64,000 nt of DNA from Synechococcus sp. BO 8801 (GTDB taxonomy: Bacteria; Cyanobacteriota; Cyanobacteriia; PCC-6307; Cyanobiaceae), in the NCBI RefSeq assembly GCF_002252675.1, contig NZ_NQKY01000009.1, positions 62,001-126,000 on the forward strand, read 5' to 3'. This document shows positions 1 through 64,000 of this stretch, piece after piece. Below the pieces are notes generated by a model, which was given only the letters and a program-made list of their open reading frames with translations, searched no databases and was not told the DNA's origin. The position numbers and the translations under genes are program-made. Each line of letters begins with the position of its first letter. Position 1 is the first letter of the stretch.

Positions 1-14
1 CGCCTTATTGCCCC

Positions 15-497
15 ATGACCAGCTGGCTTCTGCTTGCCGAGGCAGGTGCGACCGCAGGGTCGCCCGAGGGAGGTCTGTTCGACCTCGACGCCACCCTGCC
101 GCTCATGGCGCTGCAGGTGGTGATCCTCACCTTCATTCTCAACAGCCTGTTCTTCCGACCGGTCGGCAAGGCCGTCGAGGACCGTGAGGGCTACATCGCC
201 ACCAGCCGGACCCAGGCGAAGGAGAAGCTCGCCCAGGCCGAGCGCCTCGAGGCTGATCTCAAGGAACAGCTGAAGGGGGCCAGGCTCGAAGCCCAGAAGG
301 TGATTCTGGAGGCCGAGCAGGATTCCGACCGTCTCTACCGTGAGGCCCTGGCGGTGGCCCAGGCGGACGCCATCGCCAGCCGCGAAAGCGCCCGCAGCAA
401 GATCGATGCTCAGCGCGCCGAAGCTCTGAGCGCTCTCGAGGCCGATGCCGACAAGCTCGCCGACCTCATCGTCGACCGTCTCCTGACCGCCTCATGA
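15..497 (+). CDS. atpF2: ATP synthase Fo subunit b'
   Basis: One of the two b-type stator subunits that hold F1 to Fo in photosynthetic F-type ATP synthase of the thylakoid membrane. The 160-residue protein has one membrane segment at about residues 28-48 followed by a long charged, Ala/Glu/Lys-rich coiled coil. The N-terminal tail before the membrane span is short, as expected for b' rather than b. It heads the visible atp run and overlaps atpF by 4 bases (ATGA). The genes for subunits a and c normally lie just upstream and would be off the left edge. The same gene is often called atpG in cyanobacteria. Confidence 0.95.
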
Positions 498-1021
498 TCA
501 CCTCCACCATCCCGCCGCTCCTCGCGAGCCACGGCAGCTTCGGCCTCAACCTCGACATCTTCGAGACCAACATCATCAACCTGGCGATCGTCATCGCCGG
601 CCTGACGTGGTTCCTGAGGGGCTTCCTTGGGGGCATCCTGGAGCGCCGCCGCGAGCGGATCCTGGGGGAACTCAAGGACGCCGAGGAGCGGCTGAACGCG
701 GCCACCGCCTCCCTCGCCGAGGCCCAGAAGAGCCTGGGTGAGGCCCGCACCCGCGCCGAGAAGATCCGCGCCGACGGCAAGGTCCGCGCCGAGGCCATCC
801 GCTTCGAGAGCGAGAAGCGCACCGTCGAGGAGATGGCGCGCCTGAAGCAGGACTCCCAGTCCGACCTGGATTCGGAGGTCTCCCGCGTCAGCCGGCTGCT
901 GCAGCGCGAGGCCGCCGAGATGGCCATCGCCAAGGCCCTGGTCAGCCTGCCCGGTCGCCTCGATGCCAGCACCCAGGCCCAGCTGATCGATCAGTCCATT
1001 CAATCGATGGGGAACGCCTGA
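494..1021 (+). CDS. atpF: ATP synthase Fo subunit b
   Basis: Second b-type peripheral stalk subunit, 175 residues. One membrane helix lies near residues 28-45, including the segment [20 protein letters not shown] long heptad-like helical domain follows, starting at the basic ILERRRERI segment, which dimerises with b'. The start overlaps the end of the b' gene by 4 bases, and the stop TGA overlaps the atpH ATG (TGATG), so translation is probably coupled through the stator genes. Confidence 0.96.
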
Positions 1022-1569
1022 TGCCTCTGCTCAACACCATCACCACCCCCTACGCCGACGCCTTCCTTCAGGTGTGCGACGCCAACGGCGACACCGAGGC
1101 GGTGATCGATCAGGCCCGGGCGATCCTCGCCCTCTGGCACGACTCCAGCGACCTGCGTGAGGCGATGGCCTCCCCGGTCCTCGAGGTCGAAGGCAAGAAG
1201 GCGGCGCTCGAGAAACTCTTCGGCAAGGACATCTCCCCCTCCTTCCTGAATCTGCTCAAGCTGCTGGCCGACCGCCAGCGCATCGGTTTCCTCGATGCCG
1301 TCCTGGAGCGGCTCCTGGATCTCTACCGCGAGCAGAACCAGATCGCCCTGGCCACCGTGACCTCGGCGAGTCCCCTGAGCGAGGACCAGCAGGCGCTGCT
1401 CGCCGAGAAGGCCAAGGCCGTGGCCGGCACCGACAAGGTGGAGATCAGCCTCGCGGTGGATCCTGCCCTGATCGGCGGCTTCATCCTCAGTGTCGGTTCC
1501 AGGGTGATCGACGCCAGCCTCGCCGGCCAGGTGCGGCGCCTGGGCCTGACGCTCGCCAACGTGAGCTGA
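1021..1569 (+). CDS. atpH: ATP synthase F1 subunit delta
   Basis: Delta (OSCP-like) subunit linking the b/b' stalk to the top of the alpha3beta3 hexamer. At 182 residues it has the normal family length. An N-terminal helical bundle begins with the family-typical PYADAFLQV segment, and the C-terminal domain ends in the IGGFILSVGSRVIDASL motif. The start codon shares one base with the atpF stop. A 63-base pyrimidine-rich gap separates it from atpA. Confidence 0.96.
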   Translation: MPLLNTITTPYADAFLQVCDANGDTEAVIDQARAILALWHDSSDLREAMASPVLEVEGKKAALEKLFGKDISPSFLNLLKLLADRQRIGFLDAVLERLLDLYREQNQIALATVTSASPLSEDQQALLAEKAKAVAGTDKVEISLAVDPALIGGFILSVGSRVIDASLAGQVRRLGLTLANVS

Positions 1570-1632
1570 CGCTTCCTTCCCTCCCCCCCACTCCTCCCCA
1601 CTTCATCGCCTCCCCTCCGGGGACTCCCACCC

Positions 1633-3150
<1,518 letters not shown>

Positions 3151-3163
3151 GGAATCTCCACCC

Positions 3164-4114
3164 ATGGCCAATCTCAAGGCAATCCGTGACCGGATCAGTT
3201 CGGTCAAGAACACACGCAAGATCACCGAAGCCATGAGGCTGGTGGCCGCCGCCAAGGTGCGTCGCGCCCAGGAGCAGGTTCTGCGCACCCGCCCCTTCGC
3301 CGACCGCCTGGCCCGGGTGCTCCAGAACCTCGAATCCCGCATGGGCTTCGAGGGCGCCGATTCACCGCTGCTGGCCGAGCGCCGGCCGGTGGGCACCATC
3401 ACCCTGCTGGTGGTCACCGGCGACCGGGGCCTCTGTGGCGGCTACAACGCCAACGTGATCCGCCGGGCCGAGCAGCGCTTCGCCGAGCTCAAGGGCCAGG
3501 GCTTCACGGTGGACATGGTGCTGATGGGCCGCAAGGCCATCACCTACTTCACCAACCGCTCCTACCCGATCCGGGCCACCTTCACCGGTCTGGAGCAGGT
3601 GCCCACCTCCCAGGAGGCGAACGACATCGCCAACGAAGTGCTCGCCGAGTTCCTCTCCGCCAGCACCGACCGCGTGGAGATCGTCTTCACCCGCTTCATC
3701 AACCTGGTGAGCTCCCAGCCGGTGGTCCAGACCCTGCTGCCCCTCGATCCCCAGGGCATCGCCAGCTCCGACGATGAGATCTTCCGTCTCATCACCCGGG
3801 ACGGCCGACTCGGGGTGGAGATCGGCAAGGTGGAGAACGCCGAGCCGGCCCTGCAGCCCGACTTCGTGTTCGAGCAGAGCCCGGAGCAGCTGCTCAATGC
3901 CCTGCTGCCTCTTTACCTGGCCAACCAGCTGCTGCGCTCCCTCCAGGAAGCGGCCGCCAGCGAACTGGCCAGCCGGATGACGGCCATGAACAACGCCAGC
4001 GACAACGCCAAGGCGCTCGCCAAGACCCTCACCCTCGACTACAACAAGGCCCGCCAGGCGGCCATCACCCAGGAGATCCTGGAAGTGGTGGGTGGCGCGG
4101 CCGCGATGGGCTGA
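3164..4114 (+). CDS. atpG: ATP synthase F1 subunit gamma
   Basis: Central rotor shaft of F1, 316 residues. The N-terminal helix ([20 protein letters not shown]) and C-terminal helix (near [18 protein letters not shown]) are the coiled coil inside the hexamer. Length fits the cyanobacterial form, which carries an inserted regulatory loop around residues 195-230. No cysteine pair is seen there, so the chloroplast-type thiol switch is not expected. The last 50 bases overlap the 3' end of the convergent PPC-domain gene. Also called atpC in cyanobacteria. Confidence 0.97.
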
Positions 4115-4496
4115 TCGTCAGCTCCAGGTGGCCGGTGGCGGCATCCCGCTCCCGGCCCAGCTGCCAGCCTTCCGGGCAGAGCAGCAGGATTTCCATTGTC
4201 GTCCGCACCCGGCTTCCGTGGCAGAGGTGCCCCCCCAGGGTGTGCCCCTCGGCGTCGGCCACCACCAGGTGCAGGTGGGCCCCATCCCTGCTCACGCTGC
4301 CCGCCAGCGTGATCACCTCCTGCGGCCCCGCCAGCACGACCCCCCGGGCCTGATCGGCGAAGCGCAGCACGGGACGCTCCAGGCTGCCGATCCCAGAGAC
4401 GATGAAGCCGCAGAACTCCGGGTCCGCCTGAGCGAGCCGTTCGAGTTCGCCGCGCAGATCCACGCCCGGCGGTAGACGGAGGGGTCGGTACGGCAT
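4065..4496 (-). CDS. PPC domain (DUF296) protein
   Basis: 143-residue protein of the plants-and-prokaryotes-conserved (DUF296) family. These form trimers; in plants they are DNA-associated, and in bacteria the role is largely unknown. The family core is visible: [20 protein letters not shown] holds the histidines thought to bind metal, and an EILLL strand follows. The last 16 residues are Pro/Arg-rich and are encoded antisense to the end of the gamma-subunit gene, so the convergent genes overlap by 50 bases. The HD-GYP gene lies 19 bases upstream in the same direction and may be cotranscribed. Confidence 0.85.
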
Positions 4497-4515
4497 GGCG
4501 TGGCGGCGCCCTTCT

Positions 4516-5607
4516 TCAGGCGTTGGAACAGGCGCAGCGGTAACCCTTCTCGCGGAAGACCCGCAGACAGGCGTCCACCACGAGGGAGTCGTAGAGCACG
4601 CCGCGGTTTTTCTCGATTTCCCGGAGGGCGGCCTCGGTGCCCAGGCCGGCCCGGTAGGGGCGGTGGGCGCACATGGATTCCACCACGTCGGCGACGGCCA
4701 CGATCAGGGATTCCGGCAGCAACTGATCGCCCGTCAGGCCGTTGGGGTAGCCACTGCCGTCCATCCGCTCGTGGTGCTCATGGACGATGCGCGCGATCGG
4801 CCAGGGGAAGGCCACGTCCTTGAGGATCTGGAAGCCGGCCTCGGCATGTTCCTTGATCAGGTCGTACTCAAGGCAGGTCAGCTTGGTGGGCTTGGAGAGA
4901 ATTTCCGCCGGCACCATGATCTTGCCGATGTCGTGCACGGACGCCGCCAGCCGCAGGCCCTCCAACTCCTTCGGTGCCAGCCCCAGCTCCTCCCCGATCG
5001 CGACCGCCAGGTTGGCCACTCGCTTCTGGTGTCCGGCGGTGTAGGGGTCCCGCATCTCCGCCATCGCCCCCAGCACCGAGACGAGGTGCCGGTAGAGCAG
5101 CTCCTGTTCCCTGAGGGTGTCGATCCAGCCCGCCTCCGCCAGCTCCCTGGCAACGAGGCTGCCGAGTCGGGTGGCGATCGTGTCCAGCAGCAAGCGCTCT
5201 TCCGCCAGGAAGGGCCCTTCGCTGGCCTCCTCGAAACGGTCGGTGTAGCCCACGTCCACCGAGCCGTACACCCGGTCGTTGACCCTGATCTCCGAAGACT
5301 GCACCGACTGGCAACGCTCCAGATCACCCGTCTGGTAGCGGCGGTCGCCGTGGCGGATTCGGGCGATGGCGCTGGCGGGATGCAGCCAGGCCGCCGGGAT
5401 CGTCGTGACGATCGCCGCCAGCATCTCGTCGATCGTGCCCTGGCTGGTGCTGATGATGCGCTCGATCTGGTGGAGGCAGTGGAGCTCCTTCATCCGTTCG
5501 ATGAGGGCCAGCTCCAAGGGCAGCCTCAGACCCTCGAGGGAGCGGGATGCCACCCCCTTTTTCCTCCCGCCACGGGGCCCGTATCGCTTCCCTATGCCAG
5601 CGTCCAT
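4516..5607 (-). CDS. HD-GYP protein with GAF-like N-terminal domain
   Basis: Probable cyclic di-GMP phosphodiesterase or related signal hydrolase. The C-terminal half has the HD motif (ASVHDIGK) and the full HD-GYP signature HHERMDGSGYP. The N-terminal half, with FLAEERLLLDTIATRLG at its end, looks like a small GAF-type sensor domain; no membrane segment is seen. The start is set at an ATG preceded by GGGAG at about 10 bases. A GTG at 5640 would add 11 residues. All visible HD-GYP residues are intact, so catalytic activity is plausible. Confidence 0.9.
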   Translation of the reverse strand: MDAGIGKRYGPRGGRKKGVASRSLEGLRLPLELALIERMKELHCLHQIERIISTSQGTIDEMLAAIVTTIPAAWLHPASAIARIRHGDRRYQTGDLERCQSVQSSEIRVNDRVYGSVDVGYTDRFEEASEGPFLAEERLLLDTIATRLGSLVARELAEAGWIDTLREQELLYRHLVSVLGAMAEMRDPYTAGHQKRVANLAVAIGEELGLAPKELEGLRLAASVHDIGKIMVPAEILSKPTKLTCLEYDLIKEHAEAGFQILKDVAFPWPIARIVHEHHERMDGSGYPNGLTGDQLLPESLIVAVADVVESMCAHRPYRAGLGTEAALREIEKNRGVLYDSLVVDACLRVFREKGYRCACSNA

Positions 5608-5695
5608 CTCGCCGTCACTCCCAGAGGAGCAGATCAGCACGAAGCACCTGCAACGGCGGTCGATGCTTTTCTGTTGTTTTCACGCTACACCTGGG

Positions 5696-6067
5696 TCAGC
5701 GACCACGCACCTGTCTGGGGATCCCGTGGGGCAACGCGGCGGCCGGGAGAACAACGGCCTCCAGCGGGGGAGCGACCGCATGGCCGACCACGTCGATCCC
5801 TTCCCGTTGCAGCAGCTGGGCCTGGGTATCGCCGTTGGGATCGCGCTTGGTCGCGCCCAGGCTTCCGTCTGCTGACACGACGCGATACCAGGGCACGTCC
5901 AGCTTCGTGTTGTCGTCCAACTGGCTGAGGATGTAGGCCACGTGTCTGGGCATCACCGCCAGATGCTCGCCGATGGATTGGTAGGTGGTGATCTTCGATT
6001 CGGGAATCGCCGCGACGATCCGGAGCACCTGATCCTTGATGCGGGCGAAAGCCTCGGACTTTGCCAT
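5696..6067 (-). CDS. Alkyltransferase-like protein (MGMT family, Cys replaced by Trp)
   Basis: 123-residue homologue of the DNA-binding domain of O6-alkylguanine DNA alkyltransferase. The helix-turn-helix segment KITTYQSIGEHLAVMPRHVA is recognisable. Where active enzymes have PCHRV, this protein has PWYRV (residues 59-63), which marks the alkyltransferase-like (ATL) group. ATL proteins flip O6-alkylguanine and hand it to nucleotide excision repair instead of removing the alkyl group. ATG at 6067 is preferred over an adjacent TTG at 6070. It follows the MDR oxidoreductase by 6 bases. Confidence 0.88.
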   Translation of the reverse strand: MAKSEAFARIKDQVLRIVAAIPESKITTYQSIGEHLAVMPRHVAYILSQLDDNTKLDVPWYRVVSADGSLGATKRDPNGDTQAQLLQREGIDVVGHAVAPPLEAVVLPAAALPHGIPRQVRGR

Positions 6068-6073
6068 CAATGA

Positions 6074-7054
6074 CTAGCTCGGCTCGCGCACCGAGATGAT
6101 GACGTTACCCTTCTTTCGTCCTGTGTCGACATAGCGGTGGGCTTCCGCGATCTGATCGAACGGATAGATCCGATCGATCACGGGTTGGAACGCTCCCGCC
6201 TCCGCCAGGGCGGCAAGCGTGAGCAGATCGTCGCGTTTCACGGTCGCGGGGCCGGCGATCACGCTGCGGCCGGATGTCAGCGAGACCCACAGCCCCTTCA
6301 GCATGTCGGGCAGTCCGGCCAGCACCAGCAGCAGCCGCCCCCCCTTCCGGAGTGAGCGCCGGCAGCGAGAAAAGGGCGCCGTGCCGACCGTGTCGACAAT
6401 CACGTCATAGGTTTCGCCGTTGCGGCTGAAGTCCTCCCGGGTGTAGTCGACGACCTGGGTCGCCCCCAGGGAGCGCACCAGTTCGAGGTTCGCGGAGCTG
6501 CACACCCCGGTGACCTCGGCCCCGGCGTTCCGGGCCAGCTGGATAACGGCGCTGCCCACCGCCCCGGAGGCCCCATTCACCAGCACCTTCTCGCCGGGTC
6601 GCACCCTGGCCCGGCGCAGGAAATCCAGGGCCGTCGTGCCGCCGAAGCACAGCGCGGCGGCCGTGGCGTCCGTGAGGCCGGGCGGTGTGGCCACCACCAT
6701 GCCGTCCTCGGGCAGGCAGAGGTACTCGGCATGGCAGCCCATGGCCATGTCGCTGAAGGCGAAGACCCGCTCCCCCACCTGGAATCGGGTGACATCCCTG
6801 CCGATCGCCGCGACAACCCCGGCCAGCTCCGATCCGAGGATCGGCTGCCTGGGCTTTCGCAGGCCGAACACCAGCCGCATGATCAGGCCGAATCCCGTCG
6901 GCACCGTCTGGCTCCGAATCCGCCAGTCGGCCGAGGTGACCGTGGTGGTATAGATCCGGATCAGGATCTCCTTGGCCTTCGGGGTGGGTGTGGCGATCTC
7001 TCGGATCTGCAGCACCTCCGGCGGCCCGTAGCGTTCGGCGAGCACGGCCTTCAT
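6074..7054 (-). CDS. NAD(P)-dependent MDR-family oxidoreductase
   Basis: 326-residue medium-chain dehydrogenase/reductase resembling quinone oxidoreductases and enoyl reductases. It has an N-terminal GroES-like fold (GSELAGVVAAIG) and a Rossmann motif NGASGAVGSAVIQLA. No structural zinc cysteine cluster is seen, which suggests the zinc-independent quinone reductase branch. The ATG at 7054 overlaps the DUF4336 stop (ATGA). The long open frame upstream of this ATG runs inside the DUF4336 gene and is not used. Substrate cannot be read from sequence. Confidence 0.88.
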   Translation of the reverse strand: MKAVLAERYGPPEVLQIREIATPTPKAKEILIRIYTTTVTSADWRIRSQTVPTGFGLIMRLVFGLRKPRQPILGSELAGVVAAIGRDVTRFQVGERVFAFSDMAMGCHAEYLCLPEDGMVVATPPGLTDATAAALCFGGTTALDFLRRARVRPGEKVLVNGASGAVGSAVIQLARNAGAEVTGVCSSANLELVRSLGATQVVDYTREDFSRNGETYDVIVDTVGTAPFSRCRRSLRKGGRLLLVLAGLPDMLKGLWVSLTSGRSVIAGPATVKRDDLLTLAALAEAGAFQPVIDRIYPFDQIAEAHRYVDTGRKKGNVIISVREPS

Positions 7055-7767
7055 GGCAGGGGGGATCCGAGAAAGGAGGAATAGGCCCTGGAGAGGGCTT
7101 GCTTGCCGCCCGTTTCCACCACGGCGCCGTGGGCCACGATCACCCGGTCGAAGTCCCACCGCAGGAGAGCTTTCATGGCCTTGAGCAGCGAAGCTCTGTC
7201 GGTGGTGGCCAGGCGCTCGAGAATGGTGGGCTCCAGGCGAGCGTAACCACCGCCGATCCGGGTGAGGCAGCGGGTGAGCCAGGGGGCGGAGGCATCGAAG
7301 TGGAAGGCGCTGTCCGTCAGGACGAGGGTCCGGCTGGGGGTGTGGCAGAACGCCACCTCGTGCAGCGGCGATGGGCCGGTGGGCCCCAGGGTGTGGAGCC
7401 CGCTGAGGCCGCACAGCAGCAATCCCGGCCATGGGGAGGGCTCTTGCGCGTTGAGCAGACGGTCCAGCTCCAGGTGGGGACACTTCTGCCTCAGGAAGGA
7501 CGGACCCCAGCTGATGGCCTGGGGAAAGCGCTGCTGGAAGGCCTGGAGATAGAGATGGTGGAAGGCGTTGGGCGCCACGATGTCGGTGACGACACCGATG
7601 GCGGCCAGTTCGATTTCGAGCTCTGGGGTTGGCTGAATCGGCGAAAGGATCACCAGCCGGTTGCTGTTCTCCAGGCGGATGACGGTCATCCGGGTGCCGA
7701 TGCTCAGGCCGAAGTAGCGCTGCGGTTGTTCGGCCACCCAGAGATCATCGGCGAGGCGCCGCAGCAT
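7051..7767 (-). CDS. DUF4336 domain protein
   Basis: 238-residue soluble protein resembling the DUF4336 family, which is related in fold to metallo-beta-lactamases but lacks the full HxHxDH metal motif. Visible parts are the N-terminal MTVIRLENSNRLVILSPIQ strand region, an internal APNAFHHLY segment where the family keeps histidines, and a C-terminal RVIVAHG. Common in cyanobacteria and proteobacteria, function unknown. It is the first gene of a coupled pair with the MDR oxidoreductase (4-base overlap), so the two may act on one substrate (inference). Confidence 0.8.
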   Translation of the reverse strand: MLRRLADDLWVAEQPQRYFGLSIGTRMTVIRLENSNRLVILSPIQPTPELEIELAAIGVVTDIVAPNAFHHLYLQAFQQRFPQAISWGPSFLRQKCPHLELDRLLNAQEPSPWPGLLLCGLSGLHTLGPTGPSPLHEVAFCHTPSRTLVLTDSAFHFDASAPWLTRCLTRIGGGYARLEPTILERLATTDRASLLKAMKALLRWDFDRVIVAHGAVVETGGKQALSRAYSSFLGSPLP

Positions 7768-7823
7768 GGGTGTGGCGGAAGGCTGGGCCCAACCTAAGGG
7801 CCTGGGCCAACAGGAGGTCTGCC

Positions 7824-8510
7824 TCAGCCCGCCGGGCGAAGAATCCGCAGCATCGCGTTGCCGCCGCGCTGAAATTCGTAGGGCACCGCTTCGATCGCCA
7901 CCGTGAAACCCTCCGCGCGCAGGGCTGCCGCACTCTCCTCCAGGTGGGGCGACACTTCACCGCCCAGGGTGAGCAGCGGAAACACCCGCACCTCCCGCGC
8001 CACGCGGACCAGCTCCAGCAGCGAGGCCCGATGGAAAGCGGCATCGAGCTGCAGGCTGTACAGAAACAGCAGATGGGAGCAGAGGGCCAGCTCGAAGCTG
8101 GCGTCGGCGAAGGGCAGGGAGGGCAGGGCGGCTTCCACATAGCGCCCCTGGGCCACACCGGCCGGATAGTCGTCCAGGAAGGTGCCCATGGCCTGCATGC
8201 GTCGTCGGCCGAGTTCCTCGGGCGTGGGGATGGCCTCCCAGACGAAGTCGCTGTGGTTCTGCCGGATCTGTTCGATCACCTGGTCGTAGGTGGCGGCGAT
8301 GCGGGAGCCGATCTCCTCCCGGCTGAAGCGATAGATCGGATCGCAGGAGATCACCGCCGTGCCCCTGCGGCTGGCTTCGGCATTGAAGCTGGCCGGTCCA
8401 TCCCCGCAGCCCAGGATCCGGCCCGTCAGGTCGTCCGCCGAGAGGGCGAACATGGCCCCGTACTCCTCGAAGGAGCGGCCCCAGGGGACGACCTGATCCA
8501 GGGTGAACAT
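7824..8510 (-). CDS. SAM-dependent methyltransferase-like protein
   Basis: 228-residue class I methyltransferase-like protein. Motif I appears as GRILGCGDGPASFNAEA, the acidic motif II as ISCDPIYRF, and the post-I region as LPFADASFELALCSHLLFLY. The GCGDG loop replaces the more common GxGxG. Substrate unknown. It is transcribed divergently from the oxygenase-like gene at 8574, with 63 bases between the start codons, and precedes DUF4336 by 56 bases on the same strand. Confidence 0.78.
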   Translation of the reverse strand: MFTLDQVVPWGRSFEEYGAMFALSADDLTGRILGCGDGPASFNAEASRRGTAVISCDPIYRFSREEIGSRIAATYDQVIEQIRQNHSDFVWEAIPTPEELGRRRMQAMGTFLDDYPAGVAQGRYVEAALPSLPFADASFELALCSHLLFLYSLQLDAAFHRASLLELVRVAREVRVFPLLTLGGEVSPHLEESAAALRAEGFTVAIEAVPYEFQRGGNAMLRILRPAG

Positions 8511-8573
8511 GGTGGAACTGGAGGGGTGAGCTCAAGCCAGGGAATGATTGTCCCGTTCCCGCCCGGTTCGTCC

Positions 8574-9323
8574 ATGGCCGATGCCGCCGCCCCCGCCGCC
8601 ACCCCCGCCGCGCTGGCGATCGAGTCCCTGTTCCCGATGGCCCTGGGCCGGGTGCAGCTGGCCCCCGATCCCCTCGACACCGCCCTGCTGCTGCAGCGGG
8701 CCCTGGAGCTGCGGGAGCGGGACCCCAGCGAGGAGGGCGTGGCCTGGACCGGCGATGTGCGCGGCGCCGGTGAACTGCACCGCGACCCCCTGTTCGCCCC
8801 CCTGATCGGCCGGCTGGCGGGCCATGCCTGGAAGTATCTGGCGGCGCTGGGCTTTGATCGCCGGCGCCTGGCCCTGCAGGTGCAGCGCAGCTGGCCGGTG
8901 ATCAGCGAGGCCGGCGAGCAGGTGGGGCGCCACCACCACCCCAACGCCCACCTCAGCGCGATCTATTACCTCAATGGTGACGGCAGCGGCCGCAGCGGCT
9001 GCCTGCGCCTGTTCGCTCCCCGGCAAGTCAATGAGCTGGTGCCGGGGCTGGCGGTGGGCCAGGACGGCCCGATCGGGGCCGATGCCGCCCTCAACCGCCC
9101 CTGGCACGACGTGGCCCCCCGGGCGGGGCTGCTGCTGCTGTTCCCCTCGTCGGTGGACCATGCGGTGCTGCCCAACGGGGACCCGGAGGACACCCGCTTC
9201 TCGCTCAGCATCGACTTCGTGCTCACGGCCCCGGCGAACGCGCCCGATCCGGGCGAGTACCTCGCCCCCCACCCCGGTCGCTGGCTGGCGATCGGGGAAG
9301 ATGGGACCGAGCCGGGAGCCTGA
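8574..9323 (+). CDS. Putative 2OG-Fe(II) oxygenase (TIGR02466-like)
   Basis: 249-residue protein resembling the TIGR02466 group of 2-oxoglutarate/Fe(II) oxygenases. Visible features are a His-rich metal region GRHHHPNAHLSAIYYLNG and a downstream LLLFPSSVDHAVLPNG segment with the likely distal histidine. An arginine in TRFSLSIDF could bind the carboxylate of 2-oxoglutarate. Real substrates of this group are unknown. An in-frame ATG at 8544 would add 10 residues; 8574 fits the protein start better. It leads a compact run with a ferredoxin and DUF3326. Confidence 0.72.
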   Translation: MADAAAPAATPAALAIESLFPMALGRVQLAPDPLDTALLLQRALELRERDPSEEGVAWTGDVRGAGELHRDPLFAPLIGRLAGHAWKYLAALGFDRRRLALQVQRSWPVISEAGEQVGRHHHPNAHLSAIYYLNGDGSGRSGCLRLFAPRQVNELVPGLAVGQDGPIGADAALNRPWHDVAPRAGLLLLFPSSVDHAVLPNGDPEDTRFSLSIDFVLTAPANAPDPGEYLAPHPGRWLAIGEDGTEPGA

Positions 9324-9364
9324 GCCGCCCTGCCGACGCCGCCCCTCCCCGACCCCCATCCCCC

Positions 9365-9730
9365 GTGTCCGAGATCACCCCAGCGACGAGCCCAGCCACT
9401 GCGTCGGAGCTCCCCGTCTTCCAGATCAGCGCCAGCCTGGATGGCACCGCCTACAGCTTTCCCTGCCGCAGCGACCAGACGGTGCTGAGCGCCGCCGAGG
9501 CCGCCGGGGTGCCCCTGCCCAGCTCCTGCTGCTCGGGTGTCTGCACCACCTGCGCCGCCCTGCTGCGCAGCGGCACCGTGCACCAGCCCGATGCCATGGG
9601 CGTCAAGGCCGAGCTGCAGGCCAAGGGCTATGCCCTGCTGTGCGTCTCCTATCCCCTCGCCGACCTCGACCTGCTGGCCGGCCAGGAGGACGCCCTCTAC
9701 GAGGCCCAGTTCGGTCAGTTCCAGAAGTGA
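9365..9730 (+). CDS. [2Fe-2S] ferredoxin, FdC2-like
   Basis: 121-residue plant-type ferredoxin with an N-terminal extension and a C-terminal tail. Cluster ligands are C55, C60, C63 (SSCCSGVCTTC) and C93, the same spacing as photosynthetic ferredoxin. The segment GYALLCVSYP and the acidic tail ending in EAQFGQF resemble the FdC2 group of cyanobacteria and plastids (recalled family knowledge). The start is GTG. The stop overlaps the next gene by 4 bases (GTGA). Its electron partner is unknown; the neighbouring oxygenase-like protein is a candidate. Confidence 0.88.
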   Translation: MSEITPATSPATASELPVFQISASLDGTAYSFPCRSDQTVLSAAEAAGVPLPSSCCSGVCTTCAALLRSGTVHQPDAMGVKAELQAKGYALLCVSYPLADLDLLAGQEDALYEAQFGQFQK

Positions 9731-9936
9731 GCGCCCTGGTGCCCCTGGAGCTGTGGCTGCAGGCCTCCCCCGGTCCGCTGCTGCCCCAGCTGCGGCAGGG
9801 GCTGGCCCGGGAGGCCCGCCGCCTGGCCGGTGAGGGCGCCGAGCCCCTGCGCTGGGCGATCACGGCGGTGGATCCCCGCCGCGGCCTGCGGCTCGAGGGG
9901 ATCGTGGTGGCGCCGGTGCCGGCACCCGGCCCTTGA
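9727..9936 (+). CDS. Small conserved-looking protein, 69 residues
   Basis: Short GTG-started frame wedged between the ferredoxin and DUF3326 genes, overlapping each by 3-4 bases (GTGA upstream, TTGA downstream). That perfect fit is the main reason to accept it. The protein has a likely amphipathic helix (LLPQLRQGLAREARRLAGEG) followed by a strand-like AITAVDPRRGLRLEGIVV. There is no signal peptide or metal motif. Function not recognised. Confidence 0.7.
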   Translation: MSALVPLELWLQASPGPLLPQLRQGLAREARRLAGEGAEPLRWAITAVDPRRGLRLEGIVVAPVPAPGP

Positions 9937-10991
9937 GCGCGGCGGCCCCGCCCCTGCCCACCCTGCTGGTGATCCCCACCGGGGTGGGCTGCGCCGTGGG
10001 CGGCTTCGCCGGCGATGGGCTGCCGGCGGCCCGGCTGCTGGCGGCGGCCAGCGGCTGCCTGATCACCCACCCCAACGTGATGAACGCCGCCTCCCTCTAC
10101 TGGAGCGACCGGCGCCTGCACTACGTGGAGGGCTGGAGCCTCGACCGCTTCGCCGCCGGCGAGCTGGCCCTCGCTCCGGTGCCCTCCCAGCGGGTGGGCG
10201 TGCTGCTGGATGCGGGCATCGAAGCGGAGCTGCTGCTGCGCCACCGCCAGGTGATCGAGGCCTGCCGCGCCAGCCTGGGGCTGACGATCGGTCCGGTGCT
10301 GAGCAGCGATGGCCCCCTGGAGGTGAGCCTCTCGATCGGGCCCAGTGGCAGCAGCTGGGGCACCATCGGCCGCCCCGACGCCCTGCTGCGGGCCGGTGAG
10401 GCGCTGCTGGCGGCCGGAGCCACGGCCATCGCCGTGGTGGCCCGCTTCCCCGACGAGCCCGGCAGCGACGCCCTGGCGGCCTACCGCCACGGCACGGGGG
10501 TGGATGGCCTGGCCGGGGCGGAGGCGGTGATCAGCCACCTGCTGGTGCGCCACCTGGGGGTGCCCTGTGCCCATGCCCCCGCCCTGGCGCCGCTGCCGCC
10601 CGACCCCGCTCTGGATCCGCGGGCGGCGGCCGAGGAGCTGGGCCACACCTTCCTGCCCTGCGTGCTGGTGGGCCTCAGCCGGGCCCCCTCGCTGCGCCCC
10701 GAACCGGCCAGCGGCAACGGCCTGCTGCACGGCGCCGATCTCGGGGCGGTGGTGGCGCCGGCGGGGGCCCTGGGGGGGGAGGCGGTGCTGGCCTGCGCCG
10801 AGCGGGGCGTGCCCGTGATCGCCGTGGAGGGGAACCCCTGTCTCCTGCAGGTGGGTGGCGAGGCCCTGGGGCTGCCGGTGATCCCGGCCGCCAGCTACGC
10901 CGAAGCGGCCGGGATCGTGCTGGCCCTGCGGGAGGGCGTCGATCCGGCGGCCCTGCGGCGGCCCCTGCCGACCCTTAAAGGCCCAGGCTGA
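9933..10991 (+). CDS. DUF3326 domain protein
   Basis: 352-residue protein of DUF3326, found in cyanobacteria and some archaea, with no established function. It begins LLVIPTGVGCAVGGFAGD, has a central ATAIAVVARFPDEP segment and a C-terminal GVPVIAVEGNP region suggesting a nucleotide- or sugar-binding alpha/beta fold (inference). The start is TTG overlapping the stop of the 69-residue gene (TTGA), so it depends on translational coupling. It ends 9 bases before the convergent DUF1993 gene. Confidence 0.82.
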   Translation: MSAAAPPLPTLLVIPTGVGCAVGGFAGDGLPAARLLAAASGCLITHPNVMNAASLYWSDRRLHYVEGWSLDRFAAGELALAPVPSQRVGVLLDAGIEAELLLRHRQVIEACRASLGLTIGPVLSSDGPLEVSLSIGPSGSSWGTIGRPDALLRAGEALLAAGATAIAVVARFPDEPGSDALAAYRHGTGVDGLAGAEAVISHLLVRHLGVPCAHAPALAPLPPDPALDPRAAAEELGHTFLPCVLVGLSRAPSLRPEPASGNGLLHGADLGAVVAPAGALGGEAVLACAERGVPVIAVEGNPCLLQVGGEALGLPVIPAASYAEAAGIVLALREGVDPAALRRPLPTLKGPG

Positions 10992-11000
10992 GGGTGGGGC

Positions 11001-11507
11001 TCAGGGCTCGCCGAGGAAGTCCCGCTTGCCAAGCTCCACGCCGTTGTGGCGCAGGATGTCGTAGGCGGTGGTGACGTGGAAATAGACGTTGGGCAGCACG
11101 AAGAGCAGCAGGAAGCTTTGGCCGCTGAAGCGGAGCGTCTCGCCGCGGATCGGCAGTTCGATCGCCTTGGTTTCGGTGCCGTCGATCTGCTCGGGGGTGA
11201 AGGCCTCCAGGCTGGTGAGGGTCGTCTCGATGCGGCCGATGAGGTCGTCGAAGCCGGCTTCGTTGTCCTCCATGGATGTGCTTTCCACCCCGGCCAACCG
11301 GGCCAGGCCGCGGCGGGCGATGTCGGTGGCGATCTGCACCTGGCGCACCAGGGGGAACATGTCGGGGTAGAGGCGGGCCTGCAGCAGCACGGCGGGATCG
11401 ATCCCCTTGGCTTCGGCGTGGGCAGCCGCCTTGGCCAGGATCGCCGCCAGGTTGCGCAGGCTGCGGGCCATGGGCGGAACGGCCGCCTCGAACATCGAGA
11501 GGGTCAT
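11001..11507 (-). CDS. DUF1993 family protein
   Basis: 168-residue helical protein of the DUF1993 family, which shares the DinB-like four-helix fold. Typical features are the N-terminal [21 protein letters not shown], the [13 protein letters not shown] segment and a C-terminal [20 protein letters not shown] with a conserved histidine. Function unknown in bacteria. ATG at 11507 gives the standard family start; the upstream open frame is extra. It is divergent from the peroxiredoxin, sharing a 183-base promoter region. Confidence 0.85.
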
Positions 11508-11690
11508 GGCTGGGGCGGGGGCCGGGGGCAGGCGAAGCGGACTGTAGGCCGGTCGAGCGGGTGGCCCGGCAGCGGCGATGAGCAGAAACACTCAGCCGGT
11601 TTCCCCCCTAAGGCGGACCGATTGCGAGTTAAGCTCTCTGCGATCGCTGCTCCGGGCGGCGCGTCGTCAAGTCGTTCTTCACACATTCAC

Positions 11691-12263
11691 ATGGCTGTCA
11701 TCGAAAAGGTCCCCAGCGTCGTCTTCAAGACCCGTGTGCGCGATGAATCCGTGCCCGGCCCCAACCCCTTCCGCTGGCAGGACCTGACCACCGACGACAT
11801 CTTCAAGGGCAAGAAGGTGGTGGTCTTCTCCCTCCCCGGTGCCTTCACCCCCACCTGCTCCTCCAACCACCTGCCCCGCTACGAGGCCCTGTACGAGGAG
11901 TTCAAGGGCCTGGGTGTGGACAGCATCGTCTGCGTGTCCGTCAACGACGCCTTTGTGATGTTCCAGTGGGGCAAGCAGGTGGGCGCCGACAAGGTGTTCC
12001 TGCTGCCCGACGGCAACGGTGAGTTCAGCCGCAAGATGGGCATGCTCGTCGAGAAGGACAACCTGGGCTTCGGTGCCCGCTCCTGGCGCTACTCGATGCT
12101 CGTCAACGACGGCACCGTCGAGAAGATGTTCGTGGAGCCCGGTCTCGAGGACAACTGCCCCACCGACCCCTTTGAGTGCTCTGACGCCGACACGATGCTG
12201 GCCTACCTGAAGGGCACCGCCCCCGCCGGCGTCTCCGCCCCCAGCCGCGAATTCGTCGGCTGA
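11691..12263 (+). CDS. Type II peroxiredoxin (Prx5-like)
   Basis: 190-residue thiol peroxidase that reduces hydrogen and alkyl peroxides with glutathione, glutaredoxin or thioredoxin as donors. The peroxidatic cysteine is C56 in [14 protein letters not shown]. Other cysteines are C81, C156 and C163; the last two sit in a C-terminal extension ([13 protein letters not shown]) and could act in resolution. The start ATG follows TTCACACATTCAC. The gene is monocistronic, with a strong hairpin 25 bases after the stop. Confidence 0.94.
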
Positions 12264-12288
12264 GGCCTCGCCACCGCTGATCAGATCG

Positions 12289-12316
12289 CCCCCGACTCCT
12301 GCAAAGGAGCCGGGGG
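12289..12316 (+). terminator. Intrinsic terminator after the peroxiredoxin gene
   Basis: A 12-base stem (CCCCCGACTCCT against AGGAGCCGGGGG, one mismatch) closes a GCAA tetraloop. A short pyrimidine/T stretch (CTTCCCGTTTT) follows. It lies 25 bases after the peroxiredoxin stop and before the next gene, as expected for a terminator, although the T tract is weak. Confidence 0.75.
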
Positions 12317-12392
12317 CTTCCCGTTTTCGGGAGGATGCCCCAACGGCGAAGCGTCGCCAGCATGGGCCCATCAGCCGGGGGCGGACGAGACG

Positions 12393-13619
12393 GTGAGTGA
12401 CGGGATCGGCACCACCAGCTTCCGTTTCCGCCCCCAGGGTCCCGGCCGCTTTTTCGTGGCGGCGTTCCTGTCGTTCTGGCTGTGTGGCTGGCTGGCGGGG
12501 GAGATCTTCGCCCTCTGGGTCCTGTGGCGATTGCTGGGAAGTGGGCTGGCCACCGGCCAGTGGGCCCTGCCGGCGGTTCTGTTTCTACTGGTGTGGCTCA
12601 GCCTCTGGAGTGTCGGCGGCGCCGTTGCCCTGCGACAGGTGCTGGGCGCTCTCTGGTCGGAGGATCGACTGGTGCTCGGGGCGGATGGCAGTCTCGTGCG
12701 CGAGGCCCATCGCGGACCCTTCCGCCGCCGGCGGGCCATGCCCTGCCGGGAGATCCGTCAGTTCCAGGTGCGCGGAGCGGGCGCCTGGGGGGGGCCGCTG
12801 GTGGCCGAGCTGTCCGGTCGCAGCCTCGAGATCACCCGGCTCGGCAGCCTGCGGGAGCGGCAGGAGGCGGCCGATCAGCTCAACCGGCGGCTGGGCCTGC
12901 GCCCCCTCGCCGAAGACCCGGCCGATGGCCCGGGCCAGGCCCAGATTCCCGCGGTGCCGGTCCTGCCGGCGGGCTGGCAGGAGCTCACCCCCTCCTTCGG
13001 CAGTGCGCTGCTGGTGCCCGAGCAGGCCCTGCGGCGGCAGCAGCGCCGCGTGATGGGCCTGGTCAATCTGGTGCTCTGGGGGCTGCTGGCCCTGCTGCTG
13101 CGGGGCGGCCCCGCCGGGCCGGTCTTCTGGGCCCTGGGGATTCCGCTGGCGCTGCTGGCCCTGGCCGGCGGCTGGGGCCAGCTGTGGCTGGCCTTCGGGC
13201 GCCTGGAGTGGCGGCTGGAGCCACGGGTCCTGGTGCTGCAGCGCCGTTTCGGCCAGCGCCTGCGCACCCTGGGGGAAGCCCGGGCCCTGGAGCTGGTCGA
13301 GCTGGTCGATTCCGAAGGGGACCGCTCCTACCGCCTCCAGGCCCTCAGGCCCCCCGATCCGCCCCTGCGGGTCGACGACCACGCCACCGATCCGACCCCC
13401 CTGCGCCACCTGGGGGCCTGGCTGGCGATGCGCTCCCACGTGCCCTTCGACGACCGGGTGCCCAGCGAGGAGCAGCGGCGCCGGCAGCGGCGCGCCGAGA
13501 TGGAGCGACTCCGCCAGCAGCTGGCCGGCTCCGGGCGGCTGGGGCGCTGGGCGGCCCGGCAGCTGGAGCGGGCCGAGGCGGCCGGGGCCGAAGCGGCCGC
13601 GCGGCGGCCGGACACCTGA
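12393..13619 (+). CDS. Membrane protein of unknown function
   Basis: 408-residue protein with two pairs of hydrophobic segments (near residues 20-75, including FFVAAFLSFWLCGWLAGEIF, and near 220-265). Each pair is followed by a soluble strand-rich part resembling a PH-like repeat (LVLGADGSLVREA and LEPRVLVLQRRFGQ). The two halves look like an internal duplication. The C-terminus is a basic, Arg/Ala-rich helix. The start is GTG. I do not recognise a named family. Confidence 0.7.
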   Translation: MSDGIGTTSFRFRPQGPGRFFVAAFLSFWLCGWLAGEIFALWVLWRLLGSGLATGQWALPAVLFLLVWLSLWSVGGAVALRQVLGALWSEDRLVLGADGSLVREAHRGPFRRRRAMPCREIRQFQVRGAGAWGGPLVAELSGRSLEITRLGSLRERQEAADQLNRRLGLRPLAEDPADGPGQAQIPAVPVLPAGWQELTPSFGSALLVPEQALRRQQRRVMGLVNLVLWGLLALLLRGGPAGPVFWALGIPLALLALAGGWGQLWLAFGRLEWRLEPRVLVLQRRFGQRLRTLGEARALELVELVDSEGDRSYRLQALRPPDPPLRVDDHATDPTPLRHLGAWLAMRSHVPFDDRVPSEEQRRRQRRAEMERLRQQLAGSGRLGRWAARQLERAEAAGAEAAARRPDT

Positions 13620-13962
13620 TGGGCCCGGATCCTGCGGGGATCAACCATCCGCTGGCAGCAAACATCTGCCGGGGATCCATTGCTTCTCCCGGTGCCAACG
13701 GCGGCGCCGTCACGGTGGCTGAACCAGGAAAGTCGACTAGCATTTTTTTTGTGATCTCTACAGATTTGCCGCAGAAGGGCTGCTTCACCCCAGTGCTTCT
13801 GCCCCGGATCTGCATCACGCCCCATGGAGATGGTGAACGGTTTCGATGGGCTTTTCCGACACGTTTCCTTTCCTGCATCCGGTTTCCCGGCAGAGAAAAC
13901 GCAAAAAGGTGATCAGCGATACTGCCGTTAACTGTGAACCTCTTCTGGAGAGGTTGACGGCG
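13620..13962 (+). other. 343-base intergenic region upstream of the GGDEF-EAL gene
   Basis: No RNA gene recognised. It holds an AT-rich patch with a run of 8 T at 13743-13750, which lacks a convincing preceding stem, and probably the promoter of the downstream gene. An in-frame ATG at 13846 would extend the GGDEF-EAL protein by 39 residues into this region. A good Shine-Dalgarno (GGAGAGG) about 9 bases before the ATG at 13963 argues for the shorter form. Confidence 0.5.
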
Positions 13963-15660
13963 ATGGCTGAGCCCCGGACTTCTCCCCTTCCCGACGCCTC
14001 CTTGGCGGCTGCGGGTGCGGCGGCCGGCCTCCAGCCGATCCTCGACGCCCTGCCGGATCCGTTCCTGCTGCTGCGGCCCGAGCGGGTCGCCGGCGGCGCC
14101 ATCCACGATTTCATCTGCACCTATGCCAATGGGGCGGCCTGCCGTCTCCATGGCCACCAGCTCGACCGGATCGTGGGGGCCCGGCTGCTGGATCTCCACC
14201 CGTCCCAGTGCCCCAGCGGCCTGTTTGAGCAAGGTGTCCGGGCCTTCGAGGCTGGCCAGACCGTGGAGGTTTCAGCCCCCGGCCGGCCGGGCGATGCCCC
14301 GGTGGCGCCACGGACCCTGCGGCTGTTCCCCGCCGGCGGGTGGCTCTGCTGCCTATGGAGCGGGGCGAGCGAACCGGCCGACCTGCGCCGACGGCTTTCG
14401 GAGCTCGACCACAGCCAGCGCCACGACGCCGTCTCCGGCCTGGCCGTCCGCAGCGTCGCCCTGGCCCGGATCCGCCAGGCCCTCGATCGCCAGGCGGGCT
14501 CCGGCTCGATCCTGGCGGTGCTCAGCATCGGCGTGGACGGGCTCACCCCGGTGAACGATGCCCTCACCCATGCCGGCGGCGACCAGCTGATCGCCTTCCT
14601 GGCGGGGAGGATCGTCCGGGAGATCGGCGAGCCGGACCGGGTGGGCCGCGGCACCGGCGATGAATTCATCGTCCTGCTCAGTGATCTGGCCTCCGCGGCC
14701 GAGGCCGCCCATACGGCCGAGAGGATCCTCACGGCCTGCCGGGCGTCGATCACCATCGGCGGGCAGCCCATCGATCCCACGGTGAGCATCGGCATCGCCA
14801 CCACCGCCGGCGGCGCCCTCCCCGACGAGCTGCTGCGGGATGCCAGCCTCGCCATGCGTCAGGCCAAGGCCCGGGGCCGCAACTGCTTCGCCCTGCTCGA
14901 CGACGCCCTGGCCACCGAGGCCCACACGCGCCTGCTGTTCGCGGCCGAGATCCAGCGCGGACTGGTGATGGAGGAGTTCGCCGCCTGGTTCATGCCGATC
15001 GTCTGCTTCGCGAGCGGCGAGGTCACCGGCTACGAGGCCCTGGCCCGCTGGGTGCGCCCCGATGGCATCGACGTCACTCCCGCCGAGTTCCTGCCCTGCG
15101 CCGAGCGCCGCGGCCTGATCGTCCGGATCGACCAGCTGGTGCTGCGCCAGGCCCTGGCGACCCTCTCCCGGCTGCCCGAAGGCCTCACCATGGCGGTGAA
15201 CGTCTCGGCGGCCACCCTCGCCCAGCCCGATCACCCCGAGCTGGTGGCCGAAGCCCTCGAGGCCGCCCGGGTGAGCCCGGATCGGCTGCATCTGGAGGTC
15301 ACCGAGACGGCCCTGCTCAGCGTCACCGACCGGATCCGGCAGCAGATGGAGCAGCTCGCCGGCCGTGGGGTCCGCTGGTACGTGGATGACTTCGGCACCG
15401 GTTACTCCTCGGTCAGCCATCTCCGGGATCTGCCCATCGCCGGGCTGAAGCTGGACCGGTCCTTCACCTGTGCAATGCGGGCGAAGGACACCAAGAGCCT
15501 GCGGCTGTCCCAGGCGTTGGTGGGGGTGGCCGAAGGACTGGAACTCGACACCGTGGCCGAGGGGGTGGAAACCATCGAGGAGGCCCGTCTGCTCACCTCC
15601 CAGGGCTGGCTGCGGGGCCAGGGCTGGCTCTACGGCAAGGCGACTCCCCTGGCACCGTAG
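13963..15660 (+). CDS. PAS-like/GGDEF/EAL cyclic di-GMP enzyme
   Basis: 565-residue composite protein. An N-terminal PAS-like sensor (ILDALPDPFLLLRPE) is followed by a GGDEF domain whose motif reads TGDEF (GRGTGDEF) and then a full EAL domain. EAL catalytic features are GYEALARW, NVSAATL, LEVTETALL, VDDFGTGYSS, LKLDRSF, AEGVET and a GQGWLYG end. The EAL part therefore looks an active phosphodiesterase, while the GGDEF part could be active, GTP-sensing or inactive. There is no membrane segment. The start was chosen on GGAGAGG spacing. Confidence 0.92.
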   Translation: MAEPRTSPLPDASLAAAGAAAGLQPILDALPDPFLLLRPERVAGGAIHDFICTYANGAACRLHGHQLDRIVGARLLDLHPSQCPSGLFEQGVRAFEAGQTVEVSAPGRPGDAPVAPRTLRLFPAGGWLCCLWSGASEPADLRRRLSELDHSQRHDAVSGLAVRSVALARIRQALDRQAGSGSILAVLSIGVDGLTPVNDALTHAGGDQLIAFLAGRIVREIGEPDRVGRGTGDEFIVLLSDLASAAEAAHTAERILTACRASITIGGQPIDPTVSIGIATTAGGALPDELLRDASLAMRQAKARGRNCFALLDDALATEAHTRLLFAAEIQRGLVMEEFAAWFMPIVCFASGEVTGYEALARWVRPDGIDVTPAEFLPCAERRGLIVRIDQLVLRQALATLSRLPEGLTMAVNVSAATLAQPDHPELVAEALEAARVSPDRLHLEVTETALLSVTDRIRQQMEQLAGRGVRWYVDDFGTGYSSVSHLRDLPIAGLKLDRSFTCAMRAKDTKSLRLSQALVGVAEGLELDTVAEGVETIEEARLLTSQGWLRGQGWLYGKATPLAP

Positions 15661-15682
15661 GGCCCTGCCGGCCGGAGCTGAT

Positions 15683-16435
15683 TCAGCCCAGTTCGGCGCA
15701 GCAGGCCGCGAAGGCCGCCGCCGGGTCGGCGGCGCCGCTGATCGGGCGCCCGATCACCAGCTGGCTGGCGCCGGCCGCCACGGCCTGTGCCGGTGTCATC
15801 ACCCGCCGCTGATCGGCCGCGTCACTGCCGGCGGGACGGATCCCGGGGGTCACCAGGGCGAAGGGCCGGGGATGGGCGGCCCGCAGCCGGGCCACCTCCA
15901 GGGGGGAGCAGACCGCTCCGGTGAGGCCGGCGGCCGCCGCCAGCGCCGCCAGCTGACCCGCGTAGGCCTCCAGCGGAGGTTCGATGGCCAGCTCGTGGCG
16001 GAAGCGGTCGGGGTCCCAGCTGGTCAGCACGGTCACCGCCAGCAGGGTGGGGGCGCCCAGCCCCTCCTCGGCGGCCCCCTCCTCGGCCGCGGCCTGGGCG
16101 GCGGCGAGGGCCTCACTGCCGGCGCAGGCGTGCACGGTGATGAGTTCCGCCCCCAGCCGGGCGGCGCTGCGGCAGGCGCCGGCCATGGTGGCGGGGATGT
16201 CGTGGAACTTCAGATCCAGGAACACCCGCAGGCCCCGCCGCCGCAGCTCCCGCACCACGCCGGGTCCGGCGGCGGTGAACAGCTCCAGGCCCACCTTCAC
16301 CCAGCGCAGCTCCGGGACCGCCGCCGCCAGGGCCAGGGCCGCCTCGGCGTCGGGGCGGTCGAGGGCGAGGATGATCCGCTCGGCCGGGTCAAGGGTGGGC
16401 TCCATGGCGGTGCCGGGGCGTGCAGCGTCCACCAT
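15683..16435 (-). CDS. pyrF: Orotidine 5'-phosphate decarboxylase
   Basis: Final step of de novo UMP synthesis. The 250-residue protein has the active-site signature [12 protein letters not shown] and the phosphate-binding [10 protein letters not shown]. The start ATG overlaps the tyrS stop by one base (TGATG), which supports 16435; an internal ATG at 16405 would remove 10 residues. Cotranscribed with tyrS. Confidence 0.95.
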
Positions 16436-17751
16436 CAGGCCACCAGGCGCCGGAAGGTTTTCTTGCCCAGCTGCAGCACCTTGCCGTCCAGTTCCTCGGC
16501 GCTGGCGAACTCCTGGTTGGGGTCGCTGAGCTTTTCGCCGTCGAGCTTGACGCCGCCCCCCTGGATCTGGCGCCGCCCCTCGCTGCTGCTGGCGCAGACC
16601 TGCAGGGCGCTGAGCAGGTAGAAGGCCTTCAGCGGGAAGGCCAGCCCGGCAAGGGAGGCCTCGGGCACGCTGTCCGCGCTTATCTCCCCCGATATCTTGC
16701 CCGCTCCGGCGAGGCCGGCGCCCACCAGCCCGGCCGCATCCCCCTGGGCCTGCAGGGCCGCGTCGCGCCCATGGCGGCTGGCGGTGACCTCCAGGGCCAT
16801 GGCCTTCTGCCGCTCCCGGGGGTTGGCGGGCAGGGCCGCCGTGTCCAGATCGGTGAGCAGGGTGAGGTAGTCCTCCACCACCGCGTCCGGCACCTTCTCG
16901 AGCTTGGAATACATGGAGAGGGGGTCCTCCATCAGCCCCACCGTGTTGCCCAGGCTCTTGCTCATCTTCTGCACCCCGTCGAGGCCGGGCAGGATCGGCA
17001 GCAGCAGCCCGAACTGGGGCCGCTGGCCGAAGTGGCGCTGCATGTCGCGCCCCATGGCCACGTTGAACTTCTGGTCGGTGCCGCCCAGTTCCAGGTCGGC
17101 GGCGACGGCCACCGAGTCGTAGCCCTGCAGGAGGGGATAGAGGAACTCGTGCAGGCTGATGGGGGTGCCCGAGCCGTAGCGGTTGGCGAAGTCCTCCTTG
17201 GCCAGCATCTGGCCCACGGTGCTGATGCCCAGCAGCTCGATCACCTGGGGCAGCGCCAGGTCGGCGAGCCACTCGGAATTGCGCCGCACCTCCAGCCGGC
17301 CGGGGGTCTCGAAGTCGAGCAGGGAGCGCTCGGGGGGCTGGCCCTGGCCCAGCTGGGCCAGGTAGGTGGCGGCATTGGCCTCCACCGCCGCCGCGTCCAG
17401 CTGCACGCGGGTGCTGCTCTTGCCGGTGGGATCGCCGATGCGGGCCGTGAAGTCGCCGATGATCAGGACCGCCGTGTGGCCGGCGTTCTGGAAGGCCCGC
17501 AGCTTGCGGAACAAAATGCTGTGGCCGAGGTGGATGTCGCTGCCGGTGGGGTCGATGCCCAGCTTTACCCGCAGGGGCCGGCCCTGGCGTTCCGCCTCCG
17601 CCAGCCGGGCCTCGAGCCGCTGATCCGGGTCGGGATCCTTGCCGGCGGGGAACAGGTCAGCCATGCCCCGGGCCAGGGCGTCGGCCAGCGGCGGCACCGC
17701 CAGCGGATCTCCCGGCCGTTCGGCCTGTTTCGCGTGCTCCGCTCCCCCCAT
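16435..17751 (-). CDS. tyrS: Tyrosyl-tRNA synthetase
   Basis: Class I aminoacyl-tRNA synthetase, 438 residues. The HIGH signature appears as HLGH ([12 protein letters not shown]), and KMSKS is intact ([11 protein letters not shown]). A C-terminal S4 RNA-binding domain includes [21 protein letters not shown] at 17751 gives the expected N-terminus. Another ATG at 17664 (ADLFPAGK) is possible but would trim the usual lead-in. Confidence 0.96.
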
Positions 17752-17806
17752 CGACACCAGCCGCCTGCCTGGGGGGGATGGTAGGCAGCCGTGGTGCTCC
17801 GCTCGC

Positions 17807-19216
17807 TCAGCCCAGCAGGGCCACCACATCGGCCGCGGCCCGCTCGCCGCTGGCCACCGCACCCTCGAAGAAGCCCGGCCAGCGCTCCGCCACCTCCGTG
17901 CCGGCCCAGAACACCCGGCCGTGGGGCCGCAGCAGGGCGTCGCCGCTGCCGGTCCACAGCCCGGGGGGCATCCAGCCGGCAAAGGCGCCGCCGACGAAGG
18001 GCTCCCGCGGCCAGTCCTTCTCGACGTAGTCGAGCGGCTCCAGCGCCATCGGGCCGAAGTAGGCGGCCAGATCCTCCAGGACCGCCGCCCGGCGCTGCTC
18101 GGCGTCCAGGGTCGACCAGCGCCCGTGGCGGCGGCCCGCCACGAAGGCGGCGATCACCCCCAGACCGGTTTCGGGATCGGAGCTGTCGGCGCAGAGTTCC
18201 ACCCAGGGGCGATCGCCGATGCCGATGCCGGCCAGTCCGGCCTCCCGCCACCAGGGGCGGTCGTAGGCGACCAGCACCTTGGTGCAGCGGCCCATGGCCA
18301 TGCCCTCCTGGAGGGCGAGCCGATCGGCCGGCAGCTCGGGCGTGAAGCGGATCGCGCCCGCCATCGCCGGCGGCATGGCCACGATCACCGCCCGGCAGCG
18401 GTGGCTGGCGTTGTCGGTGGTCACCGTGATGGCGCCCTCCGCACCGGGGCCCGAGGGACCCTCGCTCTGGTGGATGGCCCGCACGGGCTCCCCCAGCACC
18501 AGGGCGTCCCCCAGGCCTTCGGCCAGCAAGGCCGGCAGCTGGCCGGCACCGCCGTGGATCAGCTCCTCCTCGGGGTGGTCGCCCTGGGAGGCCGTGCGCT
18601 GCCCCCAGGCCACGTGCAGCAGCGACACCTGCTCCGGCTCCGCCGGCCCGAGAAAACCGACGGCCCGGCAGAAGTAGGCGAAGTACCAGGCGGCGAAGGG
18701 GGTGTGGGTGTTGGCCTCGATCCAGTCCTGGAAGCTCAGCCGGTCAAGGGCGGCGGCGTCGGGATGGTGATGGGGATGGCCCTCCGGCAGGGACACCACC
18801 AGCTCCTGGAAGCGCTCCAGGGCCTGCATCGCGTCTTCCCAGTCCGCCCTGGGCACCGAGGGTGGCTGCCCCTCCGGGAACCCCTGGAAGAAGCCGCTGA
18901 AGGTGCAGCGATGGGAGCCGAAACAGAGGACCGTCTCGCCGTCGTGGGGGGAGGGGAAGCGGCGCAGGCCGTGCTCCTCGAGCAGGGAGCGGAAACGGGA
19001 GTGGGTGGCGCCCACCCACTGACCGCCCAGGTCGATCCAGGCGGCGAGCTGGCCCCCGGCTGGCCCGGCCCCCGCCACGTTCAGGGGCGCCCGCACCATG
19101 CGGCCGCCCACGGCCGGCGCCGCCTCGATCACCTGCACCGTCAGGCCGGCCCTGCGCAGGTCCCTGGCGGCCACCAGCCCGGCCAGCCCTGCCCCGACGA
19201 CGATGACGTCCTTCAC
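17807..19216 (-). CDS. FAD-dependent amine oxidase / carotenoid-type oxidoreductase
   Basis: 469-residue flavin amine oxidase family protein. The N-terminal dinucleotide motif is [20 protein letters not shown]. The C-terminal FAD contact region contains [20 protein letters not shown]. No signal peptide. The family includes monoamine oxidases, amino-acid oxidases and desaturase-like enzymes, so the substrate is open. The start is GTG, 6 bases after the DUF1825 stop, indicating an operon. Confidence 0.88.
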
Positions 19217-19222
19217 GCCGGA

Positions 19223-19546
19223 TCAGCCCGCCGCATCCAGCTGGCCCTTCATGCGCTCGAGGGTGAGGGTCATCTGTTCGAACATCTTCTCGGGGGTGAG
19301 GCCGAACTGGCCCAGCTGGGTGCGCAGCTGTTCGACGGTGAGCTTGGCCTGGAAGTCCTCGGACAGTTCGAAGCGCTTCATGAACACCTGATAGCGCTCC
19401 ATCATCTCCTCCATCCGCTCGATGTACAGCTTCTTGCCCTCGCGGTCGAACTTGCCGTATTCACTGCCCAGCTGCATCAGCTGCTGGTAATCGCTGAACA
19501 GCCGCTTCGCTTCGTCCTGGACGATCTCGGAGTCGAAGAAAGCCAT
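19223..19546 (-). CDS. DUF1825 family protein
   Basis: 107-residue soluble helical protein conserved across cyanobacteria. The sequence starts MAFFDSEIVQDEAKRLF and is rich in Met, Glu and Lys with helical heptads (IERMEEMMERYQVFMKRF). No enzymatic motif and no known function. Upstream of, and probably cotranscribed with, the amine oxidase; divergent from the LuxR-type regulator. Confidence 0.88.
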   Translation of the reverse strand: MAFFDSEIVQDEAKRLFSDYQQLMQLGSEYGKFDREGKKLYIERMEEMMERYQVFMKRFELSEDFQAKLTVEQLRTQLGQFGLTPEKMFEQMTLTLERMKGQLDAAG

Positions 19547-19680
19547 GGGGACGTCTGCTCCGGACTGCGGGAGAGATCGATTCTGCAGAGACCGGGCACC
19601 CCTGGGGAGTGCGGATCCACGTATCGCGGTGCCCGGCCCGCCATGGCCGATACCGAAATGGAGCCGATTCCCTTGTGAAG

Positions 19681-20427
19681 ATGGCTGGCCCCCATCGCTG
19701 GGGTGTCCCCGCCGCTGCGCCCGTGGACCTCACCCCCCTGCTGCCCCAGGTGCGTGACGACCTCAGCCGGGGACTGGCGCTGCTCAACGGTGTCCGGCTG
19801 GTGCTGTGCCTGGGCAGCCGGGCCCAGATCACCCTGCTGATGGGCACGCCCGCCCGGATCCTGGGGGCCGCCACCACCGCCGCCGAGGGGCTCGCCCAGG
19901 TGCGCCGCCATCGACCCGCCCTGCTGCTGGTCAGCGACCGGCTGGAGGAGGGCTGCGGCGTCGACCTGGTGGTGCAGGTCAAGGCCCGCCACCCCGAGGT
20001 CCGCACCCTGCTGCTGGTGACCCAGGAGCACCGCTTCGCCCGGATCCGCCAGGCCCTGCAGGCGGGCTGCGACGGCATCGTGTCGGAGTCGCGGCTGCTC
20101 GGCTCCGGCCTCCAGGCCCTGCATGCCGTGCTCAGCGGCGACCTGTACCTCGACCGTGCGCTGGTCGGGGCGGTCCTGGCGGACCAGGAGCCCGGCGGTG
20201 ACGCCGCCGAGCCGCTCAGTGCCCGGGAGCGGCAGGTGCTCGAGCGGGTGGTGCACGGCCTGACGAACCACGAGATCGCCGGGGAGCTGATGGTTTCCGT
20301 CGACACCATCAAGACCCACGTGCGCAACGTGCTGCTCAAGCTGCGGGTCCGGGGCCGGATCCAGGCGGTGGTGATCGGCCTGCAGCTGGGCCTGGTCGAC
20401 TGGCCCCGACCGGGAGGCACCCGCTAG
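19681..20427 (+). CDS. LuxR/NarL-type regulator with receiver-like domain
   Basis: 248-residue DNA-binding regulator. The C-terminal LuxR helix-turn-helix (about residues 180-240, including LSARERQVLERVVHGLTN and VDTIKTHVRNVLLKL) is complete. The N-terminal domain has a receiver-like fold with a possible phospho-acceptor D86 in LLLVSDRLEEG. It lacks the usual N-terminal acidic pair, and the conserved lysine position reads DGIVSESR. It may therefore be a pseudo-receiver. ATG at 19681 chosen; a GTG lies two codons upstream. Confidence 0.85.
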   Translation: MAGPHRWGVPAAAPVDLTPLLPQVRDDLSRGLALLNGVRLVLCLGSRAQITLLMGTPARILGAATTAAEGLAQVRRHRPALLLVSDRLEEGCGVDLVVQVKARHPEVRTLLLVTQEHRFARIRQALQAGCDGIVSESRLLGSGLQALHAVLSGDLYLDRALVGAVLADQEPGGDAAEPLSARERQVLERVVHGLTNHEIAGELMVSVDTIKTHVRNVLLKLRVRGRIQAVVIGLQLGLVDWPRPGGTR

Positions 20428-20460
20428 TTTCAGGCCCGACGTGCGCGCGCTTGGGCCTCC

Positions 20461-21153
20461 ATGGCAGGACGCCACTGGCTGGATCCCCTGGCCCGCCGCC
20501 TGCTGGAGGCCACCGGCCAGCTGCCGCCGCTGCCGCCATCACCGCCGCAGCCAGGGGCCGCCGGGACTGGGGCCGCCGGGATGGGCGCTGAAGAAGCGGT
20601 CGAGCGGGAACTGCTCGCCCTCAAGCTGGCCCTGAACCCGGCGCTGCGGTTCCGGGATGGGGCCGAGGTGCGCCAGGCGGCTGCCCTGGGCTGGAGCCTC
20701 GAGGTCAACCTCGCCGAGGCCGGCGACTGGCTGCGGCTGCCCGGCTGCCCCCCTGAGCTGGTGGACCGGCTGATCCGGCTTCAGGGCGAGGGTCAGCAGT
20801 GGTCGGGCCCCGGGGATCTGGCCGCCGGGCTCCAGGTGTCCTCCGCCCAGGTGGGGATCTGGCTGCCGGTGCTGCGCTTCCGGCGCCGGGGCCAGCCCAG
20901 GCCTTCGCCCCTGCCGCCGCCACTGGCGATCAACCAGGCCTCTGAACGGCTGCTGCAGGAGCGGCTCGGCCTGGGGCCGGAGCGCTGCCGCTGGCTGCTG
21001 CAGGAGCGGGCCCGCCAGCCCTTCCGGGACCTGGCCGATCTCCAGCACCGCCTGGAGATCTCCCCCGAGCAGGTGGAGCGCTGGATCGGCCGGTTCCGCT
21101 ACGACGCCGCCCCGGGGCCGGTGCTGCCCCCGGCCCCGGGGCGGGCCCGATGA
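20461..21153 (+). CDS. Helix-hairpin-helix (ComEA-like) DNA-binding protein
   Basis: 230-residue protein with two helix-hairpin-helix units of the ComEA type. The first is around VNLAEAGDWLRLPGCPPELV with a following DLAAGLQVSSAQVG. The second is around AINQASERLLQERLGLGPER with DLADLQHRLEISPEQVERW. The N-terminus has a Pro/Gly/Ala linker and no signal peptide, so this is not a classical competence ComEA. It overlaps the GIY-YIG-like gene by 4 bases (ATGA). Confidence 0.72.
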   Translation: MAGRHWLDPLARRLLEATGQLPPLPPSPPQPGAAGTGAAGMGAEEAVERELLALKLALNPALRFRDGAEVRQAAALGWSLEVNLAEAGDWLRLPGCPPELVDRLIRLQGEGQQWSGPGDLAAGLQVSSAQVGIWLPVLRFRRRGQPRPSPLPPPLAINQASERLLQERLGLGPERCRWLLQERARQPFRDLADLQHRLEISPEQVERWIGRFRYDAAPGPVLPPAPGRAR

Positions 21154-21767
21154 GTCGGCAGGGGGAACTGTTTCCGGCGGCGGCGGTGGCCGGCGCCCCG
21201 CTGCCTGCTTCGCTGCCCCTGTGGCGGGAGCAGCTGCTCGCCTGGCAGGCCCGACTCGCCGACCATCAGGCGCCGCTCTATGCCGCCACCGGTGCCGCCG
21301 CCGCTGCCGCCGCCCCCCTCCAGCAGGGGCAGCTCTTCCCCGTCCCCGCCGACCCCGGCGATCCCCTGGAGCAGGCGCGGCGCCTCGATCCCCTCAGCCT
21401 CAGCCCCCAGAGCCTGTCCTTCTGGCGCTGGCCCCGGCTTCCCCAGCAGGGGGCGGCCCTCTATCTGGTGATGGATCGCCCGCCCCAGCTGTCGCTGCCC
21501 CTGTTGCTCTACGTCGGCGAGACGGGCCGGGCCGACCAGCGCTGGAAGGGCGACCACGACTGCAAGGACTATCTGGCGGCCTACGGCGAGGCCCTGGCGC
21601 GGGCGGGCCTGGAGGCGCGGCCGAGCATCCGCTTCTGGTCGGACGTGCCGGCGGCGGTCGCCCCCCGCCGGGCCCTGGAGCAGGCCCTGATCCGGCGCTG
21701 GCTGCCCCCCTTCAACAAGGAGACGCGGGACCGCTGGGCCACCCCGTTCACGGCCGATCCCGCCTGA
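21150..21767 (+). CDS. GIY-YIG nuclease-like protein
   Basis: 205-residue protein. The C-terminal half resembles a GIY-YIG nuclease: an ALYLVM strand, LLLYVGETGRADQRWKGDH with the YIG-like element and a downstream Arg, then ALEQALIRRWLPPFNKE with candidate catalytic Glu and structural Asn. The N-terminal half is Ala/Pro-rich with an ELLFPAAAV-like start (GELFPAAAV). Assignment rests on motif order and is moderate. Translationally coupled to the HhH protein, so the two may form one DNA-processing unit. Confidence 0.65.
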   Translation: MSRQGELFPAAAVAGAPLPASLPLWREQLLAWQARLADHQAPLYAATGAAAAAAAPLQQGQLFPVPADPGDPLEQARRLDPLSLSPQSLSFWRWPRLPQQGAALYLVMDRPPQLSLPLLLYVGETGRADQRWKGDHDCKDYLAAYGEALARAGLEARPSIRFWSDVPAAVAPRRALEQALIRRWLPPFNKETRDRWATPFTADPA

Positions 21768-21815
21768 ATTCCAGGGCTGGCCTGGCTACGATCACGGGCC
21801 GCCTGCGCTGGGTCC

Positions 21816-23321
21816 ATGGAGTTTCGCTGTCTTGCCGTTGACCGGGACGGCCAACGTCCCCTCACGGAGAGCTGGACGGGGGACACCCTGGTGGTGGGTC
21901 TGTTCGCCGGCGGCGGCAGCGGCGACGGGCGGGACCTGGTCGAGGAGCTGGTGGGGGAAGCCCTCGAGGGCTGGCTGCAGCGCCGCCGCTTCGAGGCCAA
22001 GAGTGGCCAGACGATCACCCTGGAGCGGCCCGGCGGCACCCCGGCGACGCTGATCCTGGTGGGCCTGGGGGATCCGGCCGAGTTCGGGCTGGACGCCCTG
22101 CGCCAGGCCGGTGCCGGTGCGGCCCGCACGGCCGCCAGCGCCGGTGCCGAGGAGCTCGGCCTGTGGTTCCCGCTGGAGGGGCTCGAGCCGGCGGCGGCGG
22201 CGGCGGCGATGGCGGAGGCGGTGCGGCTCGGCCTCTATGACGACCAGCGTTTCAAGAGCGAGGCCGAGCCCCGCCCCCTGCCGGCCCGGGTGACCGTGCT
22301 CGGGCTGGGGGAGGCCGCGGCGGCGGGCCTGGCCCATGTGGCAGCCACCTGCAGCGGCGTGGAACTGGCCCGGCGGCTGGTGGCGGCTCCGCCCAACAAG
22401 GCGACCCCCCAGTCGCTGGCCGACGAGGCCGCCGCCATCGCCGACGCCTTCGGGCTCGAGCTCAAGGTGCTGGAGCGGGCCGACTGTGAGGCCCTCGGCA
22501 TGGGGGCCTACCTGGGGGTGGCCCAGGGCTCCGACCTGCCCCCCAAGTTCATCCACCTCACCATCAGGCCCACCGGAGAGGTGACCCGGCGGGTGGTGCT
22601 GGTGGGCAAGGGGCTCACCTTCGATTCCGGCGGCTACAACCTCAAGACGGCCGGCTCCCAGATCGAGATGATGAAGTACGACATGGGCGGCAGCGCCGCG
22701 GTGCTGGGGGCGGCCCGCGCCATCGCCGAGATCCGTCCCGCCGGCCTGGAGGTGCACGTGATCGTGGCCAGCTGCGAAAACATGATCAGCGGCGGCGCCA
22801 TCCACCCGGGTGATGTGCTCACCGCCTCCAACGGCAAGACCATCGAGATCAACAACACCGACGCGGAGGGGCGCCTCACCCTGGCCGACGCCCTCGTCTA
22901 CGCCTGCGGCCTGGAGCCCGATGCCATCGTCGATCTCGCCACCCTCACCGGCGCCTGCGTGATCGCCCTGGGCGAGGAGATCGCCGGACTCTGGTCCCCC
23001 AGTGACGGCCTGGCCGAGGCCCTGATCGCCGCCGGCACGGCCGGTGGCGAGGCCCTCTGGCGCATGCCCCTGCGCGGTTCCTACAAGAAAGGGCTCAAGA
23101 GCCACGTCGCCGACATGAAGAACACCGGCCCGCGGCCCGGGGGCTCGATCACCGCCGCCCTCTTCCTGCAGGACTTCGTGACCCGGGGGCTGCCCTGGGC
23201 CCACCTCGACATCGCCGGCACCGTCTGGAGCGACAAGGCGAGGGGGCTGGATCCGGCGGGGGCCACCGGCTTCGGGGTGCGCACCCTGGTGGCCTGGCTG
23301 GTGGCGGGCGCCGCGGTCTGA
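21816..23321 (+). CDS. pepA: Leucyl (cytosol) aminopeptidase
   Basis: 501-residue M17 dizinc aminopeptidase of the cytoplasm, which frees N-terminal residues and has DNA-binding roles in some bacteria. The metal and catalytic region is intact: LVGKGLTFDSGGYNLK, KYDMGGSAAVLG and the signature NNTDAEGRLTLADALVYA. The N-terminal regulatory domain occupies about residues 1-180. Typical length for the family. Confidence 0.97.
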   Translation: MEFRCLAVDRDGQRPLTESWTGDTLVVGLFAGGGSGDGRDLVEELVGEALEGWLQRRRFEAKSGQTITLERPGGTPATLILVGLGDPAEFGLDALRQAGAGAARTAASAGAEELGLWFPLEGLEPAAAAAAMAEAVRLGLYDDQRFKSEAEPRPLPARVTVLGLGEAAAAGLAHVAATCSGVELARRLVAAPPNKATPQSLADEAAAIADAFGLELKVLERADCEALGMGAYLGVAQGSDLPPKFIHLTIRPTGEVTRRVVLVGKGLTFDSGGYNLKTAGSQIEMMKYDMGGSAAVLGAARAIAEIRPAGLEVHVIVASCENMISGGAIHPGDVLTASNGKTIEINNTDAEGRLTLADALVYACGLEPDAIVDLATLTGACVIALGEEIAGLWSPSDGLAEALIAAGTAGGEALWRMPLRGSYKKGLKSHVADMKNTGPRPGGSITAALFLQDFVTRGLPWAHLDIAGTVWSDKARGLDPAGATGFGVRTLVAWLVAGAAV

Positions 23322-23405
23322 ACGGCAGCGCCGCCGTCCCCGGCGGCTTTGGCGGCCGGAGCTTGCGGCCTAGGTTTGCTTCCAGACCAGACAACGCATC
23401 GCCCC

Positions 23406-23681
23406 ATGGCCGTTCACAAGATCCGCTGGTACGTGAAGGCCCAGCTCGGTGTGCTCCTGCTCCCCGCCGGGCTCTGCCTCTTCGGGGAGGGGGTGATCCG
23501 CAAGGGCATCCAGACCTGGTCGGCCCTGGCGGCGGCGGCCGACCAGGGGCAGTCGCTGCCGGAGGCCGGCCCCTGGGTCTGGTACGGGGCCCTGGGCCTG
23601 ATCCTGATCAACGCCGGGGTCGGACTGATGATCGAGAGCGGCCTGCTGCGTGGCTATCCCCGCACCCCGCCCCGGGCCTGA
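23406..23681 (+). CDS. Small membrane protein, cyanobacterial type
   Basis: 91-residue protein with two predicted membrane helices (VLLLPAGLCLFGEGVI and WYGALGLILINAGVGLMIES). The N-terminus is basic (MAVHKIRWYVKAQ). No recognised domain. It lies 84 bases after pepA and may be read with it. Confidence 0.75.
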   Translation: MAVHKIRWYVKAQLGVLLLPAGLCLFGEGVIRKGIQTWSALAAAADQGQSLPEAGPWVWYGALGLILINAGVGLMIESGLLRGYPRTPPRA

Positions 23682-23689
23682 GCCACCCC

Positions 23690-23893
23690 TCAGACCGCCA
23701 CCGGCTCGGTGTCGCCCCTGCCGGGGATGTGGGCGTGCAGTTCGGCGGGGGATTCGAGGCGGTGGATCTGCCAGGTGGCCTTGTCACCGAAACGGGCCTG
23801 GAGCTTGTCGAGATCGTCGGACGCCTGCCTCGGGCTCGCGTAGGGCCCGATGTGGCGCGTCTGCAGACCGTCCCGGATGGTCAGCAGATACAT
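23690..23893 (-). CDS. Small hypothetical protein
   Basis: 67-residue soluble protein starting MYLLTIRDGLQTRHIGPYAS, with helix and strand features (PRQASDDLDKLQARFG, ATWQIHRLESP). The aromatic, charged composition differs from the Ala/Arg-rich products of antisense shadows here, which favours a real gene. It ends 8 bases from the convergent membrane protein. Function unknown. Confidence 0.65.
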   Translation of the reverse strand: MYLLTIRDGLQTRHIGPYASPRQASDDLDKLQARFGDKATWQIHRLESPAELHAHIPGRGDTEPVAV

Positions 23894-24043
23894 ACAGAAG
23901 CCCTCCGGTGATGGAACAAACGCTAAGGCATTTTCCCGGTCGCGACAGGGGGGGAAGGGCTGTTCGGATTCCCCTGCGGCTGATCGGCATCACCGCCGAT
24001 GTACGCCCTGCCAAAGGCCCGTCAGAAGGGCTCCGGCGCTGGC

Positions 24044-24670
24044 TCAGCCGCCCTGCCAGCGCTGGCTGGTGCGGGCCCGCCGGCCCCAGACCGTGTCCAG
24101 GCGCCGGTCGCGGCCGCAGGACCAGCGGTAGTAGTTGTACCGGACGCCGTTCCGCTTGGCGTAGTTCTGGTGGTAGCCCTCCGCCGGCCAGAACTTCGCC
24201 AGGGGCCGGATCGTCACTTTGATCGCCGCCGCCGGCTTGCCCAGCTCCCGGGCGGCCGCCACCAGGCTGTTGCGGGCCTCCACGGCCTGGTTGGCGCTGG
24301 TGGTGAAGATCACGGGCCTGTAGGAATCGCCGCGGTCGCAGAACTGGCCGCCGCCGTCGAGGGGGTCGATGTTGCGCCAGTAGGCCCGCAGCAGGGTGTC
24401 GTAGCGGATCTCGGTGTTGTCGAAGCGCACCCGGACCACCTCCTGATGGCCGCTTCCGCCGGCCGAGACCTGCCGGTAGGTGGGGTTGGCCCCCTTGCCG
24501 CCGCTGTAGCCGCTCTCCACGTCGAGGACCCCGGGGAGCACCTCCAGATCGTGCTCCAGGCACCAGAAGCAGCCCCCGGCCAGCACGGCCTCCTCGGTGG
24601 CCGCCAGGGCCGGTGCCACCGGCCCGCCGAGGGCGAGCAGCAACCCCAGCAGCAGCGCGATCAGTCGCAT
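24044..24670 (-). CDS. msrA: Exported peptide methionine sulfoxide reductase MsrA
   Basis: Reduces the S-epimer of methionine sulfoxide in proteins. The 208-residue precursor has a clear signal peptide (residues 1-23, [18 protein letters not shown]) and then the catalytic GCFWC motif with C34. It overlaps the 3' end of lpxB by 10 bases, so it rides on the lipid A operon. Export implies repair in the periplasm or thylakoid lumen (inference). Confidence 0.93.
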
Positions 24671-25860
24671 GGCGTGTGTCCCGAGAACGGTTCGAGGATG
24701 GCCGTCGCCGCCCGGCGGGTGACGCCCGGCTCCCCCAGCTTCTGCCGCAGCCGAACGTAGCCCTCCTGCACCCGCTCCCGTGCCCCGGAGGCGGGATCGA
24801 ACAGGGGCAGCAGGGCCGCCAGGATGGCGTCCGGGGTGAAATCGTCCTGCAGCAGTTCCGGCACGAGCCGTTCCTCCAGCACCAGGTTCACCGGGGAGAT
24901 GTGGGCCACGTTGAAGTGGATCACATGTTTCGCCAGGAACGCCGTCGGCCGGCTCACCCGGTAGCCGGTCACCTGGGGCACCCCCCGCAGGGCCAGTTCC
25001 AGGTTGGCGGTGCCGGATTTGGTCAGGGCGGCGTCGGCCGCGGCACAGAGCAGGGGCCGCAGGGCATCGGCCTCACCGGCCGGGATCACCCGCACCGCCG
25101 TGGCTCCTGCCGCCCGCATGGTCTCGGCCAGGACCGCCTCGAACCCCGGCAGGCCGGCGGGAAGCAGCACCTGCAGGTCGGGATGCTGCCGCTGCAGCAG
25201 GGCCACCGCAGCGGCCATCGGCGGCAGCACGTAGCGCAGCTCCTGCCGCCGCGAGGCGGGCAGCATCAGCAGCACCGGCGCCTCCGCCGGCAGGCCCAGC
25301 CGCTGGCGGGCGTCCTGCCGGGAGGGGCGCTGCTGCAGGGTGTCGATCAGGGGGTGGCCCACCCAGGTGACCTGGGCGCCGCGTGCGGCGTAGAAGCTGG
25401 CCTCCTCCGGGAAGATCGCCAGAATGCGGTCGGTGAAGCCGATCAGCCGGGTGGTGCCGCCGTCGCCCAGGCGGAAGGCCCACTCCTGGGGAGCGATGTA
25501 ATAGGTGATGGGCACATGGGGGTACAGCCGCCGCAGGCGCAGGCCCAGGTTCACGTTGGCCCCCATGTAGTCGATCAGGACCACCGCATCGGGGGGGTGC
25601 TGCTTCAGCCAGCGGCGCACCCTGGCCTGCAGCTTGAGGGTGGGAATGACCAGCGGGATCGGCTCCCACAGACCGATGGCCCCGAGTTTGGTGGTGTCCG
25701 CCAGGAGCTGGGCCCCGGCCCGCTCCATCCGACTCCCCCCGAGGGCCACCACATCGAGGGGCAGGGAACGGCGGGCCGCCTCCTCGTGCAGGGCCTTGAC
25801 CAGCAGGGAGCCCTGCAGATCACCGGAAACCTCCCCGGTGCTGACCAGCAGTCGCACCAT
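24661..25860 (-). CDS. lpxB: Lipid-A-disaccharide synthase
   Basis: 399-residue GT19 glycosyltransferase joining UDP-diacylglucosamine and lipid X. The N-terminal signature [15 protein letters not shown] and the central [16 protein letters not shown] and [11 protein letters not shown] segments fit the family. The ATG shares one base with the lpxA stop (TGATG). The longer frame upstream of this ATG is inside lpxA. Confidence 0.95.
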
Positions 25861-26681
25861 CAGCGCTGGGCCGGCAGCGGTCCGCGCCGGCCCGGCCCCA
25901 CCGAGGCCTCCAGAAAGGCGCACAGCTCGTCGGCCGCGGCCAGCAGGGGCCGCTCCCTGGCCTGGCGCAGGGCGGCGGCCAGCACCAGATCGCTGCGGTA
26001 GATGAGGGTCCAGAGATCCTGCAGCTGGCGGAACTGGGCGCCGTCGTCCAGCAGGGCCATGCCGCTGCGGCGCAGGCCGACGCGGTTCAGTCCCCGGATG
26101 CGGCCGGGGTGGCCCTCCACCGTCATGAACGGGGGCACGTCCCGGTCGATGCGGCTCATGCCGCCCACCATGGCCAGGCTGCCGATGTGGACGAACTGGT
26201 GGATGCCGAGCACGCCGCCGATCACGGCCCGCTCACCGATCACCACGTGGCCCGCCACGGCCACCCCGTTGGCGATGACGATGCGGTCGGAGAGCTGGCA
26301 GTTGTGGCCGATGTGGCTGTAGGCCATCAGCAGGTTGCCGTTGCCCAGCACGGTCCGCTCGCCCTCGGCGGTGGCGCGGTTGATGGTGACGCACTCCCGG
26401 ATCGTGTTCTCATCGCCCATCACCACTTCGGTGGGGGCGCCGCCGTACTTGAGGTCCTGGGGCTCGAGGCCGATGCAGGCCCCCGGGAAGATCCGGTTGC
26501 CCTTCCCCATCCGCACCCGCCCGTCGATCACCACGTGGGGACCGATGCGGCTGCCCTCGCCGATCTCCACCTCCGGACCGATCACCGCATAGGGGCCGAT
26601 CTCCACACCGGAGGCCAGCCGGGCCCTCGGATCGACCAGGGCGGTGGGATGCACCGATGTCGTCATGGCTGCACTCGACAT
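25860..26681 (-). CDS. lpxA: UDP-N-acetylglucosamine acyltransferase
   Basis: First step of lipid A synthesis. The 273-residue protein shows the left-handed beta-helix hexapeptide repeats from [20 protein letters not shown] onward, the catalytic histidine in [12 protein letters not shown], and a C-terminal helical domain. An internal ATG after five residues is an alternative start. It follows fabZ by 4 bases and overlaps lpxB by one. Confidence 0.96.
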
Positions 26682-26685
26682 CGCG

Positions 26686-27207
26686 TCAGTCCACGAGCGA
26701 GAACATCAGCTCGCCGGAGCAGACCCGCTCGCCATCGACGGTGGCGGTGGCCTGCACCTTGCCGAAGCGCTTGCGCTTGAGGCTGAGCAGTTCGCAGGTG
26801 ATCAGCAGCTGGTCGCCGGGAACGACGGGCCGCCGGAAGCGGACCCCGTCGATGCCGGCGAAGACGAACAGCCCCTTGGGCAGATCCGGCATCTGGGTGA
26901 CGATCAGGCCGCCCACCTGGGCCATGGCCTCGACGATCAGCACGCCCGGCATCAGGGGCCGGCCGGGGAAATGGCCCTGGAACTGCGGTTCGTTGAAGGT
27001 GACGTTCTTCAGGGCCACCGCCCGCTGGCCGGGGACGTACTCGATGACCCGATCCACCAGGGCGAAGGGATAGCGATGGGGCAGCAGGTTGAGGATCTGT
27101 TCGCTGCTGAGCACCACGGACCGGGCCGTGTCCGCAGCGGGGCCCGCGGGCGTGGCGGGGGCAGCGGCCGTGGCGGCCTCGGGAGCGGCGGAGGGAAGAA
27201 CGGTCAA
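26686..27207 (-). CDS. fabZ: 3-hydroxyacyl-[ACP] dehydratase FabZ
   Basis: Dehydrates hydroxyacyl-ACP in type II fatty acid synthesis and competes with LpxA for substrate. Hot-dog fold with [14 protein letters not shown] and the catalytic helix [23 protein letters not shown] start at 27207 gives 173 residues with an Ala/Pro-rich N-terminal tail of about 30. It sits 4 bases after the lpxC stop. A GTG further in (VVLSSEQI) would give a bare core of about 145 residues. The start is therefore uncertain, the identity is not. Confidence 0.93.
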
Positions 27208-27211
27208 GGAT

Positions 27212-28084
27212 TCAGTGGGTCGGTACGGGTACGGGCAGGCGGGGCGCCTGGGCCGCAAGGGCCGCGGCCATGGCGGTGTGCAGGCCATGGGAACCGCGGT
27301 AGGCAAAGACATGGGCCGTCGGCAGGCCCACCAGCGCCAGATCTCCCAGCAGGTCCAGCAGCTTATGGCGCACCGGTTCGTCGGCGAAGCGCAGGGGCGG
27401 ATTCACCCAGTGGTCCCCGTCACAGACCAGGGCATTGTCGAGGGCGCCGCCGCGGATCAGGCCCGCCGCCAGCAGCTGCTCCACCTGCTCCCGGAAGCCG
27501 AAGGTGCGGGCCGGCGCGATCTCGGACACGAAGCTCTCGGGGGTGAGATCGAGGGCATAGAGCTGGCGGCCGATGGCCGCCTGGGGAAACTCGATCGCCG
27601 CCGCCAGCCGCAGCCGGTCGTTGGGCAGGGCGGTCACGAACCCCAGCCCCTGGCCCAGGGTGAGGGGCAGCGGGGGCAGCGGGGGCTCGATGCGCTCGCC
27701 CCGTTCGCTGAGGCCCGCCTCGGCGATCGCTTCCACCCAGGGCAGGCCGGAGCCGTCGAGCAGGGGGATCTCCTCCCCGTCCACCCACAGTTCCGCCTGG
27801 CTCACCCCGGTGCCGGCCAGGGCCGCCAGCAGATGCTCCACCGTCGCCAGGCGGCGATCGCCGAGCTGCAGGCAGGTGCAGAGGCGGGTGTCGCTGACCT
27901 GGGTGGGGCCGAGACGCTGCAGGGGGCGTTCAGGCGCATCCAGCCAGCCCAGCCAGTAGCCGGGCCGCTCCGAGGGGCCGAGACGGACCCGGGAGATGGC
28001 GCCGCTGTGCAGCCCGACCCCGGTGCGCTCCACGCAGGAGCGCAGGGTCCAGGCCTGGCGATAGTCGCTGGGCCAGCTGGTCAC
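27212..28084 (-). CDS. lpxC: UDP-3-O-acyl-N-acetylglucosamine deacetylase
   Basis: Committed zinc-dependent step of lipid A synthesis, 290 residues. Zinc and catalytic features are visible: [26 protein letters not shown] and the late SHGLHTAM. The GTG start overlaps the bamA stop by one base (TAGTG). Order bamA-lpxC-fabZ-lpxA-lpxB matches the usual cyanobacterial envelope operon. Confidence 0.94.
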
Positions 28085-30537
28085 TAGAACTTCCAGCCCA
28101 CGCCGAGGTTGAAGCGCCACTCGCCGGTGAAGTCCTGGCTGGCCACCTCCAGGCGCAGCGGGCCGACGGGGGTGGTGACGATCAGGCCGGTGCCGATCGA
28201 GAAGCCGGAACCGGGCTTGTTGAGCAGGCCGCCGAGGTTGCCCGGCACCTTCGTCTGGCTGCCGAAGGTGGTGCCGCCGTCGATGAACAGCTCGCCGCTG
28301 ACGATGCTGAACAGGGGGAAGCGGTATTCGATCGTGGCCTCGCCGAAGCTGCGGCCGACGCCGAGATCGCAGTCGAAGTAGCCCCGCACCGAGTTGCCGC
28401 CGCCCAGGCAGAAGGCCTCGTAGGGCGGCAGGTCGCCGATCACCGTGCCGGCGGACACCTGGAAGGCCAGGGCCTGCTTGCAATCCTCGGTCTCGCCGGC
28501 CTTCGGCCGGCAGCCCTTGTAGAACTTCAGCCAGCGCACCGGGATGTAGTGGGTGAAGCTGCCCCTGATCCGGTTGAAGGTGGGGGAATCGGGGCCCACA
28601 GAGAAGAACTGCTCGGTGCCGATGCTGAGGAAGTTGCCCTGGGTGGGGTTGCGGGGATCGTTGAGGGTGCTCATCGTCGCCGCCAGCCGCAGGCCCACCA
28701 GCTGGTTGCGGGCGGCGCAGTTGTAAGCGAGGCAGATGAACGAACTGGTGGGGGCGGCCAGCAGCGAGGTGGCTTCGTTCGGGGTGGCCAGAGCGAAGCG
28801 GCGGGAGGTGCCTGAGAAGTCCATCGGCGTGGCCACCTGGCCGGTCAGCCCCAGCAGCACCGTCCAGGGCGCCCGCTTGAAGGGGTTGCCACCGTTGAGG
28901 GGACGCACGAACTGGACGTTGGCCCCGACGCGCTGGATCAGCACGCTGTTGCCGTCGAACTGGAACCAGCTGAGGTTCTGGCCGCTGGTCTCGGCGGCGA
29001 TGCGGGCCGCCGTCACCGACGGGAAGACGTCGAGGAGGGGGTTGAACGGCGAGAAGATGTTGTAGGCGACCTGGGTGCCCGGGGCCTGGTAGAAGTCGGA
29101 AACGGTGAAGAAGTTGCCGTTGTTCTGGCTCTGGAACACCTGGGGGGCGTCCCGGCTGACGAAGGCCTTGAAGCGGAAGGCCGTCCGGTACTTGTCCCCC
29201 TTGATCCAGGGGTCGCTGAAGGAGATGTCGGCCAGGCCGCCGAACTGGCCGTAGGTGAAGCTGGTGGAGAGGTCCCAGGCCCGGCCGAACAGGTTGCTGT
29301 CCTGCACCTGGATCTGGCCGAAGACGCCCTGGCTCTGGCTGTAGCCCAGACCGCCGGAGAGGGAGCCGGTCGACTGCTCGACGACCCCCAGCACGATCAC
29401 CACCGAGCCGGGATCCTCCGGTTCAGGGCGCAGGGTCACCTTGACGTCGCTGAACAGGCCGGTGCCGTACAGGCGCTTGAGGTCGTCCTCCAGGTTGCGG
29501 CGGTTGAAGATCTCGCCGGTCTTGATGGAGATCTCCCGGGTGATCACCCACTCCTTCGTCTTGCCCTTGATCGGCTGGCCCTTGTCGTTGGTGGCCGATC
29601 CCTCCTTGTTGAGGAACTGGACCTCCACGCCCTTCACCGTGCCCTGGCGCACCAGCAGCTGCACGTCGCCGTCGGGTCCGATCCGGGAGGGGCCGGTGAC
29701 GCGGGCCAGGGAGAAGCCCTGGTCGGCGTACCACTTCTGCAGCTCCTGCATGCGGCCCTGCAGGGTCACCAGGTTGAGGGTCTTGCCGTAATCGCTGGCG
29801 AAGGTGTCCTGCACCACCGTTTCCGGCACCTTGGCGTCGGCCGGATCCAGGCTCACCTTGGTGAGCACGGGGTTGGGCACCACCGAGACCACCAGCCGCA
29901 CCCCCAGGGGGCCGTCCTGGGGCTGGATCCGCACGTCGGAGAACCAGCCCGTGGCATAGATGGCCTGCAGGTCCGTTTCCAGCTCGCTGCGGGTGATGGC
30001 GTTGCCAGGGGTCACCGCCATGGCGGCATAGGCCGCCAGCTCGAGACGCTCACGCTCGGGATGGTCGGCCAGGCCTTCGATCACCACCTCGCTGATCAGC
30101 ACCCGGGGTTCGGTGGAGGCCGAAGGGGTGGGGGCCGGGCCCAGGGAGGGCTTGCCGGGCCGGTCGTCGCGGGCGGCGGGGGGGCTGGGCGTGGCGCCGG
30201 GGGTGGCGGCCGGTGCGGGAGTGGTCGCGGGGGCCGGTGTGGCTGCGGGGGCGGGCGTCACCGGGGTCGCCCCGGCCGGAGGGGTGGCGTCCGCCGGACC
30301 GGCGAAGGGATCGGCACCGGCCTGGGCCAGTGAGCCTGCGGGGGCCTGGCCCACGGCGCCTGCGCCGGCCTGGGCCACGGGGCCTGCGGGGGCCTGGCCC
30401 TTGCCGGGGGGACTTTCGGCGGCCCGGGCCTGGCCGCCGGCCAGCAGCAGGGCCACGAGCAGGGGCAGGGAGGCGGTCGCCGCCCGGGGCGTGACGCTTC
30501 GAAGGATGTGGGGCCTGCCGAGGCGAACGCCAATCAT
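28084..30537 (-). CDS. bamA: Outer membrane assembly factor BamA/Omp85
   Basis: 817-residue outer membrane insertase. A signal peptide covers residues 1-40 (PLLVALLLAGGQARA). Residues about 41-140 are a Pro/Ala/Thr/Gly low-complexity segment with a duplicated GQAPAG...AQAGA unit. POTRA domains start at about residue 145 (VLISEVVIEGLADHPER). The C-terminal barrel ends with WRFNLGVGWKF, a proper terminal phenylalanine signal. Low-complexity linkers before POTRA are known in cyanobacterial Omp85. Upstream purC is 43 bases away. Confidence 0.95.
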   Translation of the reverse strand: MIGVRLGRPHILRSVTPRAATASLPLLVALLLAGGQARAAESPPGKGQAPAGPVAQAGAGAVGQAPAGSLAQAGADPFAGPADATPPAGATPVTPAPAATPAPATTPAPAATPGATPSPPAARDDRPGKPSLGPAPTPSASTEPRVLISEVVIEGLADHPERERLELAAYAAMAVTPGNAITRSELETDLQAIYATGWFSDVRIQPQDGPLGVRLVVSVVPNPVLTKVSLDPADAKVPETVVQDTFASDYGKTLNLVTLQGRMQELQKWYADQGFSLARVTGPSRIGPDGDVQLLVRQGTVKGVEVQFLNKEGSATNDKGQPIKGKTKEWVITREISIKTGEIFNRRNLEDDLKRLYGTGLFSDVKVTLRPEPEDPGSVVIVLGVVEQSTGSLSGGLGYSQSQGVFGQIQVQDSNLFGRAWDLSTSFTYGQFGGLADISFSDPWIKGDKYRTAFRFKAFVSRDAPQVFQSQNNGNFFTVSDFYQAPGTQVAYNIFSPFNPLLDVFPSVTAARIAAETSGQNLSWFQFDGNSVLIQRVGANVQFVRPLNGGNPFKRAPWTVLLGLTGQVATPMDFSGTSRRFALATPNEATSLLAAPTSSFICLAYNCAARNQLVGLRLAATMSTLNDPRNPTQGNFLSIGTEQFFSVGPDSPTFNRIRGSFTHYIPVRWLKFYKGCRPKAGETEDCKQALAFQVSAGTVIGDLPPYEAFCLGGGNSVRGYFDCDLGVGRSFGEATIEYRFPLFSIVSGELFIDGGTTFGSQTKVPGNLGGLLNKPGSGFSIGTGLIVTTPVGPLRLEVASQDFTGEWRFNLGVGWKF

Positions 30538-30580
30538 GGATGTCGTCTGCAGAGCGGCCAGGCCGCAAATTCCGCTGACC

Positions 30581-31339
30581 TTACCCGTAGACCCGCGCTT
30601 CGGGACAGACCCCTTGGACCCGTTTGAGGACCTCCCCGTAGGCCTCGACAACGCCGCCCAGGTCCTGGCGGAATCGGTCCTTGTCCAGGATCCGCTCCTG
30701 GGCATCGCTCACGGCCCGGTTCCAGAGGCGGCAGGTGTCGGGGCTGATCTCGTCCGCCACCACCAGTGCGCCGTCGGCGGTGAACCCCAGTTCGATCTTG
30801 AAATCCACCAGTTCGAGCTCCACCCGGGCGAACAGATCGCGCAGGGCGTCGTTGACCCGGAAGGCCAGTTCCCGGATCGCCCCCAGCTGGTCGGGCGTGA
30901 GCAGCTGCAGGCGCTCCAGCCGCGCTTCGCTGAGCAGCGGATCCCCCAGGGCGTCGTCCTTGTAGTACAGGTCGAGCAGGGGCGGATCCAGGGGGGTGCC
31001 TGCCGGGATCGGCATCTGGCGGCAGAGGGAACCGGCGGCCACGTTGCGCACCACCACCTCCACCGGCACCACCCGCACCGGCCGCACCATCATCCAGTGG
31101 TCCCCCTGCAGACCCAGGTAGTGGGTGGGCACCCCAAGCCGCTCGAGGTGCTCGAACAGCAGGGCGGAGATGCGGCAGTTCAGGGCCCCCTTGCCCAGGA
31201 GCTGGGCCTTCTTGAGGGCATTGAAGGCCGTGGCGTCGTCCTTGTACTCCACCGCCACCAGGTCGTCCTGGTCCGTGGCGTACACCCGCTTCGCCTTGCC
31301 TTCGTAGAGGAGGGGGCCGGTGGCAGGGGAGAGGGTCAT
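30581..31339 (-). CDS. purC: Phosphoribosylaminoimidazole-succinocarboxamide synthase
   Basis: SAICAR synthetase of purine synthesis, 252 residues. Key segments are [30 protein letters not shown] and [14 protein letters not shown]. The ATG at 31339 overlaps the stop of the upstream secreted-protein gene by 4 bases (ATGA). Upstream of and codirectional with bamA, as often in cyanobacteria. Confidence 0.96.
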
Positions 31340-32535
31340 GGGGCAGGGGAAGGGGTCGGGGCCGGAGTAGGGGTCGGGGCCGGGGTCGGAGTCGGGTCCG
31401 GCACCGCAAGGTCGGCGGCGTGGCCGCCCGGATCCCGGGGGGAGCGCAGCCGGATCTCCAGCTGGCGGGTGCGCGGCGCCGCCGCCGGATCCTCGCGCCG
31501 CCAGCGCCATTCGCCGTAGGCGTCGTCGATGCGCCCGCTGAGCCGCAGGCGCCTGGCCACGGCCCGCTCCGAGGGCAGGGCGGCCTGGGTGTCCAGCAGC
31601 TCGGCCACCAGCCCCCAGGCCTTCGCCGCCGCCGCCTGCTCCAGGGCCGCCTCCAGCAGGGCCTCCCGCTGGGACGCCGGCAGCTCCGCCAGCAGACCCA
31701 CCGCCTGCTGCAGCCGCAGAGCCCCGCCCAGGCCGCCCTGGCGGGCCCGGACCAGCAGTTCGCCGCCGACCCTGGGGAAGCCCCTCGATTCCAGGTGCAG
31801 GGCCAGCAGCTCCAGGGCCGAGCGGCTGATCACGGTGCCATCCTCCCGGCGCTGCAGCGGCAGGGCGATGCCATCGAGGGACGTGCCGCTCTCCTTCCGC
31901 AGCCGTTCCAGGGCCAGGGCCGCCCGGCGGTGGTCCAGTCCGGCGGCGGCGGCCCGCCACTGCAGCTGCAGCCACTGGACCCGCTCGGCTCCGGCAGCCG
32001 GGCCGTAGCGGTTGAGCACGTCCATGGCCTCGCTGGGCGCCCGGCAACTGAGCAGCACGTCGGCATTGGCCAGCACCACCTCCAGGGGCTGGGGGGCCGG
32101 ATGCAGCGTCAGCAGCCGCTGCTGCAGCTGCCGAAGCCGCTCGAGCTGATCGGCCTCGGCGCTCTGCCGGCAGGCCACGTCGATCTGCTCCAGATCCCCG
32201 TCGCGGAGCAGGTCGGCGAACTCCTTGTCGGTGAGGAGGGGCGGCCGCTCCTCGACGGCCTCCCCCGTGGGTTCCGCCGGCCCGCTGGGGCTGGCTTCAG
32301 TGGCGGTGGTCGCCGCTCCCGCTGGGGCGGGTTTTGTCACCGCCGCCTCCGGCCCAGGGGCCGCGGCACGGGCTGCCGCCGGCCCGATCCCCGGGAGCAG
32401 ACCCATCAACGCCAGGGCTCCGAGGCCGCCGAGAACGGACCAGCCGCGGCCCAGCCGGGGCGCCGGCGGGACGGGGGTCGGCCCGGATCCGCTGGGCGGC
32501 ACGGCAGTCGAGGCGGCGGTCGGGGAGAATGGCAA
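31336..32535 (-). CDS. Secreted or anchored helical-repeat protein, unknown function
   Basis: 399 residues with a TTG start; a GTG at 32592 would add 19 residues and the true start is unclear. A hydrophobic segment [19 protein letters not shown] followed by AAARAAA looks like a signal sequence or anchor. The body is Leu/Ala/Glu-rich helices in TPR-like repeats ([34 protein letters not shown]). The C-terminus is a Pro/Thr/Ala repeat tail. First gene of the purC-bamA-lpx run, so an envelope role is plausible (inference). Confidence 0.65.
31349..31401. repeat. Degenerate 6-base tandem repeat
   Basis: About eight copies of a GGGGTC/GGGGCC/GGAGTC unit. Read on the minus strand they encode the Pro-Thr-Pro-Ala tail of the protein at 31336-32535, just before the purC start codon. 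Such tracts change length readily by slippage. Confidence 0.7.
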
Positions 32536-32647
32536 AGGGGAGTGGCAGCAAGGCTGGTGAGGGCGACCGGTGCAGCACCCGTGCCGGCGCACAACCTAGG
32601 GGAGCTCTCCACCCCGATCCACCCCCGTTCTGCTTCCCCTCCGCCCC

Positions 32648-34006
32648 ATGGCCCCGTTGACCGCTTCCGACGCTTCCCTCCCGTCCCCGGTGCCGGCCCG
32701 GATCCTGGTGGTGGGCGGCGGTGGCCGCGAGAACGCCCTGGGCTGGGCCCTGGCGCGCTGCCCGGGGGTGGAGCAGGTGCTGGTGGCGCCCGGCAACGGC
32801 GGCACCGCCGCCCTGGCGGGCTGCGGCCAGCTGGCCATCGCCGAAACCGACCATGGCGCCCTGGCGGCGGCCTGCCATGCGCACGCCATCGACCTGGTGG
32901 TGGTGGGACCGGAGGCGCCCCTGGCGGCCGGCCTGGCGGACCGGCTGCGGGCGGAGGGGCTGGCGGTCTTCGGTCCCGGGGCCGACGGGGCCCTGCTGGA
33001 GGCCAGCAAGCGCTGGGCCAAGGACCTGATGCAGGAGGCGGGCGTGCCCACGGCGGGCTACTGGGCGGCGACGGATCGCAAGCAGGCCCTGGAGGCCCTC
33101 GAACGCCATGGCCGCCCCCTGGTGGTGAAGGCCGATGGCCTGGCCGCCGGCAAGGGCGTGACGGTGGCCGACAGCCTCGAGCAGTGCCGCGACGCCATCG
33201 AGGAGGTGTTCGCGGGCCGCTTCCAGAGCGCTGCCCCCGGGGAAGCCGCCGCCGCCCCCTCCCTGGTGCTGGAGGAGCGCCTGCACGGCCCGGAGGTGTC
33301 GGTGTTCGCCCTCACCGATGGTCGCTCCATGGTGCTGCTGCCTCCGGCCCAGGACCACAAGCGCATCGGCGAGGGGGACACGGGCCCCAACACCGGCGGC
33401 ATGGGGGCCTACGCCCCGGCCCGGCTGCTGGACGCGGCGGGACTGGAGCAGGTGCGCCAGCTGGTGCTGGAGCCGATCCTGGCGGCCCTGCGGGCCCGGG
33501 GCATCGACTACCGCGGCGTGATTTTCGCCGGCCTGATGCTCACCGAGGCCGGCCTGCGGGTGATCGAGTTCAACTGCCGCTTCGGCGATCCGGAGTGCGA
33601 GACCCTGATGCCCCTGCTCGGCCCGGAACTGGCCCGGGTGCTCCTGGCCTGCGCCACCGGCCGCCTGGAGGAGGCCCCCCCGCTGACGATCGCGCCGCGC
33701 TGCAGCGCCTGCGTGATCGCGGCCGCCGAGGGCTATCCCGGCGAGGTGCGTCGCGGCGATGCGATCCACGGCGATCTGGGGGACGCCCCCGATCGGCAGC
33801 TCTTCCATGCCGGCAGCCGCCGCACCGAGGCGGGCCCCGTGGTCACGGCGGGCGGCCGGGTGCTGGCGGTGGTGGCCCAGGCCGACGACTTCGACACGGC
33901 CTTCGAGCGGGCCTATGACGGCCTGGAACGGGTGGGTTTCGAGGGCATGGTCTACCGCCGCGACATCGGCCACCAGGTGCGGTCGCAACGCCCGGCCCTG
34001 CCATGA
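32648..34006 (+). CDS. purD: Phosphoribosylamine-glycine ligase
   Basis: GAR synthetase, 452 residues, second step of purine synthesis. An N-terminal Rossmann-like ILVVGGGGRENAL is followed by the ATP-grasp domain with VVKADGLAAGKGV, then the family signature FNCRFGDPECE. The start codon of nblS lies inside its stop (ATGA). Divergent from the secreted-protein gene. Confidence 0.96.
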   Translation: MAPLTASDASLPSPVPARILVVGGGGRENALGWALARCPGVEQVLVAPGNGGTAALAGCGQLAIAETDHGALAAACHAHAIDLVVVGPEAPLAAGLADRLRAEGLAVFGPGADGALLEASKRWAKDLMQEAGVPTAGYWAATDRKQALEALERHGRPLVVKADGLAAGKGVTVADSLEQCRDAIEEVFAGRFQSAAPGEAAAAPSLVLEERLHGPEVSVFALTDGRSMVLLPPAQDHKRIGEGDTGPNTGGMGAYAPARLLDAAGLEQVRQLVLEPILAALRARGIDYRGVIFAGLMLTEAGLRVIEFNCRFGDPECETLMPLLGPELARVLLACATGRLEEAPPLTIAPRCSACVIAAAEGYPGEVRRGDAIHGDLGDAPDRQLFHAGSRRTEAGPVVTAGGRVLAVVAQADDFDTAFERAYDGLERVGFEGMVYRRDIGHQVRSQRPALP

Positions 34007-36054
34007 CCCGCTCCGTTTCCGGTCCCACCCTGGGCGGCAGCGAGGACGCCGGAGCCTTCAGCCTCTGGCGGGCGCGGCTGCAGCGCTGGTGGGCGGAGTT
34101 CAGCCTCCAGACCAAGCTGCTGGCGGTCGCCACCCTCGTGGTGAGCCTGCTGATGACGGGCATCACCTTCCTGGCCCTCAACGGCATCCAGCGCGATGCC
34201 CGCATGAGCGACACCCGCTTCGCCCGGGATCTCGGGCTGCTGCTGTCGGCCAACGTCACCCCCCTGGTGGCGGAGGGCAACGACCGGGAACTGGCCTCGG
34301 TGGCCGAACGCTTCTGGCAGTCCAGCCGCAGCCTTCGCTACATCTTCTTCGCCGATTCCGACGGGGTGATCTACCTCGGCATCCCGATGGGCGGCAGCAC
34401 CGGCATGGGCGAGCGCGTGCTCAGCCGGCGCCTGGAGCTGCCGGCCGACATCCAGCGCCGCCCCGACAACCCCCTGATCCGCCAGCACCTCACCCCTGAC
34501 GGCCAGGTCACCGACGTGTTCGTGCCGATGGTGAGCGACGGCCGCTACCTGGGGGTGGTGGCCCTGGGCATCAACCCCAACGAGACGCTCCTGGCCAGCG
34601 CCGCCCTCACCCGGGAGGTGACGGTGGCGGTGTTCATCTCGATCTGGGTGCTGGTGATCCTGGGCTCGGTGTTCAACGCCCTCACCATCACCCAGCCGGT
34701 GAAGGAGCTGCTGCGGGGGGTGCGATCGATCGCCGGGGGCAACTTCGAGACCCGCATCGCCCTGCCGGTGGGTGGGGAGCTGGGGGAACTGCTCAACGGC
34801 TTCAACACCATGGCCTCCCAGCTGGAGGTCTACAAGGCGGCCAACATCGAGGAGCTCACCGCCGCCCAGGTGAAGCAGCAGTCGCTGATCGCCACCATGG
34901 CCGATGGGGCCGTGCTGCTCGATGCCGAGGGGCGGATCGTGCTGGCCAACCCCACCGCCCGCCGCCTGTTCCGCTGGGAGGGCCGCAACCTGGAGGGCAG
35001 CGAGCTGGCCGCCGAACTGCCGGACCGGCTGGCGATGGAACTGCACGATCCGCTGGAGAGCCTGATCATCAGCGAGCGGGACACCACCGAGGTGCGCTGC
35101 AGCTTCGGGGATCCCCCCCGCACCCTGCGCATCGTGCTCCAGTCGGTGCGGGATGCCAGCGGCGAGAGCCTCAAGGGCATCGCCATGACGATCCAGGACC
35201 TCACCCGGGAGGTGGAGCTGAATGCGGCCCAGAGCCGCTTCATCAGCAACGTGTCCCACGAGCTGCGCACCCCCCTGTGCAACATCAAGAGCTACGTGGA
35301 GACGCTCCATGACATGGGCGACCTGCTCAGCGCCGAGGAGCAGAAGGAGTTCCTGAGCATCGCCAACGCCGAGACCGACCGCCTCTCGCGTCTGGTCACC
35401 GACGTGCTCGACCTGTCACGGCTGGAGTCCGACCGGGTCTGGCAGCTGGAGCCCATGGACCTGGCCCCGGCGATCGAGCAGACCCTGCGCACCTACCGGC
35501 TCAACGCCGAGGAGAAGGGGGTGATGTTGCTGTTCGCCGGCGATCAGCACCTGCCCCGGGTGCGGGGCAACTGGGATCTGCTGCTGCAGGTGTTCGACAA
35601 CCTGGTGGGCAACGCCCTCAAGTTCACCCGCAGCGGCGGCCAGCTGCTGCTGCGCGCCTACCCCTGGCCCGACCACTGCCCGCTGGATCCCGACGGCGAA
35701 GCCGAGCACCATCCCTCCTGCACCCTCACCTCGCGCCTGCCGCGGCTGCGGGTCGAGATCGCCGACACCGGCTGCGGCATCTCCGAGGCCGACCAGGCGC
35801 GGATCTTCGAGCGCTTCTTCCGGGTCGAGAACGCCGTGCACACCGAAGCCGGCACCGGGCTGGGGCTCTCGATCGTGCGGGGCATCCTCGAGAAGCACGG
35901 CAGCCAGGCCCGGATGGCCAGCGAGCCCGGGGTGGGCACCACCTTCTGGTTCGACCTGCCCCTGGAGGAGGCCGACGGTGATGAACTGCGGGTCCAGGCG
36001 GAGCGCTCCGCCTCCCTGGCGGAGATCGAAGCGGAGCGAAGGATCCCCGCCTAG
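34003..36054 (+). CDS. nblS: Sensor histidine kinase NblS (Hik33/DspA)
   Basis: 683-residue membrane kinase that in cyanobacteria controls responses to high light, cold, and nutrient stress. Two membrane helices (about residues 38-60 and 206-228) flank an extracytoplasmic sensor. HAMP (about 229-285), PAS (about 293-400), HisKA with H419 in [13 protein letters not shown], and HATPase with [16 protein letters not shown] and GTGLGLSIV follow in order. It overlaps purD by 4 bases, which probably couples its expression to that gene. It ends 16 bases from the convergent kaiC. Confidence 0.95.
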
Positions 36055-36070
36055 GTGCCCCTGGTCGGGT

Positions 36071-37615
36071 TCAGCTCTCGCCGTCGACGCTGCGCATGAT
36101 CCGGCCCAGGTCGGCACGTTCGTCGGTGGTGATCCGATGGGGAACGCCGCTGATGATGCGCTCGAAATTGGCGAAGGAATCCTTGATCTCCGGCCCGTTG
36201 CCCGTGATCACGAATTCCCGGATGCCCTTGTCGTGCCAGGAGCCGCGCATCTTGAACACGTTCAGGGCCCGGGCCATTTCACCGCGGATCTCCACATACT
36301 GCAGCAGCAGAATGGTGTCGGTGATGGTGGAGATGTGGGAGTCGGTGATCGAATGGCTTCCCATGAACTCCTCGGAGGTGTTGGTGAAGAAGCCAGCGAT
36401 TTCCTCCTGTTTGGCATAGCCCGTCACCCCGATCACGAACTGCCGGAAGGCGTTGTGGCTGACACCACGAGCCAGGGCGGAGAGGGAATCGATCGCCATC
36501 CGGGACGGCTTGAACTGGCTGATCTCCGTCTTGATGATCTGCAGGTGATCCTCAAGGCCGGTGGATTCCGGATAGGCGCAGATGATCTTGAGCAGGCCGT
36601 CCTGCTCCATCTGCTCGAAATCGATGCCCCAGCTGGTGGCGTTGCGCAGCAGCTGGGAGCGGGATTCCTCGTAGGCGAACAGGATCGCCCGCTCCTTGCT
36701 GCGGCAGGCGTCCTCCACGAACTTGCTGACCAGCAGGGTCTTGCCGGTGCCGGTGGCACCGGTCGCCAGGATGATGGAGTCCTTGAAGAAGCCCCCGCCG
36801 CACATCTCATCGAGCCGGGGAACGCCGGAGCTCAGGCGCACGTTGGAGGACCGCTGGGTGAGGCGCATCGCCCCCAGAGGGAACACACTGATCCCGTGGG
36901 CGCCCATGGTGAAGGGGAACTCCCCCTTCATGTGGGTGGTGCCCCGGAGCTTGAGCACTTCCACCGTGCGCCGCCGCCGTTCGCCCTCCAGCACGTTGCG
37001 CAGGATCACGACGTTGTCGGAGACGAACTCCTCGACGCCGTAGCGGGCGATGGCGCCGTATTCATCGACCCGTTCGGTGGTCATCACCGTGGTGACGCCG
37101 ATCTCCTTGAGCCGGGCGATCAGCCGGAAGATCTCCCGGCGTACCACGGAGATGGCGTCGTACTGCTGGAAGACGGCGGTGATGGAGTCAATCGCCACCC
37201 GCTTGGCTTTGTATTTGCGAATCGCGTAGTGGATCCGCTCAATCAGCCCGGAGAGGTCGAAGCTGCCCGACACCTCCTGGCCATCGGGGTCCGGGGAGGC
37301 ATCAAGGACAAATAACTTGTTCTGTTCGACCATTTCCTGCAGGTTCCAGCCGAAGCTGGAGGCATTGCGCAGGATGTCGAGGGGCGACTCCTCGAAGGTG
37401 ACGAAAATGCCGTGTTCGTTGAACTGCCGGATGCCGTTGCAGAGAAAATTCAGGGAAAAGACCGTCTTGCCGGTTCCCGAAGTTCCGCTGATCAGGGTCG
37501 ATCGGCCGATCGGCAGCCCGCCATGGCAGATGTCATCGAAACCTTCGATCCCCGTGGGAAGTTTCTGCATCTGCATTCGATTGGCAGCGGCGTCGTGGTC
37601 GTTGGGATCCTGCAT
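36071..37615 (-). CDS. kaiC: Circadian clock protein KaiC
   Basis: 514-residue double-RecA ATPase, autokinase and autophosphatase forming the clock hexamer. CI Walker A is GTSGTGKT (44-51) with E75/E76. CII Walker A is GATGTGKT (286-293) with E316/E317. The phosphorylation pair is S429/T430 in DSHISTITD, equivalent to S431/T432 of Synechococcus elongatus. All key residues are present, so a full oscillator is expected. There are ATGs at codons 14 and 16, but the longer start fits the N-terminal tail of homologues. Confidence 0.98.
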   Translation of the reverse strand: MQDPNDHDAAANRMQMQKLPTGIEGFDDICHGGLPIGRSTLISGTSGTGKTVFSLNFLCNGIRQFNEHGIFVTFEESPLDILRNASSFGWNLQEMVEQNKLFVLDASPDPDGQEVSGSFDLSGLIERIHYAIRKYKAKRVAIDSITAVFQQYDAISVVRREIFRLIARLKEIGVTTVMTTERVDEYGAIARYGVEEFVSDNVVILRNVLEGERRRRTVEVLKLRGTTHMKGEFPFTMGAHGISVFPLGAMRLTQRSSNVRLSSGVPRLDEMCGGGFFKDSIILATGATGTGKTLLVSKFVEDACRSKERAILFAYEESRSQLLRNATSWGIDFEQMEQDGLLKIICAYPESTGLEDHLQIIKTEISQFKPSRMAIDSLSALARGVSHNAFRQFVIGVTGYAKQEEIAGFFTNTSEEFMGSHSITDSHISTITDTILLLQYVEIRGEMARALNVFKMRGSWHDKGIREFVITGNGPEIKDSFANFERIISGVPHRITTDERADLGRIMRSVDGES

Positions 37616-37707
37616 CGAAGAGATGGGAGCGCGAGGGGTCTGAAGGGGAACGGGGTTGACGCTGGGATGGCCTGGTCCGGAAGTCGGCGGCAGGCCTTGA
37701 TCAGGGC

Positions 37708-38067
37708 TCAGGAGGTTTCCGGGGGAGAGGGAACATCGTCGGCTTCCAGATCATCGATGTCGAGCTTGAAATCCTCAGTGAGCTCTTCGTAAAGGAGATC
37801 GAGGCCGATCAGCACCCGGTCACGGTCGGAGAGATCGCCGATGATTCGCCGCACCGGTGGGGGCAGGATCTTCGCGAGGGTGGGGGTGGCCAGGATCTTG
37901 TCCTCCTCCGCCAGCTGGGGATTCTTGAGCACATCGATCACCTTCAGGGCGTAGACGCCGCGGAACTCGGACTCGAGGATGTCGCGCAGCGTCTTGAGGG
38001 CCCGCATCGAGTTGGGGGTGTTGCCCGCCACGTAGAGCTTGAGGATGTAGGTCTTGCGGAAGGTCAT
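37708..38067 (-). CDS. kaiB: Circadian clock protein KaiB
   Basis: 119-residue fold-switching clock protein that binds KaiC and sequesters KaiA. The thioredoxin-like core [20 protein letters not shown] and [21 protein letters not shown] is intact. An acidic C-terminal tail ([13 protein letters not shown] onwards) makes it about 17 residues longer than the S. elongatus protein. It lies 9 bases after kaiA, so they are probably cotranscribed, and 92 bases before kaiC. Confidence 0.97.
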
Positions 38068-38076
38068 GGCTGGGAC

Positions 38077-38925
38077 TCAGGCGGAGGGGCTGGTGGATTC
38101 GGCCACGACGGCGGGCACGATGGGCAGGTCGGGCGGGATGGAGCGTCGATACATTTCGCAGAGGTGAGCCATGACATCGAGGAGGGCCAGCCGGTAGTCC
38201 TGGAGAAAATCGTTCTTCTGTCCTTTGAGCATCAGCATCTTTCGAAACTCCTCGATCAGATTTACGTGGATCTCGACCATCTTGGTGATCGGCAGATCGG
38301 CGAAGAAGGCCGTGTTCACGAAGCTTTCGATCGCCTGGTTGGCCGCGGCGGGGTTCTTGAAGTAGCTGATCAGCAGGTCCCGGTAGGTGCGTCGCAGGGA
38401 GTCCAGCAGCTCGTTGCGTTCCTCGGCTTCCAGGTTGCGCAGGAAGCGGGAGGGATCCCGCTTGTAGTAGACGCCCAGGTAACCGAGCCGCCCGTTGAGC
38501 CGGTTCGGCAGTTTCCAGCCGTCGGGGGTGGTCGCCTTGGCTTCGCTGCCGGCGGGCAGCGTGTTGCTGCGCAGGAAACGGGAGACGGCCGCATCCAGGC
38601 TGTAGCTCAGCTGCTCCAGCTGGTCGGGCGGGAGGCGGACCTCCGCATCGTGGAACTTCACCTCGCCGTCCACCGGGCCGATCAGCACGGCCGGCAGCTC
38701 CAGGCCCTGGTCGTGGAGGCTGCCGAAGAAGGTCCCGTCGACGGCGCCCTCCTCCAGCAGGATCCCGTCGAAGTCCTCGCGGCGCTGCTCCAGCTGCTCC
38801 AGGGGCCCGGCGGCGGGATCCACCGGCACCAGCTGGTAGCGACCGCCCCTGAGCCACTGGACGCAGGCCTCGGCCAGGGCCGGGGTCTGGATGAGAGAGA
38901 GGATGTTGAGAACCGGTTGGGGCAT
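38077..38925 (-). CDS. kaiA: Circadian clock protein KaiA
   Basis: 282-residue activator of KaiC autophosphorylation. A pseudo-receiver N-terminal domain (LNILSLIQTPALAEACVQWL) is joined by a linker to the helical KaiC-binding domain (GRLGYLGVYYKRDPSRFLRN, RTYRDLLISYFKN). Full length, unlike the reduced or lost KaiA of Prochlorococcus, which supports a self-sustained clock. ATG at 38925 is chosen on homology; the frame continues open upstream. Confidence 0.96.
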   Translation of the reverse strand: MPQPVLNILSLIQTPALAEACVQWLRGGRYQLVPVDPAAGPLEQLEQRREDFDGILLEEGAVDGTFFGSLHDQGLELPAVLIGPVDGEVKFHDAEVRLPPDQLEQLSYSLDAAVSRFLRSNTLPAGSEAKATTPDGWKLPNRLNGRLGYLGVYYKRDPSRFLRNLEAEERNELLDSLRRTYRDLLISYFKNPAAANQAIESFVNTAFFADLPITKMVEIHVNLIEEFRKMLMLKGQKNDFLQDYRLALLDVMAHLCEMYRRSIPPDLPIVPAVVAESTSPSA

Positions 38926-38965
38926 CGACCGCTGCGGCGGGGAGATCCCCTGACCGGGCTGATTC

Positions 38966-38995
38966 TTGACGGAAGGGAGGCCCGGACGGGAGGAT
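38966..38995 (+). promoter_or_regulatory. Possible promoter of rplU-rpmA
   Basis: TTGACG at 38966-38971 is a good -35 box. Eighteen bases later GAGGAT is only a weak -10. It lies about 80 bases before rplU in the 149-base gap shared with divergent kaiA. The -35 match is the main support. Confidence 0.35.
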
Positions 38996-39074
38996 CTTAG
39001 TTCTGTCTTTCGATTCCGTGCGTCCAGGCCCAATGGTGGCTTCCTGCCGCCAGCCTGGCCACGCCCCCTGAGTG

Positions 39075-39473
39075 ATGACCCAAGCCCCCCAGAAGGAGAC
39101 CCTGAGCGCACCCGCCACCGGTGCCCAGGGCGATGCCACCGGCGCCTACGCCATCGTCGAGGCCTCCGGCCAGCAGTTCTGGCTCCAGACCGATCGTTAC
39201 GTCGATCTCGATCGCCTCAATGCCGAGGTCGACAGCACCGTGACCCTGGAGAACGTGCTCCTGGTGAAGGACGCCTCCGGCACCACCCTGGGCCAGCCCT
39301 ATGTGACGGGCGCCACGGTGGAGCTCAAGGTGCTGGCCCATCGCCGCGGCCAGAAGATCATCGTTTACAAAATGCGCCCCAAGAAGAAGACCCGCCGCAA
39401 GAACGGCCACCGCCAGGAGCTCACCCGGGTGATGGTCCAGTCGATCAAGGTGGGCGGCAAGGCGATCGCCTGA
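39075..39473 (+). CDS. rplU: 50S ribosomal protein L21
   Basis: 132-residue large-subunit protein. A Gln/Thr/Ala-rich N-terminal extension of about 25 residues precedes the L21 core ([34 protein letters not shown]). The GTG directly before the ATG is an alternative start. Operon with rpmA, the standard L21-L27 pair. Confidence 0.97.
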
Positions 39474-39528
39474 TCGGGCCCCCGGCCTCTCCTCCAGTTC
39501 CCCCCCGTTCTCCCTTCTCTGCTCTCCC

Positions 39529-39795
39529 ATGGCCCACAAGAAAGGCACAGGCTCCACCCGCAACGGCCGCGACTCCAACTCCAAGCGTCTCGGCGTCAAG
39601 CGTTACGGCGGTGAAACCGTCAGCGCCGGCTCGATCCTGATCCGCCAGCGCGGCACCTCCGTGATCCCGGGCGTCAACGTGGGCCGCGGCTCCGACGACA
39701 CCCTGTTCGCCCTGGTGGATGGCGTCGTCAGCTTCGAATCCATCAAACGTGGCCTGCGCAACCGCAAGCGCATCAACATCGCCGTCGCCGCCTAG
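39529..39795 (+). CDS. rpmA: 50S ribosomal protein L27
   Basis: 88-residue protein near the peptidyl transferase centre. It starts [20 protein letters not shown], with no cleavable N-terminal extension of the Firmicutes type. The core [15 protein letters not shown] is normal. The final TAG sits within CTAG, shared with the stop of the convergent transporter gene. Confidence 0.98.
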
Positions 39796-40553
39796 GCCCC
39801 CGGCAGGGGGGCGTCCGCCAGTTCGGCGCCGTCCCCCGGCACCTCCAGATAGCGCCTGAGCCAGCCCACCAGCAGGTAGAAGGGCAGGGTGTCGGCCAGG
39901 GCCGCCACCAGCTTGAACACGTAGCCGCTGGCGATGAACACGCCCAGCTGGGGCAGCACCGGCTCGTCCGGCCTGATCGGCAGCACATGGGCGGCGTAGT
40001 GGCTGATCAGCACCACCGCCGACGTGTCGACGACCTGGCTGATCAGGGTGGAGCCGTTGTTGCGCAGCCACAGGGCCTTGCCGTTGCTGAAGCGCTTCCA
40101 GAAATGGAACAGGCGCACGTCCGTGAACTGGGCGGCCATGTAGGCGGCCATGGAGGCCCCCACGGCGCCGAAGGCCAGCCGGCGCACCTCGAAGAACACC
40201 GGCACCCCGTCGGCGTGGGTGTCGGCCGGCAGGCCCGCCACCCCACCGAATCCGTCCAGGCCCGGCAGGATGCCACCGAGCCACAGCACCAGGACGATCC
40301 AGCCGTTGAGCATCAGACCCACCCACACCACCTGGGAGGCGCGCCGTTCGCCCCAGATCTCGCTGATCAGGTCCGTGCACAGGAAGGTGACGGGGTACGG
40401 CAGGGCCCCCACCGCCACGATGATCGGGAAGGACCCGATGCTGCCCAGGTGGAGGAACCGGGTCAGCCCCAGGATGTTGAGCATGCCCATGGTCCCCAGG
40501 AAGATGCCGGCCAGCACCAGAAAGGTGACCTCGCGCCGGTCCTGCAGCGTCAT
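39792..40553 (-). CDS. Queuosine precursor transporter (VUT/YhhQ family)
   Basis: 253-residue inner membrane protein with about six hydrophobic helices, for example [19 protein letters not shown] and [19 protein letters not shown]. Family marks are [19 protein letters not shown] and the charged stretch [21 protein letters not shown]. YhhQ proteins import queuine precursors such as preQ0 for tRNA modification. ATG at 40553. It is divergent from truB, another tRNA-modification gene, with 12 bases between the starts. Confidence 0.88.
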
Positions 40554-40565
40554 CGGCGCCTGAGC

Positions 40566-41489
40566 ATGGGAGAAGGTCCCTCCAGGCTGCCGCCATCGCC
40601 TCCGTCGCGCCACGGCTGCGGGTTTCTGGTGCTCGACAAACCCGCCGGCCTGACCTCCCACGACGGCGTCGCCAGGGTGCGGCGGGCCTACGGCCTGCGG
40701 CGGGTGGGCCACGGCGGCACCCTGGATCCAGCCGTCACCGGGGTGCTGCCGATCGCCCTCGGCCCGGCCACCCGGTTGTTGCCCTACCTGCCCGGCGACA
40801 AGACCTACCGCGGCACCGTCCAGCTGGGCGTGCGCACCGGCACCGACGACCTCGAGGGCGAGGTGCTGGAGCGCTCGGCCGTTCCGCCCCTCGATCCCGA
40901 GGCCCTCGAGCTGGCCCTGGCCCGGTTCCGGGGCGAAATCCTCCAGGTCCCCCCCCAGGTCTCGGCTGTGCATGTGGATGGCCAGCGGGCCTACGCCCGG
41001 GTCCGGGCGGGGGAGCAGCTGGCGCTGGCGGCGCGGCCGGTGCGGATCCATGGCCTCGACCTGCTGGGCTGGGACGCCGAGCGCGGCCGCCTGGAGCTGG
41101 AGGTGCGCTGTTCCGCCGGCACCTACGTGCGTGCCCTGGCGCGGGATCTGGGGGAAGCTCTCGGCTGCGGCGGCGCCCTGGCCAGCCTGCGCCGCATCGC
41201 CGCCCTCGGCTTCGGGCTGCACCAGGCCGTTTCCATGGAGCGTCTGGCGAGCGGCCCCCTCCCGCCGCTGCTGGATCCCCTCGACGTGCTGGTGGATCTG
41301 CCGCGCCAACGCCTCGATCCGGCCCAGCTGTCCCCGTGGCGCTGCGGCCGGTCCCTGCCCCGTACGGTGGAGCAGTTGCCTGAGGGGGCGGTTGCCGTGC
41401 TCACCCCGGATGGCAACCTGGCCGGCATCGCCCGTGCCGATGGCAAGGGCCTGCTCCTGCCCCGGCTGGTGTTCGACGCCGCCGGTTGA
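40566..41489 (+). CDS. truB: tRNA pseudouridine(55) synthase
   Basis: 307-residue enzyme making pseudouridine 55 in the T loop of tRNAs. GFLVLDKPAGLTSHDGV and the catalytic aspartate region GHGGTLDPAVTGVLPIALG are intact, as is CSAGTYVRALARDLG. A short C-terminal PUA-like region follows. The ATG at 40566 begins a 15-residue lead before the conserved core. Confidence 0.95.
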   Translation: MGEGPSRLPPSPPSRHGCGFLVLDKPAGLTSHDGVARVRRAYGLRRVGHGGTLDPAVTGVLPIALGPATRLLPYLPGDKTYRGTVQLGVRTGTDDLEGEVLERSAVPPLDPEALELALARFRGEILQVPPQVSAVHVDGQRAYARVRAGEQLALAARPVRIHGLDLLGWDAERGRLELEVRCSAGTYVRALARDLGEALGCGGALASLRRIAALGFGLHQAVSMERLASGPLPPLLDPLDVLVDLPRQRLDPAQLSPWRCGRSLPRTVEQLPEGAVAVLTPDGNLAGIARADGKGLLLPRLVFDAAG

Positions 41490-41507
41490 ACCCCCTGCGA
41501 CATCGCG

Positions 41508-42284
41508 ATGGCCGGCCACAGCAAATGGGCCCAGATCAAGCGCACCAAGGCGGTGGTGGACGCCCGGCGCGGAGCGCTGTTCACCCGTCTGGGGCGGGAG
41601 ATCACCGTGGCGGCCCGCGGTGGTGCTGATCCGGCCGGCAACTTCCAGCTCCGCACCGCGATCGAGAAGGCCAAGGTGGCGGGGCTCCCCAACGCCAACA
41701 TCGACCGGGCCGTGGCCAAGGGCAGCGGCCAGGGGGGTGGCGGGGCCGACCTGTTCGAGGCGGTGCGCTACGAGGGTTACGGCCCGGGGGGCGTGGCCGT
41801 GCTGGTCGAGGCCCTGACCGACAACCGCAACCGCACCGCGGCCGACCTGCGGCTGGCCTTCGGCAAGCACGGCGGCAACCTCGGTGAGACCGGCTGTGTC
41901 AGCTATCTGTTCGAGCAGCGGTCCGTGGTGCGGCTGGCCCTGCCCGGCGCCGACGAGGAGCGCCTGCTGGAGGACCTGCTGGCCCTGGAGGAGCGGGGTG
42001 GCCCGGCGGCGGCGGGCTACGAGATCGATGCCGAGGGCGTCGATGTGTTCGGCGCCTATGCCGACCTCGAAGCCCTCCAGGATGGGCTCCGGGACCTGCG
42101 GCTGCCCCTGGCCGGCTGGGAGCATCGCTGGATTTCCTCCCTGCCCTGCCGCCTCGAGGACGCTGCGGTGCTGGCCGCCTGCCTGCGCATGCTGGATGTG
42201 CTCGAGGATCTCGATGACGTGCGCAGCGTCACCAGCAATCTCGAGGCGGATGAGGCCCTGATGGAGGCCGCCCTGCCCGGCTGA
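41508..42284 (+). CDS. yebC: YebC/PmpR family protein
   Basis: 258-residue member of the YebC/TACO1 family. It begins [20 protein letters not shown], the hallmark N-terminus. Some homologues act as transcription regulators. More recent work on the family points to a translation factor role at proline stretches. Located 18 bases after truB on the same strand. Confidence 0.93.
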
Positions 42285-42329
42285 GGCCACCTCCCCGCCC
42301 TCCGCACCGCCCTCTGCCGCGCCAGAGGT

Positions 42330-43127
42330 TCAGCCCATGGCCTCGGCGTCGGCGATCACCGTGAGGGCAGGGTGGTGCTGCAGCCAGCTGGCGGGCAGAT
42401 CCGGCGTGGGGGGCTCCCCCAGGGCGCGGCGCAGGATCGCCGCCTTGGCCCCGCCGGTCACCACCAGCAGCACCCGGCGGGCTGCGAGGATCTCGGCCAT
42501 CCCCAGGGTGATGGCCCGCCGGGGAACGGCGCCGGGATCGCCCCCGAAGGCGCCGGCGTTCTGGCGGCGGGTGTGGTCGCTGAGGGCCAGGCAGCGGCAG
42601 GCCACCGCCGCCCCCGCGGGTGGTTCGTTGAAGCCCACGTGGCCGTTGAGGCCCAGGCCCAGCAGCTGCAGGCCGATGCCGCCGGCGGCCGCCACGGCGG
42701 CGCCGTAGCGCCGCGCTTCGCCATCGGGATCGCAGGCCAGCCCATCGGGGAGCCGCACCCGACCGGGGTCCAGGCCGAGGGGCTCCACCAGCTGGCGGGC
42801 CATGGTGGCGGCGAAGGAGGCGGGATCCTGGGGCCCCAGCCCCACGTACTCGTCCAGGTTGAAGCTGCACCAGCCCTGGCGCACCTGCGCCGCCAGGGCG
42901 GGCTCCAGGCGCCCCAGCCGTCGCGCCAGGGCGGCATAGACGGGCTCCATGGTGCGTCCGGTGGCCAGGCCCAGGGGCCGGCCCGGCCGCAGCCGATCAG
43001 CCAGCAGCAGGGCCGCCACGCGCTCCCCCACGGCCGCCGCATCGGCCAGCACGATCGGAGCGATGGAGGCGGTGAGAGGGGCTGTGACCGGGGCGCTGGG
43101 GGCGTGGCGGCTCAACGGGTGCCTCAA
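42330..43127 (-). CDS. nagB: Glucosamine-6-phosphate deaminase-like protein
   Basis: 265-residue sugar-phosphate isomerase/deaminase. NagB-type features are LGLATGRTMEPVYAAL, FNLDEYVGL and GLGLNGHVGFNEPP, with the final His-containing VTGGAKAAIL region. A TTG start at 43127 overlaps the stop of the SpoIID-like gene (TTGA). There is no nearby nagA. Turnover of amino sugar from the wall is a plausible role given the upstream SpoIID/LytB gene (inference). Confidence 0.88.
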   Translation of the reverse strand: MRHPLSRHAPSAPVTAPLTASIAPIVLADAAAVGERVAALLLADRLRPGRPLGLATGRTMEPVYAALARRLGRLEPALAAQVRQGWCSFNLDEYVGLGPQDPASFAATMARQLVEPLGLDPGRVRLPDGLACDPDGEARRYGAAVAAAGGIGLQLLGLGLNGHVGFNEPPAGAAVACRCLALSDHTRRQNAGAFGGDPGAVPRRAITLGMAEILAARRVLLVVTGGAKAAILRRALGEPPTPDLPASWLQHHPALTVIADAEAMG

Positions 43128-44449
43128 AGGGCGGAGTAGGGCTGGATCCTGGCCCCCTGGTAGTAGTGCTGGAGGATCTGCCGATAGTCTTCGCCGCGCA
43201 GGGCTAGGGCGTAGGCGCCCCACTGGCTCATGCCCACCCCGTGGCCGTAGCCCCGGCCGCTCACCAGCAGGGTCGGCGCGGCGGGCGGGCGGGGGGCCCG
43301 CCAGGGGGCCTGAACCAGGCCGGAGGCCAGGGAGCGGATCCCCTCGGGGGTGAAGACCCCCTGCAGGGACGGCAGCGGCGGCGGGAAGGGGGCGGCCCGG
43401 GGCGCCTCGAAGTCGAACCGGGCCAGGGTGCTGCGCAGGCCCAGCCGCTGGCGCAGCTCGGCGCCGGAGAGCAGCAGCGAGCCACCGGGACCTGTCACCC
43501 GGGCTTGGCGGATGCGGCCGGAGCTGGTGGTGGAGAGCACCTCGATGCGGAAGGCCCCGTCGATCTCCCGGAAGGCCCGGGCCAGCTTGTCGGGCTCGAC
43601 GCGCAGCTGCCAGACATGCACCGGGCTGGCCTGGTCGTAATCGGGCACGCTCACCAGGTAAGGCAGTTGCTGGCGCCAGATGTCGCCGCTGTTCTCCGTG
43701 AGGCCGCCACTGCTGCTGTGGAAGACCGCGTTGATCAGGGCCGAGCCATGCATCAGCACCTGGGAGCGGGTGCTGCGCACCGCTTCGCGGGTGGAGTCGG
43801 TTTCGGCCTCCACCCCCTTGTAGACCTGGCTGGAGACGGTGGCCTTGAGGTCGAAGGGCTCCGCCGGCCGGCGCTGGCGCAGGGCGTAGGTGCGGGCCGC
43901 CACCGCCTGGGCCCGCAGGGCCGCCAGCGGCCAGCTGGCCGGCATCTCGCTGCCCACCACGCTGGGCAGGTAGCTCTCGACATCGATCAGGTTGATCGCC
44001 TGCAGCCGATCGCCCTCGCTGCGCACCAGCAGCCGGCCGCGGTAGCGGCGCTGCTGCAGGGTCAACACGGCCTCGCTGCCCGCACCCCGTCCCGGGGCGG
44101 GATCAATCCAGGCCTGGCCCGACGGCAGCGCCACCCGGCGGGGCGGCCCGGTCGGTCCCTCCAGCCTGGCCTCCAGGGCCGGGCCGCTGCCCACCAGCTG
44201 CAGCCGCGCCCCCGGCGCCAGCTCCGCCAGGGTGCGCCCCGTGGCGTCGCCGAGGCGCAGCACGGTGCTGCCGGCTTCCAGCTCCAGGGTGGGGGCCTCC
44301 CGCAGCAGCACCCGCACCACGGGGGCCGGCGCCCTCGCCTCCGTGGGGACCGCTGCTGCGACGGCGGCGGGAAGCAGGGCCAGCGAGAGGCCGGCGCGCC
44401 ATCCGAAACGGAGGAGGGTCACGAGGGTGCGCGAGCGACAACGGCTCAT
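43124..44449 (-). CDS. SpoIID/LytB domain protein
   Basis: 441-residue exported protein with a signal peptide (AGLSLALLPAAVAAAVP). A beta-rich N-terminal part precedes the SpoIID core: VESYLPSVVGSEMPASWPL, ALRAQAVAARTYAL, the SSSGG catalytic-type segment and a terminal GYGHGVGMSQWGA. SpoIID proteins are lytic transglycosylases acting on denuded glycan strands; in cyanobacteria the role is unproven. Coupled to nagB by a 4-base overlap. Confidence 0.9.
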   Translation of the reverse strand: MSRCRSRTLVTLLRFGWRAGLSLALLPAAVAAAVPTEARAPAPVVRVLLREAPTLELEAGSTVLRLGDATGRTLAELAPGARLQLVGSGPALEARLEGPTGPPRRVALPSGQAWIDPAPGRGAGSEAVLTLQQRRYRGRLLVRSEGDRLQAINLIDVESYLPSVVGSEMPASWPLAALRAQAVAARTYALRQRRPAEPFDLKATVSSQVYKGVEAETDSTREAVRSTRSQVLMHGSALINAVFHSSSGGLTENSGDIWRQQLPYLVSVPDYDQASPVHVWQLRVEPDKLARAFREIDGAFRIEVLSTTSSGRIRQARVTGPGGSLLLSGAELRQRLGLRSTLARFDFEAPRAAPFPPPLPSLQGVFTPEGIRSLASGLVQAPWRAPRPPAAPTLLVSGRGYGHGVGMSQWGAYALALRGEDYRQILQHYYQGARIQPYSAL

Positions 44450-44472
44450 TCTGGACGGGTCATCCTGCGGGC

Positions 44473-44510
44473 GCCACGGCGCCAGCCAGCACACCGGCCG
44501 GCGCCGTGGC
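44473..44510. repeat. Perfect 11-base inverted repeat between divergent genes
   Basis: GCCACGGCGCC at 44473-44483 is repeated inverted as GGCGCCGTGGC at 44500-44510 with a 16-base spacer. It lies in the 87-base gap between the SpoIID-like gene start and the rnz start, so it could be an operator or a leader hairpin. No T tract follows on either strand, so it is not a normal terminator. Confidence 0.6.
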
Positions 44511-44536
44511 AGCATGCGCTCTGAGGCAGCCAGGGT

Positions 44537-45484
44537 GTGCAGGTCACCTTCCTGGGAACCAGCTCCGGCGTTCCCACCCGCGCCCGCAATGTCTCCGCCG
44601 TGGCCCTGCGGTTGCCGCAGCGGGCCGAGCTGTGGCTGTTCGACTGCGGCGAAGGAACCCAGCACCAGTTCCTGCGCAGCGACCTGCGGGTGTCCCAGCT
44701 GCGCCGGATCTTCGTCACCCACATGCACGGTGACCACGTCTTCGGTCTGCCGGGGCTGCTGGCCAGCCTGGGGCTGGCGGGCAGCTGCGCCGGTATCGAC
44801 CTCTACGGACCGGATCCCCTGCGGGACTACCTGGAGGGCGTGATGCGCACCTCCTCGACCCGCATCGGCTATCCCCTGCGCACCCACCGGGTGAAGGAGG
44901 CCGCCGCCCGCGGCACCCTGGTGCTCGACGACGACGACATCACGGTGCGCTGCACGGCCCTCACCCACCGGGTGCCGGCCTACGCCTACCGGGTGGATCA
45001 GAAGCCGCGGGCCGGCCGCTTCGACGTGGAGCGGGCCAGGGCCCTGGGCATTCCCCCCGGGCCGGTCTACGCCGAGCTCAAGGCCGGTCGCAGCGTCACC
45101 CTCGACGACGGCCGGGTGATCCGGGGCGAGGCCCTGTGCGGGCCGCCCCGGCCGGGATGCAGCGTCGTCTACTGCACCGACACCGTGTTCAGCGAGGCGG
45201 CGGTGGCCCTGGCCCGCGGCGCCGACCTGCTGATCCACGAATCCACCTTCTCCCATGGCGAGGCGGAGCTGGCCATCGCCCGCCAGCACTCCACCAGCAC
45301 GATGGCCGCCCAGACCGCCCTGGAGGCGGGGGTGAAGCAGCTGGTGCTCACCCACCTGAGCCCCCGCTACGTGGCGGGGAATCCCATGACCCCCGACGAC
45401 CTGGTGGCCGAAGCCCGGGCCATCTTCCCCGAGACGGTGGTGGCGAAGGACTTCCTCAGCCTCACGGTGGGGACCGGGGGCTGA
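44537..45484 (+). CDS. rnz: Ribonuclease Z
   Basis: 315-residue tRNA 3'-end endonuclease. It starts with GTG and the metallo-beta-lactamase lead [17 protein letters not shown]. The zinc motif is [14 protein letters not shown]; further ligands are in YCTDTVF and LTHLSPRY. The long form of about 310 residues is typical of bacteria. No CCA is encoded at the single tRNA in this window, so tRNA 3' processing and CCA addition are needed. Confidence 0.96.
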
Positions 45485-45580
45485 GCCTGCAACAGTTCGC
45501 GTGATTCCGTTCCGGGGGACCCGTCGCCCGTGATACAAGGTCTCAGTTGCGGTCCGACCGCCATTCCGCCGGCTTCTCCC

Positions 45581-46138
45581 ATGGCCCCCCTCCTTCGCTC
45601 AGCCGCCCCGCTGTCAGTCGTCCGTCGCACCGCTCCCCTTCGCAGCGCCCTCCGTGCCGTGGTCCGGACGCTGCTGATCCTTCCCCTGGCCCTGCTGGTC
45701 TGTTTCGCGGGCCCCGCGGCCGCGGCCCAGTGGAGCGCCGAGGATCTCACCGTGCCGGTCTCCCCCGACGGCACCCTGGTGACCTTCAGCGAGAAGGAGG
45801 TCAAGACCGGCCGCAAGCTCTTCAACGAAAGCTGCGGCACCTGCCATGCCGGTGGCATCACCAAGACCAACCAGAACGTGGGCCTGGACCCCGAGACCCT
45901 GGCCCTGGCCACCCCGGCCCGGGATTCGGTGGACGCCCTGGTCGACTACATGAAGGACCCCACCTCCTACGACGGTGAGTACAGCATCGCGGACGTGCAC
46001 CCCAGCCTGCGCAGCAGCGACGTGTTCGTGAAGATGCGCGATCTGGACGACGAGGACCTGCGCCTGATCGCCGGCTACATCCTGGTGGCCCCCAAGGTCC
46101 AGGGCATCCAGTGGGGCGGCGGCAAGATCTACTTCTGA
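45581..46138 (+). CDS. psbV: Photosystem II cytochrome c-550
   Basis: Extrinsic lumenal subunit stabilising the oxygen-evolving cluster. The 185-residue precursor has a long Arg/Ala-rich N-terminus and signal peptide ending GPAAAA before QWSAEDL. The haem motif C85-G-T-C88-H89 is followed by the family signature GGITKTNQNVGLDPETLALA. ATG at 45581 is chosen; an upstream start at 45530 would give an unlikely long leader. A strong terminator follows. Confidence 0.97.
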   Translation: MAPLLRSAAPLSVVRRTAPLRSALRAVVRTLLILPLALLVCFAGPAAAAQWSAEDLTVPVSPDGTLVTFSEKEVKTGRKLFNESCGTCHAGGITKTNQNVGLDPETLALATPARDSVDALVDYMKDPTSYDGEYSIADVHPSLRSSDVFVKMRDLDDEDLRLIAGYILVAPKVQGIQWGGGKIYF

Positions 46139-46156
46139 TCCCACGGCCCACCTCCG

Positions 46157-46187
46157 CCGGCCGGCCCTGCGTCGGCCGGTTTTTTTG
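46157..46187 (+). terminator. Intrinsic terminator after psbV
   Basis: CCGGCCG (46157-46163) pairs with CGGCCGG (46173-46179), an all-GC 7-base stem, followed at once by seven T. It is 19 bases past the psbV stop. The minus-strand gene ending at 46206 lies just beyond. Confidence 0.88.
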
Positions 46188-46205
46188 TGCCTGGACGCCG
46201 GCGCC

Positions 46206-46601
46206 TCAGGGGGCCGGGGCCGGCAGCGGCAGCGGTGGTGGCGGGGCCAGGTTGCCGGCCTCCAGCGACCCCGGCAGCTTGCTGTACCACCACTCCTGCA
46301 GGCCTGGGGCCAGGCGCTGGGGGAACAGGGTGATCACGGTGCGGGTGGGCCTGGCCCCCGGCTGCAGCAGCTCCACGGCGTAGGAGGGGCAGCGGCGGGC
46401 GGCCAGGTCGGGCACGAAGCGGCGGCCGACGCGGCGCCAGCTGGGTTCCTTGCTGCGCCAGGCCAGCCGGCAGCAGGGCCAGGGGAGCTCCTCCCGATCG
46501 AACAGCCGGCAGCAGGGGCCCAGGACCCGGTAGCTGTACTGGCCGCCGGGGCTGGGATGCTCGCTGCCGGAGGCCAGCACGGTGTCCACCTGAAGTGCCA
46601 T
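46206..46601 (-). CDS. Hypothetical protein with Cys-Cys pairs
   Basis: 131-residue soluble protein with two CC pairs (LGPCCRLFD, WPCCRLAW) and a third cysteine in RRCPSYAV. A Trp-rich part (LQEWWYSKLPG) and a Pro/Ala/Leu tail end it. ATG at 46601 falls directly after the T tract of the petF terminator. The frame is open further upstream through the terminator, but that part has shadow-like composition. No family recognised; the cysteines could bind metal or form disulfides. Confidence 0.65.
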   Translation of the reverse strand: MALQVDTVLASGSEHPSPGGQYSYRVLGPCCRLFDREELPWPCCRLAWRSKEPSWRRVGRRFVPDLAARRCPSYAVELLQPGARPTRTVITLFPQRLAPGLQEWWYSKLPGSLEAGNLAPPPPLPLPAPAP

Positions 46602-46602
46602 G

Positions 46603-46625
46603 AAAAAGCCACCCCTGAGGGTGGC
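46603..46625 (-). terminator. Intrinsic terminator after petF
   Basis: On the minus strand GCCACCC pairs with GGGTGGC around a TCAG loop, a perfect 7-base stem, followed by five T. It lies 56 bases after the petF stop. The next start codon (46601) is one base after the T run, which is unusual. Confidence 0.8.
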
Positions 46626-46680
46626 GGAGAAGAACGCGGGGTTCAAGTGGGCGATCCAACCGGACCGCCCGGCGAGGAGC

Positions 46681-46980
46681 TCAGTAGAGCTCTTCTTCGG
46701 TGTGGGTCTTGATGGTGCAGTCGGAGGTGGGGTAGGCGACGCAGGTGAGGACGAAGCCGGCCTCGATCTGGTCGTCGTCGAGGAAGCTCTGGTCCGACTG
46801 GTCGACGGTGCCGGCGGTGAGCTTGCCGGCGCAGGTGGAGCAGGCGCCGGCGCGGCAGGAGTAGGGCAGGTCAATGCCCTGCTCTTCGGCGGCGTCGAGG
46901 ATGTACTGGTCGTCGGGAACCTCGATGGTCTTGTTCAGCCCCTCGCTCTCATTGACGAGGGTGACCTTGTAGGAAGCCAT
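46681..46980 (-). CDS. petF: Photosynthetic [2Fe-2S] ferredoxin
   Basis: 99-residue soluble electron carrier from photosystem I to FNR, FTR and other enzymes. Ligands C42, C47, C50 and C80 ([15 protein letters not shown]) have standard plant-type spacing. The protein is acidic and ends EEELY. It is downstream of prmA on the same strand but has its own leader with a hairpin, and its own terminator, as expected for a highly expressed single gene. Confidence 0.97.
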
Positions 46981-47020
46981 GGAAGAGATTGGAGCTCACA
47001 GACACCCGGCAGCCAGGGCC

Positions 47021-47042
47021 TGTAGGACCCGCCCTTCCTACA
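47021..47042 (-). promoter_or_regulatory. Hairpin in the petF leader
   Basis: TGTAGGA (47021-47027) and TCCTACA (47036-47042) form a perfect 7-base stem with an 8-base loop, 40 bases before the petF start and about 80 bases after the prmA stop. With no T tract on the minus strand it is not a classical terminator; a leader RNA element or processing site is possible. Confidence 0.5.
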
Positions 47043-47122
47043 TCCGACAGGGGGCATTCCCGGCGATCTTGGGCTCGCAGGCCGGGAAGCCCAATCAAAG
47101 CCAGGACACAGATCAGCGTGCC

Positions 47123-48088
47123 TTATGCAACATCCGATGCCGAACGGATCCGCAGCAGGCCCCAGCGGTCCTGCTCGACCCGCCCTTCCACCCGCCAGCC
47201 CGCTGCCGCCAGATCCCTCTCCAGGCCTGGGGCCTGATCCACCAGCAGGCCGCTGAGCAGGCCCACGCCGCCGGGGCTCAGCAGCTGCCCGAACCAGGGA
47301 ATCAGGGCCTCGATCACCGGCGCCAGGATGTTGCACAGCAGCAGATCCCCCGGACGTCCCTCCAGCAGCGCCACCAGGGCCTCGGCCGAGCCCGTGGTGA
47401 CCGCCAGCGCTGAGGGGGCGTCCGGCGCCATGGGTGAGGGCCCCAGGCCATTCAGGGCGGCGTTCTCCCGGGTGGCCCGCTCCGCCAGGGGGTCGGTGTC
47501 GGCGGCGGCCACGCTGGCTGCCCCCAGCCGCAGGGCGGCCAGGCCCAGGATGCCGCTGCCGCAGCCCAGATCGGCCACCCGCAGCCCCTCCAGGCCCTCA
47601 CCCAGGCCCGCCCGTTCCCGCTCCCCGGCGAGGGCCTCCAGGGCCTCCAGGCAGAGGCGGGGGGGGGGGGGGCTGCCGGTGCCGAAGGCGCTGCCCGGAT
47701 CGATGCGGATCACCAGCCGCCCGGCCTGCTCAGGCGGCACCTCCAGCCAGGCCGGCAGCACCAGCAGCCGCTCCCCCACCGGATCGGGCCGCCAGTGGCT
47801 CTTCCAGCTCAGGCTCCAGTCCTCATCGGCCTGCCGCTGCCAGTGGATCTGTGGCAGCGCCAGGTCAAAGGGCTCCCCCAGCGGGGCCAGGGCCCGCTCC
47901 AGCTCCTGGCGCTGGTCGGCGGGCCAGTCGCTCTCCGGCAGCCAGGCCAGCAGCTGGCGCTGCTCCGGCGCCTCGGGGGGGTGCTGGAGCGCCACCCGTG
48001 CCACCCCCAGGAGCGGCAGCTTCCAGAGCAGGGACTCCTCCAGTTCGGCCGGGGCGGCCATCTCCAGCCGCCACCAGACCAGGCCCAT
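47123..48088 (-). CDS. prmA: Ribosomal protein L11 methyltransferase
   Basis: 321-residue SAM-dependent enzyme that trimethylates ribosomal protein L11. The motif I region VADLGCGSGILGLAALRLGA, an acidic AAADTDPLA and the catalytic-loop NILAPVIEAL fit PrmA. The normally conserved GTGxHxTT element before motif I reads GTGSPPPPRLC, because of a 14-C/G run in the gene. The open frame is intact as given. The ATG shares one base with the serA stop. Confidence 0.9.
   Translation of the reverse strand: MGLVWWRLEMAAPAELEESLLWKLPLLGVARVALQHPPEAPEQRQLLAWLPESDWPADQRQELERALAPLGEPFDLALPQIHWQRQADEDWSLSWKSHWRPDPVGERLLVLPAWLEVPPEQAGRLVIRIDPGSAFGTGSPPPPRLCLEALEALAGERERAGLGEGLEGLRVADLGCGSGILGLAALRLGAASVAAADTDPLAERATRENAALNGLGPSPMAPDAPSALAVTTGSAEALVALLEGRPGDLLLCNILAPVIEALIPWFGQLLSPGGVGLLSGLLVDQAPGLERDLAAAGWRVEGRVEQDRWGLLRIRSASDVA
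47659..47672. repeat. 14-base G homopolymer inside prmA
   Basis: A run of 14 G on the plus strand (14 C in the coding sense) spans the Ser-Pro-Pro-Pro-Pro-Arg part of PrmA. It is the longest homopolymer I noticed in the window. It could be a slippage-prone site or a sequencing artefact. Confidence 0.9.
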
Positions 48089-49674
48089 CAGAGGGTGACC
48101 GGGTGGGCGGCCTGGATGCCGTTGATGCTGTGGATCACCGCCAGCAGGCTGGGGGGGATCGGGTCGTCGAGGCTCAGCACCATCACCGCGTCGCCGCGCA
48201 CGATGCGGCGGCCCACCTGCATCGAGGCGATGTTGACGTTGTGCTCGCCCAGCAGGGAGCCCAGCTGGCCGATGATGCCGGGCATGTCCCGGTGGCGGGT
48301 GAAGAGCATGTGACGGCTGGGGGTCACGTTCACCGGGAATTCGTCGATGGTGGTGATGCGCAGTTCCCCGTCGGTGAACACCGCGCCGGTGACGCTGTGG
48401 TTGCCCCGGGGGCTGCGGGAGCTGAGCTGCAGCGAACCGCCGGCGAAGTCGCGGCTGGCGTCGTCCTTCACCTCAAGCACGTGGATGCCGCGCTCCTTGG
48501 CCTCCAGGGTGGCGTTGACGTAGTTGATGCTGTCGCCGAGGGCGGCCGAGAGGATGCCCTTGAGGGCGGCCACCACCAGGGGCTGGGCCGGGTGGGAGGC
48601 GAATTCGCCCTGCAGCCGCACCTCCAGCTCGCTGATCTGGCCGCCGGCCAGCTGGCTGAGCAGCAGGCCCAGGGTTTCCGCCAGCTGCAGATGGGGCTTG
48701 AGCAGCTCCATCACCTCGGGGGTCAGGCCGGGGATGTTGACGGCGCTGCGGGCCGGCAGGCCCAGGAGCACGTCCCGGATCTGCTCGGCCACGTCGATGG
48801 CCACGTTCTCCTGGGCTTCCTCCGTGGACGCGCCCAGGTGCGGGGTGAGGATCAGCCGCTCCTTCACCAGGCGCAGGGGGGAATCGGCCGCCAGCGGTTC
48901 CTTGGCGTAGACGTCGAGGGCCGCACCGGCGATGACGCGGTTCTCGACCGCATCGGCCAGGGCCTGCTCGTCGATGATGCCGCCGCGGGCGCAGTTCACC
49001 AGCCGGGCGGTGGGTTTCATCGTGGCCAGCAGCGCCGCGTTGACGAGGTTCTCGGTGTCCGGCGTGCGGGGCAGGTGCAGGCTGACGTAGTCGGCTTCGG
49101 CGAACAGCTGGGGCAGGGGCAGCAGCCGCACCTGCAGCAGCTGGGCGCGCTCGGCGGAGATGAACGGGTCGTAGGCGGCCACGTCCATGCCCAGGGCCCG
49201 GGCGACACGGGCCACGTGGGAGCCGATCTTGCCGAGGCCCACCACGCCGAGGGTCTTCTTGTAGAGCTCGTTGCCGACGTAGGTCTTGCGGTCCCAGCCG
49301 CCGGCCATGGTGCTGGCGTGGGCGTGGGGCACGTGCCGCGACAGGGAGAGCATCAGCGCCAGGGCGTGCTCGGCGGCGGCGATCGTGTTGCCCTCCGGCG
49401 AATTGACGACGATCACGCCGCGGCGGGTGGCGGCGGGCACATCGACGTTGTCGACGCCCACGCCGGCCCGGCCGATGATGCGCAGGTGGCTCGCGGCCTC
49501 GATCACCTCGGCGGTCACCTGGGTGCCGGAGCGGATCATCAGACCCTCGTACTCACCGATGCACGCCACCAGCTGCTCCGGGCTCAGGCCCGTGCGCACG
49601 TCCACCTGGGCGACCTGGGAGAGGATGTCGATCCCCGCCTGGTCGATGGGATCGGAGACCAGAACCTTCGTCAT
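48088..49674 (-). CDS. serA: D-3-phosphoglycerate dehydrogenase
   Basis: First step of phosphorylated serine synthesis, 528 residues, the long form. NAD domain: GLGKIGSHVARVARALG with IGRAGVGVDNVDV. Catalytic Arg in NCARGGIIDE and His in LTPHLGASTEEAQENVA. An ASB-like middle domain and a C-terminal ACT domain (RHRDMPGIIGQLGSLLGEHN) suggest serine feedback. Coupled to prmA by TGATG overlap. Confidence 0.97.
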   Translation of the reverse strand: MTKVLVSDPIDQAGIDILSQVAQVDVRTGLSPEQLVACIGEYEGLMIRSGTQVTAEVIEAASHLRIIGRAGVGVDNVDVPAATRRGVIVVNSPEGNTIAAAEHALALMLSLSRHVPHAHASTMAGGWDRKTYVGNELYKKTLGVVGLGKIGSHVARVARALGMDVAAYDPFISAERAQLLQVRLLPLPQLFAEADYVSLHLPRTPDTENLVNAALLATMKPTARLVNCARGGIIDEQALADAVENRVIAGAALDVYAKEPLAADSPLRLVKERLILTPHLGASTEEAQENVAIDVAEQIRDVLLGLPARSAVNIPGLTPEVMELLKPHLQLAETLGLLLSQLAGGQISELEVRLQGEFASHPAQPLVVAALKGILSAALGDSINYVNATLEAKERGIHVLEVKDDASRDFAGGSLQLSSRSPRGNHSVTGAVFTDGELRITTIDEFPVNVTPSRHMLFTRHRDMPGIIGQLGSLLGEHNVNIASMQVGRRIVRGDAVMVLSLDDPIPPSLLAVIHSINGIQAAHPVTL

Positions 49675-49761
49675 GTCCGGCAGCGGTGGGGAGGGCGGGG
49701 GGTGCGCCCCCAGGGGGGCAGGCCGGAGGTGCAGTGTAGAGAGCGGTGCGGAGACGAGCCC

Positions 49762-50265
49762 ATGTCCCTGAGTGTGGTGGTCGTGCTGGACGACCGGGAA
49801 CGCCTGTATGCCCTGCGGGATCGCTTGCAGGCACTTCAGCCGGCCCCGACCCGGGTGCTGGCGATCGGCAGCGGTGAGGCGACCATGTCGGACGTGGAGC
49901 GGCTGGATCCGGCCACGGCCCGACGGCGGCGCCAGCAATCGATGGTGCGCTGGCTGCTGCCCTTCGGGTTCCTGGCCGGGCTCACCTTCACCCAGATCAC
50001 CGATCTGCACACGTTCAGCTTCGCCGGGGCCTACGGGGAGCCCCTGATCGGCGGCCTGCTGGGCATGGGCTCCGGCTGGATGGGCAGTTTTGCCGCCGCC
50101 GCCAGCGTCAGCTCGGAGGAGGACGACCGCATCCGCATCCTGCGCAACCGGCTCGACGAGGGCTGCTGGCTATTGCTGCTGGAGGCCCCCGTCGGCCGGG
50201 AGATCCCCTGGACCACCATCCAGCTGGCGCGACCGACGGCGGTGGTGCGACTGGACGACACCTGA
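49762..50265 (+). CDS. Membrane-associated hypothetical protein
   Basis: 167 residues, likely cyanobacterial-specific. A ferredoxin-like N-terminal strand-helix part (SVVVVLDDRERLYALRDRL) is followed by one or two hydrophobic segments (WLLPFGFLAGLTFTQITDL, PLIGGLLGMGSGWMGSFAA) and a soluble end (GCWLLLLEAPVGREIPW). It is 12 bases before the photosystem II S4 gene and divergent from serA. No known family. Confidence 0.75.
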   Translation: MSLSVVVVLDDRERLYALRDRLQALQPAPTRVLAIGSGEATMSDVERLDPATARRRRQQSMVRWLLPFGFLAGLTFTQITDLHTFSFAGAYGEPLIGGLLGMGSGWMGSFAAAASVSSEEDDRIRILRNRLDEGCWLLLLEAPVGREIPWTTIQLARPTAVVRLDDT

Positions 50266-50277
50266 GGCGCGGGGCCC

Positions 50278-51051
50278 ATGCTTCCACGACGGGACCTGCT
50301 GGAGGGGAGTCGCCACCCGGAGGAGCTCGGGGCCCTGTTCAGCCTGGCGGAGACGGCCCTGCGCACCTGGGAGCCCCAGGTCAGCGGCTTTCTCGAGGCG
50401 GCGGTGCGGGAGGAGGCCGAGGACCGGCTCGGTGCCCTCAGCGAGCTGAGCCTCGCCAGTGACGGCGGCCATCCCGGTGCCGAGCGCCGCTGCCTGCTGC
50501 TGGCACGGTCGGGACAGGAGCCGACGGCCCCCGCCCTGCTGGGGCTGGAGATCAGCGGCAACTTCCTGTTCGATCCCGCCTCGGCGGCCGACATGTCCGC
50601 GGGACTGGCCGCCTCCGGTGCCGGGGCCGCAGAGCTGGGTGACCTGTGGCTGCGGGGCGATCGGGGCGGCCAGGCGATCGTCAGCGAGGCCCTGGCCCGG
50701 CGGCTGGACGGGACCGAGGGCCTGGTGCGCACGGTGCCGGTGCGGTTCGAGGCCCGGCCCATCGAGGCGCTGCAGCTGCCGGCCCGCCGGCTGCCCCGCC
50801 AGCTCACCACGGTGGAGGCTTCCCTGCGGCTGGATGCCCTGGCGTCGGCCGGCTTCGGGCTGTCCCGGAATCGCATGGCCACCCTGATCCGCCAGGGGGC
50901 CGTCCGCCTCGACTGGAAGGTGGTCAGCAGTCCCAGCCAGCCCCTGGCCGTGGGGGCGCGGGTCCAGCTGGAGGGGCGGGGGGAGCTGGAGGTGCTGGCC
51001 ATCGAAGCCACCAAGCGGGAGCGTTTCCGGATCCGGCTGGAGCGCCATTGA
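50278..51051 (+). CDS. Photosystem II S4 domain protein
   Basis: 257-residue cyanobacterial and plastid-type RNA-binding protein (the PSII S4 family). The N-terminal domain starts LPRRDLLEGSRHPEELG. A C-terminal S4 domain (LRLDALASAGFGLSRNRMATLI, then GAVRLDWKVV) should bind RNA. The exact job in photosystem II biology is not settled. Probably in an operon with the membrane protein just upstream. Confidence 0.9.
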   Translation: MLPRRDLLEGSRHPEELGALFSLAETALRTWEPQVSGFLEAAVREEAEDRLGALSELSLASDGGHPGAERRCLLLARSGQEPTAPALLGLEISGNFLFDPASAADMSAGLAASGAGAAELGDLWLRGDRGGQAIVSEALARRLDGTEGLVRTVPVRFEARPIEALQLPARRLPRQLTTVEASLRLDALASAGFGLSRNRMATLIRQGAVRLDWKVVSSPSQPLAVGARVQLEGRGELEVLAIEATKRERFRIRLERH

Positions 51052-51244
51052 GGGCCCGGCGGCGCAAGTTGACAGGAGGGAAGGCCGGCGAGTAGGAAAA
51101 GTCGTGGTTGGAGACGGACCCGACGGATCGACTGTGAAAGGTCAACTGTCGGTGATGCTTTCTTTTCCCCGAGAACCATCCATCTCGAGGGCCAGCCATT
51201 TCAACGACAATCCAGCTCGGCCCTCATCGGGCTACCCATGATTG

Positions 51245-51274
51245 TTGTCTGAAATGGAGCCGCTTCGGTATTTC
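51245..51274 (+). promoter_or_regulatory. Promoter of tRNA-Val
   Basis: TTGTCT at 51245-51250 and TATTTC at 51269-51274 with an 18-base spacer look like sigma-70 boxes. The -10 ends 7 bases before the mature tRNA 5' end, a good distance for a tRNA promoter. Confidence 0.5.
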
Positions 51275-51281
51275 CGAGCTC

Positions 51282-51353
51282 GGGCGATTAGCTCAGAGGT
51301 AGAGCACTACCTTGACACGGTAGGAGTCACTGGTTCGATTCCAGTATCGCCCA
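51282..51353 (+). tRNA. tRNA-Val (GAC anticodon)
   Basis: A 72-base cloverleaf. The acceptor stem GGGCGAT pairs with ATCGCCC, and the discriminator is A. D arm GCTCAGAGGTAGAGC. Anticodon stem CTACC/GGTAG around loop TTGACAC, anticodon GAC. T arm ACTGG-TTCGATT-CCAGT. CCA is not encoded. The stems are perfect. It sits alone between the PSII S4 gene and murD. Confidence 0.97.
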
Positions 51354-51447
51354 TTGATTGATTTGAATTCTTCCGATTCGAGCCCGGTTCGGTTCAGCGA
51401 TCCCTTCGCTGCTACCCTCGGCCGATCCTGAGTATGAGTCTGCCAGC

Positions 51448-52866
51448 GTGAGTCCCGCCGAGGCCGTTGCACCTCTCTCCTGCACGGTGGTGGTGGGTCT
51501 GGGCCGGTCCGGTCTGGGGGCGGCCCGCCTGCTGCAGGCCCGCGGCGAGACGGTGGTGGTCATCGAGAGCGGTGACACGCCGGAGCACCGGGCCCTGGCG
51601 GCCCAGCTGGAGTGCGAGGCCATCGCGGTGCGGCTGGGGGTGCCCCTGAGCCTCGAGGCGTTCCGGGAGCTGCCACTGCCGCCGTCGGTGGTGGTGGTCA
51701 GCCCGGGCATCCCCTGGAACCACCCGGTGCTGGAGGCGCTGCGCTCCCGGGGAGTGCAGGTTCAGGGGGAGATTGTGCCCGCTTGGCAGGCCAGCCGCGA
51801 CGTGCCCTGGATCGCCATCACCGGCACCAACGGCAAGACCACCGTCACCTGCCTGGTGCACCACCTGCTGCAGCAGGCCGGCCGGGATGCGCCCCTCTGC
51901 GGCAATGTCGGCATCTCCGCCGCTGAGGTGGTGTTGCAGCGGCGTCTCGAGCAGGGGCCCCGCCCGGACTGGCTGGTGGTGGAACTGAGCAGTTACCAGA
52001 TCGAGGCCGCCCCCGCCGTCGCACCGGCGATCGGCGTCTGGACCACCCTCACCCCCGACCACCTGGAGCGCCACGGCACCCTGGACGCCTACCGGGCCAT
52101 CAAACGGAGCCTGCTGGAGAACTCCCGCGTCCGCATCCTCAACGCCGACGACCCCGACCTGCGCCAGCACGCCGACAGCTGGGACCAGGCCGACTGGATC
52201 ACCGCCGGCCCCAGGGAGGCCCTGCCGCCGGGCCTCGATCCGGTGCTCTGGATCGACGGCGACGACCAGGTGCGGGGCCGCCAGGGCCCCCTGTTCCCGG
52301 CCTCCGCCCTGGCCATGCCCGGGGCCCACAACCGTCAGAACCTGCTGCTGGCCGTGGCGGTGGGGCTCCATGCCGGGCTGGAGCCGGCGGTGATGGAGGC
52401 GGCCTGCCGTTCCTTCCCCGGTGTCCCCCACCGGCTTGAGCGCCTCCGCAGCCTCAACGGCGTGACCTGGTTCAACGACAGCAAAGCCACCAACTACGAC
52501 GCCGCCGAGGTGGCCCTGCGGGCCCTGGAGGGTCCCCTGGTGGTGCTGGCCGGCGGCCAGTCGAAGCAGGGGGAGGCCTCGGCCTGGCTGGAGCAGCTCC
52601 GGCAGCGGGCCGCGGCGGTGGTGCTTTACGGCGCGGCGCGGCAGGAGTTCGCCGGCCTGCTGGAGGCCAGCGGCTACGGCGGCGTGGTCAAGCAGGAGGA
52701 GGGCCTGGAGGGAGCGGTGGCCCTGGCCGCGACGCTGGCCCCCTCTCTCGGCTGCCGGGGGGTGCTGCTCTCCCCGGCCTGTGCCAGCTTCGACCAGTAC
52801 ACCAGTTTCGAGGCCCGCGGCGACCACTTCCGCGGCCTGGTGCTGGCCCTCGACACCGACAGCTGA
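51448..52866 (+). CDS. murD: UDP-N-acetylmuramoylalanine-D-glutamate ligase
   Basis: 472-residue Mur ligase adding D-Glu to UDP-MurNAc-Ala. The N-terminal dinucleotide-like VVVGLGRSGLGAARLL, the ATP loop ITGTNGKTTVTCLVHHLL, and WFNDSKATNYDAAEVAL in the C-terminal part are standard. GTG start at 51448. The EVE-domain gene follows 12 bases after. Confidence 0.96.
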   Translation: MSPAEAVAPLSCTVVVGLGRSGLGAARLLQARGETVVVIESGDTPEHRALAAQLECEAIAVRLGVPLSLEAFRELPLPPSVVVVSPGIPWNHPVLEALRSRGVQVQGEIVPAWQASRDVPWIAITGTNGKTTVTCLVHHLLQQAGRDAPLCGNVGISAAEVVLQRRLEQGPRPDWLVVELSSYQIEAAPAVAPAIGVWTTLTPDHLERHGTLDAYRAIKRSLLENSRVRILNADDPDLRQHADSWDQADWITAGPREALPPGLDPVLWIDGDDQVRGRQGPLFPASALAMPGAHNRQNLLLAVAVGLHAGLEPAVMEAACRSFPGVPHRLERLRSLNGVTWFNDSKATNYDAAEVALRALEGPLVVLAGGQSKQGEASAWLEQLRQRAAAVVLYGAARQEFAGLLEASGYGGVVKQEEGLEGAVALAATLAPSLGCRGVLLSPACASFDQYTSFEARGDHFRGLVLALDTDS

Positions 52867-52878
52867 GGCGGACGCACC

Positions 52879-53346
52879 ATGGCCTGGTGGTTGATGAAGA
52901 GCGAGCCGGATGTCTACGGCATCCACCACCTGCAGGCGGAGGGCACCACCCTCTGGGACGGCATCCGCAACTACCAGGCCCGCAACTTCATGCGTGCCAT
53001 GGAGATCGGCGACCGGGCGTTCTTCTACCACTCCAATGCCAGCCCCCCGGGCATCGTCGGCCTGATGGAAGTGACCGAGACGGGACTGGTGGATCCCAGC
53101 CAGTTCGACGCCGCCTCGAAGTACTTCGATCCGGCCTCCAAGCCGGAGGCCCCGCGCTGGGACTGCGTGCGCCTCGCCTATCGCGCCACCTTTCCGGCGA
53201 TGCTGAGCCTGGAGGCCCTGCGGGAACAGTTCAGCGTCGAAGACCTGGCGGTGGTGCGCCGGGGCAATCGCCTCTCGATCCTGCCGGTGAGCGCCGCCAG
53301 CGCCGCCCGGCTGTTTCGCCTGCTGGGGGTGGAGCCGGACGCCTGA
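52879..53346 (+). CDS. EVE domain protein
   Basis: 155-residue PUA-superfamily protein of the EVE (thymocyte nuclear protein 1-like) family, expected to bind modified bases in DNA or RNA. The core WWLMKSEPDVYGIHHL, WDGIRNYQARNFMRAM and RAFFYHSNASPPGIVG is complete. Small stand-alone forms like this are common and of unclear role. It ends two bases before the convergent DUF2811 gene. Confidence 0.92.
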   Translation: MAWWLMKSEPDVYGIHHLQAEGTTLWDGIRNYQARNFMRAMEIGDRAFFYHSNASPPGIVGLMEVTETGLVDPSQFDAASKYFDPASKPEAPRWDCVRLAYRATFPAMLSLEALREQFSVEDLAVVRRGNRLSILPVSAASAARLFRLLGVEPDA

Positions 53347-53348
53347 GG

Positions 53349-53603
53349 TCAGGCCGCCGGCGCCGAGAACGCCTGGTGGCCGGGAAACAGGTTGGCCAGG
53401 TAGCAGCGGGTCACCCCGCGGTTGCGGATCCCGTTCTGCACCAGAAAGCCCGCCAGGGCGGCCTGGAACAGCCGGTACTGGTCCCAGTTGGGGTGCTCCT
53501 CGATGAACTCGCGCATGGCCGCCAGCAGGGGCGCGGGCACATCCGCCCGCAGGCTCACCAGAGACTCGGCCCCGTCCAGCGGCAGTGTTCTCGGGCGGGA
53601 CAT
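53349..53603 (-). CDS. DUF2811 domain protein
   Basis: 84-residue protein matching the cyanobacterial DUF2811 pattern: VSLRADVPAPLLAAMREFIE, NWDQYRLFQAALAGFLVQNG. No catalytic motif. ATG at 53603. A small hairpin (CTGGCT/AGCCAG) lies just upstream on its leader. Function unknown. Confidence 0.88.
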   Translation of the reverse strand: MSRPRTLPLDGAESLVSLRADVPAPLLAAMREFIEEHPNWDQYRLFQAALAGFLVQNGIRNRGVTRCYLANLFPGHQAFSAPAA

Positions 53604-53897
53604 TGCGAATTCCTGGCTGGGCGTGAGCCAGTTCTCCACACCCAGGGGGCCGCGTCAAACGCCGCCGCCGGCGGCCATCCGTCCCCCGTCCCAGCCTGAG
53701 ACACCAGCCACCGCAGGGGTTTCGGAGCATCCCTGGGGCCACTCCCGCTTCTCAGGAACGCTCGCCTTTCCCTGTCAAGCGGCAGCGGCGACACGGGCCG
53801 CTTCTCCCCATCCGGGGCCGGTGGCCAGCGGCGATCGCCACCGGCCTGGGGAGAAACGGTGCAAAACCGGGGGGCCGGTTGCGGAATCCGCCAACGA
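53604..53897. other. Intergenic region with several stem-loops
   Basis: No gene seen. It contains CTGGCT/AGCCAG near 53613-53631, an AAGCGGC (53777-53783) / GCCGCTT (53797-53803) stem, and a larger stem. In the larger stem GGCCGGTGGC (53816-53825) pairs with GCCACCGGCC (53837-53846), and flanking CTCCCCA/TGGGGAG add 7 pairs across a bulge. The loop of the last holds GCGATCGC. The region follows the rpoZ-DUF1818 unit on the minus strand and may serve as its 3' end, though no T tract is present. Confidence 0.55.
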
Positions 53898-54323
53898 TCA
53901 CCAATCCTGATCCCCGCCGCCTTGCTCAGCGGGTCTCAGGCGCTCCAGCGCGGCGCTGAACGCCTCACTGGCGGCGGCGCTCCAGCCCCCCTCGATGCCC
54001 CGCAGTCCCGGGGCGGGGGTGAGCACCAGCTGCAGCGTCCAGTGCTGCCGGTCACCCTCCAGGCCCAGCCACAGGGATCCGGCGTCGCCCCCTTCGGGCT
54101 CTCCGATCGGCAGCTCCACCTCCATGGCCACGGCTTCCTCCGCCATCAGGACGTCGGCCATGGCCCGGTGCTGGGCGGTGAGGCGACCGGCGGCAAGCTG
54201 CAGGGCGCCCAGCTCTGCCGCGGTCAGTTCACTGGCCCAGCCGTCCCCGCCGATGAGGGCGATGAAAGGGGCCCGGGCGGGATCCACCACCAGCCGCCAG
54301 CCCGGGCCCTCGCAGATCTCCAC
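53898..54323 (-). CDS. DUF1818 domain protein
   Basis: 141-residue cyanobacterial and plastid protein. It starts with EGPGWRLVVDPARAPFIALI, keeps GDGWASELTAAELGALQL, VAMEVELP and LWLGLEGDRQHWTLQLVL, and ends in a Gly/Asp tail. No known activity. It lies 22 bases after rpoZ on the same strand, so probably cotranscribed with it. Confidence 0.87.
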   Translation of the reverse strand: MEICEGPGWRLVVDPARAPFIALIGGDGWASELTAAELGALQLAAGRLTAQHRAMADVLMAEEAVAMEVELPIGEPEGGDAGSLWLGLEGDRQHWTLQLVLTPAPGLRGIEGGWSAAASEAFSAALERLRPAEQGGGDQDW

Positions 54324-54345
54324 GGCGGGGTGGTGGCGGGGACCC

Positions 54346-54573
54346 TCAGCCGGGCAGCAGGTCGGGCTGGTCCTGCTCGTCGCTGAGCTCGATGATGGCC
54401 CGCTGGACCGGCTTGATCATCGAGTCGTCGAGCAGGCCGTCGAAATCATCGAAGCGGCGCTGCTTGGCCCGGAAAGCGATGCGAACGGTGGTCAGGTAGC
54501 GGTTGCTGGAGTGACGGATCAGGCTCTCCCCGCGCTGGGCCAGTTCCTTGGCGTTGAGTTCGCTGCTCGGCAT
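54346..54573 (-). CDS. rpoZ: RNA polymerase omega subunit
   Basis: 75-residue omega subunit of cyanobacterial type: [20 protein letters not shown] and the region [17 protein letters not shown]. It helps assemble beta' and influences sigma use in cyanobacteria. A hairpin is directly before its start codon. Confidence 0.92.
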
Positions 54574-54622
54574 GCGGGCCTGATCATCAGTCTCAACACC
54601 CTAGATCAGCCCATCGGCCCGC
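54574..54622 (-). promoter_or_regulatory. Hairpin abutting the rpoZ start codon
   Basis: On the minus strand GCGGGCC (54622-54616) pairs with GGCCCGC (54580-54574), and an inner TGATC/GATCA pair closes an 18-base loop, with a 7-base one-sided bulge. The 3' arm touches the rpoZ ATG, so any ribosome-binding sequence lies inside the stem. This suggests translational control, but is prediction only. Confidence 0.5.
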
Positions 54623-54668
54623 CCTTTCCAGCCGCCACCGGCCTAGAAGGGGAGCCATCCGTCGACCC

Positions 54669-56222
54669 ATGCCCGGAACCCTCGCCATCGACCTGGGCAG
54701 CAGCACCACCGTGGTTGCCTGGCAGGACCGCCAGGGACCCCCCGGTCTGCTGCCCCTGCCGCCCTACAGCTGCGGCGACCCCTGCGTGGTGCCCAGCCTG
54801 CTGTGGCTGGAGGCCCCCGACGCCGAACGGCCCCTGATCGGCCGGCAGGTGCTCGAGGCGGCCCTGGCCGATGGCGACCACCCCGGCCTCTGCCGGGACT
54901 TCAAGCGCCACATCGGAGCCCCGGCGACGGGCCCCTCGCCGGGCTGGCTCAGTGCCGAGCGGGCCGGTGCCCTGCTGCTGGAGGGGCTGTGGCGGGCCCT
55001 GCCGGCGGAGCTGGTGCCGGAGCGGCTGGTGCTCACCGCCCCGATCGAGACCTACCGGGGCTACCGGGCCTGGCTGGAGCGGGCCAGCCGCGACCTGGCG
55101 GTGCCCGAGCTGGCCCTTGTGGACGAGCCCACCGCCGCCGCCATCGGCGCCGGCCTGCCCCCCGGCAGCCGGGTGCTGGTGGTGGACATGGGCGGCGGCA
55201 CGATCGATCTCTCCCTGGTGGCCCTGGAGGGCGGCGAGGGGCGGGCGGCGCCGATCGCCCAGCTGCTGCGCTTCGCCGGCCGGGACCTGACCCGCAGCGG
55301 CCAGAGCCTGCGCTGCGCCCGGGTGATCGGCAAGGCGGGGGTTGCCCTGGGCGGGCGGGACATCGATCGCTGGATCGCGGCCCACCTCTGCCCGGACGGG
55401 CCCGCTGACGGCGCCCTGCTGCAGCTCGCCGAACGGATCAAGTGCCAGCTCAGCGAGGCCCCCGAAGCCCGGCAGATCCAGGCGACGGCCGGGTCCTTCC
55501 GGGAGCTGACCCTGAGCCGGCCGGCCCTCGAGCGGCTCCTGGAGGAGCGCGGCCTGCCCCAGCTGCTCGACGGTCTGCTGGAGGCGGTCCTGGCGGCCGC
55601 CCGCCGGGAGGGGCTGGGGCCGGGCGACATCGACGCCGTGCTGCCGGTGGGTGGCAGCAGCCGGATCCCCCTGATCCGGCGCTGGCTGGAGAGCCGCTGC
55701 CCCGGCGTGCCCCTGCGCGGCGAGCGGCCAGTGGAGGCCGTGGCCCTGGGGGCCCTGGCCCTGACCCCCGGCGTCCAGGTCCGGGACGTGCTGGCCCGTG
55801 GCGTCTCCCTGCGCTGCTGGGACCGGCGCAGCGCCGCCCACCGCTGGCATCCCCTGTTCGTGGCCGGCCAGAGCTGGCCGACGGAGCAGCCCCTGGAGCT
55901 GGTGCTGGCCTGCAGCCGGGACGGCCAGGAGGAGCTGGAACTGGTGCTGGGGGAGCCCCTGCCGGAGGAGCGGGCCGAGGTGGTCTTCGAGGCGGGGCTG
56001 CCGGTGCTGCGCGAGCGGCCGGCGGGGGCGGCCCCGGTGCGGCCCTGGTCCCCGTCGCCGCTGACCATCCCCCTGGCCTCCCCCGGTCAGCGCGGCGTCG
56101 ACCGGCTGCGGCTGCGTTTTTCCATCGACGCCCAGGCCCGGCTCCTGGTGGCATGGGACGACCTGGAGGCCCTCGCCGAGGGCGGCCGCAGGGAGCCGCT
56201 GCCCCTGGGCCCGGTGCGCTGA
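54669..56222 (+). CDS. Hsp70-like protein lacking the C-terminal lid
   Basis: 517-residue Hsp70/actin-fold ATPase. Phosphate 1 LAIDLGSSTTVVAW, phosphate 2 VVDMGGGTIDLSLV, the connecting LVDEPTAAAIGAG and the adenosine motif VLPVGGSSRIPLIRRW are all clear. After the ATPase domain only a short beta-like part remains (about residues 365-517), and the alpha-helical lid and acidic end of DnaK are missing. Not the main DnaK; a dedicated cyanobacterial Hsp70 of unknown client. A single-span protein follows. Confidence 0.88.
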   Translation: MPGTLAIDLGSSTTVVAWQDRQGPPGLLPLPPYSCGDPCVVPSLLWLEAPDAERPLIGRQVLEAALADGDHPGLCRDFKRHIGAPATGPSPGWLSAERAGALLLEGLWRALPAELVPERLVLTAPIETYRGYRAWLERASRDLAVPELALVDEPTAAAIGAGLPPGSRVLVVDMGGGTIDLSLVALEGGEGRAAPIAQLLRFAGRDLTRSGQSLRCARVIGKAGVALGGRDIDRWIAAHLCPDGPADGALLQLAERIKCQLSEAPEARQIQATAGSFRELTLSRPALERLLEERGLPQLLDGLLEAVLAAARREGLGPGDIDAVLPVGGSSRIPLIRRWLESRCPGVPLRGERPVEAVALGALALTPGVQVRDVLARGVSLRCWDRRSAAHRWHPLFVAGQSWPTEQPLELVLACSRDGQEELELVLGEPLPEERAEVVFEAGLPVLRERPAGAAPVRPWSPSPLTIPLASPGQRGVDRLRLRFSIDAQARLLVAWDDLEALAEGGRREPLPLGPVR

Positions 56223-56341
56223 GCGCCAGGGGAACCGCTGCGCTGGGCGCCACCGGGCCTGGCCGATCGCCGCCGTCGGCGGTGGACGCCGACCAGGCTG
56301 CCCCCGCGACCAGGCGCCGGTGGCCGCCGTTTCATACAACG

Positions 56342-57196
56342 GTGGAGAACCGTGCTCTCTCTCCCCCCTTGGCCCTCCGCCGGCACAGACTCCCGCGCTT
56401 CTGGCTGGCCATCACCCTGGGTTCGGTCGCCGCCGCCGTCGGCCTGGGTTACTGGTGGGAGCGCCAGCTGCCCGTGCGCCTGGAGCAGGCCTCCGCCACC
56501 GGCCGCCTCGACGACTGCCTCCGCTACAGCGAGCAGCTGGCGGCCCTCAGCTGGCTGCCCGGCCGCACCCCCTTCGACCGGGGCCGGTGCCTGCGGGCCA
56601 AGGCCGACCAGCTCTGGGGCCAGGAGGACTGGAGCGAGGCCCTGCGGCTGCAGCGCCAGGTGATCAACTCCAGGGCCGGCACCCCCTCCGACCGCGAACG
56701 GCTGGCGCGCTGGCAGCGCCAGCTGCGCCACCTGGCCAAAACCCGCTTCCAGGACGGCGATCTGCAGGGTGCCCTGGCGGCGCTCGCCCCCCTGGGGGAG
56801 GAGCGCAACGACGACGGCAGCGCCATGGGCGACGACCTGCAGGCGATCTGGAACCGCAACCGCTCCCAGCTGGAGCGGGCGACGCTCCTGGTGAAGCAGA
56901 AGCGCTGGTGGGAGGCCCTCGACAGCCTCAACCGCATCGACCACCCCTGGTGGCGCCAGCAGAGCGAGCCCCTGCGGCAGGAGGTGAAGAAGGGCCTCGA
57001 CCAGCTCCAGGGCAAGGACCGGGAGCACGACAGCCACGGTTCCCTGCCCCACACGGTGTCCGGGGAGAAGCTGGATGCCCTGGTGCAGCGCCGCATCAGC
57101 GCCGGCATGGACGAGTGGCAGGCCTTCCAGGAGGCCTGCAAGGAGCTGGGCGGACGGGTGGTGGAGGCCGGGCCGGAGAGCGCCTGCCAGCGCTGA
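56342..57196 (+). CDS. Single-span membrane protein with TPR-like domain
   Basis: 284 residues with a GTG start. One membrane helix near residues 19-37 (FWLAITLGSVAAAVGLGYWW), then a helical domain with repeated Leu/Trp/Arg motifs (SEALRLQRQVI, WWEALDSLNRIDHPWW). The C-terminal part has LDALVQRRISAGMDEWQAFQ. Lies 119 bases after the Hsp70-like gene on the same strand. Possibly its membrane partner (inference). No named family seen. Confidence 0.75.
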   Translation: MENRALSPPLALRRHRLPRFWLAITLGSVAAAVGLGYWWERQLPVRLEQASATGRLDDCLRYSEQLAALSWLPGRTPFDRGRCLRAKADQLWGQEDWSEALRLQRQVINSRAGTPSDRERLARWQRQLRHLAKTRFQDGDLQGALAALAPLGEERNDDGSAMGDDLQAIWNRNRSQLERATLLVKQKRWWEALDSLNRIDHPWWRQQSEPLRQEVKKGLDQLQGKDREHDSHGSLPHTVSGEKLDALVQRRISAGMDEWQAFQEACKELGGRVVEAGPESACQR

Positions 57197-57236
57197 GCCC
57201 CATGACAGGATGGCCGCTCAGAGCGTCCCGGTGGAC

Positions 57237-57455
57237 ATGCAGCCAGGTGATCAGGTCAGGGTGTGCCGCAGTGTGGTCGTCTACAACCACCCCCAACATC
57301 GGGGTGAGGCCTTTGACATGGAAGGGCAGCAGGGCGAGGTGTTCAACGTGCTGAACGACTGGAAGGGACGCCCGATCAGCCCGACCCTGCCCGTTGTGGT
57401 CGCCTTCGGCAAGTTCCGGGCCCACTTCCGCGAGGAAGAGCTCGCCACCGTCTGA
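57237..57455 (+). CDS. ftrV: Ferredoxin-thioredoxin reductase variable chain
   Basis: 72-residue SH3-like subunit of FTR, which passes electrons from ferredoxin to thioredoxin in light regulation. The pattern GDQVRVCRSVVVYNHPQHRG, GEVFNVLNDWKGRPISPTLP and FRAHFREEEL is diagnostic. ATG at 57237 matches homologue N-termini; an ATG at 57210 would add 9 residues. The catalytic chain is not in this window. Confidence 0.92.
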   Translation: MQPGDQVRVCRSVVVYNHPQHRGEAFDMEGQQGEVFNVLNDWKGRPISPTLPVVVAFGKFRAHFREEELATV

Positions 57456-57491
57456 CAGTCCCCGTCTGGGGCCGCTTCAGTCGCTCAGAAG

Positions 57492-58052
57492 TCAGTCGCG
57501 CAGTAGGTAGACCCCCTCCTCGCCATCGATGGCCTGGAGACAGAGCTGGATCGTCTCGTGGCGCGCGGTGGGCACCACCCGGCCGCAGAAGTCCGGCTGG
57601 ATCGGCAGTTCCCGGTGACCCCGGTCCACCATCACCAGCAGCCCCACCCGCCGCGGCCGTCCCCAGCCCTGCAGGGCCTCGAGGGCGGCGCGCACCGTGC
57701 GGCCGGTGAAGATGACGTCATCGACGAGCACCACCTGGCGCCCGTCCACCGGCACCGGCAGCTGGGTGGCCTCCACCAGACGGGTGCCCACCCGCTCCAG
57801 GTCGTCGCGGTGGAAGGTGGGGTCGAGGCTGCCGTGGGCGATCGGATGGCCGCAGATCGCCTCCAGCCGACCGGCCAGCACCCGTGCCAGGGCCACACCG
57901 CGGGTGGGGATGCCCAGCAGCACCAGGTCCCGGCTGTCGGCCACGGCCTCCAGCACCTGGGAGGCGAGCCGATCGAGGGTGCGTCCCAGATCCTGGGCGG
58001 AGAGCAGTTCCAGCCTGTCCGAGGGTCCCGTTCCGGCCTGAGTTCTGGCCAC
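57492..58052 (-). CDS. pyrR: Bifunctional pyrimidine regulator / uracil phosphoribosyltransferase
   Basis: 186-residue PyrR family protein with a GTG start. PRPP-binding loop VVLVDDVIFTGRTVRAALEAL and N-terminal ELLSAQDLGRTLDRLASQVLE. In Firmicutes PyrR attenuates pyr operons by RNA binding; in cyanobacteria the regulatory target is less clear and it may work as an enzyme. Divergent from gpmI with 91 bases between the starts. Confidence 0.92.
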   Translation of the reverse strand: MARTQAGTGPSDRLELLSAQDLGRTLDRLASQVLEAVADSRDLVLLGIPTRGVALARVLAGRLEAICGHPIAHGSLDPTFHRDDLERVGTRLVEATQLPVPVDGRQVVLVDDVIFTGRTVRAALEALQGWGRPRRVGLLVMVDRGHRELPIQPDFCGRVVPTARHETIQLCLQAIDGEEGVYLLRD

Positions 58053-58143
58053 AAAGCGTATGGCGTGTAACCAAAGCCTGACGCATCCGTGCCGGAAGAA
58101 GGTGATGTCTGGGGAGGGCTGTAGGTTGGCGTGGCGTTGAAAC

Positions 58144-59814
58144 GTGCAGATTTTCTCGCTGGTGAAAGCAGCTCCCTCCCAGAAGCAGTCCGCCAGCGGC
58201 ACCGGCGAACGCGTCTCCTGCGAGACGGCTGCTCCCGTCGCCCCCATGGTTCTGGCGATCCTCGATGGCTGGGGATACAGCCCGGAGACCGACCACAACG
58301 CCGTGCGGAAGGCCGACACACCGGTGATGGACGCCCTGTGGCACGCCTATCCCCACACCCTGATCGAAGCCAGCGGCGCCGCCGTGGGCCTGCCCGATCA
58401 CCAGATGGGCAATTCCGAGGTGGGGCACCTCACCATCGGCTCCGGCCGGATCATCCGCCAGGAGCTGGTGCGGATCGGCCAGGCGGTGCGCAGCGGCTCG
58501 ATCGCCGGCAACCAGGCCCTCAACGATCTGGGTGACACCCTGCTGGCCAGCGGCCGCCCCCTGCACCTGATCGGACTCTGCTCCGACGGCGGCGTCCATA
58601 GCCATGTCGAGCACCTCGGCGGCCTGCTGCGCTGGGCGGCCGGCCGCGGCCTCACCGACGTCCTGATCCACGTCGTCACCGATGGCCGCGACTCGGCTCC
58701 CCATGGGGGCCCGGGTTACCTGGCCCGCATCCAGGAGATGGTCGACGAGGCCGGCGTCGGCCGCATCGCCACCCTCTGCGGTCGCTACTGGGCCATGGAC
58801 CGCGACCAGCGCTGGGAGCGCACCCAGAAGGCCTACCGCCTGCTGACCGAGCCGTCCGAGATCTGCCCCTTCACGCCGGAGGAGGTGCTGCAGGGCTCCT
58901 ATGGCGCCGGCATCACCGATGAATTCCTCGAGCCGGTGCGCCTCAGCGAGGGGCTGCTGGAGAGCGGCGATGGGCTGGTCTGCTTCAATTTCCGCCCCGA
59001 CCGGGTGCGCCAGATCATCCGCGCCCTGGTCCTGCCGGAGTTCGATGGCTTCCCGCGGGAGTGGCTGGGCCCCCTCCATGTGGTCACCTTCACCCAGTAC
59101 GAGCAGGGCCTGCCCGTGCGGGTGGCCTTCCCGCCCGAATCCCTCGATGGCCTTCTGGGCCAGGTGGTCTCCGAGCACGGCCTGCGCCAGTTCCGCACCG
59201 CCGAGACCGAGAAGTACCCGCACGTCACGTACTTCATGAACGGCGGCATCGAGCAGGCTTTCCCCGGCGAAGACCGCCACCTGGTGCCCTCCCCCCGTGT
59301 CGCCACCTACGACCAGGCGCCGGCGATGTCGGCGGAGAAGCTCACCGACAGCTGCATCGCCGCCATCGGCAAGGGGATCTACTCCCTGGTGGTGATCAAC
59401 TACGCCAACCCCGACATGGTGGGCCACACCGGCCAGATGGAGGCCGCCACCGAAGCCATCGCCATGGTCGACCGCTGCGTGGGCCGGCTGGTGGAGGCCA
59501 CCACCCGCATGGGCGGCAGCCTGCTGATCACCGCCGACCACGGCAATGCCGAGGTGATGCAGGGCCCCGATGGCCTCCCCTGGACCGCCCACACCACCAA
59601 CCCGGTGCCGGTGATCCTGGTGGAGGGCGAGAAACGCAAGCTGCCGGGCCATGGCAACGACGTCACCCTGCGGGAACACGGCGGCCTGGCCGACATCGCC
59701 CCGACCCTGCTGGAGATCCTGGGTCTGCCCAAGCCCGCCCGCATGACCGGCACCTCCCTGGTGGTGCCCGCCTCGGTGCCCGCCGCCCGCATCCCCCAGA
59801 CCCTCGGCGCCTGA
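58144..59814 (+). CDS. gpmI: Cofactor-independent phosphoglycerate mutase
   Basis: Interconverts 3- and 2-phosphoglycerate. Mn-binding and catalytic motifs are complete: LAILDGWGY, the catalytic serine in [14 protein letters not shown] and [10 protein letters not shown]. Starts with GTG at 58144 give 556 residues, with about 33 residues of Ser/Ala-rich lead before the core. A GTG at 58162 or ATG at 58246 are alternatives. secG follows after 52 bases. Confidence 0.95.
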
Positions 59815-59866
59815 GGCTCCGGGCCTGCGGCGGCTAGGCTGGCCCAATGTTCAAGAACCAGGCCTG

Positions 59867-60097
59867 ATGGTAAAGAACATTGTGTCTTCGCTCTGGATGC
59901 TCAGCGGTGCGCTGCTGATCGTGAGCGTGCTGCTCCACAGCCCCAAGGGGGATGGCATGGGGGGCCTGGCCTCCAGCGGCGGCTCGATGTTCAGCAGCGC
60001 CCGCAGCGCCGAGAACACCCTCAACCGCATCACCTGGACCCTGCTCTCCCTGTTCCTGGGGCTGGCCGTGGTGCTGAGCGCCGGCTGGCTGGGCTGA
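59867..60097 (+). CDS. secG: Preprotein translocase subunit SecG
   Basis: 76-residue Sec channel accessory subunit with two membrane helices (WMLSGALLIVSVLLHS, WTLLSLFLGLAVVLSAGWL). The cytosolic Gly-rich loop GDGMGGLASSGGSMFSS is the family mark. Order gpmI-secG is common in cyanobacteria. Confidence 0.93.
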   Translation: MVKNIVSSLWMLSGALLIVSVLLHSPKGDGMGGLASSGGSMFSSARSAENTLNRITWTLLSLFLGLAVVLSAGWLG

Positions 60098-60102
60098 ACC
60101 CG

Positions 60103-60606
60103 ATGGACCGCCGCAACTTCCTCTCCAGCCTGCTGGCCCGGCTGGGGGCGCCCCTGGCGGGGCTGCTGCCCTTCCTGCCGTCCGGCCGGGCCCTGGCGGC
60201 GGCGAAGGCTGGTGACCCGGCCTGGCAGCTGAGCCCGGCCGAGTGGAAGAAGCGCCTCACTCCGGCGGCCTATGCCGTGCTGCGCGATGAGGGCACCGAG
60301 CGTCCCTTCAGCAGCCCGCTCAACAAGGAGAAGCGCAGCGGTACGTACGTGTGTGCCGGCTGCCGCCTGCCCCTCTTCAGTTCCAAGGCCAAGTTCGACT
60401 CGGGCACGGGCTGGCCCAGCTTCTGGCAACCCCTGCCCAACGCGGTGGCGACCAAAACCGACTTCAAGCTGATCCTGCCGCGCACCGAATACCACTGCCG
60501 CCGCTGCGGCGGCCACCAGGGCCATGTCTTCGACGACGGCCCCAAACCCACCGGCAAGCGCTACTGCAACAACGGCGTGGCCCTGGCCTTCGTGCCGGGG
60601 GGCTGA
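60103..60606 (+). CDS. msrB: Exported methionine-R-sulfoxide reductase MsrB
   Basis: 167-residue enzyme reducing the R-epimer of methionine sulfoxide. The N-terminus MDRRNFLSSLLARLG has a Tat-like twin arginine with a hydrophobic stretch and ALAAA end. Zinc cysteines are C84, C87, C132 and C135; the catalytic C155 is in RYCNNGVALAF. Only 5 bases after secG. With exported MsrA at 24 kb, both epimers could be repaired outside the cytoplasm (inference). Confidence 0.93.
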   Translation: MDRRNFLSSLLARLGAPLAGLLPFLPSGRALAAAKAGDPAWQLSPAEWKKRLTPAAYAVLRDEGTERPFSSPLNKEKRSGTYVCAGCRLPLFSSKAKFDSGTGWPSFWQPLPNAVATKTDFKLILPRTEYHCRRCGGHQGHVFDDGPKPTGKRYCNNGVALAFVPGG

Positions 60607-60627
60607 GGCTCAGGCGAAACGGGTCGG

Positions 60628-62226
60628 TCACTCCGCCCCCACCAGGGCGGCCTCCCTGGGGCTGACTGCGGCTACGGTCGGCGGCGGCAGCAGGGGATCG
60701 TGACCCAGCTGGGCTCCGAGGCGCTCGCGGGCCAGGAGGCGGTACTCCCAGAAGTGCTCTCCGGCGGCGCACAGGCTGAGGTAAAGCGCCAGCAGCCTGG
60801 GTTTTTGCCGCCCCATGTCCAGCAGCTGGCGCCAGAACTGGTTGCGGATGTCTGCCCGACGCACCCCCTGGCTCCAGACCAGCCGCACCATCAGCCGGAT
60901 GGCTTTGGCGAGGGGGTAGTTGATCTGCTGGGAGCAGTGGGGATTGGGGGTGATGGCGAGGCAGTGCCGCAGGCAGCGCTCCAGATAGGTGGCGGGCTCG
61001 TACATCCGCCAGAGGGCCTGCACATACTCGCGGCCGATATCCTCCGACGGCCGGGTGGGCACGAAGTTCATCAGGGTGTTCTGGTCGCCACACCAGCCAT
61101 CGGCATTCGTCAGCAACCTCCCCTCCTGCTCCAGCCGTGTCCACAGGGCCGTGTTCGGAAGCGCCTGAAGAATGCCCAGCATCGGCTGGGGGATGGCCGT
61201 TTCGGCGACGAACGCCTCGATGCGCTCGCCTGCCCCCGATCGTTCCCCATCGAAGCCGAGGATGAAACCGGCGTAGATGACCAGTCCCGCCGCGTTGATC
61301 GTCCGGCAGGCCTCCACGAGTGGATGGCGGGTGTTCTGCTGCTTGCGGGTGACTGCGAGACTGTCCTGATCGGGTGTCTCGATGCCCAGGAAGACCCCGA
61401 AAAAGCCGGCCTGGGCCATGAGCTCGAGAAGCTCGGGCTGCTCGGCCAGATTCACTGAGGCTTCGGTAAAGAAGTTGAAGGGGTAGCGATGCTCCCGCAT
61501 CCAGGGAATGAGGTCGCGGAGCAGACGTTTGACGTTGTGCTGATTGCCGATGAAGTTGTCGTCCACCATGAAGATGGAGCCCCGCCAGCCCAGGTCGCAG
61601 AGGGTCTGCAGTTCCGCCAGGAGCTGGTGGTTCTCCTTGGTCCGGGGCTTGCGCCCGTAGAGGTTGATGATGTCGCAGAACTCGCAGTTGAAGGGGCAAC
61701 CGCGTGAGAACTGCACCGCCATCATCAGGTAGGCCTCACGCTGCAGAAGGTCGTAGCGGGGTACGGGGCTGAGGCTCACATCGGGCTTCTCTGCGGCCCG
61801 GAATACACCATCCGGCTCCCCTAGTTCCAGGGCCGCCAGGAAGGCGGGAACGGTGATCTCGCCCTCATCCAGGATCAGATAGTCGGCACCTGATTGGAGC
61901 GCATGCTCCGGCAGGGAGGTGGGATAGGGGCCACCGACCGCCACCTTCTTCCCCATCCCCACCGCCTTGCGGATCAGATGGTGAAAGTCCTCGCGCTGCA
62001 CCATCATCGCCGAGACGATCACGAGGTCGCACCAGTGCCAGTCGGCCTCCGGCTCCTCGGCCACGTTCCTGTCGTGGAAGCGGAGGTTCCAATCCGGCGG
62101 CAGCAGGGAGGCCACCGTAAGGATGCCCAACGGCGGGATGAAGGCCTTCACCCCGGCCATCTCCAGGAACCGGTCGAACGACCAGAAGGTTTTCGGGAAG
62201 TGGGGATAGAGCAGGAGGGCGTTCAT
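60628..62226 (-). CDS. B12-binding radical SAM protein, DUF4070-type C-terminus
   Basis: 532 residues. The N-terminal B12-binding-like domain (about 1-140, LLLYPHFPKTFWSFDRF, PPLGILTVASLLPPDW) is followed by a radical SAM core with C177-x3-C181-x2-C184 in RGCPFNCEFCDI and a C-terminal DUF4070-like domain. This architecture is shared with hopanoid C-2 methylase HpnP and with many uncharacterised methylases. No hopanoid gene is nearby, so substrate is not assigned. ATG at 62226 follows a GTG codon. Confidence 0.9.
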   Translation of the reverse strand: MNALLLYPHFPKTFWSFDRFLEMAGVKAFIPPLGILTVASLLPPDWNLRFHDRNVAEEPEADWHWCDLVIVSAMMVQREDFHHLIRKAVGMGKKVAVGGPYPTSLPEHALQSGADYLILDEGEITVPAFLAALELGEPDGVFRAAEKPDVSLSPVPRYDLLQREAYLMMAVQFSRGCPFNCEFCDIINLYGRKPRTKENHQLLAELQTLCDLGWRGSIFMVDDNFIGNQHNVKRLLRDLIPWMREHRYPFNFFTEASVNLAEQPELLELMAQAGFFGVFLGIETPDQDSLAVTRKQQNTRHPLVEACRTINAAGLVIYAGFILGFDGERSGAGERIEAFVAETAIPQPMLGILQALPNTALWTRLEQEGRLLTNADGWCGDQNTLMNFVPTRPSEDIGREYVQALWRMYEPATYLERCLRHCLAITPNPHCSQQINYPLAKAIRLMVRLVWSQGVRRADIRNQFWRQLLDMGRQKPRLLALYLSLCAAGEHFWEYRLLARERLGAQLGHDPLLPPPTVAAVSPREAALVGAE

Positions 62227-62493
62227 CACATCTGCAGCACGATGGCAATGGCACGGCCGCGGGTGCCGGTCCGATCCTTCCTATCGAACGTAGGCAGCCG
62301 GAGAAGAATCACGCTGCCGCCACACATTTCTTGCGTCCGCTCACCGGCCGGTCGCTGGAGCGGAAGCGGCGATTTCTGGCCGTCCTGCCTGATTCAAATC
62401 TGCGCCGTGATTGCAGCCGTTCTACGGCGGATTCCCAGCACTCCGGTCGCGCTCATCATCGTTGGGACGGACACGACGCCAAAACACGACGCC
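62227..62493. other. Gap between groL terminator and radical SAM gene
   Basis: 267 bases without a gene. It contains a short near-direct repeat ACGACGCCAAAA / ACGACGCCAAAA at 62472-62497 next to the terminator. It probably holds the promoter of the radical SAM gene. Nothing else recognised. Confidence 0.5.
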
Positions 62494-62520
62494 AAAAAAA
62501 AGCGCCCCCGCAGGGGCGCT
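62494..62520 (-). terminator. Intrinsic terminator after groL
   Basis: On the minus strand AGCGCCCC and GGGGCGCT (62501-62520) form a perfect 8-base stem with a 4-base loop, followed by seven or more T. It lies 50 bases past the groL stop. A textbook terminator. Confidence 0.93.
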
Positions 62521-62569
62521 TGGTGCTGAAGGCGAAGGATCGGAGATCCGACGCTGATCGCAGAGGCGA

Positions 62570-64000
<1,431 letters not shown>

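Follow-up and report, generated by a model that had tools for sequence, protein, structure and literature searches.

A small-protein family and DUF3326 as the core of a cyanobacterial gene cluster with an optional Fed3-type ferredoxin

Four consecutive genes of Synechococcus sp. BO 8801, encoding a putative 2OG-Fe(II) oxygenase, a plant-type ferredoxin, a 69-residue protein and a DUF3326 protein, raise the question of whether they work together, which of them form the core of the cluster, and what part the ferredoxin plays in it. We addressed this question by analysing the 64,000-nucleotide stretch of DNA that contains them (hereafter the window) and by surveying the neighbourhoods of related genes in other genomes.

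Layout of the locus and its relation to cluster d

All four genes lie on the forward strand. The oxygenase-like ORF (8574..9323; 249 aa) begins with ATG, and is followed after a gap of 41 nt by the ORF of the [2Fe-2S] plant-type ferredoxin (9365..9730; 121 aa), which begins with GTG. The GTG start of the 69-residue protein ORF (9727..9936) overlaps the ferredoxin stop in a 4-nt GTGA (9727..9730, forward strand), and the TTG start of the DUF3326 ORF (PF11805; 9933..10991; 352 aa) overlaps the stop of the 69-residue protein gene in a 4-nt TTGA (9933..9936, forward strand). Given the 41-nt gap, overlap is limited to the last three genes. The ORF positions bear out the four genes, coordinates, alternative starts and overlaps given in the initial annotation, and the overlaps are compatible with translational coupling of the last three genes, as far as sequence can suggest it. 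Elsewhere the gap between the ferredoxin and small-protein genes is often wide, with a median of 139 nt (n = 66 pairs). The nearest likely flanking genes (7824-8510 and 11001-11591) are both on the reverse strand. Scans of the locus found no promoter-like site, no Rfam RNA family, and a single terminator-like site, which falls within the next gene.

The neighbourhood survey showed that the tight cluster is kept beyond the source genome, as had been proposed, and it is this recurrence in many genomes that places the arrangement beyond chance. Conservation of the cluster is not new, since the consulted part of a 2014 review (Cassier-Chauvat and Chauvat 2014, PMC4284462) prints a cluster d with the order fed3 - duf650 - duf3326 and marks it in many cyanobacteria; for Cyanobium gracile, fed3 is tabulated there without a cluster letter. 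In both cluster d and the window, a single gene separates the ferredoxin gene from the DUF3326 gene downstream of it. The middle gene of cluster d is labelled duf650, whereas the loci examined here usually carry a small protein with the typical motif PLRWA[IV]T; because this LRWA protein reaches no Pfam cut-off, the DUF650 label is not explained. The window further differs from cluster d, as printed in that part of the review, by the addition of a 2OG oxygenase gene in front. The window cluster is the version of this known fed3-DUF3326 arrangement that its family carries.

The review gives the name fed3 to the ferredoxin next to DUF3326 (PMC4284462), and it is by this synteny that we refer to the window's ferredoxin as Fed3 type. 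By the same 2014 synteny, Synechocystis Fed3/Fx3 (slr1828) is assigned to the same ferredoxin class. The consulted text of the review calls fed3 essential (PMC4284462); that of a second study describes a complete deletion of slr1828 that left photoautotrophic growth normal and impaired photomixotrophic growth as in a pfor mutant (PMC8887894).

The small protein and DUF3326

The 69-residue protein had no match in Pfam or NCBIfam with an E of 0.1 or lower, and the wider group of small proteins to which it belongs likewise reached no family in either database. A profile of these proteins (A3) found members, at E up to 0.01, in 104 of the 146 phylum genomes sampled; all 64 genomes of the window's class are among them. 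In f24, a family outside the class, A3 gave weak matches, and all 10 loci fetched turned out to hold short ORFs of this type (hhalign 97.6%; E 8e-9 to 4e-7 when those loci were searched). With a second profile that includes nine of these f24 ORFs (A6), the small protein was found in 130 of the 146 genomes (64/64 in the class, 61/61 in f24 and five others), a count that is circular for genomes whose sequences entered the profile. The 16 genomes with no A6 match belong to f23 (4), f25 (5), f29 (2), f31 (3), f28 (1) and f30 (1), and two of the four in f23 (those behind loci L244 and L245) carry a fused form described below. The predicted model of the small protein was poor (pTM 0.53), and a Foldseek search with it, whose best E was 0.3, was not used. 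The 69-residue protein represents a real family that is absent from Pfam and NCBIfam and is new here.

We then considered its association with DUF3326. Among 61 sampled genomes of the window's family, 55 encode DUF3326 and 54 the small protein, and in all 54 that have both, the small gene is directly upstream of DUF3326, with 5-212 nt between the matched parts; the sole family DUF3326 with no small-protein match starts at a contig end. When the sample is narrowed to the 34 well-assembled family genomes, both proteins are present in every one. Across the class (56 loci, comprising the window and 55 fetched loci, from 64 genomes), the small gene is directly upstream of DUF3326 in 46, and in a set of the best 80 of at least 540 matches it is so placed in 69. 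Outside the class, the small gene adjoined DUF3326 at 3 of the 17 'other' loci and at none of the 17 f24 loci examined.

In three loci of family f23 (L244, L245 and L246) the two are encoded in one frame, with the small domain N-terminal. In a search of 609 N-termini (10 long DUF3326 forms and 599 other ORFs), these three occupied ranks 1-3 with either of two profiles, at E values of 1e-5, 4.5e-3 and 5.7e-3 for A3 and 3.3e-7, 0.016 and 0.13 for another profile. Taken singly, two of the three score weakly (the latter two values with each profile). An hhalign comparison of four f23 N-termini (these three and L090) with the small family gave 96.7% (E 3.4e-10). The N-terminal extensions of long DUF3326 proteins in L055, L111, L088, L089 and L243 are not counted as relatives of the family (hhalign 0.1-22%).

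That the small protein is nearly as widespread as DUF3326 and is sometimes fused to it suggests that the two work jointly, and we regard this pair as the core of the cluster. The earlier suggestion that the 69-residue protein is an accessory subunit is plausible in this light, given a widespread family whose members adjoin DUF3326 or are fused to it. There are exceptions to the pairing. All three sampled genomes of genus g70 have the small protein and no DUF3326 match, and f25, f29, f30 and f31 have DUF3326 with no recognised small protein. In f24, the small gene is within 300 nt downstream of glmS in 20 loci of the 30 that were selected among 61 genomes (the three of g70 included), with GlmS identity confirmed by NCBIfam for two f24 loci. 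The g70 genomes and the glmS placement indicate either that the partnership is not absolute or that the small protein plays another role as well. In the same family, a racemase-like ORF faces DUF3326 in 11 of 17 loci, and was confirmed as glutamate racemase for one.

The window's DUF3326 protein matches PF11805 over nearly its full length (E 9.7e-142; 472.4 bits, cut-off 25), and DUF3326 was found in 142 of the 146 phylum genomes. Of 14 control genomes, Synechococcus elongatus alone had a match, and a plasmid collection had none. With the E threshold relaxed to 10, Pfam and NCBIfam returned DUF3326 itself and a chance DUF6437 row, with no NCBIfam model, and a PDB sequence search gave no match at E up to 1; the best hit of a PDB profile search (mkDPBB_sym1, E 0.016) was not used. 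An AlphaFold2 model was obtained with pLDDT 86 and pTM 0.86. The Foldseek rows listed for it had TM-scores of 0.12-0.14 (query length) and an rmsd of about 16 Å and were likewise not used, and VIA-align matched 104-148 residues with a wide range of unrelated folds, including LacI, lumazine synthase and allantoin racemase, at Z values of 8.1-9.1, a likeness of the model that may reflect at most a common alpha/beta layer.

Conservation bears on the chemistry that DUF3326 may perform. In an alignment of 172 sequences, the best Cys column reached 0.83 (Cys or Ser in all sequences with a letter at that position) and the best Lys column 0.50, while 18 polar residues were conserved at 97% or above; within the class, Cys columns 212, 243 and 280 are common (about 79-95%), not invariant. 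The lack of an invariant Cys or Lys across the phylum argues against a Cys-ligated Fe-S cluster in DUF3326 itself and against a Schiff-base enzyme. The initial annotation had suggested an uncharacterised redox pathway; that DUF3326 itself is redox-active appears doubtful, since it has no invariant Cys and persists where Fed3 was not found.

A proposed core enzyme with accessory proteins

Taking these results together with the variable content of the cluster, we consider it reasonably probable that the small protein and DUF3326 form the core of the system as one soluble enzyme, with Fed3 as an accessory electron carrier and the 2OG oxygenase as a further accessory. The one-enzyme reading draws on the wide co-occurrence of the two proteins, their adjacency and their fusion, from which we infer both a physical complex, the most likely form of assembly, and an activity. 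The conservation of DUF3326 would fit acid-base or metal chemistry, probably carried out through its near-invariant Asp, Glu, His, Asn and Tyr residues and with no Fe-S cluster of its own. Fed3, found in the window's class, would carry electrons for a step in the same pathway, or in one co-regulated with it, without belonging obligatorily to the core, and the oxygenase would be a further accessory in the window's family, where it is found with Fed3.

The identification of the leading gene product as a putative 2OG-Fe(II) oxygenase was upheld by matches above curated cut-offs to both PF13759 (1.9e-19; 70.4 bits, cut-off 27) and TIGR02466 (68.7 bits, cut-off 62.5). A His-rich segment, HHHPNAH, and a DHA segment are visible in its translation. 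Strong matches to this oxygenase (E below 1e-70) occur in 19 of the 61 family genomes, Fed3 being present in 19/19, and in 18 of these the oxygenase gene is directly upstream of Fed3, so that its proposed position at the head of the cluster holds for the family. Strong Fed3 matches were found in 27 of the 61 genomes, and 23 of the 27 adjoin the small gene. The association of oxygenase with Fed3 has Fisher p-values of 1.4e-11 (61 genomes) and 1.1e-5 (34 well-assembled genomes), which overstate the case because the genomes are related and not independent. Within the window's family, the oxygenase belongs to the cluster and is tied there to Fed3; it was found in none of the best 80 of at least 540 matching loci and in 2 of 81 other stretches surveyed, a set that includes the window.

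These figures also favour an alternative in which Fed3 and the oxygenase are a pair of their own, with Fed3 reducing the iron centre or feeding a coupled step, and are merely co-encoded with the small protein and DUF3326. Against this, relatedness inflates the p-values on which it draws, two more family genomes (G141 and G171) have weak oxygenase matches with no strong Fed3, and ferredoxin genes stand beside DUF3326 in the best-80 set, where the oxygenase does not occur at all. Enzymes of the 2OG oxygenase type also usually work without an external reductant. We therefore regard such a separate pair as possible but unlikely.

The preferred reading, with its core enzyme and accessory carrier, also makes Fed3 dispensable to the pair, which is what the distribution of Fed3 shows. 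No strong Fed3 was found in 10 of the 34 well-assembled family genomes, all of which keep DUF3326 and the small protein, and since the pair persists in this way, Fed3 is an optional addition to it. DUF3326 has a ferredoxin gene no more than 1.5 kb upstream of it in 29 of the 56 class loci and 56 of the best-80 set, and in none of the 17 'other' or 17 f24 loci outside the class. Fed3-profile matches below 1e-40 occur in 60 of 64 class genomes, an approximate count because FdC2-type matches begin near that value, and a single weak match (4e-16) was found among the 82 genomes outside the class. If Fed3 were instead the direct donor to the DUF3326/small-protein enzyme, the cluster would be a single ferredoxin-dependent reductase or oxidase. 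The frequency of upstream ferredoxins in the class and best-80 loci, the GTGA overlap in the window and the several Cys columns frequent within the class speak for such an enzyme; the well-assembled family genomes that retain DUF3326 with no strong Fed3, the retention of DUF3326 outside the class, where Fed3 is represented by that one weak match, and the lack of an invariant Cys speak against it, and we consider it rather unlikely.

A further alternative is that these are mere neighbours or co-transcribed housekeeping genes with no joint function, and the variable composition of the cluster lends this some weight. Besides the oxygenase, a member within the window's family, a gene for a CPBP/Rce1-like membrane protein (PF02517) is directly downstream of DUF3326 in 37 of the 56 class loci and 56 of the best-80 set, whereas in the window no CPBP gene adjoins DUF3326; a search of the source genome with one distant query found no CPBP relative, a result that shows little. 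There are also a number of genomes in which Fed3 is not located beside DUF3326. The fusion of the small domain to DUF3326 and the 54/54 adjacency in the family speak against this alternative, which we regard as doubtful.

The window ferredoxin is not the FdC2 gene

The initial annotation described the ferredoxin as FdC2-like. FdC2 (Fed2, VirK) and the window's ferredoxin are both plant-type [2Fe-2S] proteins with a C-terminal extension, according to the parts of two reports consulted for FdC2 (PMC8408499, PMC10947542), the extension of Arabidopsis FdC2 being 27 aa (PMC10947542). The window's protein matches Fer2 (PF00111) at 1.6e-16, and the source genome has seven Fer2 matches, four of which were recognised as plant-type ferredoxin genes. 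A separate protein of this genome (G000:C18; 122 aa in total) is of the FdC2 type, with 22 residues past the core Tyr, whereas the window's ferredoxin has a short tail of 9 residues past the last core Tyr.

We constructed a FastTree phylogeny of 115 trimmed sequences, comprising 81 ferredoxins encoded within 2.6 kb upstream of DUF3326, the window's and others, and an IQ-TREE phylogeny of 53 of the same rows; FdC2-type proteins were recognised in them by their tail and not by a named reference sequence. A clade of eight FdC2-type proteins includes C18 and excludes the window's protein (0.968 in FastTree; 98/96 in IQ-TREE). The window's ferredoxin instead groups with three DUF3326-adjacent ferredoxins, L079, L082 and L070 (0.883 in FastTree, 115 rows), with IQ-TREE support of 100/96 for its grouping with L079 and L082 and 97/89 for that with L070. 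A split of all DUF3326-adjacent ferredoxins from the rest received 0.472 (115 rows) and 77/37 (53 rows). When the window's group of four was held together with the FdC2-type clade, the topology was not rejected (p-AU 0.551); when the window's ferredoxin alone was held with FdC2, it was disfavoured (p-AU 0.0345). A separate FdC2-type gene in the genome, the short tail and the placement outside the FdC2-type clade lead us to conclude that the window's ferredoxin is not the FdC2 gene, and the earlier name has to be dropped in that sense.

It is very improbable that the ferredoxin is a second FdC2/VirK-like protein and that the cluster acts in chlorophyll synthesis, for the Mg-protoporphyrin monomethyl ester cyclase. 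In favour are the plant-type Fer2 character of the protein, with a tail beyond that of canonical ferredoxins, and the unrejected topology of the group of four. Against it stand the presence of C18 in a clade that excludes the window's protein, the disfavoured placement of that protein alone, its short tail, and the fact that DUF3326 and the small protein also exist beyond the class, in genomes among which Fed3 amounts to one weak match.

These results correct a tempting misreading of the locus as part of the FdC2 and chlorophyll cyclase system. What is new here is the small-protein family, its pairing with DUF3326, and the membership of the oxygenase in the cluster within the window's family. 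DUF3326 is nearly phylum-wide and, in the consulted part of one report, annotated in potato (PMC13294368), yet the literature searched gave no function for it. Because the small gene often follows glmS in one family and DUF3326 often faces a glutamate racemase gene, we can imagine, as a quite speculative and improbable extension, that the LRWA small protein and DUF3326 constitute a two-part core enzyme, as yet undescribed, that belongs to the cyanobacterial phylum, has plant relatives and is tied to amino-sugar or cell-wall precursor supply, and that cyanobacteria have placed beside a dedicated ferredoxin. By naming a likely partner for DUF3326 and finding Fed3 optional to the pair, the analysis makes of an earlier synteny observation a two-protein hypothesis that can be tested.

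Neighbours of DUF3326 and of the small protein

Directly 3' of DUF3326 lies a CPBP/Rce1-like membrane protein (PF02517) at 37 of 56 class loci and at 56 of a further 80 in the class, the latter being the best of at least 540 matches (the class loci screened for this arrangement were among L032-L082, L106-L110, and L123-L202); no PF02517 gene was found directly downstream of DUF3326 in the window. In family f24, glmS is followed on the same strand by the adjoining or overlapping small LRWA-type gene at 20 of 30 loci (L255-L261, L263-L268, L270, L271, L276-L278, L281, and L282), with distances of -60 to 300 nt counted as adjoining.

Distribution and conservation of DUF3326

None of the three sampled genomes of genus g70 (G052, G084, and G132) has a DUF3326 match, while relatives of this genus do. 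Across the alignment, column 243 (window protein numbering) holds only Cys or Ser wherever a letter is present; this residue could be a nucleophile, or the position could merely require a small residue.

Longer DUF3326 paralogues

Two loci (L055:2967-9515 and L111:735-4777) carry a second, longer DUF3326 paralogue adjoining Orn/Lys/Arg-decarboxylase-like PLP proteins, with a B12-binding radical SAM protein nearby in L055 and methyltransferases in L111; these surroundings resemble a small biosynthetic cluster.
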